DNA from: Cristatella mucedo
Taxonomy: Eukaryota; Bryozoa; Phylactolaemata; Cristatellidae
Assembly: GCA_009760855.2 (NCBI GenBank)
Contig: WPIO01000061.1
Location: 1,193,501 to 1,257,500 of the forward strand
Length of the DNA stretch: 64,000 nucleotides
Direction of reading: 5' to 3'
The stretch's first letter is position 1; the number at the start of each line of letters is the position of its first letter. Of this stretch, positions 1-64,000 are shown piece after piece. The translations under genes were made by a program, and so were the position numbers. The notes under the pieces are model-generated. The model was given only the letters and a program-made list of their open reading frames with translations, was not told the origin of the DNA and searched no databases.

Positions 1-400
1 ACTTGAAACGAGCGGTTCACTGCCTTTTGACTCACTTCACTGAATCATAATAGTTTCGTAACGGAAGACAATGCTGCACTATCTTGACGCGTGATTGAAA
101 ACCGCCATCTTGCCGCGTGACGGAGGGAAGGACATTTTTTTGCTTTAATCAGTACAGCTTGCATGGGAAAGATTTCAGATATTCTGAAGGCATAATACTG
201 GATTGATATTGATCCATCTTGTAATAAACTATCCAGAGTACAAAGAACACGGCAGCAATCAGAAACTTATTTTAAGGAACATCTTAGGAGCCCGGCTCCA
301 CGTAAGCGACACAAAGTTGTTCTGGTTTCTCATTGGTACGCCTGGTAGTAGAAGAGCTGGCAGAGCCAAGCTACAAGCACAGATTTAGAGCTTCATATAA

Positions 401-535
401 GTATAGTCCATTTGTATAGAGAGCGCCTTGATTGAACTTAGTCTATATTCAAGCACTACACGTATGCCACGTGGCCCGAGCCCAAAACCTTGGTCGTCAA
501 AGGAGATCACCTTAACACTTGAACCAAATCAGGGT
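401..535 (-). mobile_element. SINE-1 copy, diverged
   Basis: On the minus strand it carries the tRNA-like head (degraded box B near ggcccgagcccaaaaccttgg) and the L2-like tail, recognisable from ccatttgtatagagagcgcc. It is diverged from the better copies at 36492 and 28806. Confidence 0.65.
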
Positions 536-898
536 GCTAAAGCTTACAGTTGCGTCACTTTTTTGAAGCCAATAAGTCTCAAAAGCCCAGAATTCAACGG
601 ACATCACTTACAGGGAAGCACGTCAGTGTAGCGATTCCTTTTCTTGTTGTTTGGAAGCAGTGCCACGTCCACACCACTTAAATCTGCCCGGTATGAGCAT
701 AGTGACTGCCATTCCTCGTCCAGCCGGTCTTTGTTCTTTAGGTGATCTTCCATATACGACTGCAAGTTGGTAGTTCAACGTCAATTTAATTATTCAAGCA
801 CCGTGTCAGAAGAAAGATTAGCACATGCACAATCAACAAAAGATGCACGAAATTACGGTAGACACAAGACTGAGGCATTCTACATTCGGCTTCTCACT

Positions 899-900
<2 letters not shown>

Positions 901-951
<51 letters not shown>
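901..951. repeat. (CT)n microsatellite
   Basis: An uninterrupted CT array of about 50 bases. Confidence 0.98.
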
Positions 952-953
<2 letters not shown>

Positions 954-1223
954 CATTTCTTTTGATCTATCCCAGCCCTCCAGTACGAAGAAATCTCACA
1001 ACTCCCTTGCTGTATGTATATCTGACATCCTCACACGGACGACAGCAATTTTTTTAAATTGAAAGATGATAAACCAACTTGTTAGTTATGGGCAAACCAT
1101 GTGTGACTCAGAAATTAAAAAAACTTAACACTAAAAATCGGGTCTGCGAGTATATCTCCTGTTGCGTCAGCAGGGAAATCTAGGTGTCTTTTACGAAGTG
1201 ACCTTTCGCTAGACGACCACATC

Positions 1224-1371
1224 TGGCCGAGCTGGTTTGACCCAGCTGTTAAGGTGCTCGCCCCGACCGAGGTCAGGCTGAGGTCGTGGGCTCGAGCCCC
1301 ATGGCATATGTGCAGCGCCTGAATAGAGATTACATTCTCTTCGGGTGCTATACAAATGAATTATAAATACA
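1224..1371 (+). mobile_element. SINE-1 copy nested in L2-A
   Basis: The tRNA-like head contains box A (ttaaggtgctcgcc) and box B (gaggtcgtgggctcgagccc). The tail ends gcgcctgaatagagatta and gctatacaaatgaattata. It splits L2-A exactly between gaccacatc and atcagcccc. Confidence 0.85.
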
Positions 1372-1410
1372 TATATATGCATATATATATGCATATATAT
1401 ATATATGGGG

Positions 1411-1469
<59 letters not shown>

Positions 1470-1471
1470 GG

Positions 1472-1514
<43 letters not shown>
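1372..1514. repeat. (TA)n array with two inverted copies of its right edge
   Basis: The array is interrupted at 1405 to 1419 and 1466 to 1480 by atggggctgatatat. This is the exact reverse complement of atatatcagccccat at the right boundary (1509 to 1523). Confidence 0.9.
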
Positions 1515-1517
<3 letters not shown>

Positions 1518-2288
1518 CCCCATTGCCAAGACTGCCTACTTTCCCCCAACCTAACGCTGCTAAAACTCGGGCTAGCTTAGACAGGGATATTAAATTCAAA
1601 TTTGTTTATGCATTTGTAACATCCCGTCTCAACTTCTAAAGCTCACTGCTCACTTGTCTACTGGCCTGTGCAATCAGGCGCTTGCAGTTGGTGTAAAACT
1701 CTGCAACTAGCCCTGTCTATCGTGAGCGTCGCAGTTGCCACATCATACCAGTTCTCAGCGACCTGCTCTGGCTTCCGATCAAGCCGTGTATAGACTTCAA
1801 GGTTGTGTCACTCACTTTTATGTCCGTTCCTTCTCTGGCTCAAGCCTACCTATTGGAAGTAGTCCGAATAGCCATCATGCCATCTGCTTTTCTGAATCAA
1901 TTTGTTTACCTACCCTTCGTACGAGCCTCAGATTCTTTGAAAACCGAGCTTATAGTTCATATGGTCCCAAGGCCTGGAACGCACTCCCGACGGATGCAAT
2001 GACATCCTCAGACTTGAATATATTTAAAAGAAAGCTAAAAACGTCCCTACTTTGATACCATTTGGCGGGTCCTTATGATTTGTTCATTATGTGCTCATGA
2101 ATGCTGAAACAGGGCATGCTGCCACTAATCACATGTACATGTTGATACTGTGCATATCACCCTAACCATGTTTTTGTTTGCTGAAATTAGGCATGCTTCT
2201 ACTCACCGTTTGATCATGCTTAGTTTACAGCACATTTAAAGTGCCCATACATTGAGTTCTCTGTGTTCGCTGAGCAAATGTATTATCA

Positions 2289-2300
2289 TGATTATCTCTG

Positions 2301-2352
<52 letters not shown>

Positions 2353-2440
2353 GCTATCTATGTATCTATTTATCTATCTATCTATGTATCTATCTACGTG
2401 TCTACCTATCTATCTATCTACGTATCTATCTCCATCTCAA
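2289..2440. repeat. (CT)n followed by (TATC)n
   Basis: A CT array of about 60 bases grades into imperfect TATC repeats (tctatctatgtatc and similar). Open frames here are artefacts. Confidence 0.95.
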
Positions 2441-3015
2441 TTTCTATCGCTCTACCAATGCCCAGCCCCCAAGCAGACTTTGCTGAGCTGCCCTGCAAAT
2501 ATTGTGCCAATTGTGCACGGTTTCCCAACTTTGTGTGAATTTGAGGCCGCTTAATATATGCTTCGAAAAAGCTAATACAAGTTTGTTAATGGTTACATTC
2601 TTTGATAGCCAATGCGATTAAGAAGTGTTTGCCGTCGAATGTCAACAGTTGTCCAGGCAAGCACCTCCTGCTGCTGTACTTAATAGCCAGCTTCTGTTAA
2701 ACGAGCGTTTAAATGGGTAGCTGTGGCTTGGTAATGAGTGAAAGCGAGACCAGGCTAGTGGTTCTCTTAACTGGGCTCTAGCAGTGCTGATCAGTTAGTT
2801 AAATTGCACAATGGTTGAAAGTTCGTGAAACCCGAAATATTTCTGTGTCTAAATGAATGGAGGACAATCATTGCACACTAATACGAACCTAATAGCAGAA
2901 CACAGGAATATTCTACAAAGTGGCCTGTATAATTGACAGTGCTTATGCAGTGTACCTTAGTACCTGCCGCTGATGGCGTTACCGCTATAGGAAAATTATT
3001 CCTGATCAACTGCCT

Positions 3016-3165
3016 ATAATAATAATAATAATAAGAATAATTCATTTGTTATAGAACTCCCAGAGAACTAATTCTCTTGATAGGCACTTTGAAATTGCTG
3101 CATTGGATGCATGATCGAATGGCTAGTGGTAGCACTCTCAATGACAAAAAGTATAACCCTAGAAA
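3016..3165 (-). mobile_element. L2-A 3' end
   Basis: An (AAT)n tail is followed on the plus strand by the antisense 3' hairpin (gagaactaattctcttgataggcac) and part of the 3' untranslated region. The copy is short and 5'-truncated. Confidence 0.75.
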
Positions 3166-3696
3166 CCTGTCACGCTCAAAAGACCTGATGTTTTACTTGG
3201 AGAGCTGCAAAGGATGCAAATTCTTGTCCAACTCGTTGTAATTGCTTGACTCACTAAAGCATTATTAGTCCATGCTTGATTTGCTGTGTTCGGTGATGTC
3301 CCTTCTGGATATCTGAATCTTTAAAATGCCACACTGGCTTGTGGTAAGGCTGCTGTTCCAATCTAGCAGCTAAGACCTTTTCCAATCAATGTGCCAGTCA
3401 AATCCAAGTAATCCCGAGTAATCGGTTCACCCAGTTTACTGTTGGGCCCATACATTTCTGGACTTGGAGAATCGACTCTGGTGGTTTCCGATCCTCGAAT
3501 GAAGACAGCTTTCGCTTAGCAGCGTTTCGATGCAGCTTCGACTTTGCTGGCTGCTGCTTGCTAATATTACAGATTCAAAGGCGCAGGCTGGGTCAATACC
3601 CTTCAGAGCAGGAAGTAAATGTGCTGGCAACAGAAAAAGGTTAGACCATAATTGAGCCGTAATGGGCGTAATAATGCACATGCCGTCGAATGCAAC

Positions 3697-3765
3697 ATAA
3701 TAGCCGTAAATGCTCTTCTGTCGCTATACGAAAAGAGGTTTTAAATCAGATAGTATTTTTTTCAA
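3697..3765 (+). mobile_element. SINE-2 3' fragment
   Basis: Only the tail remains: tagccgtaaatgctcttctg, tcgctatacgaaaagagg and aaatcagatagtatttttt match the SINE-2 ending. Confidence 0.7.
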
Positions 3766-3868
3766 GTGGCCACCTCAGCCACTTCCAACCCATTTTCTTT
3801 GACTCCCCCAAGCATCATATCGACCTTAAGATTCCGTCGGTGACCTTTATGTTCCTTTGTTCTATTGC

Positions 3869-4345
3869 TTTATTAATAATAAAAATAATATTGCACTTGA
3901 TAAAGCGCCCTCGGAGAACTAAATCTCTTTCTAGGCGCTTTACATTTGCTGCAAAATGATATGCAATAGAATAGTAAGTAAAATCATGCTTGAAAAACAA
4001 ACAAAATGAATAATATGGTTAGGGGTGACATGCACAGGGTCAGCATGCAAATGTGGTTAGTGGCAGCATGCACAGTGTCAGCACGCACAAGCACATCAAG
4101 GACGAATCACAGGGACCCACTAAATGCTGTCCTAAATAGGTGTGTTTTTAGGTCCCTTTTAAATGTGGTCAGGTCAGGGGATGTTCTGACGCAAGTCGGG
4201 AGGAAGTTCCAGGCTTTGGGAGCATACGAGCTAAATGCACGGTCTCCAAAGGATTTGAGGTTTGTACGAGGTATTTGTAGACTGTTGGATTCCGAAAAGC
4301 GGGTGGTACGATGCTTGGCCTGATTGGGGAGTATAGCTTTAGCCT
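3869..4345 (-). mobile_element. L2-A 3' end, 5'-truncated
   Basis: The antisense copy includes the AT-rich tail, the hairpin (gcgccctcggagaactaaat), the 3' untranslated region and the coding end (LKSFGDRAF-type peptide on the minus strand). It is close to the copies at 14.6 and 60.4 kb. Confidence 0.85.
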
Positions 4346-5237
4346 ATCCATCTGAAATATGTCAACCTCTACATACATGTTTTGATCCTACACGGCATCT
4401 ATCTTCAGCTTACAGCACGAGGGCGTCTACGTGTTGCTTGAGCTGAATAGCCGGGCCAGAGCACAATGAATTGTTGGGTGCATGCACCTTCGACAGGCAT
4501 ATCACAGAATTCGTTATGAATCTAAAGGGATTCGTTCGAGAGCAGGCGAGAAGAAAGTGCTGGCATACAGTATTTTGGGCATGCAACTGTCAGCCTAGTC
4601 CATCGGCTCACCAGAATCATGTGACCCGTCGACACGTCCATGCTGCATACAGCCGGTTCCTCACTCCTGCAATTAACAGACAGTTCAGTGACAGCAATTT
4701 GGTTCTGATTCGTGCAAAGCAGCTTTCATGCTAGTGCCAACAGACTTCCGTTGATGAAAGCTTGCCAGGGCGCTTGCACTGCCAGCAGTTGCACTCTAAA
4801 CACTTCCCAACAACACTCAATTGAAGCACTGCCAGCAGCAGCAGCAACTTTTGGCCAATAGCCAGCAGATTTAGCCTCTGCAGTCAGCTGCTGTTTCTGC
4901 AACATTAGCTGTCTGGTCTACGCAAATAAGAGCAAGAAAAAAGAGTCAGAAAGAAATTACTTAGCAAGAACTCTACTTCCATAGCTGTAAAAACAAGAAT
5001 CTGCGACATCTTGTATACATTGTTGACTTCACAACGCAACTGTAGCAAATTCTCAAGTGTAGAGTCTCGGAAGTCGGAGAACTCAATAAGTAAGCTTGTG
5101 AGACTTTTCTGATTTTGAGCTTGATCAGCAGCTAATGATGGTCAATTCTGAATTACTTTTTCTTAGTAACACTGCGCTAGGATAAGGAAGAGCATGGCTG
5201 GAATCGTGGAATTGCCTATATGGGAGTAATCAAGTTA

Positions 5238-5402
5238 AATTTTCACGCTCGTTTGGTAGAGTGGTGAGGTTGCCCGCCTTGAACCAAAGTCAAGGTGAAT
5301 GTCGTTGATGACTGAGGTCGTGGGCTTGATTCCCTTGGCATATGTGAAGCACCTAAATAAAGACCAAGTTTCTTTACGCGCTATACAAATGAATTATATG
5401 TA
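5238..5402 (+). mobile_element. SINE-1b copy
   Basis: The tRNA-like head has box B gaggtcgtgggcttgattcc and a roughly 20-base insertion (aaggtgaatgtcgttgatga) before it, shared with the copies at 8044 and 63529. The tail ends gctatacaaatgaattata. Confidence 0.75.
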
Positions 5403-6216
5403 TGTTTTCTAATTAATGTGAAAAACATATAGAAACTTGGAATAGGTGTATGTCCTTGTCACCAATAATAAATCTTTGTTCAATACGAACTCACGGCAGT
5501 CGCGATTTTCATAGGGGACCTCGAGGCTGTCAGCTTAAATTTGTGTGCTCAATATTTTCGAATTAATCTGCTCGGTGTGCCTAAGGCTTACTAGGTGGTC
5601 GTAACGCAGTGAGCAACCATTTTTGAGTTAAAAATCTGACTGATTTCTGGTAGGCTTGATTTCTGGTTAAAGGACCCTCAAAGCATGAGCACTTGAGATA
5701 CTAAAGGCTACCAGCAGAGGCCTTTGCAGGAAGACCATACGTATTCTACTGAAGTTTACTTCAATTAAACCCATCATACCCGAGACATAGCACAGAATAA
5801 GCAGCTCTGCCAACCCAAGCGAGGAAGGCAAAGACAGAAAGGAAGAACAGGCTTTGGCACTCGCAAAAACTGCTTGCATGTATAAATACAAACGATCTCC
5901 GACATCTGTACTGGGTGCCTGTTCCAAGAAATCCTCTCAAAATCATTCGACCTTATGCAACGAAATGCCTCTATTGATTAATCACGTGTCCCGCTCGACG
6001 TGCAGGAATCTCTGCAGGTTTGAGTTCCTGGTTTCCAGCAGTTTAGTTGTAGTATTTGCTCATGGTGCTTAGGCTTTGAAAGTCTAATTGCTACCAGACT
6101 GAGAGACAGTTTGAGAACCTGCTGGTAGCAAAACAGGTGCCTCACACCATCTACGTGAGGGTACCCCTAGATGAGGCCAATAAATACTGACGCCGGCAAA
6201 TATGGCCGTTTCGGCA

Positions 6217-7040
6217 TAATAATAACTATAATAGTACATTTAGTATAGTGCCCTAAGAGAATTCAATCCTTTTCCAGGCACTTTACATTTGATGCACACG
6301 AAGCATGATCGAATGCTAAGTAGTAACATGCTCAATGAAAGCAAGGATAGCATGGTTAGAGATGACATGCACAGGGTCAGCATGCAAATATGGTTAGCAG
6401 TAGCATGCCCAGTGTCAGCAGGCATAAAGCACACAAAGGACGAATCACATGAGCCCGCTAAATGCTTTGATAAACAGCTGCGTTTTAGTTTCTCTTTAAA
6501 TGTCATCATATCAGGGGATGTTGTGACGCCTGTCGGAAGTGAGTTTCAGGCTTTGGGAGCATACGAACTAAAACACAGTCTCCAAAGGATTTGAGATTCA
6601 TCAGATGTATAGGTAAACGATAAGATTTCAAAGATCAGGTAGTACAATGCTTAGCATGGTGGGGAGTAGATCTGATAGGTAGGCTACAGCCAAAGAATAA
6701 AAGGACCTAAAAGCTAGTGGCAAAACCTTTAAGTCAATGCGTTGCTTGACTGGTAGAAAGTGCAGGTCGGTGAGAAGTGGTGTGCTGTGGCAGCTGTGGT
6801 GCTTACGACAGACAACCCTAGCACCAGCTTTGCACCAACTGCAAACGGCTGATTGCACCGAAAGGCAAACTTGACTGTGAAGCTGAACTGGCCATCTAGT
6901 GAACGATCACTTTAGAACAGGACACCGATTTCTTGCAGATTCAACAGGAGATAAGCTGGCAGGGCCGATTGTCAGCGTTAACCGTTCCAATTTCTGAATG
7001 GCACTTTTTTGCACATAACTAGTAAGTTGGCTGTATCACT
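6217..7040 (-). mobile_element. L2-A LINE relic with an internal deletion
   Basis: Antisense L2-A runs from a degraded tail through the 3' untranslated region, the C-terminal region and back into the RT domain. About 90 bases of the consensus are missing near 6860. The copy stops at 7040, where an L2-B copy in the opposite orientation begins. Confidence 0.8.
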
Positions 7041-7325
7041 CGTGCAAGGGCAACTACTCTCCTGCCGCCGACTATGGCACACCCTTTTCAGCCGCCCTGA
7101 GTTGCTACTTTCATGTTACTCACTACCTCTACTGCTCTTCTGACTCTGCTATGCTTCCCACTTTTTCTTTGTTGCGTGAGACGAAGTCTTTTGGCTACCG
7201 AATGCGTACCGAAAGCCGCTTAGGCTGTGAGTACGCTATACAAAACTCTCCTGCATAGCTCACACATAGTATTTGTGCCTTTTTTCGGAGTTACAGATGC
7301 AGATACATTACATAAAATTACATTC
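7041..7325 (+). mobile_element. L2-B 3' end
   Basis: It matches the copies at 19.1 and 35.7 kb: coding end, then aaagccgcttaggctgtgag, gctatacaaaactctcctgc, ggagttacagatgcagatac and an ATTACAT-rich tail. It abuts the L2-A copy on its left, so it may have inserted into it. Confidence 0.8.
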
Positions 7326-7700
7326 AGTTTCAGGTAGTCACCAAAAGATGGCGTTCTGGTGTGCTTCACTGCCACCCGGAGCCGTATATCTAAACCGTCA
7401 CTCAAAGCATAGGCTGCAGGGCAGTTGTACCTTTCTTGCTGAAGCACAAATCAAAAGTATCGAGTAGGTTGAAGCATAGCACCTATTAGTTTTCGTATTG
7501 ACCTTATTTCGTCTGGTCCTTCGATATCCTGCCAATTCTGTCAGTGACAACAGGAATTCTGCTAGCCTCTAAATATCGAAATAACTCTACTGGGGAAGCT
7601 GCCAGCCTTGCAAGTGGGCGTCAGAGGAGTGAGCAGCCATGTCTGCTTGATAGTTAGAGGTCACGCAGTGCACGATCAAGATTTACATGCACGATGGTAG

Positions 7701-7877
7701 AAAAAATACTAGCTGATTTAACAGCCTCTATTGTATAGCAACAGAAGAACCCTGACGGCTATCACCACCGCTTGCAGTGGCGATAAAGAATCCCCCACCG
7801 CAGGATTCAAACTCACAAGCTCGGGACCGAAGTCATGAAAAGCAACCGCCTTACCAAGTGTGCCATCATGGCTCACC
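7701..7877 (-). mobile_element. SINE-2 copy, full length, with target-site duplication
   Basis: The antisense element runs from actagctgatttaacagcct to the tRNA-like head ending atggctcac. The flanks share gtagaaaaa (7697 to 7705 and 7878 to 7886), a 9-bp target-site duplication. Confidence 0.85.
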
Positions 7878-8043
7878 GTAGAAAAAGGGCACATTCACTC
7901 GTGCAGGGAGGGCAACAGTTGTATGCCCGAACACACAATCGTGCAGAGTGACAGGTAAGGGGCCATCGTAGTTCTGCTTGCAGAGAATTATTTGGCAAGG
8001 ATTATTCGCCATCACACAAAAAATGAATACTTGTCATTTGCAC

Positions 8044-8192
8044 TGATTTGGTCCAGTAGTTAAGGTGCTCGCCCTGAAGGTCAGAGTGAACGTATTTGAT
8101 CACTGAGGTCGTGGCCTCGAGCCCTGTGGCATAGGTAATGCGTCTGAATAGAGATTAATTTCTCTTAGGAGGCTATACAAATGAATTACGTT
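8044..8192 (+). mobile_element. SINE-1b copy
   Basis: The head has ttggtccagtagttaaggtg and box B gaggtcgtggcctcgagccc with the 20-base insert of subfamily b. The tail is ggctatacaaatgaatta. Confidence 0.8.
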
Positions 8193-9689
8193 TTATATCT
8201 TTTTGTATTTAGTGTTGTACAAGCTATCGACAATAAAATTGCTTCAATCTGTAGAATAATTCGTAGCTAGTCTGAACGGATTGTTCTATGGTGGTTTAAA
8301 CAGCTTAGGAGCTATAAATATGCACAAAAGTACAGTGAACCGATAAAATATCAAAATTTGAATCGTGTAAACTGCATCGCCTTGGCGAATGTCATTCTTT
8401 GTCTAATCGCCTGGGCTCTTTTTGAGCACATTCAGACTGCCCATTTGACCAAGACTTATTTTGGACTCATCTTAAACCTCAAAATGACCTTCACACTGTA
8501 TACCCGTAGGCTGCAAAATAAGACCGACATGAGCGGCTCCTAGCTGCTTATGCTGGATTCCCACTCTTTATTGGTCATGTTTCCTCATTTTCATTCACTG
8601 TGGTGGTCCTTGCATGAGGCCTTAGCAACAGCATGTGCAATGAGTCAGGTGTTAATAACGGTCGACAGAAAATACAGGTGTACGGCTCAAGGTGGGCTTA
8701 CCAAGCTTTTGGCTTACTTCGGCTACTTGGCAGAGTCGGGCATACAGGCTGTCTAGCTGCAACTACTGCCGACCGTTAGGTGCCAGAAGGGCTAACTTGA
8801 CTGTCTCTGACGATGGTGGTATCAAGGATATCTTCACTTGAAGATTTTAGAGTAGCCACTACTAATTATTCATTAAATGCAAGTCTCAAGGCAGAACAAG
8901 ATGCTAGCCAGCAATCGAATCGAGCGTCAGTTCTCTCATTGAAAGGGCTCATCAGGAGTCCATCGGTAAAGTCTCTAGCCGGCCGAGAGAGAAATAGCTG
9001 ATTGGTTATTCGCTTTGCATCGATATGAATTTCCTAGCCCTATTGACTCCAAAAAGCGAACGAGCATTCCAGCTCAAATTTCGGACAAGTCATAATCTGT
9101 AAACACCTGTATGGCTTAAGGACTTTGGTCTGCTTTGCAATAGTCGTAAGGACTTCAGTGACATGCTGTTGAAGGCATGCCCTGTCGATTTCACAAAAGT
9201 AACAATGATCATTTGATCCCGCCAAGTGGCAAACGTTCAAGTAACAAACCAACTTTGATTGACATAAATCCATAAATAGAGTAACTGAAGTGGTCGTCAC
9301 TGAACTATCTGTATCACGTGGTCGAGCAGTGTAGCCCGTGGCCTATCTCCTAGACCAGGAAGCATTACGGTGACGTTGCGATCTGATTACAACTTGCTTT
9401 TTGTTGCATTGTCATTGCACAAGACATATAATAAGATAAATTTGTAATGTCAAACCTGCTTTTAAAATTTAAACCTTACAATTTAAACTGATTTTGGTCA
9501 CCCACCAATGTTAACACCCACATTCCCAAGAAACCAATCGAGTACTTTGTTGTTACCAATACTGCATCGAGGCCATCTCTCTTTCTAGTATAAATCAGCA
9601 GTCACTTTGAGGCAAGAGATGAACTGGTACAAAAAACAGGATTCTCAGAGTGCTGCAGTTGCTGCTTCGCTGATGCTGTTCTATCAATA

Positions 9690-9693
9690 TGGC

Positions 9694-9727
<34 letters not shown>
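9690..9727. repeat. (CTG)n trinucleotide repeat
   Basis: About 12 CTG/GCT units. The polyGln and polyAla frames across it on the minus strand have no supporting context. Confidence 0.95.
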
Positions 9728-9730
<3 letters not shown>

Positions 9731-10587
9731 CCGCCACCAGCTGGTGAACTGATGATAGATACCTGCAGACGTGGAAGCGAGGCATCCGTGGGCCATATTC
9801 ACGGGGCCACGACGTATTGTTCAGAGGAAGGCAGTAGCTGAGCTTTTGTGACATTGCCGAGATGATGCAATGTACAACCTCAACGATAGCAGAGCTGACT
9901 AGATCAACTATTGACCAAGAACAAAGCAAGACTGTGCTGGACAGCCTGAGGGCCTGGCAGTCAGGAGAGGTATGGGTGGTGGCTACTGAATGATGGAATT
10001 GATTTAAGCAGCAATGGCCAATCGCCACAACCGGCCTACAGAAGACGGCAATTATGAGCATTTAAGGATTATCGGTCGCCTAAGGTCACAAGCTGCTGCT
10101 GCTCCTATCTCGAAGCCATTTACTCAATCAAGCTAGACAGCCAGCTACACCGAGCGACCTCTGACTGGTGGCACCGATGCTGGACCACTGAAGTCCCCAA
10201 ACAATTAAGTAAACGGTGGCCTGCTTGCATCTTAGTCCTTGTCCTCCTCACTCATTCACACAGGAGTGCTCATCTGTGGCAGGCTAGTTTCTTAGTCGCA
10301 CTGCTATTTGGTCAGCATGTGATAGGCTATAACCACCATTCGTGAGTAGTTTCGATAAGCTGCCACTGATAGCTTAGGGAGGGGAAAGCTACCACAGGTC
10401 ATGTTTCTGTATACATGATCACTGTGCAGATGCTTTAAACCTGCAGCAATGATGAAATACCCAGTGGAGATTGTAGGAAATGCACTAACAATCCAGGAGA
10501 AGAATAGGGCCAAATAGCCTTATTGTCCGAGGACCCCACTCTTAAGTCAATTCGTTTTGATGGACCTCGTCACGCTCGATCCTCTCG

Positions 10588-10675
10588 TTTAATATTAACA
10601 CATTTGATATAGCACCCTCAGAGAACTCAATCTCTTTCTAAGCACTTTATATTTGATGCAAAGGAAAGTATCCAT
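10588..10675 (-). mobile_element. L2-A 3' terminal fragment
   Basis: Antisense hairpin (agcaccctcagagaactcaa, tctctttctaagcacttta) with a degraded tail. Confidence 0.7.
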
Positions 10676-11144
10676 TCATTCCGCCTTTACTCTAAAGGGC
10701 TACTGGCCACTTCACCGCTTGCCTTCTTAAGATTTATTTATAGGATTATACTCAAAGAGGAGCTATTGAATTAAAAGACATAAATATCTTGCTCCACATT
10801 CTGTTGGCAGCAGAAATTTGTAAATAACAGCGGAAATGTAATCCAGTTTTCTCGCCCTCGGTGAGACTGCAATGTTCCACTCTTGTGGTCTCATTATGGC
10901 ATTTCTAGAATACCGGCGGATTGCCATCTTTCCTTGAGTGCACGATACTATGGGCCGTTTGGTTATGGCTAGTCAAAACAGAGAGGATGCAGATTCTGAA
11001 GGCTGCAGGATTCGGTCTGGGGACCTCATGGTCACAAACACGTTGCAATCGCCATTAAACCACTGGGACCAGCCTCATAATTAACAGGGGTCTGGGAGTA
11101 GGCAGCACGGACTCCTGAGTCCTGACCTCCAAAAAAATTTTAAG

Positions 11145-11302
11145 ATAGAGGCTAGCTGATTTAGCATTGTATAGCAGGTAGAAAAGCCATAGCCACCATC
11201 ACCCCCGTTCTCGTTTGCCGACGGCAATTCAGAATTACTTGCTGCAGGACTCGAACCTAAGTCCTGGATCATGAAGTGCAAGCACTCTACCCTTTGGCCT
11301 AA
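11145..11302 (-). mobile_element. SINE-3 copy
   Basis: On the minus strand the tRNA-like head has ggttcgagtcctgcagcaag, and the tail resembles SINE-2 (aaatcagctagcctc). Related heads occur at 21.66 kb and at the window end. A possible further fragment lies at 10985 to 11085. Confidence 0.55.
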
Positions 11303-11709
11303 ATAGAGAACAATGTGCTCTCCAGCTCCAGTCAATTCGATGGAAATGATGGAATTAGTGCAATTCTTGGCTGTGCCAACTTTTTCCCTAACTATGACTA
11401 GGCAGAAAAAGTGTCGAGAAACAAAATAAATTATTTAAGCGGTGGCACTAATATTTATTAATGGTCTATCTAAGTGTGACCAAAACGCTGGGGAGTGTTA
11501 AAAATCTTTTTCTAACTAATCGCCCACCCTGCCTCATTTTTAAACAGCACAGCTTATTTTTCCATCAATAAATTCGATATGCGGTTAAAAAGATGGCAGT
11601 CAATTCGAATAGCTAGCGCTTGCCCCATCTCAAAAGGAGAGTTTTAGAACACAAAATATCGATCGGAAACTCTGAGAAGCCTCTAAATTTAAGGATCTCT
11701 ACGTGGTCC

Positions 11710-12210
11710 ACTTCTTTTCAAAATGTATACTCTCCTTCTTGCTGATGTAATAGACAAACACAATCTAGGGTTTCAGATCTATGCAGACTACACGAAGCTG
11801 TACGTGTGCTTTGATCTCTTCCGGCCTTCTAGCACATCAAACTGTTCCATCTCCCTTGCAGTATACATTGATGAAATTTACACTTGTATGGCTACAAACT
11901 CTTTCAGGCTTAATGACTATCAAGCCATCTTACTAATTGTGGGCAAAGCTAGTGTTATTTAGAAATTGGCAAATCCAACCCGCACATGGGATTCAGCTAA
12001 CAAATCTCCGGTAGCATCTCCATGCAATTATGCAATGCCATGTTCAAAAGTGACCATCTACTACACTACGACTTTAAATCCGCAGTCAAGTTTACTTACT
12101 CTCAGCTACATAACATAGCGAAAAATTGGCCACCTTAGGCAAGGATATCTTATCCAAAGTCAGCAATGCATTTGTGACATACCGTATCGACTATGTGCGG
12201 TGCTTTTCAA
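11710..12210 (+). mobile_element. L2-A RT-domain relic
   Basis: Peptide YADYTKLYVCFDLF (about 11780 to 11820) corresponds to YADDTQLYLCF of the family with the second catalytic Asp changed to Tyr. The reading frame is broken soon after. Confidence 0.75.
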
Positions 12211-12419
12211 CTTTCCCTTGTTATTCTGCTCTGTAATATAGCTGTAATATGTTGATATGTAATATGTTGATAGCCTAAAGAGTGATGCATTCGAGTGACT
12301 GTTAAAGCTTCAAACTAGAGAATTTCAAGTATTGACCCGTAGGCATAACTTGTGGAGTAGGCATATATTGTTTACTAATATGCCATCACCTAAGACAATC
12401 TCTTGGCTGTCTTTTCTAC

Positions 12420-13110
12420 CCTGATCATACTCAGCTCTATCTATCCCTCGACACTTCTATACCTTACTCAGCATTCGACTCACTTAACTCTATTTATGCC
12501 TGTATTGGCTACCTTTGCGCTGGGATGGTCACTAGCTATCTGTATCTAAACGTTGATAAGACCAACCTAATAGTTACGGGCAAACCGGACGTTACCCAAA
12601 AGGTAAAAGACTTACCCCTCGAATTTGATTCCACAAGCATCACTTCCTTAAAGTCGACCCCTAATTTAGTCATGCCATTCCAAAAAGGCTTGTCATTGGA
12701 TCGGCACATTGCATCTGCTGTCGAGTCAGCCTACTTTCACCTAGGGAATGTTGCCAAAATCACGGCCTGCTTAGATAAGAGTACGACGGTAACTAGTTCA
12801 CGCCTTTGCAACAATGCGACTAGGCATAACACTGCAATTCCTTGTACTCAGGACTTTGGCCTGAGCACTTAATCGCCTAGCAACTGGTGAAAAGCTAGTC
12901 AGCTAGATGGGTCTGTCGTCGGTGGCATAGTTGCTATCCACACCCCTTCTGTCTGAGCCACACTGGCTCGCTAACAAGCATAAAATCGACTTTACGATCG
13001 TGTGTCTGGCTTAGAGGTCGTATCACTCGCTGGCACCAGCCTACATATCCGACCCTTAGAGTCGGCAGCTTTGAGTTCTCGTACCGTCCGCTCCTTAGCT
13101 TAGCTCCTTA
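12420..13110 (+). mobile_element. Diverged L2-type relic (separate subfamily)
   Basis: An open stretch at 12525 to 12872 encodes NVDKTNLIVTGKP and LSLDRHIASAVESAYFHL, matching KLNDDKTNLLVMGKP and LSLDDHISSTVKSAYF of L2-A at a distance. Weaker C-terminal similarity follows to about 13.1 kb. Confidence 0.65.
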
Positions 13111-13486
13111 GTCGTCTCTCTGCTTCGTGTGTGACACACTAAGAATGATACCGAGCGTGTCATTAAACCTTTGTGATTGACTCCTTTGCAGCAAGTCGCA
13201 TAGCGCTAGGATAAAAAATTAATTCGCTATCCTTTTCAAAAGACCAATCCTCATTTTATTATTTTGACGATACCACCGGTACTTTGTGCTGACGACATTG
13301 AAGCTAAAATAGACACAAGATGTCGTGCTCAAATTGGTTTGGTCTCGCATAGTACAAGATGCAAGCCTCCTGCGAAGATTGCACGAATTTTAGTCTTTTC
13401 GATTGTTGCGTCGGAGGCAGTTGGTACACCACATTAAGTGCCAAATGCCGATTCAGATGTGGGATATAAAAACTAAAACGACCCAC

Positions 13487-13572
13487 TTTAAGCTAATGTA
13501 AAGCGCCTAGAAAGAGATTAAGTTCTCTGAGGGCGCTTTATCAAGTGCAATATTATTATTATTATTATTAAG
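13487..13572 (+). mobile_element. L2-A 3' terminal fragment
   Basis: Only the 3' hairpin (taaagcgcctagaaagagat, ttctctgagggcgctttatc) and the (ATT)n tail are present, so this is an extreme 5' truncation. Confidence 0.85.
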
Positions 13573-14243
13573 CTGTCTCTACATAAATTAATCAAAACTG
13601 GCTCGAGCACTGGGGGTGCAACTTCAGCCTCAGTAGATCATGTTCGTAAGTGTAGGGCATAGGGGCTACCTGCTTGCTGCCAGGCTCACGGATGCCCGCT
13701 GAGGGCCTTGCAGCAAGTCATTTCTCTACCATTTGCAGACATATGTAAAGTCAGGATTTAGCAGTATCATTAAAGGGCTCGCATACTCTAAAATCCTTTT
13801 GGCTTTGGGAGAAAGAAGAACGGTAGTTGGACCCATTTACAGAGTTCCTCGTATTACTACAGTCACCAACCCGACCTGTCGATATTGAGCCTGCAAGTGG
13901 CGTCTCCACTCAGCACTCGCAAAGATAGACAGAGCAGACACAAACGGAACGACGTAAGCATACACACAGCCTCTGCCATGCGCCCGAAATACAAGGCACT
14001 AACCATGACGACTGGCTGCTACGTGCACTCCTTCGACCGCTGCTGCCGTCGGCCTCATTCGCTGGCGAGACCTTGAACGCTCCCATACTTCCGGAGGAAG
14101 AGTCTGACTGTTCAGATGTCTTCGAGTGAATATGCTGTCTGACGAGGTCCTGCAACAAGCGCTCGTATGAAAGAAATATGCGAGTGCTATGCAGGCACGC
14201 AAAGTGTGCATCCGTGTGCACCGAACCTGTCACCAGTTCTATT

Positions 14244-14289
14244 GCACACACACACACACACACAGACACACACACACACACACACACAA
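14244..14289. repeat. (CA)n microsatellite
   Basis: CA array with one interruption (caga). Confidence 0.97.
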
Positions 14290-14570
14290 AATCGCAGATT
14301 CTGGGGAAATGTGCCTCACAGTTTACGTCTGTGCCTCGATTCTGGTACTGTCTTGTGTGCCCCTGCAAGCATCTCGCTGCCTTGTCGTGAAGTGACCTCG
14401 GAGTAATATTAGACGATGGAAATTTAATTTTAGATCACTTCATCTATTTATCTGATGGTATAGCAAGAGGTCCAGATGTGTCATTTTGAACAAGCGAGAA
14501 ATTTAAGATATAGCGCATACATCAGGCAATTTTGTGTACGTTCAAACTGATTTTTAAAACTTGTCTTTTC

Positions 14571-15581
14571 CAGAGTATTGACGTGAATGGACAAAGACCA
14601 TCTGAAGTACCTCTGAAATATGGAGTACCTCAGGGCTCCGTGCTAGGTCCGGTTCTTTTCACGCTTTATACTCTCCCTCTTGCTGATGTGATTGCCAAGC
14701 ACAATCTAGGCTTTCACCTGAATGCGGATGACACTCAGTTGTACCTTTGCTTTGACTCCTCACAGCCTTCGAGCACCTCAAATTCTCTCAACTCACTTGC
14801 TGCATGCATTGATGACATCCGCACATGGATGGCAGCAAATTTTCTAAAACTAAACGATGACAAAACTAACTTACTAGTTATGGGCAAACCCAGTGTGATT
14901 CAGAGATTGGAAAGGCTGACTCTCAAAATGGGCTCTGCCAGCATTTCTCCTGTTGAAAAAGCTTGAAATCTATGTGTCATATTCCAAAGCGACCTCTCAC
15001 TAGACGACCATATCAGCTCCACAGTCAAATCCGCCTATTTTTAGCTTGATAACATTGCTAAAATTTGGGCTTGTTTAGATAAGGATACCACATCTAAGTT
15101 AGTCCATGCATTCATGACCCGTCTCGACTTCTGTAACTCACCTCTTACTGGCCTACCAGCATGTGCGATCAGGCGATTGCTGCTGGTGCAAAACTCTGCA
15201 GCCAGGCTTGTCTGTCGTGAGCGTCGCAGTTGCCACATTACTCCACTTGTCGCCGACCTGCACTGGCTACCAGTCAAGCAACGGATTGACTTCAAGGTTT
15301 TGTCGCTCACTTTTAGGTCTCTTCATTCTATGGCTCCGGCCTATCTCTCCGACATACTACCCCATCAGGCCAAGCATCGTACCACCCGCTTTTCGGAATC
15401 CAACAGTCTACAAATACCTCGTACAAACCTCAAATCCTTTGGAGACCGTGCATTTAGTTCGTATGCTCCCACAGCCTGGAACTCCCTCCCGACCTGCGTC
15501 AGAACATCCCCTGACCTGACCACATTTAAAAAGAACTTGAAAACACACCTATTTAGGACAGCATTTAGTGGGTCCCTGTGA
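14571..15581 (+). pseudogene. L2-A reverse transcriptase, C-terminal half
   Basis: The frame reads GVPQGSVLGPVLF (RT motif 4), then NADDTQLYLCF at about 14721, where the family has YADD, so the catalytic motif is altered. It continues with LKLNDDKTNLLVMGK. Downstream are the thumb and C-terminal motifs DFCNSPLTGLP, HWLPVKQRIDFKVLSLTF and RAFSSYAPTAWNSLP, which define the L2/CR1 group. Two in-frame stops (about 14964 and 15042) interrupt an otherwise single frame, so the decay is recent and due to point mutation. In a complete element this protein carries an apurinic endonuclease and RT for target-primed insertion. The endonuclease part is absent here. Confidence 0.88.
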
Positions 15582-15816
15582 TTCGTCCTTCGTGTGCTTA
15601 TGCGTGCTGACACTGTGAATGCTGCCACTAACCACATTTGCATGCTGACCCTGTGCATGTCACCCCTAACCATATTATTCATTTTGTTTGTTTTTCAAGC
15701 ATGATTTTACTTACCATTCAATTGCATTTCACTTTGCAGCAAATGTAAAGCGCCTAGAAAGAGATTGAGTTCTCTGAGGGCGCTTTGTCAAGTGCATTAT
15801 TATTATTATTATTATC
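14571..15816 (+). mobile_element. L2-A LINE, best-preserved 3' half
   Basis: This reference copy runs from the middle of the reverse transcriptase to the end. It has about 1 kb of coding sequence, a 3' untranslated region (15582 to 15790) that ends in the hairpin taaagcgcctagaaagagat / tctctgagggcgctttgtc, and an (ATT)n tail at 15795 to 15816. The upstream part of the element is missing. Confidence 0.9.
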
Positions 15817-15890
15817 TTCTCTTGTTTGCCGTGGATATTTCATGTGTGCATTAAAAAAATCCGCGGTTTAATCTGTTTTTCCAAAGAACA

Positions 15891-15915
15891 GTCAAAGAGA
15901 GAGAGAGAGAGAGCA
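15891..15915. repeat. (GA)n microsatellite
   Basis: Short GA array. Confidence 0.9.
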
Positions 15916-16099
15916 AGGCCTTAAAGAGTCATTACGGAAACAAGACAAGCCCCTGCAAAGCTTCAATAATAACGTATCTGAGACGACCTACTGAACTGGG
16001 CTGAATGACATAATCATTGCTAATGAGATCCAAAACACGAGAATCTTTCTTAATTTAGAAGCATCATACGTGACTACCCGTATATAGAAGGTAGAAAGT

Positions 16100-16604
16100 C
16101 AAGTCTGCTTAATTTTAGCTACATAACATTGCCAAAATTCGGGCTTGTTTAGACAGCTATATCCCATCTTGATTGGTCCATGCATTTGTGACATCCCGTC
16201 TTGACTTCTGTAACTCACAGCTTGCTGGCCTATCGGCCGGTGCATTCAGGCACTTAAAGCTGGAGTACAACTCTGCAGCTAGGCTTGTCTGTCGTGAGCG
16301 TCGTAGTTGCCACATCACACTTCTTCTCGCCGACCTGCACTAGCTCCCAGTCAAGCAACGTATCTACTTCAAGGTTCTGTCACTCACTTTCACGTCCCTT
16401 CATTCTTTGGCTCCAGCCTACCTATCAGATCTACTCCCCGACCAGGCTAAGCGTCGTACCACCCTCTTTTTGAAATCTAGCTGTTTACCTATACCTCATG
16501 CCAATCTCAAATCCTTAGGAGACCCTGCCTTTAGTTCGTGTGCTTCCAAAGCCTGGAAGTCACTTTTGACTTAGGTCTGTCACGACATCTCCTGACTTGT
16601 CCAC
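16100..16604 (+). mobile_element. L2-A C-terminal relic
   Basis: Sense fragment from the thumb region (LDFCNSQLAGL-like) to the AWKSLL-like motif. It ends abruptly at an antisense L2-A tail. Confidence 0.8.
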
Positions 16605-16852
16605 ATCGCCCTCAAAGAACTCAATCTCTTTCTAGGCGCTTTACATTTGCTGCAAAGGGAAACGCGATTGAATGATGAGTGATCATGCTTGATGCTTGAT
16701 GAACAAAATGAATAACATGGTTAGGAGTAACCATGCACAGGGTCAGCATGCAAGTCTGGTTAACGGCAACATGCAGAGTATCAGCACGCATAAAAACATA
16801 AAGGGCGAATCACAGGGATCCACTAAATGCTGCGATAATTAGGAGCATTTTT
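16605..16852 (-). mobile_element. L2-A 3' end, abutting a sense copy
   Basis: It begins inside the hairpin (gccctcaaagaactcaatct) without the (AAT)n tail and runs into the 3' untranslated region. It sits tail to tail with the sense copy ending at 16604. Confidence 0.8.
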
Positions 16853-17344
16853 AATTAGTGGTAGTGTTAGTGGAAGTTCTCGACGAACATGACACTCAAG
16901 GACTAGGTGATTGTGACTAATAGGGCTCGTCACGTCCAACCGATCGCCTTTCATCATACTCGGCGAGCTATTGTCCTATTTTTCTATTTTTGTAATACTT
17001 GGAAAGCTTACCTTAAAACCCCTCTTCGGTGTTGTTCAATTCAGCCAATGATCTTTGTGCAAATGGAGATAACGAGTTGAGGTAATAGAAGGCACAAAAT
17101 CACAAAACCTTTAGAGCCCCCGTTATAGAATTACCTACATATGCTATCCACATTCTCTCTTGAACTTAGGCATGCAGACAGGATCGTTTGCATTGACCTG
17201 ACATCACTCTTAAATAAATAATGTTCTCTTTTTTTCGGTGTCCACCAATCACGAAAATATCACATTTGCCCAGGGTTAGGCAATTGCAGGCCTTTTCACA
17301 GTATGACTGGCCCTACATTTTTTCATGCCCCGTCGAGCTGATTT

Positions 17345-17640
17345 ATTTTGACTTAGTTCGGCTACTCTCCACATCAAAGGTGTTGCCACTCACTCGTAGG
17401 TCCCTCGATCCCCTTGCTCCGGCCTACCTATCTGCACTACTTTCCAATCGGGCTAGGCATCGTTCTACCCGCTCTTATGAATCCCATCAGGCTAAGTGTC
17501 GTTCAACCCGCTCTTGTGAATCAAGCGCTTAGCTATGCCTAGAACCAGCCTTAAATCCTTCGGAGACCACGCCATAAGGTCACATGTTCCCAAAGCCTAC
17601 ATCTCACTCCCGAATGATGTCAACCCCATCGCCGACTTGC
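17345..17640 (+). mobile_element. L2-A C-terminal relic with a short internal duplication
   Basis: The peptide LAPAYLSALL and the SFGDHA-like segment identify the C-terminal region. A segment of about 37 bases around cgttctacccgctcttatga is duplicated in tandem with changes (near 17459 and 17497). Confidence 0.65.
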
Positions 17641-18001
17641 CCCCATCACCCTGGCCTATCAAACCGGTGTGCAACTCGAACCGGTACACTCAATAGCTCA
17701 GAGCATCTCTTGAGCGTTGTCTTATCTCCTGAGCGTTGTCATAGTGGAGGGGCGCCAAAAGATATGGGAGGCGGTCAACCAACTGAGGCGAGAAAACGTA
17801 CTAGCCCGACGCAGGCTCTCTTTTTCCAGAGGGGACTCTACTACCCGCCACAGCCTCCGCGTATGCAACTAATCATTATAATGACCACCTTAGTAAGAGG
17901 TCATCGTGGGAGTGCAGACGGCCCGAGACACCAACCGCTTTCAAAAGCTGGGCAGGCATGGTGTTGACGATACAAATCGCGTTCCGTACTGTCGCGTGTA
18001 C

Positions 18002-18270
18002 CTCGTAGTCGTGCGTCAAGCATCCATTCTCTTCGTCAGCTTCGTCCGAGATGAGCGGACTGTCTTTGTCCGGAGCCAGCCTCCAGCCTCTTAGCTGCTG
18101 GCAGCGCCTTACGGCACAGATGAACGCCAGGGCAACCGCGATACCGATCGCTGCTCCACAGAGAACGAAGATGACGATGAACATCTGCCGCCTTGCAGCA
18201 GTGCTCTCTTGGGGCACCACGTCCAAGCTGAACTGTACCTGCCGCGAACAAAGAGCGTCGCATAACAGCA
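18002..18270 (-). CDS. Exon 4 of IA-2/PTPRN-like gene: transmembrane segment
   Basis: The exon contains one clear transmembrane helix, MFIVIFVLCGAAIGIAVALA followed by FICAV (about residues 30 to 54), then the basic stop-transfer segment RRCQQLRGWR and an acidic stretch ending LTHDYE at a GAG/GTACAC donor in phase 0. IA-2 and phogrin have the same layout, a helix followed by a short tail that ends in a Glu-Tyr-Gln-like motif before the LCRQ exon. Two acceptors are possible. CCTACAG at 18271 gives phase 1 and joins exon 3 directly (start used here). GCGGCAG just upstream of 18238 has a better pyrimidine tract but gives phase 0, so it would need another small exon. This is the single membrane pass of a type I vesicle-membrane protein. 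I found no phosphatase-like exon in 1 to 18001. Confidence 0.68.
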
Positions 18271-18413
18271 CTGTAGGCTGCCGAGGGCGATTTCGAGAGA
18301 CGACTTCGAATACTGTATTAACGTATTACTGTATATTATTGTATCAACGCGCCCTGTTTTAACGGATGTAAATAATATATAATCATGTATACGCACAATA
18401 TTTACTTAGTATA

Positions 18414-18452
18414 CAACATATATGCATATATATAAACATATACATACATATG

Positions 18453-18485
<33 letters not shown>

Positions 18486-18600
18486 ATATACGTGCGTGTC
18501 TGTGTGTGCACGTGTGCACGTTCTTGAGTTCGCTCACGCGCGTGTGCCTATTTGTGTGTGTGTGGGTGTGCGTATGTGCACGTGTGCGTGTGTGCGTTAT
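18414..18600. repeat. (TA)n then alternating TG/CG tract
   Basis: TA repeats to about 18480 are followed by about 120 bases of mostly alternating purine-pyrimidine (gtgtgcacgtgtgcacg, gcgtatgtgcacgtgtgcg). Confidence 0.9.
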
Positions 18601-18654
18601 GGGCATGAATATACATATTATATGTATTTGCAGCGCATAAATATGAATTGACTT

Positions 18655-18930
18655 ACATTTTTAGTGCAGCCTAAGATAGCTAAATCTCCATCCAAGCTCT
18701 TCACTTAGGCCGCAAGCGAGTTAAACAATTGATTTGCGACTGTAAGATGCACACAAGCAGCACAATAGGCATATAATGTTAGAAATATGGTGGTTTAAAG
18801 TTCATTTTAAATGTCACTTGAGGAGAAATTACGATGTCAGCCGGCTAAGGGTTTTCCGACTCTGAAGGCTAAGAGACCGATTTGAGGTTGATTGCAAGCG
18901 GAGCTAAACGGCTATAATTTAACAGATATG
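18655..18930 (-). mobile_element. Very diverged L2-type 3' region
   Basis: The order of features matches antisense L2-A: a hairpin-like start (gcagcctaagatagctaaat), then ttcattttaaatgtcac and a later gatttgaggtt. Identity is low. Confidence 0.4.
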
Positions 18931-19114
18931 GATATATGGAGTGCCAAGAGATGCATAATGAGTTAGTACGTTAGATTGACAAGCAGGAGCAAGGAAAAAC
19001 GTTCTTACGCTGACCCACAAGGCCCGCCACGGCTTGGCTGCTTCATACCTAGCTCAACTGCTGCACCAGTTTCAGCCTCTTCGCGCCCTCAGGTCCTGTG
19101 TGAACAATCAATTA

Positions 19115-19470
19115 GATGTTCCATTCCTCCGCTTAAAGACCGTTGGCGACAGAAGCTTTAGCTCTGCAGGTCCTAGACTGTGAAACTCGCTTCCACAATT
19201 CTTATGCAACGACAACTACTCTCCTACTGTCGACTATGGCTCATCCTTTTCAGTGGTCCTGAGCTGCTACTTCCGTGCTACTCACTACCTCAACTGCTCT
19301 CCTGACTCTGCTATGCTTCCCACTTTCTGTTTGTTGCGTGAGAAGAAGTCTGTTAGCCACCGAATGCCTACCAAAAGCCGCTTAGGCTGTGAGTGCGCTA
19401 TACAAAAATCTCCTGCTTAACACAGACATAGTCTTTATGGCTTTGTGGAGTTACAGACAGAGATACACAT
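19115..19470 (+). mobile_element. L2-B 3' end
   Basis: It matches the copy at 35.7 kb from ccgcttaaagaccgttggcg through the coding end (SSAGPRLWNSLP in a broken frame) to ggagttacagacagagatac. Confidence 0.8.
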
Positions 19471-19852
19471 ACGTGCATACAAGTGCACTAAAAGAGTCTC
19501 ACGACGCGTGAAGTGACCTTGAAGTCGATGCACTCGTTTTTGGGGAACCAGCGCTGGCCGGAAACTAGCACCCTTATCGTAGCCTCCCCAGTGGCTGAAT
19601 CTGCGCAGAAGCTGCTGTCTGGCCAAAGATTCAGCATCCCCAGGTCACTGGCTGCTTATATTTCACGACTTAGTGAGACAGACATTCGCTGCGAGTGCCA
19701 TCAAAGCAAAGCTGGCGCGATATGTCGCAGCTCATGCATTTCGACTGCAGTCAGTGCGGCAGCAGTCCCCTGAAAGCCTTCCGTTTCTGATCACGAACGG
19801 CCTTGACCTTTTCCGAGCAGCTAGCAGTGTGCTCTCTTAAGTGCGAGGGCAT

Positions 19853-19960
19853 CTAATAATAATAATAATAATAATAATGCACTTGATAAAGCGCCCTCAG
19901 AGAACTTAATCTCTCTCTAGGCGCTTTACATTTGCTGCAAAGGGAAATGCAATCTACGAC
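19853..19960 (-). mobile_element. L2-A 3' terminal fragment
   Basis: An (AAT)8-type tail, then gcacttgataaagcgccctc and the antisense hairpin. Short truncated insertion. Confidence 0.85.
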
Positions 19961-20256
19961 GATAAACTGGCGGCTACGTGTCTCCAGCTCATTGCAGCTA
20001 GTGGCATTAGTCGCTGAGGAAGGCAAAGATAGTGTTACTCATAAGGGGTCCTACTAACCGGTAGCACTCAGTGTCTTCTCGTGTGCTTTGGCTTGCTAGC
20101 CGATACATGATTCTTTTCCACTTTAGCATGCTTTGGCATACTCGTCTAAGCAGGACACCGCGCGTGTCATTCACACTTGGTCCTTGATTACCCTGTAGCA
20201 TTTTAAAGCTCATGTTTATGAATTTAGTTCTCTGCAGGCGCTATGCAAAAGATATA

Positions 20257-20587
20257 TTGGAACTCCCTCCCGTCATGCGTCAGAACATGCCCTGATTTGA
20301 CCACATTTAAAAGAACTTAAAAACACCTATTTAGGACAGCATTTAGTGGGTCCCTGTGATTCGTCCTTCATGTGCTCATGCGTGCTGACATTGTGCATGC
20401 TGCCACTAACCACATTTGCATGCTGACCCTGTGCTTGTCACCCCTAACCATGCTATTCATGTTTATTAAGCATGATATTACTCACCATTCAATCGCGCTT
20501 CCCTTGCAGCAAATGTAAAGCGCCTAGAAAGAGATTGAGTTCTGTGAGGGCGCTTTATCAAGTGCATTATTATTATTATTATTATAT
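20257..20587 (+). mobile_element. L2-A 3' end
   Basis: Sense copy from the last codons (AACTCCCTCCCG) through the 3' untranslated region to the hairpin and the (ATT)n tail. A separate hairpin-like remnant (tttagttctctgcaggcgct) lies just upstream at 20222. Confidence 0.88.
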
Positions 20588-20699
20588 TCTAATTAAGGCC
20601 GGCGTGCAACGGGCACCGTCAGATGAATGAATTCGCCGCGTGCGAGAATTCACGAATTAATGAGAAACGAGCGTTTTAAGTCTAGCGGTATTTTAACTG

Positions 20700-20970
20700 A
20701 AAGGCCTCCCCGCGGCACGCGCGCGGCTATCGCCGAGCATGGCGGCATGCGATAATAATCCCCGACGCGACGCCACGCGATGTACACAATGAGCAGACGA
20801 GGCCTAACGAGTGGTGCTGACGGAGATTTCCCATTAAGAAGCCAATAATGGCGGCCGGCCTTTCACATCAGAGCGGCTGCCTAACGGCTACGCTCCGCTG
20901 CCGGCGGAAACGGTGGAAAATTGAACGGCTTCGAGAAAGGCAACCTTCATCCTTGGAGTCAATTAGCTCG
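20700..20970. other. GC-rich unique segment in intron 3
   Basis: CpG-dense sequence (gcggcacgcgcgcggctatc, ggcggccggcc) surrounded by AT-rich DNA. No coding signal or repeat similarity was noticed. Confidence 0.4.
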
Positions 20971-21654
20971 ATTAGCTAGCCAAGCTCTCACAGCATATGC
21001 AAGCCCCGCAAGGTAAAAGCTCTAACTAAATGTCTACTGTCTGCAGCTGTCAGCAGGACTGGTTTAATGTTTTGGCGAGGTGAGAGCGTTTCCACAAAAA
21101 AGCTACAGACGCGAGTGACTGATTGTCTTTCGCCGACCCAGGAGGTCATAACACTAAGCGGAAAAGTAGGAAATAATAGCCGAAAAACACCCCCGACCGA
21201 CAGCAATGTAATCGGGGCAGGGGTTTATATTTAGTTCTCGGAACGAAACAGCACTCGGCCGCCGCCAGGTGCTCGTGCAGCAGAAATAGCTGACCTGGCG
21301 CTTACTCTCTCCAACGTAATCTCAGCCACCCAAGACTCAATCGGATTTAGCTGATCAGGACGAGATCGCACTCACGCCAGCCTCATTACCTCGCTGCCGC
21401 TGGTGGTGGCAACGTCCCCGCCGACTCCCGATTTCATTATGCTGACGCCCAACGTTTTCTCTACGATGTCTTTGTGTTCTAAAAAGAAATCAGGCTACGA
21501 AAAGAGATGCACTTTACTCTTACAGCTCTGCGCCAGCTCAACACCTGTGCACCGCGGAGGTATTGAGCCTTTCCTTGGGAAACGAATGATGACCGCAGTA
21601 GAGAGATCTAGAGATTCTGCAGCGTGCCCATCGGTCCGAGCACATTGTCAGTCA

Positions 21655-21795
21655 CTTTGGGTCGTAGCGCAGCAGTGAAGAGCTTGCCATCAAAAATCAG
21701 GAGCGGGTTCGAGTCCTAAAGCAGGCAATCTACCGCCCCAGGAAGTGGGCAGTTGAATCAGCTGATCTCAAGGTCACTGGCCTTAGCTCGCTGGT
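21655..21795 (+). mobile_element. SINE-3 copy
   Basis: tRNA-like head with box B cgggttcgagtcctaaagca, followed by ggcaatctaccgcc and a tail-like agctgatctc. Same head type as the sequence at the window end. Confidence 0.5.
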
Positions 21796-22443
21796 CTTCT
21801 CTCACAATTTCAGACTGAAACGCCTCTTAAATTCAAGCAGCGTCGTTGCAAGGGATTCTGTTATTAATTTAGATTCGTTTCACGCGAAGTAACATGCCTG
21901 ATAATGCACGGGACTATGTAATACAGGCGTAGAAATACGCAACGAAGCAGACTTTGCCTGTGCCACTTCTGCAGAGGCTACTCGGCTTGTATTACACGGC
22001 TTATTCGCAGCCTCAGATTTTCACACAATACTTGCAGTGGTCGTCCAGGTCAGTCCGGGTCATCCGGGTCGGACCTGGCTATATGGCTGTATTTAAGGGG
22101 CCACCGTGCGACCGTGCAGCTATTCTTCGTGGTTGCACTATACCGGATATACCAGGCTTCGGAAAGTGAGCGCGCCAGTCATGGAGGAAAATTAATGCTG
22201 TAAGGAGCTTCAAAATTTTGACTACGCAGTAGGCTTCTTCAATGTAAGGCACGACATACGCGCTTAAATCATATCTATTTTTCAATTGACGGATGAGATA
22301 ACAAAAGAACGAACGCAGTTAAGCGCTATTCATATAACACAAAAGAGACCTGCTTTCTTAATTCCGATGTAGGTAAGTCCGGTAAACGGAATTCACACAG
22401 TTCGAGGGGAAATCTGTTTATAGCTATCATGCTTAATTTACGC

Positions 22444-22518
22444 ATGTGTAAAATGCCGAGAAAGAGATTAAGTTCCTTTAAGACGCTATGCAAATTTAAT
22501 ATTATTAGAATTATTACC
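22444..22518 (+). mobile_element. L2/SINE-type 3' hairpin fragment
   Basis: taaaatgccgagaaagagat and gacgctatgcaaatttaat with an ATTATT-rich tail. It could be the end of either an L2 or a SINE-1-like copy. Confidence 0.6.
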
Positions 22519-23399
22519 CAAGTATAGGTAGATCATCTTGCACGTTCACTGAGCTAAAGGCAATAAGAGCCAGGAGGACTTGAAATGACTGTTGAGTTCA
22601 ATCCGTCCGAAGGGCTTCAACGAACTGCCAACGTACCAGGAGGGCTCTGTCTTTCGCAGCAAGGAACAGACGGGAGAGCAAAGCAAGCGAAAGTTACGCT
22701 TAACTACTGCAGACAGCAGTAAGAGAAAACAAGGAACCTATGAAGTCACTCAATATCGTACTGCCGTGGCTTAACGAAAAAGTCCCCTACCACAAATCTA
22801 CAGCAGTAGTAGACTGGAAGAACCCAGAAACATCGATGCTTAGCGAGCGCTTCCCGTGTAACAAAGCCGACAACAGGAAGGGGCTGAATGTAGGGTGCAA
22901 GAACTTCACCACCCGAGTCCGGACCTCGAGCCCTTGGCCAACAGTACGTCAGGCTAAGCAGCCAAGTCAGTGAACATCAGATCCGCACTGCAACGTAATT
23001 CTGGAATTTCCCGCGGTTTCTCACAGGCCTAGTGTAGAATAATAGTATGGCTTCTCCTGTTTTCCGAAGTCAAAGTGCACGCTGCGTGCAAGGACACGAA
23101 AATGCGTACACGAGAGTGCATACCTGATATAAAATTGACAAGATTATCTAGCTCGTGACGGTCGGCATTCGGCGGTATCGCAACAATGATTGCGTTCCGT
23201 TCGACTCTGCAAGAGATGAGTGTAACCGCTTCTCAGGCAGAACCGGTCAATTCTTTCCACTCCCGTTGCGCATCGGGTCCCAAACCCAATACGTCATGCG
23301 TTAGCAGAAATGTCACATTGCAACAGTTGAAAGAACTTATAAGGGCAACATTGCGTAAGAATAATAATTCGTCAGTTGCTACCGCGAGCAGCTAACGCA

Positions 23400-24800
23400 C
23401 ACAATGCTAGTACGGTGCGCACGGCATCCTGAAGCGGCGCATAGGAGCGCGTCCGCCTAAACTATTAATGGCGTCGCCGAGTGGCGCTCGGTAGCACGCC
23501 GCGGAAGAACGATCCGTTGCAGGTGCTCGGTGCATGCGCGAGCTTTCTCGCTAGAGGTCGCAGCAGGACAAGACGGTTTTGATCTGAGTGCCATGCTGGG
23601 AGCGGGAGGTGGCCGAGCTACGGTGACACGTACCTGACCTGTGCGACTGATGTCACGTTGTGTGCCGTCAGCAGAAACTGTAGAGTCGAGACCAAACGCC
23701 GAACGCTCACCGGACTAATGCTGCAGCAGCAATCGCGGGCGGCGGATTAGCCAGCTCGTGCGTACGCCGCGCCAAGCTCTACCGCGGACAGACGTGGCCG
23801 ACCGGCTTGCACAGCGAGCCCTGGTAGAATACGCGTTTTCATTCGCAGAAAGAAGTATTTCATCAGCATTTCAGCGACAGCTCAGACTTTGGCGTTCTAC
23901 AGCTGATTAATTTCGCCAGCTTCGATCTTGGTCACAGTTACTGAAAAGGAACCGGTTACGTAATAGTCTACGAAATGGCGCCGTGCAAACAGTAATCGTG
24001 TAATATTCAGATAGTTCTGCTTCAGAAATTGAGCCAGGCAGTGGTTGAGCTTTAGACGTTAAGTAAGTTGGAAGATTTGTCCGAGACGAACTGTTTGTAC
24101 CAGAGCGACAGTTGGTTCAGTGGTGCTCTGCCGTCCGTAACGGAGCTGCAATACGCCGCCGCCGATTTTAGACGCCTCTAACCCTCCGTCGCCGTCGAAT
24201 AGGATTCCCTACACTGTGGATACGGACTTGTTGTCTTAAGGTATAGGAGCTCTTTACGGCTGCAGTATTCTGCTACTGTCGGCCAACCAGCGTGCACTGG
24301 TCTTGCACCTACGAGTCCCGAGCGGCTGCTCAAAGGTTCTGGTATTTGTATTTTCCGGTTCCTGTGTTTTCCGGCGGCCGGTATTTATCGCACGTCGGCT
24401 GGCGACGAGCACCACTACGAGCGGCCTGCATTTGCAGTCTAGCTCGGTCCGGACGGGAAAGCCGCTCAGTTCACTTGTAAGGCAGTGCAGTTTTGCCCTA
24501 CGCTTAGCCGATATAGAACCTGTCAGCGCCTCTACCCTACGCAGTGTCACGTCGAGGCTCGCGATTACGAAGACCCGATCGTCGTCGAGCGTCGAGCGCC
24601 GCCGAGCGCCGCAGAGCGCCGCAGAGCGCCGCGGCGGCGGAGGAGCTCGGCGCTCTGCGGCGGCAGCGACGAGAGAGAGAGAGAGAGACCGAACGACCGA
24701 CCAGACAAGCGCATGCACCCAGTCGAAGACGAAGGGAGACGGGACTCGCGAAAGCCTAAATCCTCTGGCGGCTCGGCGCCTAAATGATGACAAATGACGC
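23400..24800. other. GC-rich segment with an inverted repeat, intron 3
   Basis: Composition is GC-rich with many CpGs. At 24608 to 24621 and again at 24618 to 24631 is gccgcagagcgccg, whose exact reverse complement is at 24648 to 24661. A GA array follows at 24670 to 24688. The open frame of about 180 codons on the minus strand (24254 to 24793) is arginine-rich and opposed by equally open frames, so I do not call it a gene. Confidence 0.6.
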
Positions 24801-25149
24801 TGACAGTAATTCGATTTTCAATTAATTGATGACCAAAACTGACGTGAATGAGAAATCCAATGTCTCTTTTCAAGTGAGCCTTTTTGATCGTCCAACACTC
24901 GGCTAAAGGTGAAATCGGCAGCGGTTCATTTGAAAAACAAGGTCACCTGCACCCGGAGGACATAATTGGGTGAAAAATTACAAAGGTGAAAAATAGCGAG
25001 AGCCGCACTGGGAATCGAACCTGACATCTCTCGATTACCGTCCTTAAATCGATCTCAAGTAGACTAAATTTCTCAACGGCCGGATCATTCCTGTCAATTT
25101 GTCTTGCATGGCCTTTTCACTCATGATCATCTGCCTCACACTAGGTAAC

Positions 25150-25310
25150 GCATAAACAGCTCCACTGTAGACCTCCGCCCACCACCCCCAATGCCCAATC
25201 CCAAAGCTATGCTCAATCCGAACTATACCTCCACGGTAGCACCTGCCAAAGCCTGATTTCAAAGCTACGCTCCAGCCGAATAATAGCTCCACTGTAGCAA
25301 GCGCCAAGGC
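25150..25310. repeat. Diverged tandem repeat, unit about 58 bp
   Basis: Two clear units start aaagctatgctcaatccgaa (25203) and aaagctacgctccagccgaa (25260). A third partial unit lies upstream (agctccactgtagacc). Confidence 0.65.
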
Positions 25311-26039
25311 CTAGTCCTTGAGAGTACTCAGTGCGCACTCTATTTCTATTACGAACTAGCATGTACCCGCGTCATGGGGAAATTCAATTTGGCATTTACA
25401 GACAATGAATAGAAGCGTGTGACTTCGCAAAGGCTCAGCCGCAATGACTCACTGACCAGCAGACTGATGTCAAGGCTGAATGCCCCAATCACACGCTTCA
25501 TTTTCCCCTCATTCCACCAAGACATTAATCCCCACAGCTTCTACATTAATAATTTCATATAAATATATATATACTAGTGCATATATTACAATACTTGATA
25601 TTTTTTACTTGAGGCTCATCATAGCTGTACCGTAGTATGAATATAAAACATTTCACAACCTAAAAGGAACATCAGCAATTTGTGGTTTTAGGATGGACAC
25701 ACTCCCAGACTTAAAGTCAAAATTATGTAGGCTGACGGTTAGGGTCTAGTAGCATTTCAAGAAATAGGCCAGCCGCGGAGTTGTACAGCTTCAAGCGAAG
25801 ACCATTTCAGACCAAATACCTTGAAGAGAGAACCATCCAGGCGTACGCCTCACTCTGCGAAACGTTGGTGATTTCGTTCGTTATTACTGTTTCAACTATT
25901 TCTACAAAGTTGTAACACCGTTAGTCCAGAGCACTACGGTCAATGCTTGATGGCTTGATGGCTGTATACAACCCGGCTTTTAGAACCGAGCATGCTGAAT
26001 TAAGAAACGTTACACACTTAGCTTAAAACTGGTGGCAGT

Positions 26040-26532
26040 CACAGTAGAGACGCTTTGATTTTTAGATCATAGAAGCGTTTTTTATTCATATTAGTATAAA
26101 TAACTGTCACAACCACTCATTTGCAAAATTAATCATTTTCAATTGAAGTTACATTAAAAACAGCCCAACTAGAGGTCAAAATACTAAAAAAATACCATTT
26201 CAGCTAACATACTTCCAAATCCCAAGGTACGGCTTTCGTATAGTCATGATGCAGAGACGCTCTGGTTTTAGATCATAGTGGGTTCAATATACATGAAAAT
26301 TTTCAGCTGATTAAACAGCCTCGTTTGTATAGCGGCAGAAGAGCTTTATCGACTATCGCCTCCGCTTGCAGTTTGAAATAAAGAATCACCGAATTGCAGG
26401 GTTCGATCCCACGACCTAGGGCAAGAAGAGCGAGCATCTTACCTCCTGTGCTACCACGGCCCAGCATAATTAAATGTCACGACTATTCACAAGCAAAATT
26501 AACCATCTGAAATTGAAGTTCTATTAAAAAGC
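26040..26532. repeat. 120-bp tandem duplication, one copy split by SINE-2
   Basis: Copy A (26040 to 26162) and copy B (26246 to 26532) share gagacgctttgatttttaga / gagacgctctggttttagat, and then gcaaaattaatcattttcaa / gcaaaattaaccatctgaaa with ttgaagtt and attaaaaa. Copy B is interrupted by a SINE-2. Confidence 0.75.
26299..26463 (-). mobile_element. SINE-2 copy inside duplicated segment
   Basis: It runs from cagctgattaaacagcctcg to the tRNA-like head (gggttcgatcccacgaccta). Confidence 0.8.
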
Positions 26533-26964
26533 AATAATAGCAACTCATAGTTTGGTTCTGGTTTACTAGTGGACTGCCGTCGTGCCAGTGTCCAAACTAC
26601 GGCTGCTGAATTTTTGTTCTGTAAGTTAGTTAACTTCTAATCCGGTCTAACTTTTTTTTTCTTATTCTATTTACTTTCTCATTCCAATGAACCATTTCTT
26701 ATTCTAAAAACTTAAGTGATCAGAAAGAATCAGGAAGCTATTAAAGTGCAAGACAAGTGCACACATTTTAAATCTGGTGGCACGTCCCTTCATGTGCCTT
26801 TTTAAAATACACTGATCATATCCGGGTTGACGTTCAGCCCAAACGTAATTGTCTGCGTACGCCATTTCACTATCAATATTGTATTACATTATGCGTAGGT
26901 CATTGCGTATATAAGATAAAAATGGTCGTTTGCGTATAAAAGATAAAAATGGTCATTTGCACAT

Positions 26965-27500
26965 CGCGCTAAGAGAAAAAAATCTCTATCGAAGAGCTTT
27001 TTAACTCGGTGCTACAGAAGCAATAACTAAGGTTCAGTGACTTGTACTGCATTATCCGTTGACAAGTATGCCAAAGCATGCGCTTATCATGCTAAGACCA
27101 GACTGCAAACGCAATCGAGAAGTCACTCACAACAACCGGTTAGGAAGACTTCCCGCTCCTAAGCTACAATCAATCTTGCATGGTCAAGCATGCAAAGTAG
27201 AAGCGGACAAAAGGTTTGCTTGAATAAAGGAAATGCTGAGCATAACAGGTGCATTTATAGGAGAAATTTAAATGATTTCAAGTCATCGCAAGTGCTGATA
27301 GAAGCGAGACACGAGTTCCAGACTTCCGCTACTTACGAATAGAAGGCCCAATTACCAAATAGTTTCAATTTATTTTGAGGAACTGCAAGGCGACTAGAAG
27401 CCGACGAGGTGATACAGCGAGCTATATAAGGCTGGCGCCGGTTTTTAGTTACATCAGCGATTGATTTTAGCTGTAACGAAAGTCTTTTTGACGTATCTAC
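26965..27500 (-). mobile_element. Old L2-type 3' region
   Basis: Hairpin-like start (gctaagagaaaaaaatctct, atcgaagagctttttaac) and, further on, gagttccagacttccgctac and gaggaactgcaaggcgacta, in the same order as antisense L2-A but strongly diverged. Confidence 0.4.
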
Positions 27501-28805
27501 ATTCTAAGCTAATGCTACGTAGTTTTTGCTACTCGGTGGTGGCATGAGGCTCTTCGCTATGCAGGCAAATCTTTCTTTTGCACACTCCAAGTTAATAACC
27601 AGCTGGCGAATTTCGTGCAATAAAGTTCAAAGGAGCGAAGTTTAACTCAATCGGAAGAAAAATAATGAAGGAGTTGAGCGGCGCAGAAGCAAAAGAGTAC
27701 GGTAGATGGAGATGGAGTTTAATAAATTACAGTACGAGTGCATATTTTGACAAGAATTTGAGAGTTCCTCTGTGTAGAATCTAAGCAAAGTATCGATCTC
27801 AAGCAGTCATTAGCTGGAATAAGAGCGAATGATAAGTCTCAGTCCTTACATCTAAAAGTGGGCAAACCTACTGCCGGCAGAACGTGTAACAACAAGACCG
27901 ACATCTAAACTACTCAAAATTGAATGCAAAATACGAGCAGGGCACAAACGAAATTAAAAAATTTCAATAATATATGTATAATACATGTTCGCTCAAGTAT
28001 TCATACATCTATTCTGGTATATTCGGCACACTAAATCTTTACTAACAAGAGATTAGTAATCACCGGATCGCTGTCTAATTGAGCACCACTCCGGCGACAG
28101 GAGTTAAAATAGACCACTGGAGTTCACACTTAAAATCCATCAATTAGGTTAGCAACAATTGTAAGTGCACAATATTCTCAAAGGTTTCAGCTGTTGATTT
28201 ACTGGAGGCGCGAGTGCCCCAAGCAGTGCTGAATGCTGGCAGCGTCCTACAATTTCTGCTTACTTACTGGTCGGAGACTCGCGGTTGACAACGCTGCTGG
28301 TCGCGTGACCGACTAGCTCATCTTGCAGGGTCTTGGTTGAATACGCTAGCTGACGAGGAGCATTGAAAGCTTCGCTGTCATTGCTAGCAGAGCTTTTCTG
28401 CCGATCCTCACTCCGTACCTGAGCTGCGGACAAATCATGAGATCGTGCGCTTACTAGTTACAGTTGTCGCACTTTTTCTGTTACTGCCGAAGCTGACCAA
28501 GCTGACTAAACTTGACACCAAGCAAAATATGCTTTTCTGTTATTCCAAAGCGAACTGGTCAAAGGATTTCATGCTTTAAATCAGTCCATAAATGCTTTTT
28601 TGTAGAAGACATGCTCAGCAATCCTTGAGCAAGTCTCATACAAAGCCCTCTGATTAATAAGCGCCTGTCTACAACGCTACGACTTATTCGGCTGCTTTTA
28701 AGTTAGCAAATTCAATTAGCACGTAAAGTGCTCACCTTCTGGGCTAGGCTCTATCTTTTCAATTCTTACGCTTTAAAATAAATGATATAAAATAATAAAA
28801 ACATG

Positions 28806-28943
28806 TAATTCATTTTTATAGCGCCCCAAGAGAACCTAATCTCTATTCAGGTGCTTTACATAAGCCTCCGGGCTCGAGCCAACGACCTCAGCCAGACCTT
28901 GGTCGAGGCGAGTACCTTTACCACTGGACCAAACCAGCTCAGC
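28806..28943 (-). mobile_element. SINE-1 copy
   Basis: Near-consensus: aattcatttttatagcgccc, ggctcgagccaacgacctca, ccactggaccaaaccagctc. Full length on the minus strand. Confidence 0.88.
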
Positions 28944-29082
28944 GGATGTATTTATTCAGAGAAAACTGGTTTTGTGCAAGTATGTAGTTAAATGAAAATA
29001 AAAAATGTGCAGCATTATATATTCTTGTATCGTATCACCGGCAGTGCGAGAAATTATATATCAGCCCTTTTATAAGTCTTCC

Positions 29083-29192
29083 AGTACCGAAAGCCGCATA
29101 GGCTGTGAGTGCGCTATACAAAAATCTCCTGCGTAACACCCAAATGGTCTTTATGACTTTGTGGAGTTACAAACGGAGATACATTACATTCC
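29083..29192 (+). mobile_element. L2-B 3' terminal fragment
   Basis: From ccgaaagccgcataggctgt to ggagttacaaacggagatac and ATTACATT. Extreme 5' truncation. Confidence 0.85.
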
Positions 29193-29795
29193 AGCACTTC
29201 CTACGCAATAGTTTCCTGGAACAGTTAATTTGTGTCGCCAAGCTCGAGTAGATATACTCTGGTGGACTGCTAAGGCTTCGACTTGATACGACGCGAGAGT
29301 GTAAGGCTGATCTACTTCCTGGGGCGTTGAAGGTATGGGTTTTGACCCTGATTTGCCTAGTGCTTATTTGCATGTCCAGGTGCGGGTATATCCGTCAGTA
29401 ACTCGTCAGTAAACCACGTTCTTCGGCGAAAGGCTGGAACAGCTCATTTTTGGTCCGTATTTGTAGGACCGGAGAGCACGTTTAGGCGCGAGTATCCTAG
29501 CCATTGTGTGTCTCGAGAGTAGGAATGAGGTGAATAAGAATTGTGTACTCTGTAATAATCTAGAGCCATTGCAGCCCCTTTAGCAAAGGGACACGCCAAT
29601 TACAGAGTTTTCTTGGATCGTATGAGGCTCGCGCGTCGGCCGTATTAATAGTTCACTGTGAAGCCCAATGCCTTGGCATCTTATAGGTCATCTGCAATCT
29701 TTGGACTGTTACCCTTGAGCGCCAGGGATAGCAGGTTTTTAATGCTGAGACCAGCTGCTCTCCTTTCCCTACCACGCATTGATATTTAATGATAT

Positions 29796-30035
29796 AATAA
29801 TAATACATTTGTATTACGTCCTCATACAACTTAACTACTATCTAGGCACTTAACATATGCTGTAAAGGAAGCATGATCGCACATTTAGTGGTAGCATGCA
29901 CAAAGTCAACAAAAATAGCATGCTTAGAAATGAAATGCACAGGGTCAGCATGCAAATAAATAAGATTAGTGAGAGCATGCAGTGTCAGCACGCAGAAGCA
30001 TATAAAGGACGAATCAAAGGGACCCACTAAATGTC
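29796..30035 (-). mobile_element. L2-A 3' end, diverged
   Basis: Degraded hairpin and tail, then gcacagggtcagcatgcaaa and aaagggacccactaaatg from the 3' untranslated region. Confidence 0.75.
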
Positions 30036-30339
30036 CCGCCTAATGCCCTTTTTCTGTGCAACTTTACGTCGTTCAACAGCTCTCCGATGGCTATATGAAA
30101 AGCCGCATAAATGCTAGGCCCTTTTGCTCCTGAGCTTTAACCTAGTGGTTCGTGCTGCATGCGGTTAATGCAGAGGCAGAGAGGCGGAAGTTAGAGGTTA
30201 GAGGCTCGCACTTCTATCTAGGTCGCGGATTCCATTCCTACAGAGGGACATCTGGCATTGCCCACTGTGTGGTGCATTGCTTGGATTTATCTGTGATGGA
30301 GCTTTGAAGGAAGCGAGAGCAAATCTTGTCGGCGGTACA

Positions 30340-30425
30340 TAATAATAATAATTACTATTATTATAAATTTGTATAGCAACCTCGGAGAATTTTTTTCTAG
30401 GCACTTTACATATTCTGTATAGAAA
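30340..30425 (-). mobile_element. L2-A 3' terminal fragment
   Basis: An (AAT)-rich tail followed by a shortened hairpin (gcaacctcggagaatttttt, ctaggcactttacatat). It lies 150 bases downstream of exon 3. A tRNA-like head may lie just before it (30140 to 30250). Confidence 0.65.
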
Positions 30426-30573
30426 GCCTTACAAGTTATGAAGTGTCGTGTTTTTGTTTTCGTCAGCAACCTACATCGTGGGCAAACAAGCTAGTATCAA
30501 CCAACGGCCAACCGACATCATAACGCCTTAGCTACTAAATTCCAATTTAGCCGTCACGTCTACCAGTGCTCAC

Positions 30574-30834
30574 CTTGAGTAATCTTCGTATCGACGCCAA
30601 TGCCGGTCATGATCTTGGCCGAAGCCGCCTCTCCTGCGGTAGAGAGCTTGGACGTAGGCAAGAGCAGAGCTGCATCTATGCCAAATCTATGGGCTGCATC
30701 GCCAAAAGTCGCGCCCTCGGAGGCCTCAGTAGCCGCAGTCGGTCGCTGCGCATGCGCCTCGTTGATGAGTGAGCCAATGTAATCGGTGAGCTCCAGCGCC
30801 ACGTCGGTCGGCACCTGGTCCGGCACCAGTTCGC
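30574..30834 (-). CDS. Exon 3 of IA-2/PTPRN-like gene: luminal membrane-proximal ectodomain
   Basis: This 261-bp exon is bounded by TTGCAG/GC and ACTCAAG/GTGAGC, both close to consensus. It is phase 1 on both sides, so it joins exon 2 in frame with a Gly codon (G+GC). It starts ELVPDQVPTDVALELTDYIG, which I align with VTDQxPLxxxxGxxLLEILA at the start of the IA-2 mature-ectodomain (MPE) domain. It ends with KIMTGIGVDTK, comparable to the family's LQTGVG near the end of that domain. The middle (alanine-rich, ATFGDAAHRFG) aligns poorly, so the match is suggestive only. The MPE domain is luminal, sits just outside the membrane and mediates dimerisation in vertebrate members. Strand, order and phase agree with exons 2 and 4. 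An unrelated nested gene is the main alternative. Confidence 0.6.
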
Positions 30835-30960
30835 CTGCAAGGCACCGGCCCCACGTGACAACTTGCGTGCACTTACAATGTCAGCAAGACTGAGCTGTGC
30901 CGTAGAGTCTCTCGTAAGTCTATGTGGATGCTGCGATCGACTGTCGGAGACGGCCAGGTC

Positions 30961-31120
30961 AAGGCTTATTTAACCGCCTAATTAGTACGGCGGCAGAAGT
31001 GCCTTGACGGCTATTACCACCGCTTGCATTGGACAATACAGGATCACCCACCGCAGGACTCGAACTCGGGACCTGAGTCGTGCCGAGCTAGCACCTTACC
31101 TCCAGGGCAAAGACCCAGGG
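30961..31120 (-). mobile_element. SINE-2 copy, diverged
   Basis: aaccgcctaattagtacggc and gcaggactcgaactcgggac mark the tail and box B. It lies about 130 bases upstream of exon 3. Confidence 0.75.
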
Positions 31121-31836
31121 GCCAGGTATTCGCTCACTCAATCTTTATGTAAGTACGCACGGTATCGAAGCCCTATTCCTCCATGAAACCAGCGACCGCC
31201 TAGAGGCCCGAAGCTGCTCCGATTTCTTGTAAGAGTCTTGCAAGGACCTGCAATTAGGCTGACTTCCTTAGCAATCTGATTACCTGACCGACTGCAGATC
31301 CACTCGGCTCTACCACGGCTCGCTGCTACGTTGAGCTACGGTCTATAGCCTGCGGCATGCTGCGGAGTTGGCCTTTTCTTACATAAGCCAACTATCCTCA
31401 ACGATGAAACTTCGATCTGAATTAGCGCCACCCGTAGGTCTTCAATATGATAAACGTTCACAAGCAGTCACCTAACGATCACTTAAGCCACTTTTGCGTC
31501 TTGCTTCTGTCCTACTTCGGTCTTCATTCTTGCACGAAAATTACACGGTCAGTTGTCCTTCCACCTTGCATCCTACTTGCTCTTCCCCAAATTGTTCGTG
31601 GGAAAATTGCGTATGCTAGGGAGGTAGGAAATGCCCATCCACCGCGATGCACCTCCCTGTGAAGTTTATACTTCACGATTGCCTTTATCGCTCGCCGTCT
31701 CACTATCTGATTTTTACATGAAGAACTTCTCACAAACATTGACTCTGTGGAAAGCTTCGACGATTTCGGTGGTCAACTTGTCCATCATGCTTTTCAAAGC
31801 AATGAAGAGGCATATCCGCGAAGGCGAATAGGGTTT

Positions 31837-32012
31837 GTGAGCCGAGATGGCTCACTAGGTAAGGCGGTTGCTTTTCATGACCTCGGCCCCGAGGTCGTGG
31901 GTTTGAATCCCGTGATGGGCGATCCTTCATCGCCACTGCAAGCGACGATGATAGCCGTAAAGTCTCTTCCGTCGCTATACAAAAGAGGCTGTTAAATCAG
32001 CTAGTATTTATT
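31837..32012 (+). mobile_element. SINE-2 copy, well preserved
   Basis: Full head (gagccgagatggctcactag, box B gaggtcgtgggtttgaatcc), body (gcgatccttcatcgccactg) and tail (gttaaatcagctagtattta). It serves as the reference for the family. Confidence 0.9.
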
Positions 32013-32239
32013 GTTTATTCTTATTTATTATAGGTCATTTGTTCAGTCTTGTGCTAGTCTTTGCCAAGAAGTAGAACCATGCTCAGCTTCTGTGTCCGTT
32101 CAGCCCTCCATCAATCCCGTCTTGGGGACGTAAGCACCAAAGACTGAAGTACGTAAGACTGAAGCGTGATTAAAGCAAAGCTGATATATTCGGCCAGCCT
32201 TGCTTTTGCCACACTTTAGTATTTTTTCTCGTATATAGA

Positions 32240-32418
32240 CGTATGTGCGCATGTGCTCGCCTGTACGCATGCGTTTGTCCACATGTGCGCGCGTGCGCGT
32301 CTGTGTGCGTGTCTTCACGTTTCTGCGCGTGTGCGCGTTTTCGCGTGTGCGCGTTTGTGCGTGAGCGCGTTTGCGCGCGTGCACGCGTGTCCGCGTGTCC
32401 GCGTGTGCGAGTGTGCGA

Positions 32419-32451
<33 letters not shown>

Positions 32452-32455
32452 TGTT
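32240..32455. repeat. Alternating TG/CG tract
   Basis: About 215 bases of degenerate (TG)n and (CG)n such as gtgcgcgcgtgcgcgtctgt, ending in a clean (TG)n. Strong Z-DNA candidate. Open frames across it are artefacts. Confidence 0.95.
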
Positions 32456-33358
32456 TGATCTACGTGTATGTGCATGTGATCTACTTAATGATAACGTATG
32501 AATACGTAACTGTGGTTACGACAACGTTGTGTGGGCAGTATTTCGGTGCAGCCAGCACTGCACGACAAGAGCACTATACGCTTCATTAGTTCCTGGAAAG
32601 ATTATTTAAATATTTACTTATTTAAAACCTTCTCGACTGCTAGAAGTTTGATCAATTCCTCGCTCAAAGTTAGTTCCACCGAGCTGCCGCCTTGAGATTC
32701 GCTACCTAACCAGCCACTATACAGGTAACACTGATCAATTCGCACGCTCCGTAAAATTTTGAGCTTTCACGCATGCAAAATTGGCACACTATTCAGCCCG
32801 TTCTGAGAAAGCACTTTTTTCTACTAGCTCTCACCTGTTAGCAACTTCAGAAGCAGAGTATCTTTGTCGCTAGGAGCATTCAATAACTTCTTTGCCTCGG
32901 TTAAGCGAGTCGGCGAGTTGTCTAGAAGCAGAAGAGTTATTAAAATGCAGCATTCCTGCTTCTATTCGCCGAGCCAGGATTACATTGCATTATTCAATAT
33001 TACATTATTACATCGCCGAGCCAGGATTACATTAATTTTTGCCTGAGTGCTTCAGTGGCATCCACCTTGTTGCTACATGCAGCCTTACTCTGGAGGCTCT
33101 CGCTACATAGTGGGCGGCGCGTAACGAACGGCGGAGTGGTAGACGCACAATCACTGTACGCATCCGGCCAAGCCACTCTCCCTGGTAGGCAAAGCGAGCT
33201 GAATTTCCGCAAGGTCTTTTCAGATAAAGACTCCAACCTCCAGGCATTCACCTTCTCGTGAGTGTAGGTCCTTAAGCGTGACGCCCTACCCTTACCTAAC
33301 CTACCCACCCTCCCAGGTCGTCCGTAGCGATACGCCTGCCCCTCACGCAGACACGTAT

Positions 33359-33534
<176 letters not shown>

Positions 33535-33787
33535 ACCAAGACTGGCCTATAGGCACCCTTTTCTCTGCAGAGATATTTAGAGTGAAGTCATGAAGGGTGC
33601 CGGTGGGTGGTTTCGCTTCGTCGACGCAAGGCCCGTCAGCTAGACGTCAGCAAGCGAGTCTTCAGTTGCTGGTCGTAACATCCTGTTATTCAAAATGCTA
33701 TTGGCAAGCCTTCACATAAGCTTCCTAATGTTCAGTATCTAAAGTTGAATCGTGAGCCGGCTCGAGCACGGATGTCTACCTTCCAAC

Positions 33788-33952
33788 AAGTAATAATAAT
33801 AATAATACATTTGAAGCGCTCTCAGAGAACTTAATCTCATTTACGCACTTTATATATGCTGTAAAGGAGGCATTGGCTAACTCTTAATGGTACATGGCAG
33901 GTGTCAATCAGCGTAGCATGGTTAGGGTGACGTGCACAGTACCAACATTTAA
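33788..33952 (-). mobile_element. L2-A 3' end
   Basis: (AAT)n tail, a shortened hairpin (gaagcgctctcagagaactt) and part of the 3' untranslated region. Confidence 0.78.
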
Positions 33953-35499
33953 CAGTATCGCTCGATCATAATGTATGACTATATAACTGTAATGACGACA
34001 CCACTCTGTGGGAAGTATATCGATGCAGTACAGTGTGACACTACGATAACCTTGTGCGTAAAATCCCAGTACTAGATAAATTTTGCATGATGAAAAGTGG
34101 CATCCTAGACTCGGTCCATTTAAAATAAGGCTTTCGTGGTGCGATTACCAACCTGTGCACGTATATCAATAAAAGACCTTGGCGCTCTTGGATATACACC
34201 TCAAAGGGGGAAGAGCTCGGACGCACAGTAGAGAGCCACAGTGCCTGGTGTGTTTCCTTCGCCTCCATCTGGGTGCGGCCAAGTGCCCACGTGCCTCCAG
34301 CCGACCAGCTGAAGCTTAATTCATTTTTCTCTCAGTGCTTTTGCATCGATTGCTGTTGGCTGTTATGTTGGTGCAGGTAATTGTAATCTCGCCATTAAAA
34401 ACCCGTCTTCTCAGGAAGAACTGGTGCCTGGCTTGGGAAGTCTCATGGGAGTGCCGCTAGGCGACAGGCTGTTAATTAACAAGTTATGCTCTCAAGTCTC
34501 TTAGTGCAGCAGACCATCGACCTCGGCGACAGGGCTCTAATCATTCAGCCGCTAAGCGCTCACTTCCTTAATGCTTATGCCATGTGAATGCATTCGCACT
34601 TATTTCAATAGCTAGCTCTTGATGAAGTCAGCAACTACGAGCCACCCGGACTGGATTACGGAAAGGCGTTATAAAGGTGACGGTAAGCGTCAGGCTTGAA
34701 TAATTTGGACTTGCAGAAAGGACAATCAAATAGACAAATAATTTCTCAATGAGCCCGGCCGGGTCTAATCACAATTCATGCTTATCAATGCAATGCAAAT
34801 GATAAATGCATGCGACAGTGCAATCACATGGCTCTGTTGAGGACTGATATCTAACGTGAATCTTATCGGTCAAAAGGATTTTAATCGTAAGGCTCAATAA
34901 TGCTGCCTTCGGTCGTTCTGTGCTTTCACATAGAAAAATTCAGGCTATCTTTGAATTAAAACAACGTCGGTCCAACGTACGAATGACGCGGACATTCTGC
35001 CAATGCTCTGGCTATTTAGAAAGCTTTTTGGTAGGGGGCAACTCCGCATTTAATCTCATCAATAAAACGAATGGCTCATAATCATCCGCACATCTTGCGA
35101 AGTATTTCCACCAATGTGAAAATAACTTTGCCACCGGACCATTGCAGGACACGTTGCGCCTTCCTTGAGTTAAATTCTCATTAATCATCTGTATTATTCG
35201 CTGATACACGAAAAATATATAATAGGACTAAATTGTACTGATTCAGGCTTGCCGATTTATTGTACTTATTCACACATGCTGCGTTCTCAGCCTAGCGGCC
35301 ACTGGGCTGCCTAGGCATGGCAATGTAACTAGTGGCGCGCTGACAGGCAAAATGAGGCCGGCCGCTAGACCTCTGGTCTTGCGGAGTCGCTCTGGTGTCT
35401 GGCTCTGTCTTGCAGAAAATGATAACATTCTGCATAAGCAGCAGTAGGACAGCGAGCTAAAACAATTGCAGCGGCGGGCTATGACGATGAGCAGAAAGA

Positions 35500-36040
35500 T
35501 GACCGAAGAACAAAGAGAGTAACCACCAGACTGCGGTTGCATAGGCAGCATCCTTATGGCACGCGACTGGATAGATTGTGGCATGGAATTCATTTGTCTA
35601 ATCGACCAGCCGTTTTCCTAAGAGCCTCGCCACTTTTAACCGTAATGCATTCCTATAAATTAGCTGCCCCATTTATCCGCTTAAAGACCTTCGGCGACAG
35701 AAGCTTTAGCTCTGCAGGTCCTAGACTGTGGAACTCGCTTCCACAATTCTTACGCAACGACAACTACTCACCTACTGCCGACTATGGCACATCCTTTTCA
35801 GCGGTCCTGAGCTGCTACTTCTATGCTATTCACTACCTCAACTGCTCTCCTGACTCTGCTATGCTTCCCACTTTTTCTTTGTTGCGTTAGATGAAGTCTT
35901 TTGGCTACCGAATGCGCACCGAAAGCCGCTTAGGCTGTGAGTGCGCTATACAAAACTCTCCTGCGTAACACCCACATGGTCTTTATGACTTTGAGGTGTT
36001 ACAGACGGAGATACATTACATTACATTGCATTACATGCCT
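35500..36040 (+). mobile_element. L2-B LINE 3' portion, best copy
   Basis: The coding end reads RLKTFGDRSFSSAGPRLWNSLP, the C-terminal signature of the CR1/L2 group (about 35680 to 35745). It is followed by an untranslated region with aaagccgcttaggctgtgag and gctatacaaaactctcctgc, and a tail of ACATT repeats. The left edge is uncertain. The tail type separates this family from L2-A. Confidence 0.8.
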
Positions 36041-36491
36041 ATCTCCATTTAGTGCAATGAACTGCTTCCCCGAAGGACTGCACTTGTCAGCTCAGCTAAC
36101 TTTATACGCGGTAAGTTTACTCTTTCCATGACAGAATCTCTGTTGGTGAGAAATGGATAGTAACGTTGAAATACGGCTATCACGTATAAATGACTTCCTG
36201 TGATTATGACAAATATTTTACCAGGTGAGAATGAATAACGCGCTAGTTGCTTCCGAGAGTCACAGCCTAGTCAATGAGCAGCGTTTGAAACTCGACCAGA
36301 ACCCTAAGAAACCAGAGGTGTAGATGGAGAAATTGTGCGCATCTTTATTCAATCCCTATAATCTTAAAAATATAAAAAGATGCTCGGGTAAATGTAAAAG
36401 AAAGTGAATCACTTTTGACAAGAACTCTTACTACGATCATGTGAGTATATTTCTAAAGGTTCAGACAAAGGGACCTTTGTGAGACCATGTA

Positions 36492-36638
36492 TATATAAAT
36501 ATAATTCATTTATATAGCGCCCCAAGAGAACTTAATCTCTATTCAGGCGCTTCACATATGCCTCGGGGCTCGAGCCCACGACCTCAGTCAGACCTTGGTC
36601 GGGGCGAGCACCTTAACCGCTAGACCAAACCAGCTCGG
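36492..36638 (-). mobile_element. SINE-1 copy, near consensus
   Basis: Complete from attcatttatatagcgcccc to accaaaccagctcgg, with box B ggctcgagcccacgacctca on this strand. The flanks share catgta (36486 to 36491 and 36639 to 36644), a short probable target-site duplication. Confidence 0.9.
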
Positions 36639-37492
36639 CATGTAGTCGACTCGGAATAATTACTGGCCTCCACTATTCGTTACAAAATCTAAAAAATGCA
36701 GATTAAAGCTTAAGATATTGTCATAAAATAGAGTTGTTGAGTTTGACTGAAATTGAAGATCAATTAATTTGAAAATGAGCGAAGGAGCTCTTGGAGCCAA
36801 TAAATATTATTGATCACACGCATCAGCACTGCAAACTTAGTTTGAGAAAGAAAGCATAACTATAACGTTTATTTGGCTGCCGTTATAGGCTTTAGCCAGA
36901 TGACAAGCCCGGCAGGGAATAGTTTCATTGGAAATTGGCCGCTAGCCATTCAATTTGAAACTATCGTCAACGATGCGGTAGCAGCATGTTTACATTGACT
37001 TAGCATATACGTTATCGGTCAAGACACCCCACGCTGCATACGGCAAGTTGTGGCAAACTGTCATTTTCACGCTGCCAAACCCTGGTTCAATAATAGTGCT
37101 CTATAGCCGCGAAAGCAAAACCTACTGTCAGCCTGAGATCCACAGTTACGTATTTGGATGCTTTGCTTAGATGAGCAATGAATGCCACGCACAAAGAAAT
37201 CGTTGAGTGCATTAGCCACATGCAGCCACAACGCCAGTGAGCGTCGGAGTCATGAGGTTCGCTTTTGTGCCTGTCCATACAATGGCTCACACGAACGCAC
37301 ATTACTTACCTGTACGTCACAATTGTGTGCGGGCGTAAGTTTTTCCGACCGCTTTTACCTAGTACTCATTAATATTACGTCAGTTGATCTGCTACTTCCT
37401 AAGCTTTCACAAGCTGGCACCATCGCGTCTTAAAAGTGAAATTCACCCTCCACGCGCAAAGCTTCAGCATTCTGATCAAAGCTCGGGCTTAC

Positions 37493-38062
37493 CGCTTTGT
37501 TTTGAGGAAATCATTTGCTTCTTTCCCTTGGTGGTGGTCCCGCGCGATCCGTCGTTTCGCTGATTTCCGTGGCTTGGTGAGCTGCCACCACGACTGTCTA
37601 TCCTGCTTCCTTGCACGTCATCCATCAGACCCACGAGGAGCCGCAGCGTTTTGAGATCCGTCTCGCTCAGCTCGCTGAGCTCTCGCAACTCGTTCTCCCC
37701 TCGCGGTCGTCCCATCGTCTCCTCCTCCTCCGTCCTCCGTCGGGGTTTAGTAGTGCTCGGCACTTTCCGTTCATCTCGGCCTCGATATGAACTTCTATCG
37801 CTGCCAAGATTCACACCTCGTGCAGTCGGCAGCGTGGAGTCGTACCTACTGCAAACACTGGCTCGAAATATCGTCTGCTGCCGATATGAGCGAAGCACGG
37901 CGTCGACTAGGCATTGGGTGTACGCATCTTTCCACGAATATCCCATCACTAACAGATCACTTAGAACGTCCTCCAGCGTATCCCTGAGATTGGCGTCAGC
38001 CTTGTACCAGTAGCCGCCATTTCTGTCATCGAGCAAGTTACTGCACAAACCAAACAGATTGT
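37493..38062 (-). CDS. Exon 2 of IA-2/PTPRN-like gene: RESP18-homology domain
   Basis: This is the best evidence for the gene. The 190-residue exon opens after a good acceptor (CTCTTCATTTGTAG) and closes at a strong donor (GCG/GTAAGC), both phase 1. Near its start is FGLC, matching the FGxC of vertebrate RESP18-homology domains. At about residues 43 to 55, SWKDAYTQCLVDA corresponds to the family's (S/T)WxDDxTQxVI motif. At about residues 126 to 147, LRELSETDLKTLRLLVGL-type sequence matches the conserved helix LRQLTPEQLSTLLTLLQLL of IA-2. A basic cluster (KPRRR, about residues 106 to 110) could be a prohormone-convertase site, since the ectodomain is processed in known members. The remainder is Ser/Thr/Gly-rich and probably disordered. 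The RESP18 domain acts in the vesicle lumen in sorting and granule biogenesis. The reverse strand is also open for about 120 codons, but it lacks the motifs and splice sites. Confidence 0.78.
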
Positions 38063-38382
38063 CTACAAATGAAGAGTGCAATTGAAAACATGAGGCGTTA
38101 GGTGGCGCCTACTGTGTGCCTACTGTGCATCGCTTTCGGCTCCTGCTTAAGGACATTGCAAATTGATAGGTGAAGAGCAGAAAGTCACCGATGGCTGACA
38201 AAGGAAGTCAATGTGGCTGACAGAGGAATTTAATTTGGCCACTCATTCTTCTTTGCGTTTTTTTTATTTCTGCTTGCTTAAATGTATAAGGTTTGAAGCA
38301 AAGATTAAGATAGCCTCTTCTGCCTTTAATTGTACTAACGAGTGAGTCTCTAGATGAGCTAGACAATGTGCCGCTGTAAGGA

Positions 38383-38972
38383 TTATAATATTAACAATGC
38401 ACTTGATAAAGCGCCTTCAGAGAACTCAATCTCTTTCTAAGCGCTTTACATTTGCTGCAAAGGGAAACGCGACTGAATGGTGAGTAACATGGTGAGTAAC
38501 ATTCATGCTTGATAAACAAGAATAACATGGTTAGGTGTGACATGCACAGGGTCAGCATGCAAATGTGGTTAGTGGCAGCATGCACAGTGTCGATACGAAT
38601 AAGCACATGAAGAACGAATCACAGGGACCCACTAAATGCTATCCTAAATAGGTGTGTTTTTTAAGTTCTTTTTAAATGTGGTCAAGTCAGGGATGTTCTG
38701 ACGCAAGTCGGGAGGGAGTTCCAGGCTTTGGGAGCACACGAACTAAATGCACGGTCTCCAAAGGATTTGAGGTTTGTACGAGGTATTGGTAAACAGTTGG
38801 ATTACGGAAAGAGGGTGGTACGATGCTTGGCCTGGTGGGGGAGTAGATCTGAGAGATTGGCTGGAGCCAAAGAATGAAGTGACCTAAAAGTGAGCGACAA
38901 AACGTTGAAGTCGATCCGTTGCTTGACTGGGAGGTGTGCAGGTCGGCGAGAAGTGGTGTGATGTGGCAACAG
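38383..38972 (-). mobile_element. L2-A 3' half, 5'-truncated
   Basis: Tail, hairpin, 3' untranslated region and C-terminal coding region (FRNPTVYQYLVQTSNPLETV in a shifted frame). It ends inside the HWLPVKQR region. Confidence 0.85.
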
Positions 38973-40399
38973 CGAAGGAGTCCCCAGATTTCCTGTCCTC
39001 GACGTTTTATAAATCGCAGTGCCGTCAGAGCTGAGCGAATTCTCAAAAGAATGAATATTTACAAGCCTGACTAAGCGACTAGATAAGTAAAGAAAATGGT
39101 GGTTTTTATGGTGTTCGCTCTATCCCACGTTATCAGCACGAGCACTGCGGGCGTCTATAGTGGTGGAAAGAGCACACTCTAACATCGGCGAGCGCGTAAT
39201 CGCGCTCGTAAAAGCTATGCTAAATCGATGAGGACCGAGAGAGGTAGATCGAGTAGATAATTAGATAACTAGATTGATTAGCCGCACTCTGAGAAAATCG
39301 GAGTTGGAGTACGCTTTCTTCTGTGATTAACCAAGTCGGGATCGCAGCTATCGCCCACTACTCACTAAATGAGAATCGCCTTCTAAAGGAGGCAAGAGTT
39401 CCACTATGACTTTCCTGAATAACAATAATAGGCTCGGTAATAAGTTGCATTGATAGCATCATTAGAATGCCTATATAAATGGATAAAAATACATTTAGGT
39501 AATAAATGCACGCTCTTTCGATGCAGAACCACAGAATAAGTTAATTAATTAATCAATTACTGAATGGGCCTACAAAAGAATGAATCAGCTCACGAATGAA
39601 TAAAAGAACGAATTAATGAAAAACGAACTGAAGAATAAATGAGTGAATGCTAACTGTGTGGCACTACTCAACTCCGTGGTCAGTGTGTGCGTCATGCCAG
39701 AGCTCTTCCACAGCCCCTTAACAGGAAAATCACAGCTGCACCTTGTCTAAATTCACCAGACAGCACCTCGCTTAATGTATCAGCAACCATTAAATTCTTG
39801 ACGGAGTCCCTAAATAGCCGTCATTGCAAAATATTCATATTAAAATCAAATTCACCTCTTAGACGCATGTTTTCAGCAACCACGACTTTGATAGTTAAGT
39901 TCAAACATTCGAATCTTAGCCATAATATTCTCAGTCTGAAATTTAATTTTGCATATGATCATGGATTTGGTCACAAATTAAATGGTTGAACGCTTGTTCA
40001 GCTGAAATAGATCCGTAAGTACGAAAAGACGTATGAAGATTCTCCTTTACTGTTTTCAAGCTATTTTAGGATTAAATCGTTACGAGGTATTTTCGTCTGA
40101 TGTGATCTCAACGACGACGTCAGTAGCAGATGAATGACGAATGCTGAAATCGCTCTTAATTGAATTCATGCAATGACTGCTCTCTCATTTCACACAAAAT
40201 TAATTTTATCAGTTTTTACGCTGATTGAAAAGCATAACAAAAAAGATGAAATGCATTGGTTTGCATCTGAAATCGAGTATCTATATCCCTGTTCTAAGCG
40301 AGATTTCTGTCATTGACATTACTCAACATATTAGCATAGCAAATTGTCAGGTAGTCAAAAAGTTGACTTAGACGCTGAGATCAAATCAATTGAGATAAC

Positions 40400-41240
40400 T
40401 GTTTGATTAAATAATAATATCAAAATAGTGGTACGGAGCTTAAGGAAAACTAGACTTATTTCTAGACACTGTCCCGTGTGATAGGAATAAAGCTAGGAAG
40501 TTAATTGATGAGTCATACCATGCCAACGCTCGAAGGGTACTAGATCTTGATCTAGGTTCTTGACATTTTCTGCAGAGGAAGCATGCCACTTGTTGAGAGA
40601 TAACATGCACAGCGTTAGTACGCATAAGCACACAAAGAAAAAATCACGTAGACAGAGCGAATGCTGTGAGAAACATGTGAGTCTCTCTCTAGCTTCATTT
40701 TAAATGTCGTCGAGCCGGATGATGTCGTGATGTCTGTCAGGTGTGAAAGATCTCTGGGAGCACACAAACTAAAGGCACGGTTGACAAAGGATTTGAGGTT
40801 TTCTTGAGTCTCATCTAAGCGATTTGATTCTGGATCGTGGGTGGTACGATGCGAAGCACGATTAGGAATTACTTCCTATACTTGGCCGGAGCAAAAGAAT
40901 GAGAGGACCTTAACGTGAGTGACAGTAACGTGAAGTCGTTACGCTTGTTTGATCTGGAGCCAGTGCAGGTTGGTGAGAAGTATGTCGCCCATTGCGTATT
41001 GCATGGCGGGAAAGCCTATCCGAACAGTTTTACACTTATTGTAAGAGTATTCTGGCACTGGAAGCACGACCTACGAATACTGAGATGCAATAGCCTTGTT
41101 GGGATGGGTCGAATGCATAAGGCAGCTTGGCGTAGGTGCCCTTGTCTAAGCAAGGCAAAACTTGTTCAGTGTTTCGCAGCTGAGAGTAGGTAGCCTGGAC
41201 CGTGAAGCTGATTTGAACCTCACAGTAGACGATTGACCTT
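40400..41240 (-). mobile_element. Diverged L2-A subfamily relic
   Basis: The order of blocks is that of L2-A (ttaaatgtcgtcgagccgga, ctgggagcacacaaactaaa, gacaaaggatttgaggtt, gagccagtgcaggttggtga) with many substitutions and small indels. Confidence 0.7.
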
Positions 41241-42731
41241 ACGCACTTTGCATGAGCCGATCGGGAATCAGCTGCCTTCTGACAGTAAGAGTGAACGATT
41301 TGCCGGCGGATTGGGAGTCGTGTTCTTAATTCACTATAATGCTGAAAAAAAGGGGCTTATCAAGGTTGGGCAGCTATTGCATCCTAAAGAATGCTAATTC
41401 GGCGGCGATTACAGGTTAAAGGATGCTGCTTTATTAACCAGTGAAAAAGTTATAACTTAGACAGGTCCCCTCAACTTTGGTGACATCATACGCTGATCAA
41501 GACAGTCATTCATCGAGGCAGAACATTTGGATATTGCGACCCCCAGAAACCGTTGAGAGTACAACATCATCGTATAGATGAGCGCACGGAACGCTTACCG
41601 TCAAAACATACTTCGCTCATTGAGCAAATCGATGGCATAAACCTGCAGCCTGAAACAAACAAAAAACATTCTTAATTTACCGTGTGACTCCGCAGTGCTC
41701 TATTCAATTACTGCTTGCATGTGCCTAATTGAAGCGACGATTCCGTATCTCAGGCGAACAAGAAGGCGACACTGAGCAACCATTTGAAACCATGAGATTG
41801 TGATAGTTTGGCCCGATTGCAAGCGCGCTAGTAGGCCCATATCAAAACGTCTGCATGGCCCCCAATGGACCACGCTTCTCTTGCAGTGCCATTTGCTTTT
41901 GCAGCGATCAATCATGCGAAAGTCAGTGGCGAAAAGCTTAAGACCTGGGCAACAGTTAGGCCCGGTGTTCAGGTGGCATGCATCGTAGCCGCAACGACCC
42001 ATGGACCATTACACCCTCTGATCCGCCGGCTTTTTTTCGCAGTCAGATATGCAAAGCAGACGGTGAATCCATTTTTCCAAAATGACTCTGAACGAGCTAA
42101 GCGCTTGGATTCAAACTTTGGTTGAATTGATCGTCTGGCATTATAATTCTATTGCCGGTCAGTCTGCCAGCAGCAGCAACAGCTTTATTGTCAGCCAGGC
42201 AGCAGAAGTGCATGACATTTGCTTCCAAACGCGATTTGAAGTACGGCTACCTGTGACGGCGAGGCAGCAAAACACACCCGCTGAGCATATGGGCTGGCGG
42301 GTGATGTGGTAATCGATTAGACACAGCGAGCAATTGTAATTCCTTGCAATTCCATTGAAATAAGACGGCTATCATGACCATACTAGGTGATGCTGATATA
42401 TTCATGCATTCAAGCACGCAGTCTAATGAGATTCCGCGTTTGCATCTCGCTCTACGAAAAATAGATGACGCTTTGTAAAGTGCATCGAACGGTGTGCTTT
42501 GATTGCTCGCACTTTCACTTATGCAAACGTTATCGTGGATATCGCGAACCGCTATGCAATAGTCAAAGCATACGAGGGCCTCAAGTGTGGACCAGCGGAT
42601 GGTCCGTTGGCCCACACTCAGCCGCTCGGCTACCGCATTCCGGACGCAAAGACTGCCTTGCCACTTTCGATAAGCCAACTCTTCCAAGGTGAGTCATCGG
42701 CTCCAGGCGAGCAGGTGCAATGGACTGGGCA

Positions 42732-42823
42732 GCAGCTGCCGCTGCTGCTGCTGCTGCTACTGCTGCTGCTGCCGCTGCTGCCGCTGCTGCTGCTGCTGCT
42801 GCTGCCGGCGCCACTGCTGCTAG
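42732..42823. repeat. (CTG)n trinucleotide tract
   Basis: About 90 bases of CTG with CCG interruptions, beginning 43 bases after a consensus donor on the plus strand. Confidence 0.95.
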
Positions 42824-44375
42824 GCAACCTAGCCAATAAAAATCACCACAGTGTCTCCAGAGTCGCTGGAGCTTCTGCTGCAGGTCCCACAACTCTCAAG
42901 CGCCGGATCCCGACTACCGCCTGCATTCTACTCTGGCACGAATGGGTGATCCGCGCGCAGCCTTAGCAGACGGCTCCCTCGAACGGCAACTGTAAGAGTG
43001 GCTCGCGAATTGATGGCTCTTTTGCTACTGAACGGCGACAGCATCGTCGACTGCGTCCTTTGGCAAACGAGACGACTTCGCTCGAAACGAGTGTCTGGCC
43101 GGCACTCCCATCTCCAGTGCGGTAGCCGTGAACTGCAGCACGAACCGCGTGTCTATTTGTCCGTGAGGCCTGGAATGCACTCCCCTCTTGTGTGAGCAGC
43201 TCGAAGCCAAATCCCCTGTATCTCAGAAAACCTGTCGCTGCATTATCACTGGCAAGCGTCAGCGGCAAGCACAGCTTTTCTCACCGAGTCTTGCTCGTCG
43301 TTCGCTCGCGTCGAGCCCGCTCTTAGTACGACGAATTGGAGGACAAGCGACAGAAACGTCTTCATCACTACCCGCCTCCTGCCCCGACCCGACTCGTTTT
43401 TTAGTTCCTCGTCGAAGGACGAGCCCACGGAATCGGCTCTCTGCTGAAAGCAGCCTCTTGAAAACGATAGCACCGCTTCTCGGCTTGCTACGTGTGTACG
43501 GGAACGAGACCGAGCGACGACGGTTCGCGTGGCGCTTTCGCCGTCTGCAGCGCACGTTATACGCTCGAGCTTCCGCCGAGCGTCTCGCAGGCGCTTCTCT
43601 CAGAGGTTAGCGGGGTTTCTGCCATCTAGCGAGTGAGCGAGCGGCTCGTACTACGACGAGGAGTGCTGGCACGCTCAATTTCCAGAGTACTGCGTACTAC
43701 GGCTACTAGTACTACGGCTCGTACTACGACGAAGAGTGCTGGCAAGCTGGCTGTCTCTGCTCACTGTCCAGAGTGGAGCGAGCAGAGCGGAGCGCACGAA
43801 GCTCTTCAGGTCGGATCCCGTGCAGCGGCTGCGTCGGCGAACTCGATCGCTGACGCCATGTCCTCTAATCTTCGTCGCATCGATTTTTGCGTAGGCTTGA
43901 AATATCGTTATTGGTCGTCGGCGCGAATATGGTTTTCCGCGAACGCAAGAGCTCTAAATGAGTCCTTGCGCTTTGGGTTAAGCGGCTGCTCGAGACGTCA
44001 ACTCCTCCGAGAGCGCTGCGCCCGCTGCCCCCTTTACAGCGCCAGCGAGCTGCGCTCGTGAACTCGCGAACTGCGCACCTGGCGCTCTCCGACGTCTCGT
44101 GGCCACGCCCGCTCTGCGTGCGTCGCCGCTTGTCGCGCCGCGCCCGCCGGCGCTTGAGGAGACGGACGGCGCGACGACTTCGCTACCGATACGTACCGAT
44201 ACGCTTCGCTACCGATACGGCTAGTGTATCTAAAGGACAGGCGCTAGCTATTCACTCGCTCTCCCAACTCACGGGCGCGATGCCCGTCCCGCCTCTCTGC
44301 ACGCCCGCCGAGCAGCGGCAGCGGCCGAACGGCCGCCGAGCAGCGGCAGCGGCGGCAGCAGCCGAACGCACTGAC

Positions 44376-44514
44376 CGTATCCGGTTTTGCCGGCCAGCTT
44401 GAGGAGCGAGTCGGTCGAAGCTCGGCCGCTATCCACCACTGCGATGCCCAGCAGGACGACGCCGACGATGAGAAGACGTGCCCCCGCCGCAGCCGCTTCA
44501 CGCGTCGCCCTCAT
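44376..44514 (-). CDS. Candidate exon 1 of IA-2/PTPRN-like gene: signal peptide
   Basis: The exon encodes 46 codons plus one base. A short charged N-terminus (MRATREAAAAGAR) is followed by the hydrophobic run LLIVGVVLLGIAVV and then a polar stretch, which is a typical cleaved signal peptide. The ATG follows an A-rich leader and is the first in its frame. The exon closes at ACG/GTCAGT, an acceptable donor, in phase 1, which matches the phase of the next exon downstream on this strand. Joining the two rebuilds an Asp codon before NLFGLC. Vertebrate IA-2 and phogrin carry extra cysteines between the signal peptide and this point, and these are missing here. Either the lineage lost them, or a small exon between 38.1 and 44.3 kb was overlooked, or this exon belongs to something else. 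The assignment rests on strand, order, phase and signal peptide, not on sequence similarity. Confidence 0.45.
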
Positions 44515-44688
44515 GTCGCTTCTATTTTTGAGTGACCCAGGTCCGTCGTGAGCCGCTGGCGCACAGGTCGCGATCGGTCATCGTGCCGTACGACCAGCCC
44601 GTTATCGGCCAACAAATCCGCAATCCTGCAAAATAAATAGGTGGACCCTGTGCGGGCCGCGCCCGGCGGAACCCGCGTCACGCTTTCG

Positions 44689-44853
44689 GCGGCGGCGGCG
44701 GCGGTGGCGGTGGCGGTGGCGGCAGCGGTGGCGGTGGCGGCGGCGGCGGCCGCGGTGGAGGCGGTGGAGGCGGCGGCGGCGGCCGCGGCCGCGGCGGTGG
44801 CGATGGCGGCGGCGGCGGCGGCGGCGGCCGCGGTGGCGGAGGCGGAGGCGGCG
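44689..44853. repeat. (GGC)n/(GGT)n G-rich tract
   Basis: About 165 bases consist almost only of GGC, GGT and GGA triplets on the plus strand. The tract lies some 175 bases upstream of the candidate minus-strand start codon, so it could fall in the promoter or a 5' untranslated leader as (GCC)n. Runs of GG at short spacing make G-quadruplex formation on the plus strand plausible. The long open frames through it (polyAla, polyPro, polyArg) are composition artefacts. Confidence 0.85.
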
Positions 44854-44962
44854 CTTCATTATGACCCGCCGCTGCAGGTAATGCGCGCTTGCCACCCTGA
44901 GGCAAGCGGCCATTGCGTGCCACGCTCACAGAGAGCTCGGCAGTGAGAGATGGGAAGACCCT

Positions 44963-45004
44963 GCACGCGGCGTGCGCGAGCGGGCGCTCGCGCACGCCGC
45001 GTGC
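44963..45004. repeat. Perfect 42-bp palindrome (20-bp arms, GG spacer)
   Basis: The left arm gcacgcggcgtgcgcgagcg is followed by gg and then by its exact reverse complement. The stem is 85% GC and could extrude as a cruciform or fold as a very stable RNA hairpin on either strand. It lies 450 bases upstream of candidate exon 1. Confidence 0.95.
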
Positions 45005-45380
45005 TCACGCTCTCACGCCACCGACCTGCCTCTGTTGGACCCACGATGGCTCGATCCAGTAGCGACGAAACGCCGCCCCGACGAAGAAGCTGAGAAGAAG
45101 TTCGCGTGTGCTTAGCTGGCTGGCGCGTGCAGCCTGAGTCGGCGGAAATGGACCCGCGCGGAAATCGATGGATTGAAGTCGTGCTCGGCGGACCCTCCCA
45201 TGTCCGAACGTCACCGGCGCTAACGACCTGCGGGCTCGATAATTGCGAGCGGTCTGAGCGGCGTGGGTGGATCGAAAGCCTCCCACGGATTCGTCCGATT
45301 TAGAGAGCGAGCGTGGCCAGCGACCGTGCTCGGTGAGGCCCGCATGAACAGGCGGCCGACACCCTGTGCGTCTGGGGACT

Positions 45381-45848
<468 letters not shown>

Positions 45849-45849
45849 C

Positions 45850-48042
45850 TGACTAGCGTAGTCTTCCGGCGCTGATGCGCCTCGTACTCTTCGAGTGCTT
45901 CTGCTTAACTGTATGCGATCTCTCGGGGCCGCCAGTCGCGGGTCGACGCCTCTGGCCAGTGCAACTTCGCTGATTGTCTATTAGCATTGCTAGCTGAGGG
46001 CCGCCCACCGGGCTGGTCCACCTAGCTGGTCGTGCCGATGCGACTTTACACATACGTATTATATCGCCGGTTCCGCCGCATAGGCTGGCAAATAGGCGCT
46101 TGGGTACCACCAGCGGAGCCATGTCGTGGCTGCCGGCACCACTCCACTTACTTAAGCCAGCCTAATTCACAGAGGCTCTTAGTTCGCCATCATTAATAGG
46201 GCGCCGCTACGGCGTCTCAGTGCACGCCACTCAAGCGGAGTCCAGCGCCTGTCTAGCAGATCCGTAGGACCGTGTACACTAAAGTACAGCTGAGTCAACA
46301 GTCTCGTTTCTATAGCGACAGAAGAGCCTTTTGGCAAAGATGCGGTTACAATGTAGATAGGAATGGGCCGGCAGCCGATAGCCTTGCATCGAGGACACGG
46401 AGACCTTGTGGCTATCACTGCGCCTTCCTTCGACTCAGAAAATGAATTATGCTGCACATCTAGTGAGCTCCGTAATTTAACTCAACAATCTCAACGCGAA
46501 AGGCGCAAACGCGTTTCGTGCAAATTCGTGACTCTCGAGGCGATCGCTGGACTGGTTTTACGCCTGGCTATCTGGAAGGTGCCCACAGCTGCGGCTACCA
46601 TTGCATTCTGCTGCCCCCTCCACCGGTGGTTCACGATGCACTTGGTTCATGGTTCATTTCGCACTGATCGGTGATTGAGCTGCAGCCGCTACTCTGTATG
46701 TCATGTACACGGGTAGCCAGGCTCGTTGGCATTACTGCAACCCAATTCCACCTCTGCTGTGCTGACTGCGAGCCAGCTGCCAGTACAATGCGTCGAAGCG
46801 GCGTCTCCTTCTAGGCAACTCTCCAGGCTGGTGGCCACGCCCATCGGTGCGATTTCTCGGCGATCGTCCGTGCCCCGGTTCTGCCAGACTGCTGTCAGAG
46901 AATAACCCAGTGGATAGGCTGCTCCGCCGGTCAGAGTGTACGCCTGCATATGTCAGTACACGCTGTGCAGCCAAACTGTGCCTGCAACTGGCGCAAAAAC
47001 TTGGCGATTCGCCTGGTCTGTCATCACGGGTTTAACTACCCCACTAAAGCACTTTGTCTCAGCTTCACTCACTGACTCCTCAACCTAGCCTCGAATTACT
47101 TTAAAGATCCTCAGTCTAGCTTTGCATGTCACTTCCTTGCGTGCACCAGCCTACCTATTCAACTTTTTTGTCCCTGCAGTGTGCTCTTGCACTACCTTCT
47201 CCTCGTCCCGATCAGCTTGTCCCTTCGACGGACGGAACTTATCTTTTTTACCGATTTTCATTCATGGGTCAACCGGAAACTAGCACAGATCATTTAGCGG
47301 TCACGTGATTAGCGCTCTTACCTTTAATTAAATACCAACCCTATCGGTAATATTTAGCGCCAACTGCAGTTTTCTTACCCCCCCCCGGCGCGAAGTTGCG
47401 TCACTGCACCCTGCCTTGTCGCCAGTCCCTAGTGCCGTCTCCTTGAACCTTCGGCGACGCCTGCGTAGCGATGTCAGCATCCGATCTTAGGCGTTTGCTT
47501 AACCGAGGTGCGCGGTGGACCTGTCGGATGGAGAATGTCGCTTTCGCCATTTCCCAAGCGGCGGCCAGACTCTGCGAAAGGGCGGTGGACGTACGACGCT
47601 CTCTCAAATCTGCTTAGTCGAACCGGAATTACCGCGAACTCGGAATGTCTCGGAATTCAGTCGCCCCACCCCCAAAGTTTGTTTTTTTTAAGGCTCCATA
47701 ATCCGCTGCCTTCCCGCCTCTTTAAGCCTGCTGCTTTTGTCCCGCGCGCGCCCACAGCGAACCTAATCGGCCGGCGGTCGCGCGGGCATACTCTGCTCGG
47801 GCCTGTTGCCCTTTGCCCTCCGCCCAAGCTGGAGCACCCTGGACCACGCACGCCAGCCCTCACGTCGCGCCCGACTAGAACGACAGCGGCCGACTACAAT
47901 TACAAAAGGTAGCCTCACATGGCCGCAATAGACGACAGCCTGCAGTTGACAGTTGCAAACGTCGGCGGCAGACGACAGCTCGGGCACCAACCAGGCTGTA
48001 TGCGAAAGGTCAGCGCCGCTAGGTGGCGCAGGGTTCGCCACG
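45850..48042. other. Unassigned DNA upstream of the IA-2-like gene
   Basis: Apart from the SINE-2 fragment, I recognise nothing. A minus-strand open stretch (46943 to 46701) reads as plausible protein (GYSLTAVWQNRGTDDRREIA and more) after a weak CATATGCAG acceptor, but no family or good donor is evident. At 47.4 to 47.9 kb several frames are open because of GC content. Confidence 0.3.
46280..46350 (-). mobile_element. SINE-2 3' fragment
   Basis: agctgagtcaacagtctcgt and tctatagcgacagaagagcc match the antisense SINE-2 tail. The head is missing. Confidence 0.65.
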
Positions 48043-48510
48043 AGTAATTATAATATTAATAATACTTTTGATAAAGTACCCTCGGAGAACTCAATCTCTT
48101 TCTTGGCACTTTACATTTGCTGCAAAGGAAGCACGATTGAATGGTCAGTGGTAGCACGCTCAATGACTACAAGCATAGCATGGTTAGGGGTGACATGCAC
48201 AGGGTCGTCGTGCAAATATGGTTAGTGGCAGCATGCACTGCGTCAGCACGCATAAGCAGGTAAAAGAAGAGTCATATGGACCCACTAAATGCTGTGATCA
48301 ATAGGTGCCTTTTTAGTTTCTTTTTAGTGCGGTCAAGTCAGGGGATGTCGCGACGCAAGTCGGAAGTGAGTTCTAGGCTTTGGGAGCATGCGAACTAAGG
48401 GCGCGGTCTCCAAAGCATTTGAGGTTCGCACGAGTTACAGGTAAACGATTAGAATCCGAAAAGCGAGCAGTACGATGCTTAGCCTGCTGGGGGAGTAGAT
48501 CAGATAGGGC
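48043..48510 (-). mobile_element. L2-A 3' half
   Basis: Tail, hairpin (gtaccctcggagaactcaat), full 3' untranslated region and the coding end, with broken frames. Confidence 0.85.
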
Positions 48511-48599
48511 GCTCAGTGATATGGATGCTCCGCGTGCATCCGTCCGAGACGTAAAAAAAAGCTTCTAAACTTGGCCGATATGACGTCGCTTAACGGGAG

Positions 48600-49280
48600 G
48601 ACGCGTCCCAGAGTCTTGGGTAGCTTTCCCGTGGGGTGAATGTGCGGAGAATAGCCGTCGCAGCTATCGAAGCTATCGCGAGCGCGCGCCGCGGCGAGTC
48701 GACATCGACAGTCGCCCAGCGCCGACCTCGCTCGGAGACAGCGCTCCTGCGCCCGGTGCGGCCGACTTTCGCACGCGGCGGTGGCGGCGGCGAGCTCTCG
48801 GTCGAATGGCGGCGCGAGCCGGCGTCGCCGCTCGTCTCGCGGCGATTCTCGAGAACGCGCGGCGCCGCGACGGCGGCCGCCGCCGTATGCTCATCGCTGC
48901 GATCCCCTCCCCGCGGGAGTCGTCCGTTTGAAGACGTTAGCTTCTACTAGGCCGCCAGCAGCCGCTTACCGTAAGCTGCCCGTTGAGGCGCTGCAGGCTG
49001 CGCACGACCGAGACCGGGCGTGACTAAGACCTGGCGTGACCGAGTTCCGCGAGCCGTGCGGTACGTCTGCGGGGCGATCCGACGGCAGAACGCGCCGCAG
49101 AAGGCGGATGCTCCACCTCCACTCCGCACAGGCGTCGCTGCCGAGGGGCGCTGCCGCGCTCGTGCGCGCGGCGAAGAAGAGTCGGGTGCGTGGGCGGAGC
49201 GCGCGGCGACTGGCGGCCGCGCGCTGGAGCCGCGGCCAGTGCCAATAAGCAGCAATAGACGAATCCGTCCACTGCGTCCA
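48600..49280. other. GC/CpG-rich block
   Basis: CpG-dense sequence open in several frames on both strands. No splice-bounded exon or protein family could be recognised. It could be a promoter-type CpG-rich region of an unseen gene. Confidence 0.35.
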
Positions 49281-49289
49281 CCTCGACTT

Positions 49290-49400
49290 GCAATAGCGAT
49301 AATAATAGGTCGTTTGTACAGTGCCGTAAGAGAACTAAATCTGTATCCAGGAGCATTGCAACTTCCTGCAAGCGAATCAATAACCAAGGGTTAGTGACGT
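49290..49400 (-). mobile_element. L2/SINE-type 3' fragment
   Basis: Antisense hairpin remnant (gtgccgtaagagaactaaat, ctgtatccaggagcattg) after a short AAT-rich tail. Confidence 0.6.
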
Positions 49401-51004
49401 GCGCTGTATCGCGCTTAGACGAGAATGCAAAAGCGTGTTTAAACAAACATGCGTCGAGCTGAGGTCAGCATGCTTAAGAACTCAATAAGACACTCAGGGC
49501 TGCCCGGTAGTAGGAACTCTGTGGCTAGTGTCGCGCTCTGTACCCCTACTAGAAAGCATGACAAATCGCCTTAACCCGGTTTATTTTACTAATCTCAGGA
49601 GGCTCTGCGTCTATGTACACTCCACGAATCGTTATCCCCTACACACTAACGTGAATGACTCAGCAGCAGAGGTGCGTAGGAATGGTCCCGCTAAGAGGAA
49701 CTGGCAGGTTCTCGTGAGAAGAGCTCGCCGCTTACGAGGATTCTTCACCGCCTAAGAGAGCTAGGGCCTCCACACTTTTAGCGCCTTTGGGTTAAGATCA
49801 GTTCCGGCGCGATACCCTCCGCTCCTCTTGCACCGGCGTGCTCCTCCGCTGCGGAGGGGGGGTAGGCGCGCCGGCGCGCTGCTGCTCGGCGGTTGCTCGG
49901 CTCACCAGCCGCGAGATCGAGGCTGTACTGCCAGTGTCCGAGCTGTCGGCCGCCGCCGCCGCCGCCGCCGCAGCAGCAGCGGGCGCAGTCCCGCTAGAGT
50001 CATCATTGTAAGGCCACCCTCGGCTGCGCCACGAAGCGAACGCTACACGAGACTCACTGCCAGGGGGGGTAGCAAAAGCAGGCGGGATCAGCGGCCGCCG
50101 CAAAGCCGCAGACGGGCGATCTCCTAACGAGCTTAGCCAGGCCAAGCGTGCTGGCCTCGTCAGTCCCGGGCACTTCCTGACGGTACAAGTGTTTGTGTCT
50201 CTGCCGCAGGCTTCGGGTCGAGTTCTCGTGCGGCCGCAGGCGCGGCGCTCGTCGCTGGCAGGCACGTCGCGCCTGCTCTCACTCTGACGGTGGCTCCCCG
50301 GAAGCGCGATCGCACAGCGAACGCATTGCGACCGCTGGAAAGCCCTCGCACGCTTGCGTGACTATAATCAGCGTACGCGGTGAATTCTCGCGGAACGCCC
50401 TCCGAGCTGCGTAGATCGTGTCGGGTCAATCTCGCGAGTCGACCTGACGATCTCTCGCGCCAGAGACACGAGCCCTACTGACTGATCCACTTCGGCTAAG
50501 CGACAGCTTTGCCAAGCTTTCGAAGACCGGCAGACTCCAGTTTCCCAACATCTTTGCTGCCGGCGCTCTTTCTATAGGTGCCTAGTTGCAGTGCCTAAAA
50601 TTGTAACCAAGGCATTTATAAGTGAGGAATACTTAGGAGAAAAACTTATCTTAGGACTGTCAGGCGTAACCTGACCGCTGCATACCTAAACCTTAACTAA
50701 TGCTGCAACCCACAAACCCTAAACCGCCATGGACTGCCTTGGCCAGACTGTATAAACGGCCTTCAACCGAGCCGCATTGCTGCTGCTCAGCTGTAGGACG
50801 CGTGGCCACGCGCTGCTAGTATTCTTTGAAGAAACTCGGTAGTTTTCATTAGAATTAGGGATTTTGAGATGAAAGTGGGAAGAAAAAAGACAAGACAAGC
50901 CCGCCCGCTTCGGTCAGTCGCGCGGCCTATGAGGCCGGTATTCCATTTCCCAGCCCGCTGATGGACTTGCCGCGAAATAAAAGCTTAAATCACGCGAGTT
51001 TTTG
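49401..51004. other. Unassigned, partly GC-rich
   Basis: A (CCG)n/(CAG)n tract lies at 49950 to 49981. The minus-strand open frame 50265 to 49798 (polyAla, Ser/Pro-rich) could be low-complexity coding, but the opposite strand is open too and no clear splice sites frame it. I see nothing in 50480 to 51000. Confidence 0.35.
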
Positions 51005-51272
51005 GATATAGCGCAGCATTTAGTGAGTCCCTGTGAGTCGTCCTTTATGTGCTTATGCACGCTGACACTGTACAAGCTGCCACTAACCGAACTTGCACGC
51101 TTACCCTACGCACGTCACCCCTAGCCTCGTATTCTTGTCGTTTGTTGAGCACGCTACCACTGACCGTTCGATCGTTTTTCCTTTGCAGCAAATGCAAAGG
51201 GCCTGGAGAGCAATCGAGTTCTCCGATTGTGCTTTATCAAGTGTAGTATTATTGTTATTACTATTGCTACTA
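51005..51272 (+). mobile_element. L2-A 3' end
   Basis: From agcatttagtgagtccctgt to the hairpin (aaagggcctggagagcaatc, tctccgattgtgctttatca) and a degraded (ATT)n tail. Confidence 0.85.
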
Positions 51273-51557
51273 AGCATCGATAAAGGAAAGCCCTTCTTTG
51301 TCTGCATAGCCCTTAACACCCTAGTTCTTTTTCGAGGCTGCGGTGGAAGCAAGCGCTAGAGCCAGCAGCCACTCTAGCGATGCAATAAACGCCTAACCAA
51401 TCAGTGCTATCTGAGATTGCGCTCCTTGTACTAACGTAGCTGTGCTAGTTCTACTAACGGCAGAACACGTGAGAAGATATACCGGGCGCCTAGCGACGAC
51501 AAGCCGGGGGTGCATTGGATGAGCGAGAAAGAAATTAGCCACCCCGAAAGTTAAAAG

Positions 51558-51590
51558 TACATATAATTCATTTGTATAGCACCCCAAGAG
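51558..51590 (-). mobile_element. SINE-1 tail stub beside the gypsy relic
   Basis: Only aattcatttgtatagcaccc and caagag remain. The match ends just before the gag-like sequence starts. Confidence 0.55.
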
Positions 51591-51606
51591 CACATAGCAG
51601 CCACGA

Positions 51607-52217
51607 TGCGACGATTTGATGACTTGGAAAAAATGTTGCCGCCCTTTTTTACGCGTGGGGCGTGCGCCGTATACGAAGGCGTCCCTGAGGCGGCTAAGGA
51701 GAACAATGCCAAGGTAAGGGAAGCACTGCTTAAAAAAAGTGCTGCTGGCAGCGTTCTCGCCGAATTGGTTCGATGCCTACGGTGAATTTGCTTCGCATCA
51801 CCTTGCGTAAGGCAAAAACTCAGATGTTTACTAGTCTTAAACTTAAACTTAAACTTAGACTTAAATCGGTTGGCTGGGCTGGTGGCAGGAGATTTTGTTA
51901 AATGTGCCTGCGTCGCTGGTCTGCCGGAGGCCGCGAAGAGGCAGCTCCGAGCATCACAAAACCTTACTGACATGCCGACGCGAGCGCATTCTCGTCGAGA
52001 ATATGCTCGCGTCCTCGTAAAGACGAAAGGCGCTCGGAAGGCGGCCGATAGTTGCTTTTCATCCGGCGCTCGTTCGAAATGGCGTACATGGGCACCGGCT
52101 CGTCGGGACGCTGTCTACTTCCCTTGCAAGGCCGTCAGGCACGTTTGTCATGACTGCCCTTCCCAAGCCGAACGCAGCGGCCGCGGGAAGTGCTATTGCG
52201 TCCGTGGGAGCACTTAA
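51607..52217 (+). pseudogene. Gypsy gag-like relic
   Basis: The first open part (51607 to 51783) encodes LEKMLPPFFTRGACAVYEGV, typical of gypsy gag capsid. After a frame change, VAGLPEAAKRQLRAS (about 51905) continues the same family pattern. Near the end, CKAVRHVCHDC (about 52127) keeps the last three ligands of a CCHC zinc knuckle with correct spacing, but the first cysteine is replaced by tyrosine. Gag would form the particle and bind RNA. The element's own start is not certain. Confidence 0.7.
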
Positions 52218-52429
52218 CGTGTTGTTGCTAACTGCTCGGGCCGTCCTTTCGAGCTGGCCAAAAAACGAGCAGAGGAGAGCGTTCACTACAGCGCCGGTAC
52301 TTTCCCTTCTTTTTTGGCGCGCCTTTCCTCGGTACATGTCCTCATCGAAAGCTCCGAGACGTCTGCGCTTGTGGATACTGGGTGGCTCGGCGTCCATCGT
52401 TTCGGCGGCGCTTGCAGACTTGGCGAGGG

Positions 52430-52689
52430 TGCGGCCAGCGTTCGAGCCCGTTGTGATGATAAATGACCGTCCGACAATGTCAATGCCGTCTGTAAATCCC
52501 ACTGCCGTTTGCAAATCTACGGGCGTCGCGGTTATAGCCCTCTGTGGACGAACGGTAGTGCTGGACTGCCTTGTGTCAGATGTCGTTCCTGGTTTCGGGC
52601 TGCTACTCGGTGTGGACGTCATTGAACTGCTGGGCGGCGTATGTATCGGTTTCTCTGTTTGCCGAATTGAGTTCATCTGCAAAAGTTAG
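52430..52689 (+). pseudogene. Gypsy protease (retropepsin) C-terminal relic
   Basis: The segment VLDCLVSDVVPGFGLLLGVD and the following ELLGGV match the C-terminal half of gypsy aspartic proteases (xxVPGFDxLLGxDxIxxLGG). The catalytic DTG/DSG triplet is not visible upstream, so the active site is lost or diverged. The reverse strand has an equally long open frame (52682 to 52059), which I read as a shadow. Confidence 0.65.
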
Positions 52690-52784
52690 AAAGCCAGTGC
52701 ATGCCGATGCAGTACTTGTGGCGTCTGCCGGTGATAGCCAGGCTGTGGCGCCATCGACTGCTGATGTGCTGATTGAAGACTGGT

Positions 52785-52962
52785 TGATAATAATAATAAT
52801 AATATTGCACTTGATAAAGCGCCCTCAGAGAACTTAATCTCTTTCTAGGCGCTTTACATTTGCTGCAAAGTGATACGCAATAGAATAGTAAGTAAAATCA
52901 TGCTTGAAAACAAACAAAATGAATAACATGGTTAGGGGTTACATGCACTGGGTCAGCATGCT
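52785..52962 (-). mobile_element. L2-A 3' end inserted in the gypsy relic
   Basis: (AAT)n tail, gcacttgataaagcgccctc, hairpin and about 100 bases of 3' untranslated region. Very similar to the 3.87-kb copy (shared tgatatgcaatagaatagta-like segment). Confidence 0.88.
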
Positions 52963-52989
52963 TTAAGGCAGTATTCCATCAGCGACGCA

Positions 52990-53440
52990 GGCCGGTTAAG
53001 TGGGAGTGGACGAATCGTGCGGTCGCCCCGAAAATAATGACCTCGATCCTGACAAGGTTCTGTCCACGAACGAGCGTGTTCGCGCTGGCACTTATTCATT
53101 TGTTGACGATATTTCTTCAACAACAGCTTCGTCTCAAATGCTGAGGTCACTGACTTGTTGCGAACTTTTGGTTTTGGGGCAAAGCCAGCGGAAAGCCTCG
53201 TCGACGGAAGGGTTCTTGTTCTTCGAGTATTCTGGCCAAAATAAGGGAGGAGCTTCGGGGTGGCGCCGTGATAATGTGGTGAACTCATTGCCTGATGTAT
53301 TATCGCGACGGCAGCTGTTTTTGTATTGTGGTCAGCTGATCGGACATTTTCCAGTCGCAGGCTAACTTCGGCCGGCATGCAGTTACTTAAAGAGAGCCGC
53401 TGGTGAAATCGTAAGGGACTCAGTCGTCGGTTCAAATGTC
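52990..53440 (+). pseudogene. Gypsy reverse transcriptase C-terminal relic
   Basis: FVDDI at 53099 to 53113 is the catalytic [YF]xDD motif. Downstream, NVVNSLPDVLSRRQLFLYCG and QLIGHFPVAG match the connection region of gypsy RT, where the paralogue pattern is LSRRxLFSxCGxLxGHxPV. One frame spans most of it, ending at a stop after VAG (about 53364). More than 200 residues of RT normally upstream of the motif are absent. Confidence 0.8.
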
Positions 53441-53499
53441 ATAGCTGCGACGAGTGAATCTCGCAGCGGCTTCGCGCCGACGATTCAGTTTCCGGCAGT

Positions 53500-53930
53500 T
53501 TGAATGTACCGAATCTGGATGGTGGCATCGTCTGGTGTGACGCCAGCAGCCTTGCGATCGGCATATACCTGGATATTTAGGTGGAAGAATAGTAGAGGAT
53601 GCCTCCTGGCTGCGGAAAGCTGACGACGTAGCCCGCATCAACCTTTGCTGAGCTGGGGGCGGTCATTAAGGACCTGGCAATTGCTTGGTCCTTTCGGCAG
53701 GAAGAGACTCGGACAGATTTAGCGACTGTCTACGGATGACTACAACCGCTGCTGATTGGGGATAAGCCTGTACGAGTCCGCGGCATGGGGGAGGCGCTCA
53801 TCACGCGAAGCACGAGCATTAACATTGGCTAGCATTAATCGCCCACAGGGTGTCGAGTGCGAACTGCAAGCTTCGGTAGTCCAGGTGCGATCGTCCGACA
53901 AAAAGCCGACCAGCTGACCCGCGTGGCTCA
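53500..53930 (+). pseudogene. Gypsy RNase H relic
   Basis: In broken frames I read VWCDASSLAIG (first catalytic Asp, about 53540), FAELGAVIKDLAIA (catalytic Glu, about 53645), DLATVYG where DSATVYG is expected, and KADQLTRV (about 53900) where the last Asp of the active site lies. Stops and shifts separate these pieces. Confidence 0.72.
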
Positions 53931-53989
53931 GAAGTGAGTGAGTGTGAATCTCGTGCTGTTTCGCTCTTCCAGAGCAGGCGTCTTCACCG

Positions 53990-54850
53990 CAGTTAGCATT
54001 GACTTGCAAAGTTTCCACGGCCTTCGGGGTAGACAGGACACTCTACTTTGCCAGAATGTGCCACCCGGAAGCTGCTATCCGGCGAAAGGACATCGAAGCC
54101 TACGTGAAGGCTTGCCCTCGTTGCAAATCGATCGATCCTGCACCAGTCGCATGCAGTCCGGGCGTGCTGAGTGTATTTGAGAACTGGCAGTGCCTGACCG
54201 GCAGCGTAACGCACTCAAAGGGCCAAACTATCCGACCGTAGTCGATTGTGGGCCTAGCCTGTTTGCTATTTGGAGGCGAATACTTGATGAAGGAGAAAAC
54301 TTGTTGCAGCGAAATCTTGACGAAATTGTTTAGGGAGTGAGGTGCTCCGCTGCAACTGCTCATGGATAACGGCGCGAGTTTTTGTTCAGCCGCTCTATGC
54401 GGTCTTTTCGACCGTTTGGGGCGTGGAGACTCACTACCGTTGCGCCTATACACCCTCAGGCGACTGCAACGTTGAGCGGAATTATGGGACCATCAAGGGA
54501 GTGGCTGCCCGCACGGGTAAGGAAGTCCTGACACCGTTATATTAGTACAACATCTCGCTAACAGCAGGGTTAGACGAGGAACCGGTGCCCAGCAGAAGGC
54601 TATTCTCCTGCGAGTGGAGACGCCCTCTCGTCAGGGCACACACGAATCAGGGCCCTAGGACGATGGGCGACGCGGTCGCCCATCGAATTTTTGTGAAGCC
54701 CCCAGGTGCTCGTTGTACAACAGAAAGGCCCGAGAGCACGGTGACCAGCGAGGTATAGTGGGTGGGAATTAAAGTCGACGGTGCGTCGCCACGTGTCCGA
54801 CCTAGGCCTCTAGCCAGGGCAGAAAGAGGCACTCCCTGCCCCCAAAGTCG
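53990..54850 (+). pseudogene. Gypsy integrase relic
   Basis: The zinc-binding domain keeps its C-terminal cysteines (CPRC followed by KSIDPAPV, about 54114). The catalytic core shows VVDCGPS (first Asp, about 54237), LMDNGASF (second Asp at 54364) and CAYTPSGDCNVE (Glu at 54474), in different frames. The Asp-to-Glu distance of 110 bases fits D-35-E plus a one-base shift. The C-terminal part (GDAVAHRIFVK, about 54665) follows. An 11-bp perfect inverted repeat (cgatgggcgac/gcg spacer) lies at 54661 to 54685. Confidence 0.8.
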
Positions 54851-54925
54851 ACAGAGCTGAACCAGCGGCCGCGGCCCAGGCGCACTGTGACACTTCCTCG
54901 CCGCGACGATGAAGATGTTTCAACC

Positions 54926-55112
54926 CAGCGGTTCTCAACCTGTGGGTCGCGACTCCTTAGGATGTCGAATGACACTTTCACAAGGGTCGCCTATGACCAT
55001 CGGAAAATACGCATTTCCACATTTTGCACATAATAATTTTATGGTTGGGGGCCGCCAAAACATGAGGAACTGTATTAAAGGGTCGCGGCATTGGGAAGGT
55101 TGAGAACGCCTG
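54926..55112 (+). mobile_element. hAT MITE of the SPIN/URR1 type
   Basis: A 187-bp element begins cagcggttctcaacctgtgg and ends ggaaggttgagaacgcctg, giving 16-bp terminal inverted repeats with 14 matches. It is flanked by tttcaacc (54918 to 54925) and ttttaacc (55113 to 55120), an 8-bp target-site duplication with one mismatch, as expected for hAT transposons. Inside are gggtcgcgac, gaccatcggaaaatac, attttatggttgggggccgc and acatgaggaactgtattaaa. From memory these are near-identical to the ends of the non-autonomous SPIN/URR1 elements known from vertebrates. It has no coding capacity. Confidence 0.85.
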
Positions 55113-55120
55113 TTTTAACC

Positions 55121-56480
55121 TGATAACTAACTAGTGCTAAGCGTCATAATTTCCTTTGCATTTGCATGATCTTGAGATCAGAGGGAAATGTGACTGATTT
55201 ATTTCAGTGCTATAAGCGCATGGGCCGGCGGTTCTTATCGTCATGTTATTACCACTTCGGTTTATGGCCTAGCCGTATTTATGACCCAGTGGAGTTTATG
55301 GCGCACCAAAGACTTGTGTGTCATGCCAGTTTATATGGAAAGGGTGTATGAGGGAGGGCGAGTCGAAGCTTCCTGAGTGAGGAAAGCCAGGTCGAACGCC
55401 GGTGGAGGGCAGGACAGCTGTGTTAGGGAGCGCTGTGAGCGCCCGCCAGAATATACGTCTTTGTGAGCCCGTTTCGGCGTTTTGCGTGCTTTTGCATATG
55501 TGCAGTTGGCAGAGCATTGAACTACAGAACGCATCGCAAGCATTGCCAAACGTAGCTCATGCAATAAAGCCGATAGGTCGGCGCAAATTGGCGGAGCGAG
55601 AATTTCCATCGGGGGGCAAGGCCCGAAAAGTTGTTGTTGTTACAGGGGGCATGACCGACAAGATTTACATATAGGCAGGGCTGGAACCATCATTGATTGC
55701 AGAGTATAGCACAAAAGCAGTGTCTCTTCGACACAAACTCGGTGGTCGCTCAACGAGTGGAACTTGGGCCAGGCCCATTTCTTCGTCGCGTTGCGGGCAG
55801 TCTACGGGGGCGTAGGAATAGAGGGCGGCCCGAGTCGCTGCCCCGCTGTACGAGGGCAGAAGGGCAACTGCCTCCCTGCCCCCTGGCTTCACCACTGTGG
55901 GTGAGTTAATGCAGCAGCTCGGCCGACGGTCGAGCCAGGCGGTTACCCGTGGTTACATGCGCTCGCAGTCCGCCATCAACGACAGCGCGGGACCTGCTTA
56001 GGCACATGCCTGGCTCCACCATAGGGGCGATGCCGGGGGCGGCGGCGCTTCCGGGTTCGTCAAGCTCCGCAGCGCTCGCTGGAGAGGACGGCGGCGGCGC
56101 TACCGCACCGTAGCCGGCTAAACTCGCGGCCACCACGGCGCCAGGCCGGCCGCCGTAGTCATCGCTTGCCGGCGCTCGCCATCCGCAAGAGACCAGCGGA
56201 GGCGACATTGGCAGTTCCCGCTGGGCGACATCAATTGGAGCGACCGTACTTACCGCGCGGGGTCAGAGCTGGGGCAGCTTCGAACGAGCGCGCCCGCTAA
56301 ACCGCCGCCGACGTGCCGCCGAGGGCCGCCGTCTCCATGAGAGCGGGAGGGGGTGGGCCATCTTCAGTTGGACCGCCTCGCACGCGATTGTCGCGTCTGC
56401 ATCGCCCCGCCCGGCGCAGCGGTCGTGCATGAGCACGAGAGAAATGCAAGCGTTTGAAGTCGGTCGGCAGCATTCGCCGG
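55121..56480. other. Unassigned, GC-rich in its second half
   Basis: No gene or repeat family is recognised. The part from about 55.7 kb is CpG-rich and open in several frames. The stretch directly after the MITE may include the rest of the gypsy element, but no LTR could be identified. Confidence 0.3.
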
Positions 56481-56485
56481 TCGTG

Positions 56486-56518
56486 GGGGTACCGCAGCGG
56501 TCGCCGCTGCGGTACCCC
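56486..56518. repeat. Perfect 33-bp palindrome (15-bp arms, 3-base spacer)
   Basis: ggggtaccgcagcgg, spacer tcg, then the exact reverse complement. Hairpin-forming on either strand. No poly-T follows. Confidence 0.95.
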
Positions 56519-56720
56519 GACGTGGTCTGCTAGCCAGGTGGCGCGCGGCTGGACTTGCTTCCCGCAGCAGAACTCTGGCCGGGACCATTGCCGTCTACTG
56601 CTTCAGCGCTGTGCTGCGAGGGCGCCTCTTTTTCCTGGCCACAGTATGAGCGCGGCAACAGACGCTCATGCTCCGACCGTCCTAATCCCTTCGGGCATGG
56701 TTCAACAGGTCAAAAATAGA

Positions 56721-56900
56721 TAAAATAAATACTAGCTGATTTAACAGCCTCTTTTTGTATAGCGACAGAAGAGCCTTGACGGCTATCGCCACCACTTGCA
56801 GTGGCGATAAAGGATCGCCCACCACAGGATTCGAGCCCATTACCTCGTGGCCGAGGTCGTGAAAAGCAACCGCCTTACTTAGTGAGCCATTACGGCTCAC
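56721..56900 (-). mobile_element. SINE-2 copy, near consensus
   Basis: Complete from actagctgatttaacagcct to agtgagccattacggctcac, with box B on the minus strand (gaggtaatgggctcgaatcc). Poly-A-like start (aaaatagataaaataaa). Confidence 0.9.
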
Positions 56901-57638
56901 CAAGGAGGATGCGTTCGGAAGCGGGCCGATGCCACGTGCAGACGCGCGTCTCGTGACAGGTGCGAGATCGTAGCGTAGATCTGTGGTGAATGAGACACCG
57001 AATAAAACCAATTCTTGCAGTAGCTTGCCGACCAGTGTGCGCTCCGGAAGTCGTGCGTTTGATTGCCAGAGCCTGTCTGGTGCACTTTCAGCGACTCAGG
57101 TTTAATGTTAAAGGCGGAGACTTGAGCGATGCACGAACATTCAACGACGATGTCAGTCAACTATAAAGGGCAGTAATTACGAAGTAGTTATCATTTTTAA
57201 AGCACTCCGAGCAGTAAAGCGCAGCCCACTCGTGCATTCATGACGTACATCCGAATCATATTTGTTGTGGCTGAAAGTGTCTTTGGCTAGTACTGTGGAC
57301 AAGTCTCCAAGTCGCTACAGCGAGTAAGGCATCCACCTGTGACCGGTGACAGTGCGGCAACGACCGACTGCGGCCGCCGTGCAACTTCTTGTAAGTTCAG
57401 CAGCAGCCGTCTTTCGGAAAGACTTTTACAGACAAATGGCTACTGCTTCTCTCTCTCCCCCCACTCAGCATTAAATATCGGCGAACAACGGAACCCTTCA
57501 ATACGTCTAGCTGTTCCAGATCACGATCTTCGTGTTTTCCCGTTCAAGAGACGTCCATCGACTGCTTTTTCCAGTTTTCCCACAAGTTTTTGCTGACTTT
57601 CACCCACCCTACGGCTCAACTTACCTCATCCGGATATA

Positions 57639-57884
<246 letters not shown>

Positions 57885-58057
57885 GCCAGGTGCACCTAGC
57901 AGTTCTGGAGCCGAGTTTCGTGCCAAAGCTCAGTTATCAGCGTCCCACTACTGTCGCTTCGTGCGAGCTAAGCTAGTCTGAGGCCACTGTTTGCGTTTTG
58001 ACATGGGTGCCAGAATAAAAGAACATGGCTATATTATCTTTAGTCACCTTAAAAATA

Positions 58058-58222
58058 GATGATATCCCAGCAGGTAAGGTGCCCGCTTCTAACGACCCAG
58101 GTCGTGGGTTCGAATCCTGCATTTGGTGATCCTGGATTGCCAACTGCAAACGGCGGTGCTAGTTGTTAAGGCTCGTCCGCCGCTATATCAATGAGGTGGT
58201 TAAATCAGCTAGTATTTTTTTC
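58058..58222 (+). mobile_element. SINE-2 copy, diverged
   Basis: ccagcaggtaaggtgcccgc, box B caggtcgtgggttcgaatcc and the tail ggttaaatcagctagtattt. Confidence 0.8.
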
Positions 58223-58566
58223 ATGATTCGTGGTAGGAATGAGCGTAGACGACCGCTGGCTGGCGAGGGCTCTCTAGGCCACGAGAGGCTTGCGAGGCTG
58301 CGCTCGCAGAGAGTGACAGTGTTTCATGCATTCACAAGCTATCTGCGATACCTTGTGCACAATACTCGATATTTGGCTCCTCTAGATTAATCGTCGCTGC
58401 GAATACAAAATATCCCTGATATACCCCCTGTGGTTACGCAAATGACACTGATAGACTTAGCAGAAGTACAGAGAAATTATGGCAGTCTGTGAGAAAAACT
58501 CCCGGGACACTCGAAACCACGTTATACGGCGCTTCGCCACGACATAAAATCAATACAATATCAAAA

Positions 58567-58912
58567 ATATTTTCTATAGCCAATTAAGAGAATTGCTTAC
58601 CTATTTTGGCACTTTACATAGGATTGAAAGTAAGCCCATCAGATTATTAGTGATGATAGCGTGCACGTTCGTATAGCTCATAAGTGCATAAAGGACGATT
58701 CGCACGGACGGAGCAAATGCTGTGAGGGTACATCCAGGTATTTAGCTTCGGTATAAAATTCCGTCAAGTCGTAGGTTGTTGAGCAGTCAGTCGGCGACCA
58801 AGTCTAGGCCTTTGGTGCGTAGCAACTGATCGCGCAGTCTTCTTCGAGGATTTGGGATCGGTTCGAGATACAGCTAAGCGGCCAGAGTAAGCGGAGCGGG
58901 CGTTCCAGTGGG
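58567..58912 (-). mobile_element. Diverged L2-type 3' region
   Basis: Hairpin remnant (tagccaattaagagaattgc, ttttggcactttacat), then ctcataagtgcataaaggac and aagtctaggcctttggtgcg in L2-A order. Confidence 0.6.
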
Positions 58913-58949
58913 AAGCCGAATGTCTAGACTGCTCCTACAAACAAGCTGG

Positions 58950-58980
58950 AATAAAAAATAAAAAATAAAAAATAAAAAAA
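58950..58980. repeat. (AAAAAT)n
   Basis: About four AAAAAT units. Nothing else is recognised from here to 59.74 kb. Confidence 0.9.
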
Positions 58981-59753
58981 TTCGCTTGACAAGTGAACGC
59001 AAGGATCATTAAGACAATAAGCTAGTAGATTTGAGAGCCATTGAAGGTCTGTGAGTCAAAGATCGTTTACATAATGCGGTAGTTGCGATTTTCAATGCAC
59101 GACTTTCATCACCTGCCATTGAGCTTTGGCCCCATCCGCTGGCCTCTGCAATTGCACCGAAGGAAGACTTTCAAGGGGAGGGGAGAGTCACAGCAGAAGT
59201 ATAGACGGAACGAATTAGCTGCGGCTGCGGCACCCCGAGGGTAAGCACACCCGACTATTTTTGGAGTGTTGGATTTGTTTACCAATTTCCGGTGGAAATA
59301 GACAGACTGACTGTGTGGCTAATGTGACCACTTGGCAAAGAGTCATTTTTTTAGCATGAGACCTGAATTTTGTGCAGAGGCTACCGCGATCTACTGACCA
59401 AGCTGACGTTCAGGTTCAGATTTCCAGCTTCTGATTGACACGAGCTTTCTTTACAACTGCGAAATTATTCTAAAGAACTTCAGCTACCAAACAGGCAAGA
59501 ATTTCGACAATATAAGCTGCGAGAGAGTTGGGAGACTTTGAAGTGATGGAAGGCCGAAAGGAATCAAAGCACAAGAAAGGCAACGCGTCATACGCATAGA
59601 AATGAAAGTCTACATTATAATGACCATCGTGTTGATAAGAGTAAAAGCATATATTTTAAAAGCAGTGGGACTACGAACGGAAATCCAGGTGCCCCGTGTT
59701 TCAAAAGACTCAACAGATGAACGCGAGTCGTTTGCATCCACGCCCTACATCCA

Positions 59754-59940
59754 CACAAAAAATCCTAGCTGATTAAACAGCCTCTTTTTGTATAGCGACA
59801 GAAGAGCCTTTACGGCTATCACCACCGCTTGCAGTGGCGATAAAGAATCGCCCACCGCAGGAATCGAACCCACGACCTCGGGACCAAGGTCGTGAAAGCA
59901 ACCGCCTTACCTAGTGTGCCATCACGGCTCACTAAAACAT
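59754..59940 (-). mobile_element. SINE-2 copy with 11-bp target-site duplication
   Basis: Near-consensus full-length element. ccctacatcca flanks it at 59743 to 59753 and 59941 to 59951. Confidence 0.93.
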
Positions 59941-60359
59941 CCCTACATCCATCCACGCCCTAGTATCTCCCACAAAGAGCGAACCGAAGCCTTACCAGCG
60001 CAAAGCCAGCTATGCCGATACGCGGGGCAGATCCGCTTGAGAAAGAATTTGTGATCAAAGTTCAAACAACCGGTGACAGATAAGCAAAGTTAGCGGAGAG
60101 ACCGCAAAATCCTACGCTCCTGGGACTTTTTTTACGTATTAGTAGTGTTGAACTTTTGGTGTTGATGCTCTAGGGTCTAGGGATTGGAACTTGCTTTCTA
60201 AGTTTAATGTTTTAACATATGTTTCGCTGTTCTGCCACTGCTTTTCGAGTATCATTTATATTAATAACAGGAGAGAGAGAGAAGAGGTAGAAGTTACTTA
60301 AATTCTTCTCATCTGGTGTATTGAAGTGTGGCCAGACAACAGCCTGAGACTTCGTGATG

Positions 60360-61560
60360 CAATTCGGGAGTAAGTTCCAGGCTTTGGGAGCATGCGAACT
60401 AAATGCACGGTCTCCAAAGGATTTGAGGTTTGTACGAGGTATTTCTAGACTGTTGGATTCCGAAAAGCGGGTGGTACGATGCTTGGCCTGGTGGGGGAGT
60501 AGATCTGATAGGTAGGCTGAAGCCAAAGAATGAAGGGACCTAAAAGTGAGCGACAAAACCTTGAAGTCGATTAGTTGCTTGACTGGTAGCCAGTGCAGGT
60601 CGGCGAGAAGTGTGTGAGGTGGCAACTGCGACGCTCACGACAGACAAGCCTAGCTGCAGAGTTTTGCACCAGCTGTAAGCCCTGATCGCACATGCCGGTA
60701 GGCCAGCAAGCCGTGAGTTACAGAAGTCAAGAGATGTCACAAATGCATAGACCAACTTAGATGTGGTATCCTTATCTTAAAAAGCCCAAATTTTAGCAAT
60801 TTTATGTAGCTGAAAGTAGGCAGACTTGACTGTGGAGCTGATGTGGTCGTCTAAAGAAAGGTCACTTTGGAACATGACACCTAGATTTCGAGCTGATTCA
60901 ACCGGAGATATGCTGGCAGGGCCAATTTTAAGCATTGGCCTTTCCAATTTCTGAATCGTACTTTTTTTGCCCATAAGTAAGAAGTTAGTTTTATCATCAT
61001 TTAGTTTAATAAAGTTTGCTACCATCCATGTTCGGATGTCATCAATACATGCAGCAAGGGAGTTGAGATAATTCGACGTGCTTGAAGGCTGGAAGGGATC
61101 AAAGCAAAGATACGACTGAGTGTCATCAGCATAAAAGTGAAGGCCTATATTGTGCTTGGCAATCACATCAGTAAGAGGGAGAGTATAAACCATGAAAAGA
61201 ACCAGATCTAGCACGGAGCCATGAGGTACCCCAAATTTCAGAGGTAACTCGGATGATCTTTGTCCGTTCACATCAATACTCTGGAGTCTCCCATTGAGAT
61301 AGGACCTGGACATTGCAGAGCAGTGCCAGTGATGCCCAGGCGAGATGAGGGGTGCTCAAGAAGAACTTTTCTTTTGTTAATGCATAATTCACGAATCTTA
61401 GCAACAGCATTAAGATCTAGGAATGCATTTGATCTACGATGACGCAGCGATAATAGCTGCACATGATCATAATTAACATGCAGGTTACTAGCCGCCGGCG
61501 TAGCTAAGGCCACCGCCTGCTTGGGAGACCAAGAACTTCGATTTTCGGAAGAATTCTGCA
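60360..61560 (-). mobile_element. L2-A LINE relic with YADD motif and a 5' fragment
   Basis: On the minus strand it reads from a 5'-type coding segment (VQLLSLRHRRSNAFLDLNAV, about 61460) directly into the RT (SYLNGRLQSIDVNGQ, about 61300), then GVPHGSVLD, FYADDTQSYLCFD (about 61115) with an intact catalytic motif, and the C-terminal region to about 60360. The endonuclease and first half of RT are deleted, and the 3' untranslated region with its hairpin is missing. Two long frames remain open, 61313 to 60777 and 60625 to 60212. Confidence 0.82.
60777..61313 (-). pseudogene. L2-A reverse transcriptase fragment
   Basis: A 178-codon open stretch covers RT motifs 4 to 7: FGVPHGSVLDLVLF (motif 4, Gln changed to His), FYADDTQSYLCF (catalytic YADD intact), MVANFIKLNDDKTNFLLMGK and DLSLDDHISSTVKSAYFQL. 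The family frame is lost at 60777 by a stop. It is closely related to the copy at 14.6 kb and likely to be a dead 5' and 3' truncated insertion. Confidence 0.85.
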
Positions 61561-62696
61561 ACGAACAACGAACGCTTATTAGAGCGCTCTATGTCGGGAG
61601 GCGAGAATGGATAGGCAGCTACTTAGGCTGTTAGTCGAATACAGCCGCCGAGTGCCAGCTGACAATACAGCTGTCGAATACAGCCGCCGAGTGACAAAAG
61701 ACCTGTGGAAAACTGTTGCATGGAGGTAGTCCGGAGCGAGGGAATGGATGCACTTAACGGTGAGTGGTAGAGCCTTAAATTTAGTGCATTGATTGATTGA
61801 CAGTCAATGCATATTGAGGGAAAGTGGCGTAACGTCACAGGTGCGTGTTTTACAAAATACGAGTTTTGCACCTCCTGCAACCGTGCTGTTGTACAGGCAT
61901 GCAGATATCTCTGCGTAGCGATTTACAGCGGTTTAATTGCGACGCCACGAATGCACGCTATTCATGCGACTCATATCAATGGCTCGATATAGATTATTCT
62001 GGATCTTGCGATAACAACAAAGAATGTCTGCTCCGCTCTCGTAGGTGTGCTCCCGTCCCAAACCAGGGTGGCAGCTGAATAACGATGTAACCAAACTCGG
62101 CGAAATTTTCCTAAAATCATAAAGAGATATATTATTTGCTATGTTTAGCTTTTCGTTGGTCAATAAATAAATTCGTTGAGTCATAGTATTGATCAGTCGA
62201 TCAACACATACATTACACATGCATTACAAATATTACAATCTTACTTACCATTATTTATTCGCAATACAAACAATAGTATAACTGAAGGGCTAAAATCCCT
62301 CTACTTCTGTTCAGTTCCGGCAGCCTAATCGGATATACCTGTTTATCTTCATTTTTGGTTAGATGGCATCAAGAGGATGCAATCCTTCCAGCAAAGAATT
62401 TGTTTTCTTTCTCTGCGTTTTGATAGGCATTTTGCGACGCCAATGCTTTTGTCTGCGGCTATTTTTAATTAGACGGTGGTAAAACGTAATGCATTGAAGC
62501 ATCTGCTAAGCTGATTGACGCCAATAGGGCACATTTTGACATGCCTCACACAATTGACTTCAAGAACTATCCAATGACCAAGCTTCGGTAGTTGGTCTCG
62601 TTCAGATCCTATGTGTTCAATATTTTCTGAAGTTATTGGCATTTTGCTTCTCCCATTAATTCAATTATTGCTTACACATTATCATGACTTTTCGTG
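61561..62696. other. Unassigned AT-rich DNA
   Basis: The only structure seen is a 21-base direct repeat, gtcgaatacagccgccgagtg, at about 61632 and 61673. Confidence 0.5.
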
Positions 62697-62815
62697 GTGG
62701 ATAGCCACCATGAATGCGGCTTTTCATACAAGGTCGTGGGTTTGAGTCTTGCAGAAGGCAGATCTTAATTGGCCCTCTGCAAGGGGGTGATTGCAGCTTA
62801 AGCACTTCTGCTGAT
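62697..62815 (+). mobile_element. SINE-2-like copy, diverged
   Basis: tRNA-like head with caaggtcgtgggtttgagtc and a body with ggccctctgcaagggggtga. The tail is only weakly similar. Confidence 0.5.
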
Positions 62816-63528
62816 ATTTAATGTGTCTGTTGGATGAGCCGGCCTTTACTTGTACCTCGTATATGGTAAGCAAAAATATAGCAAATTTCTTCGCTATTTG
62901 AGCAGATGCTTATGCATTTAAACGTTATTCTGTGCTTGCTGGGATTAAGGCTATACAAGAGTATGTTACATGCGTTTTTATGCTAGTGCGACTTGTTAAC
63001 GCTTCGTTTCTACCTAAAGACACATTCTTAGCCGTGCATTCACACTGCCTGGAAAGCATACATACACATCCTGACCGACCCAACATTCCTTCGTCAAGTG
63101 TTTGTCTTCCGTCAACTTACTTTTTCCGTACAGTTGCCACCTTTCCTACTTCATTTGTAATGATCAAGTTGACCGAGGGCACATGCAGATCATGCCCGCA
63201 AAATGCTGGGTTGTCGCTACGTTCGATTTGCTTGAGTGTTGTTCGATGAGAGTTTCTCTCTAACTGCAGTGTGGTGAAGGTTACATCTTAAATTCATGTA
63301 CAAAAATCAGCTTCCCCCATCATTTGTCTAGGAGTCAAGTCACGCGCGATCTTTGTCTGGTAAAAGAAACTGATAATCCAGGCTAGCTTGTACATCCATA
63401 CGGGCTAGTTTGCGAACGAATTTGTATGCGATAGATGGCATGTCTTGGGGTATAGTGACCTACTTTGGGCATAAGTGGGAGCATAAGCGGGCAGGTATTG
63501 ACGAGCCGCACTCATGTGAATAAATATA
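62816..63528. other. Unassigned DNA
   Basis: A 105-codon open stretch (62932 to 63249, plus strand) shows no recognised domain. Nothing else is seen. Confidence 0.4.
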
Positions 63529-63686
63529 AATACAGTTCATTTTCCATAGTGCCCTAAGAGAACTTAATCTTTATTCAAGCGCTTCCCATATGCAACGGGG
63601 GCTTGAGCCCACGACCTTGGTTATCAAATACATTCACCTTGACATTGGTCGGTGCGAGCATCCTATCCACTGGACCAAACCAGCAA
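63529..63686 (-). mobile_element. SINE-1b copy
   Basis: Antisense tail (cagttcattttccatagtgc), box B (ggcttgagcccacgacc) and the 20-base subfamily insert (caaatacattcaccttgaca). Confidence 0.82.
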
Positions 63687-63904
63687 GACACTGCTGCTTG
63701 CTATTTAGCAGCTCGCGCCATGGAGAATGGGGTCGGCAGCGTCATACTAAAGAGCTTCGTGTTTGTTGCTTCATCAATTCTTCGGATTCTATTTTCTTTG
63801 TCCACATCATGAGAAGTTCAGGGGAATGAGGGAACTTACTTGGAGGAACAAGGATAATGCCTCCGCCAGGAATTACGGGACTATGAACGCCGACGCCTAG
63901 GCCT

Positions 63905-64000
63905 AAGTTCTAGCTTAAGAGCAAGATTCTCTCAATTTACGACCTAGGATGTGGGTTGGAGTCCTGGAGCAGGTAATTATGTATTGCCCACAGCAAGCTG
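63905..64000 (+). mobile_element. SINE-3 head, cut by the window end
   Basis: tRNA-like box B gtgggttggagtcctggagc followed by aggtaattatgtattgccc, as in the 11.2-kb copy. Confidence 0.5.

What the first reader, a model, noticed from the sequence alone, without database searches (positions are those of the whole stretch)
54918..55120. SPIN/URR1-like hAT MITE in an invertebrate genome
The element has hAT hallmarks (8-bp target-site duplication with one mismatch, short TIRs starting CAG). Long blocks such as acatgaggaactgtattaaa and gaccatcggaaaatac match, from memory, SPIN/URR1 elements of mammals and other tetrapods. SPIN elements are a known case of horizontal transfer across animals, reported also from a blood-feeding bug and a pond snail. 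A copy beside a dead gypsy element in this genome would add a host or a parasite link.
Basis: partly seen in the sequence, partly recalled or inferred. Interest (0 to 1): 0.88.

Follow-up and report, generated by a model that had tools for sequence, protein, structure and literature searches.

The report
SPIN/URR1 mini-transposon in an invertebrate genome
A short jumping-DNA remnant in this invertebrate genome is one of a large family that matches, almost letter for letter at both ends, a "space invader" element known from mammals and reptiles, which points to transfer between distantly related animals.

Summary
Window 54926-55112 is a 187-bp hAT MITE with a 7/8 target-site duplication (TSD) and 14/16-bp inverted repeats, inserted in the 3' end of a dead gypsy pol. 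Its family is large: 88 exact matches of a 29-base end (control 0), 2202 first-look candidates in 572 Mb. A consensus of 40 copies matches rodent URR1, recalled from memory before any other copy was seen, at 76/76 (5') and 79/81 (3'); other recalled hAT MITEs match only at the TIR. A URR1 interior 39-mer, half of it absent from the window's element, occurs 37 times with up to 3 mismatches (control 0); two such loci are longer URR1-like elements. TSDs follow nnnTAnnn, as in Buster/SPIN hATs. Contamination is rejected: insertions lie in this genome's own repeats, the mitochondrial contig uses the invertebrate code, and a nuclear mitochondrial copy shares a contig with a MITE. No autonomous partner was found, but that search was incomplete. 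SPIN in invertebrates is already known: a new host of a known kind. No database SPIN record could be compared.

The parts
54918..54925 (.). left copy of the 8-bp target-site duplication, TTTCAACC
   Evidence: 7/8 to the right copy; nnnTAnnn preference over 30 loci
54926..55112 (+). 187-bp non-autonomous SPIN/URR1-type hAT MITE, too short to code for a transposase
54926..54941 (+). left terminal inverted repeat (16 nt)
   Evidence: 88% complementary to the right arm
55097..55112 (+). right terminal inverted repeat; at element positions 183-184 this copy departs from the family consensus
54944..54950 (+). GGGTCGC motif, 1 of 4 in the element (the others at 54984-54990, 55049-55055 as GGGCCGC, 55080-55086); possible subterminal transposase-binding repeats (inference)
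55113..55120 (.). right copy of the target-site duplication, TTTTAACC
54040..54925 (+). dead gypsy-like pol remnant (integrase and C-terminal stretch, frames broken); the MITE lies in its last codons
   Evidence: (Integrase_H2C2 E 0.009, below cut-off); integrase-core likeness judged by eye from recall
55121..55126 (+). TGA TAA directly after the duplicated target, in the gypsy frame when the element is left out
   Evidence: flanks joined to show the empty site
613..759 (-). exon of the host's IA-2/PTPRN gene (25 of 49 aa identical to recalled human PTPRN, E 7e-11), used to judge the host
4612..4662 (-). likely exon of the same IA-2/PTPRN gene (13 of 17 aa identical, E 0.006)

Best explanation
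The feature is a fossil copy of a non-autonomous SPIN/URR1-type hAT transposon (Buster group) that came into this invertebrate lineage by horizontal transfer and spread to roughly a thousand or more copies. Shown: the ends, the 8-bp nnnTAnnn duplications, empty-site paralogues, a copy number of that order, and more than one internal form (187 bp, about 317 and about 443 bp). Inferred: that a SPIN transposase made by an autonomous copy bound the TIRs and perhaps the repeated GGGTCGC motifs, cut the element out and pasted it into TA-centred targets; and that the source was another animal rather than descent from a shared ancestor.
For: End-to-end match of the window copy to recalled URR1, 68/76 and 74/81 in the two end blocks. 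The consensus of 40 genomic copies is 76/76 and 79/81 to the recall, which was written after reading the window but before any other copy was seen; at 13 of the 15 window-to-recall mismatches the consensus carries the recalled letter, at the other 2 it carries the window's. A URR1 interior 39-mer, whose first 19 bases are not in the 187-bp form, occurs 37 times with up to 3 mismatches, reversed control 0. L085 matches recalled URR1 at 197 of 215 aligned columns and L086 at 203 of 224, both in gapped alignments (L086 much more gapped, so its figure flatters), both with 7/8 TSDs of the nnnTAnnn kind read by eye. 88 exact matches of a 29-base end, control 0. TSD at least 7/8 in 30 of 40, with T at position 4 in 53/60 and A at position 5 in 53/60; PMC3499496 (passages) gives nnnTAnnn for TcBuster and puts SPIN in the Buster family. 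Joined flanks of 7 of 31 insertions align across the junction to other sequence of this genome. Recalled MER5A, MER20 and a MER3-like element match only at or near the TIR, besides chance words.
Against: No database SPIN/URR1 sequence was available; the reference is recalled, and a text search for six SPIN oligos found no paper. The middle 30 bp of the 187-bp form is not URR1's; over the full length the consensus-URR1 alignment has 174 identities in 225 columns with 38 gaps. No autonomous SPIN copy was seen: 0 of 8 fetched stretches (3.6-3.8 kb each) out of 138 hAT transposase matches carry SPIN ends, and the Buster-type transposase query did not complete. The host species is unknown, so host divergence was not measured. 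The 40 copies are the best matches to the window copy, not a random sample, and 10 of the 40 lack a 7/8 TSD.
Confidence: 0.88

Rival explanations
1. A SPIN-related but separate Buster-group hAT family inherited vertically in invertebrates, with ends kept alike by the needs of transposase binding.
For: Another hAT with a TA-centred TSD is present here: L078 has a 14/14 TIR and TSD TACTGATC/TACTAATC. TIRs and subterminal motifs are under selection while a family is active.
Against: 76/76 and 79/81 identity reaches far beyond the TIR, and longer forms share interior sequence too. Non-coding DNA is not expected to stay this alike since the split of vertebrates and this host (established knowledge). 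All rests on a recalled reference.
Confidence: 0.08
2. Vertebrate contamination or a chimaeric contig.
For: None found; the family is best known from tetrapods (recalled).
Against: Window CpG observed/expected 0.95. Joined flanks of 7 of 31 insertions align across the junction to repeats of this genome, for 4 of them also in this window. Mitochondrial contig with AGR=Ser, ATA=Met, TGA=Trp at COX1 sites. A 97% NUMT on C166, a contig that also carries MITE copy L020. Copies on many contigs, most of the fetched ones on contigs over 1 Mb.
Confidence: 0.01
3. A convergent CAG-type hAT MITE with only its ends like SPIN.
For: hAT-Charlie MITEs share a CAG.GGTTCTCAACC start (recalled; seen for recalled MER20).
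Against: Recalled MER5A, MER20 and MER3-like match at most 20 bases at the ends, besides chance words, against the full length for URR1.
Confidence: 0.02

Closest known systems
URR1 / SPIN_NA (non-autonomous SPIN elements of tetrapods; host range recalled, with SPIN_Ml, SPIN_Og, URR1_Xt and SPIN_NA_6_Et named in a table of PMC3017861, passage)
   Same: Both ends (76/76, 79/81), the GGGTCGC motifs, Buster-type TSD, and in longer copies part of the URR1 interior (reference recalled).
   Different: The window's form is 187 bp, shorter than the recalled 225-bp URR1, with its own middle of about 30 bp. Host is an invertebrate.
SPIN in Rhodnius prolixus (SPIN_NA_12_RP, SPIN_NA_13_RP; PMC11614815, passages)
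   Same: Invertebrate host, non-autonomous SPIN, inferred horizontal origin.
   Different: That host is a blood-feeding bug; this host's mitochondrial gene order is unlike the insect pattern (recalled) and no feeding link is known. Sequences not compared.
SPIN-like hAT of Biomphalaria glabrata, about 1,000 copies (PMC5440852, passages); Lymnaea stagnalis SPIN (recalled)
   Same: Probably lophotrochozoan host, copy number of the same order.
   Different: A pulmonate is unlikely here by mitochondrial gene order (recalled pattern). Sequences not compared.
TcBuster and other Buster hATs (PMC3499496, passages)
   Same: Superfamily, 8-bp nnnTAnnn duplications.
   Different: No TcBuster sequence compared.

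Membership tests
SPIN/URR1 (hAT, Buster group) | 8-bp TSD with nnnTAnnn preference | tested here: met
   30 of 40 loci at least 7/8; T 53/60 and A 53/60 at positions 4-5 in those 30; control 5 of 240
SPIN/URR1 (hAT, Buster group) | short TIRs of the type CAGYGGTTCTCAACC | tested here: met
   reference recalled
SPIN/URR1 (hAT, Buster group) | high identity to the SPIN/URR1 consensus well beyond the TIR, better than to other hATs | tested here: met
   76/76 and 79/81 to recalled URR1; interior found by a separate search; other recalled hATs at the TIR only. Not checked against a database record
SPIN/URR1 (hAT, Buster group) | autonomous partner with SPIN transposase | tested here: inconclusive
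   138 Dimer_Tnp_hAT matches; 8 fetched, none with SPIN ends; Buster protein query unanswered
Horizontally transferred transposon | element divergence far below host divergence | tested here: inconclusive
   element side: near identity to a recalled mammalian consensus; host side not measured, species unnamed
Horizontally transferred transposon | patchy presence among relatives of the host | not testable with these tools
   the genome has no relatives here
Vertebrate contamination | contig of vertebrate origin | tested here: not met

The most novel reading that the evidence does not exclude
This lineage was a reservoir of SPIN rather than an end point: it holds more than one non-autonomous form, including ones with interior sequence of mammalian URR1, so the same SPIN pool seeded both this invertebrate and tetrapods, possibly from invertebrates to vertebrates.
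Probability: 0.15. Interest if true: 0.75.

Novelty: new member of a known kind. Interest (0 to 1): 0.55.

Why it matters
SPIN is one of the clearest cases of DNA moving between animal phyla. A further invertebrate host with about a thousand or more copies, more than one internal form and a mitochondrial gene order unlike that of the known bug host would widen the host range. It would also help to test how and in which direction these elements moved.

Tried and rejected
Rfam on the window: nothing at gathering score; on the element with E up to 5: one snoRNA match at E 1, far below its gathering score. A SPIN 27-mer from the window in viral contigs and in bacterial/archaeal genomes, and a 23-mer of the consensus in viral contigs: 0. 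Element consensus in phages and plasmids: no match. The window's LINE protein in viral and genome contigs, to find named host contamination: no relative. The ORF at 37479-38108(-) looked by eye like the N-terminus of IA-2, but Pfam, tblastn and PDB did not support it; dropped. Host guesses of lamprey, tick, tapeworm and trematode were considered. Vertebrates and flatworms are excluded by the mitochondrial code (AGR=Ser, ATA=Met); ticks are disfavoured by gene order (recalled). The uniform hAT family (63 of the 138 transposase matches score at least 69 bits, counted by hand) was considered as the partner; the one copy fetched (L077) has no SPIN ends. LTRs of the gypsy remnant: no such repeat pair within 53500-56500; not sought beyond.

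Full report
The observation. Window 54918-55120 holds a 187-bp element flanked by TTTCAACC and TTTTAACC (7 of 8), with 16-nt terminal inverted repeats that are 88% complementary. No second copy was found in the window. As single-stranded DNA it folds better than its shuffles (z -2.8, 2 of 200 as good), as expected of a TIR element.

Likeness to SPIN/URR1. No library of eukaryotic repeats is on hand, so I wrote down rodent URR1 from memory, after reading the window, and aligned it: score 205, other strand 27, at most 35 in 300 shuffles. The end blocks match at 68/76 and 74/81. Recalled MER5A, MER20 and a MER3-like element, which have similar ends, match only at or near the TIR, besides chance words. 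A recalled reference is only a lead, so I tested what it predicts. First, copies from the same genome: one search listed 41 matches, from 40 candidates scored out of 2202 in the first look. Forty loci (39 others plus the window copy) were fetched. Their consensus is identical to the recalled URR1 in the first 76 bases and at 79 of the last 81. At 13 of the 15 places where the window copy differs from the recall, the consensus carries the recalled letter; at the other two (positions 129 and 162) it carries the window's letter. A few other copies share the window's letter at each of the 13 places, which is expected because they were picked for likeness to it. The middle, about positions 77-106, is not URR1's; over the full length there are 174 identities in 225 columns with 38 gaps. 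Second, a 39-base stretch from the recalled URR1 interior was sought in the genome; its last 20 bases are also in the 187-bp form, its first 19 are not. There are 37 matches with up to 3 mismatches, 0 for the reversed pattern. Two of these loci were read. L085 holds an element of about 317 bp (197 of 215 aligned columns identical to URR1; TSD CACTAGAG/CACTAGAT) and L086 one of about 443 bp (203 of 224; TSD GGTTAGAC/GGTTAGAG). The ends and TSDs were read by eye; both alignments are gapped, L086's heavily in its middle, so its figure flatters. The first 19 bases of the 39-mer could not have come from the window element's own letters.

A hAT of the Buster group. Of 40 loci 30 show a duplication of at least 7/8 when the ends may shift by a few bases, against 5 of 240 displaced controls. 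Across the 60 target copies of those 30, T stands at position 4 in 53 and A at position 5 in 53, i.e. nnnTAnnn. PMC3499496 (passages only) reports nnnTAnnn for TcBuster and places SPIN in the Buster family.

Insertion. The frame starting at 53900 runs, with breaks, through gypsy-integrase-like stretches (by eye; Pfam gives only Integrase_H2C2 at E 0.009, below its cut-off) to ..LPRRDDEDVST; when the element and one target copy are left out, TGA TAA follows in frame. So the MITE most likely jumped into the last codons of an already present gypsy pol. Joined flanks of 31 insertions (the 30 with a TSD, plus one) were compared with other sequence held from this genome: for 7 (L015, L021, L025, L037, L043, L046, L047) there are alignments at 70-87% identity that reach at least 15 bases on both sides of the junction, for 4 of them (L021, L037, L043, L046) also in this window. 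A search for other copies of the gypsy flank did not complete.

Copy number and age. 88 exact matches of a 29-base end (54 forward, 34 reverse; control 0). Eighteen 10-kb stretches that I placed at round-number positions on large contigs (177.5 kb without N) hold two copies, 7.5% and 10.5% from the consensus, which scales to 6,445 copies with a 95% interval of 781-23,282. The 29-mer count scales to about 530-2,200 copies at 6-10.5% divergence. About a thousand or more is the safe statement. The 40 best matches differ from the consensus by 5.8% on average (3.2-8.0%); the window copy, at 8.0%, ties for the most diverged. They were chosen for likeness to the window copy. No rate is known for this host, so no date is given.

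The host. The genome has 572,011,866 bases in 688 contigs and no name. The window's CpG observed/expected is 0.95; in 18 other stretches it is 0.54-1.42, mostly below 0.9. One exon of an IA-2/PTPRN gene (25 of 49 residues identical to recalled human PTPRN, E 7e-11) and a likely second (13 of 17, E 0.006) lie on the minus strand with splice-site-like borders. The 21,008-base contig C688 is mitochondrial. In COX1, AGR reads Ser, ATA Met and TGA Trp at sites that I judge conserved, which excludes the vertebrate, ascidian and flatworm/echinoderm codes (established knowledge). ND1, ND6, CYTB, ND4L, ND4 and ND5, named by eye, lie in that order on one strand, with COX2 and ND2 on the other, a block that I recall from chitons and other lophotrochozoans and not from insects or pulmonates. 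A 97% nuclear copy of mitochondrial DNA lies on C166, which also carries a MITE copy (L020). Vertebrate contamination is therefore rejected. Nothing shows a parasite or blood-feeding host.

The autonomous partner. PF05699 has 138 matches (150 of 766 candidates scored). By my count 63 of these score at least 69 bits and look like one uniform family. Eight of the 138 were read in stretches of 3.6-3.8 kb: none has SPIN ends. One (L078) is a different hAT with 14/14 TIRs and a TSD with TA, in one copy, at its centre. The direct query with a Buster-type transposase did not complete. The transposase source is thus inferred.

Mechanism. Shown: TIRs, nnnTAnnn duplications, empty-site paralogues, more than one internal form. 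Inferred: cut-and-paste in trans by a SPIN transposase, with binding at the TIRs and perhaps at the four GGGTCGC-type motifs. Horizontal arrival is the best reading, because non-coding DNA this alike is not expected after the split of this host from mammals; the host-side divergence was not measured.

What is known. SPIN has been reported from Rhodnius (PMC11614815, passages) and a SPIN-like hAT with about 1,000 copies from Biomphalaria (PMC5440852, passages); Lymnaea is recalled. The listings of searches showed me no further invertebrate host, but I opened only eight of the papers, each for passages only, and the host here has no name, so whether this case is in print cannot be said.

Noticed in passing
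window, many places between 961 and 61355: Many partial copies of one L2/CR1-like LINE (RVT_1 matches at 14514-14963 and 60780-61355); matches in 17 of 18 other genome stretches.
   Followed up: partly
window 7701-7876, 31834-32012, 56724-56903, 59757-59935: A repeat of about 180 bp at 85-89% identity, possibly a tRNA-derived SINE by its B-box-like stretch (the SINE reading is by eye).
   Followed up: no
L077 and 62 other places: A uniform hAT family, 63 matches scoring at least 69 bits by my count, several with an open frame of about 640 codons: looks young and perhaps active.
   Followed up: partly
L078 (C321:2301400-2305200), 503-3200: A hAT of about 2.7 kb with 14/14 TIRs CAGGGGTGTCCAAC and TSD TACTGATC/TACTAATC, transposase frame of 422 codons.
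   Followed up: no
contig C688 (L055, L056, L058): 21-kb mitochondrial contig with repeats of about 2.1 kb containing an ND3 fragment.
   Followed up: partly
L051/L054 (C83:1326-5235): A COX1-like stretch only 74.6% identical to the mitochondrial contig, with stops: an old nuclear copy or another organism.
   Followed up: no
L012 (C676:2827900-2828603): Two MITE copies in opposite orientation about 100 bases apart.
   Followed up: no
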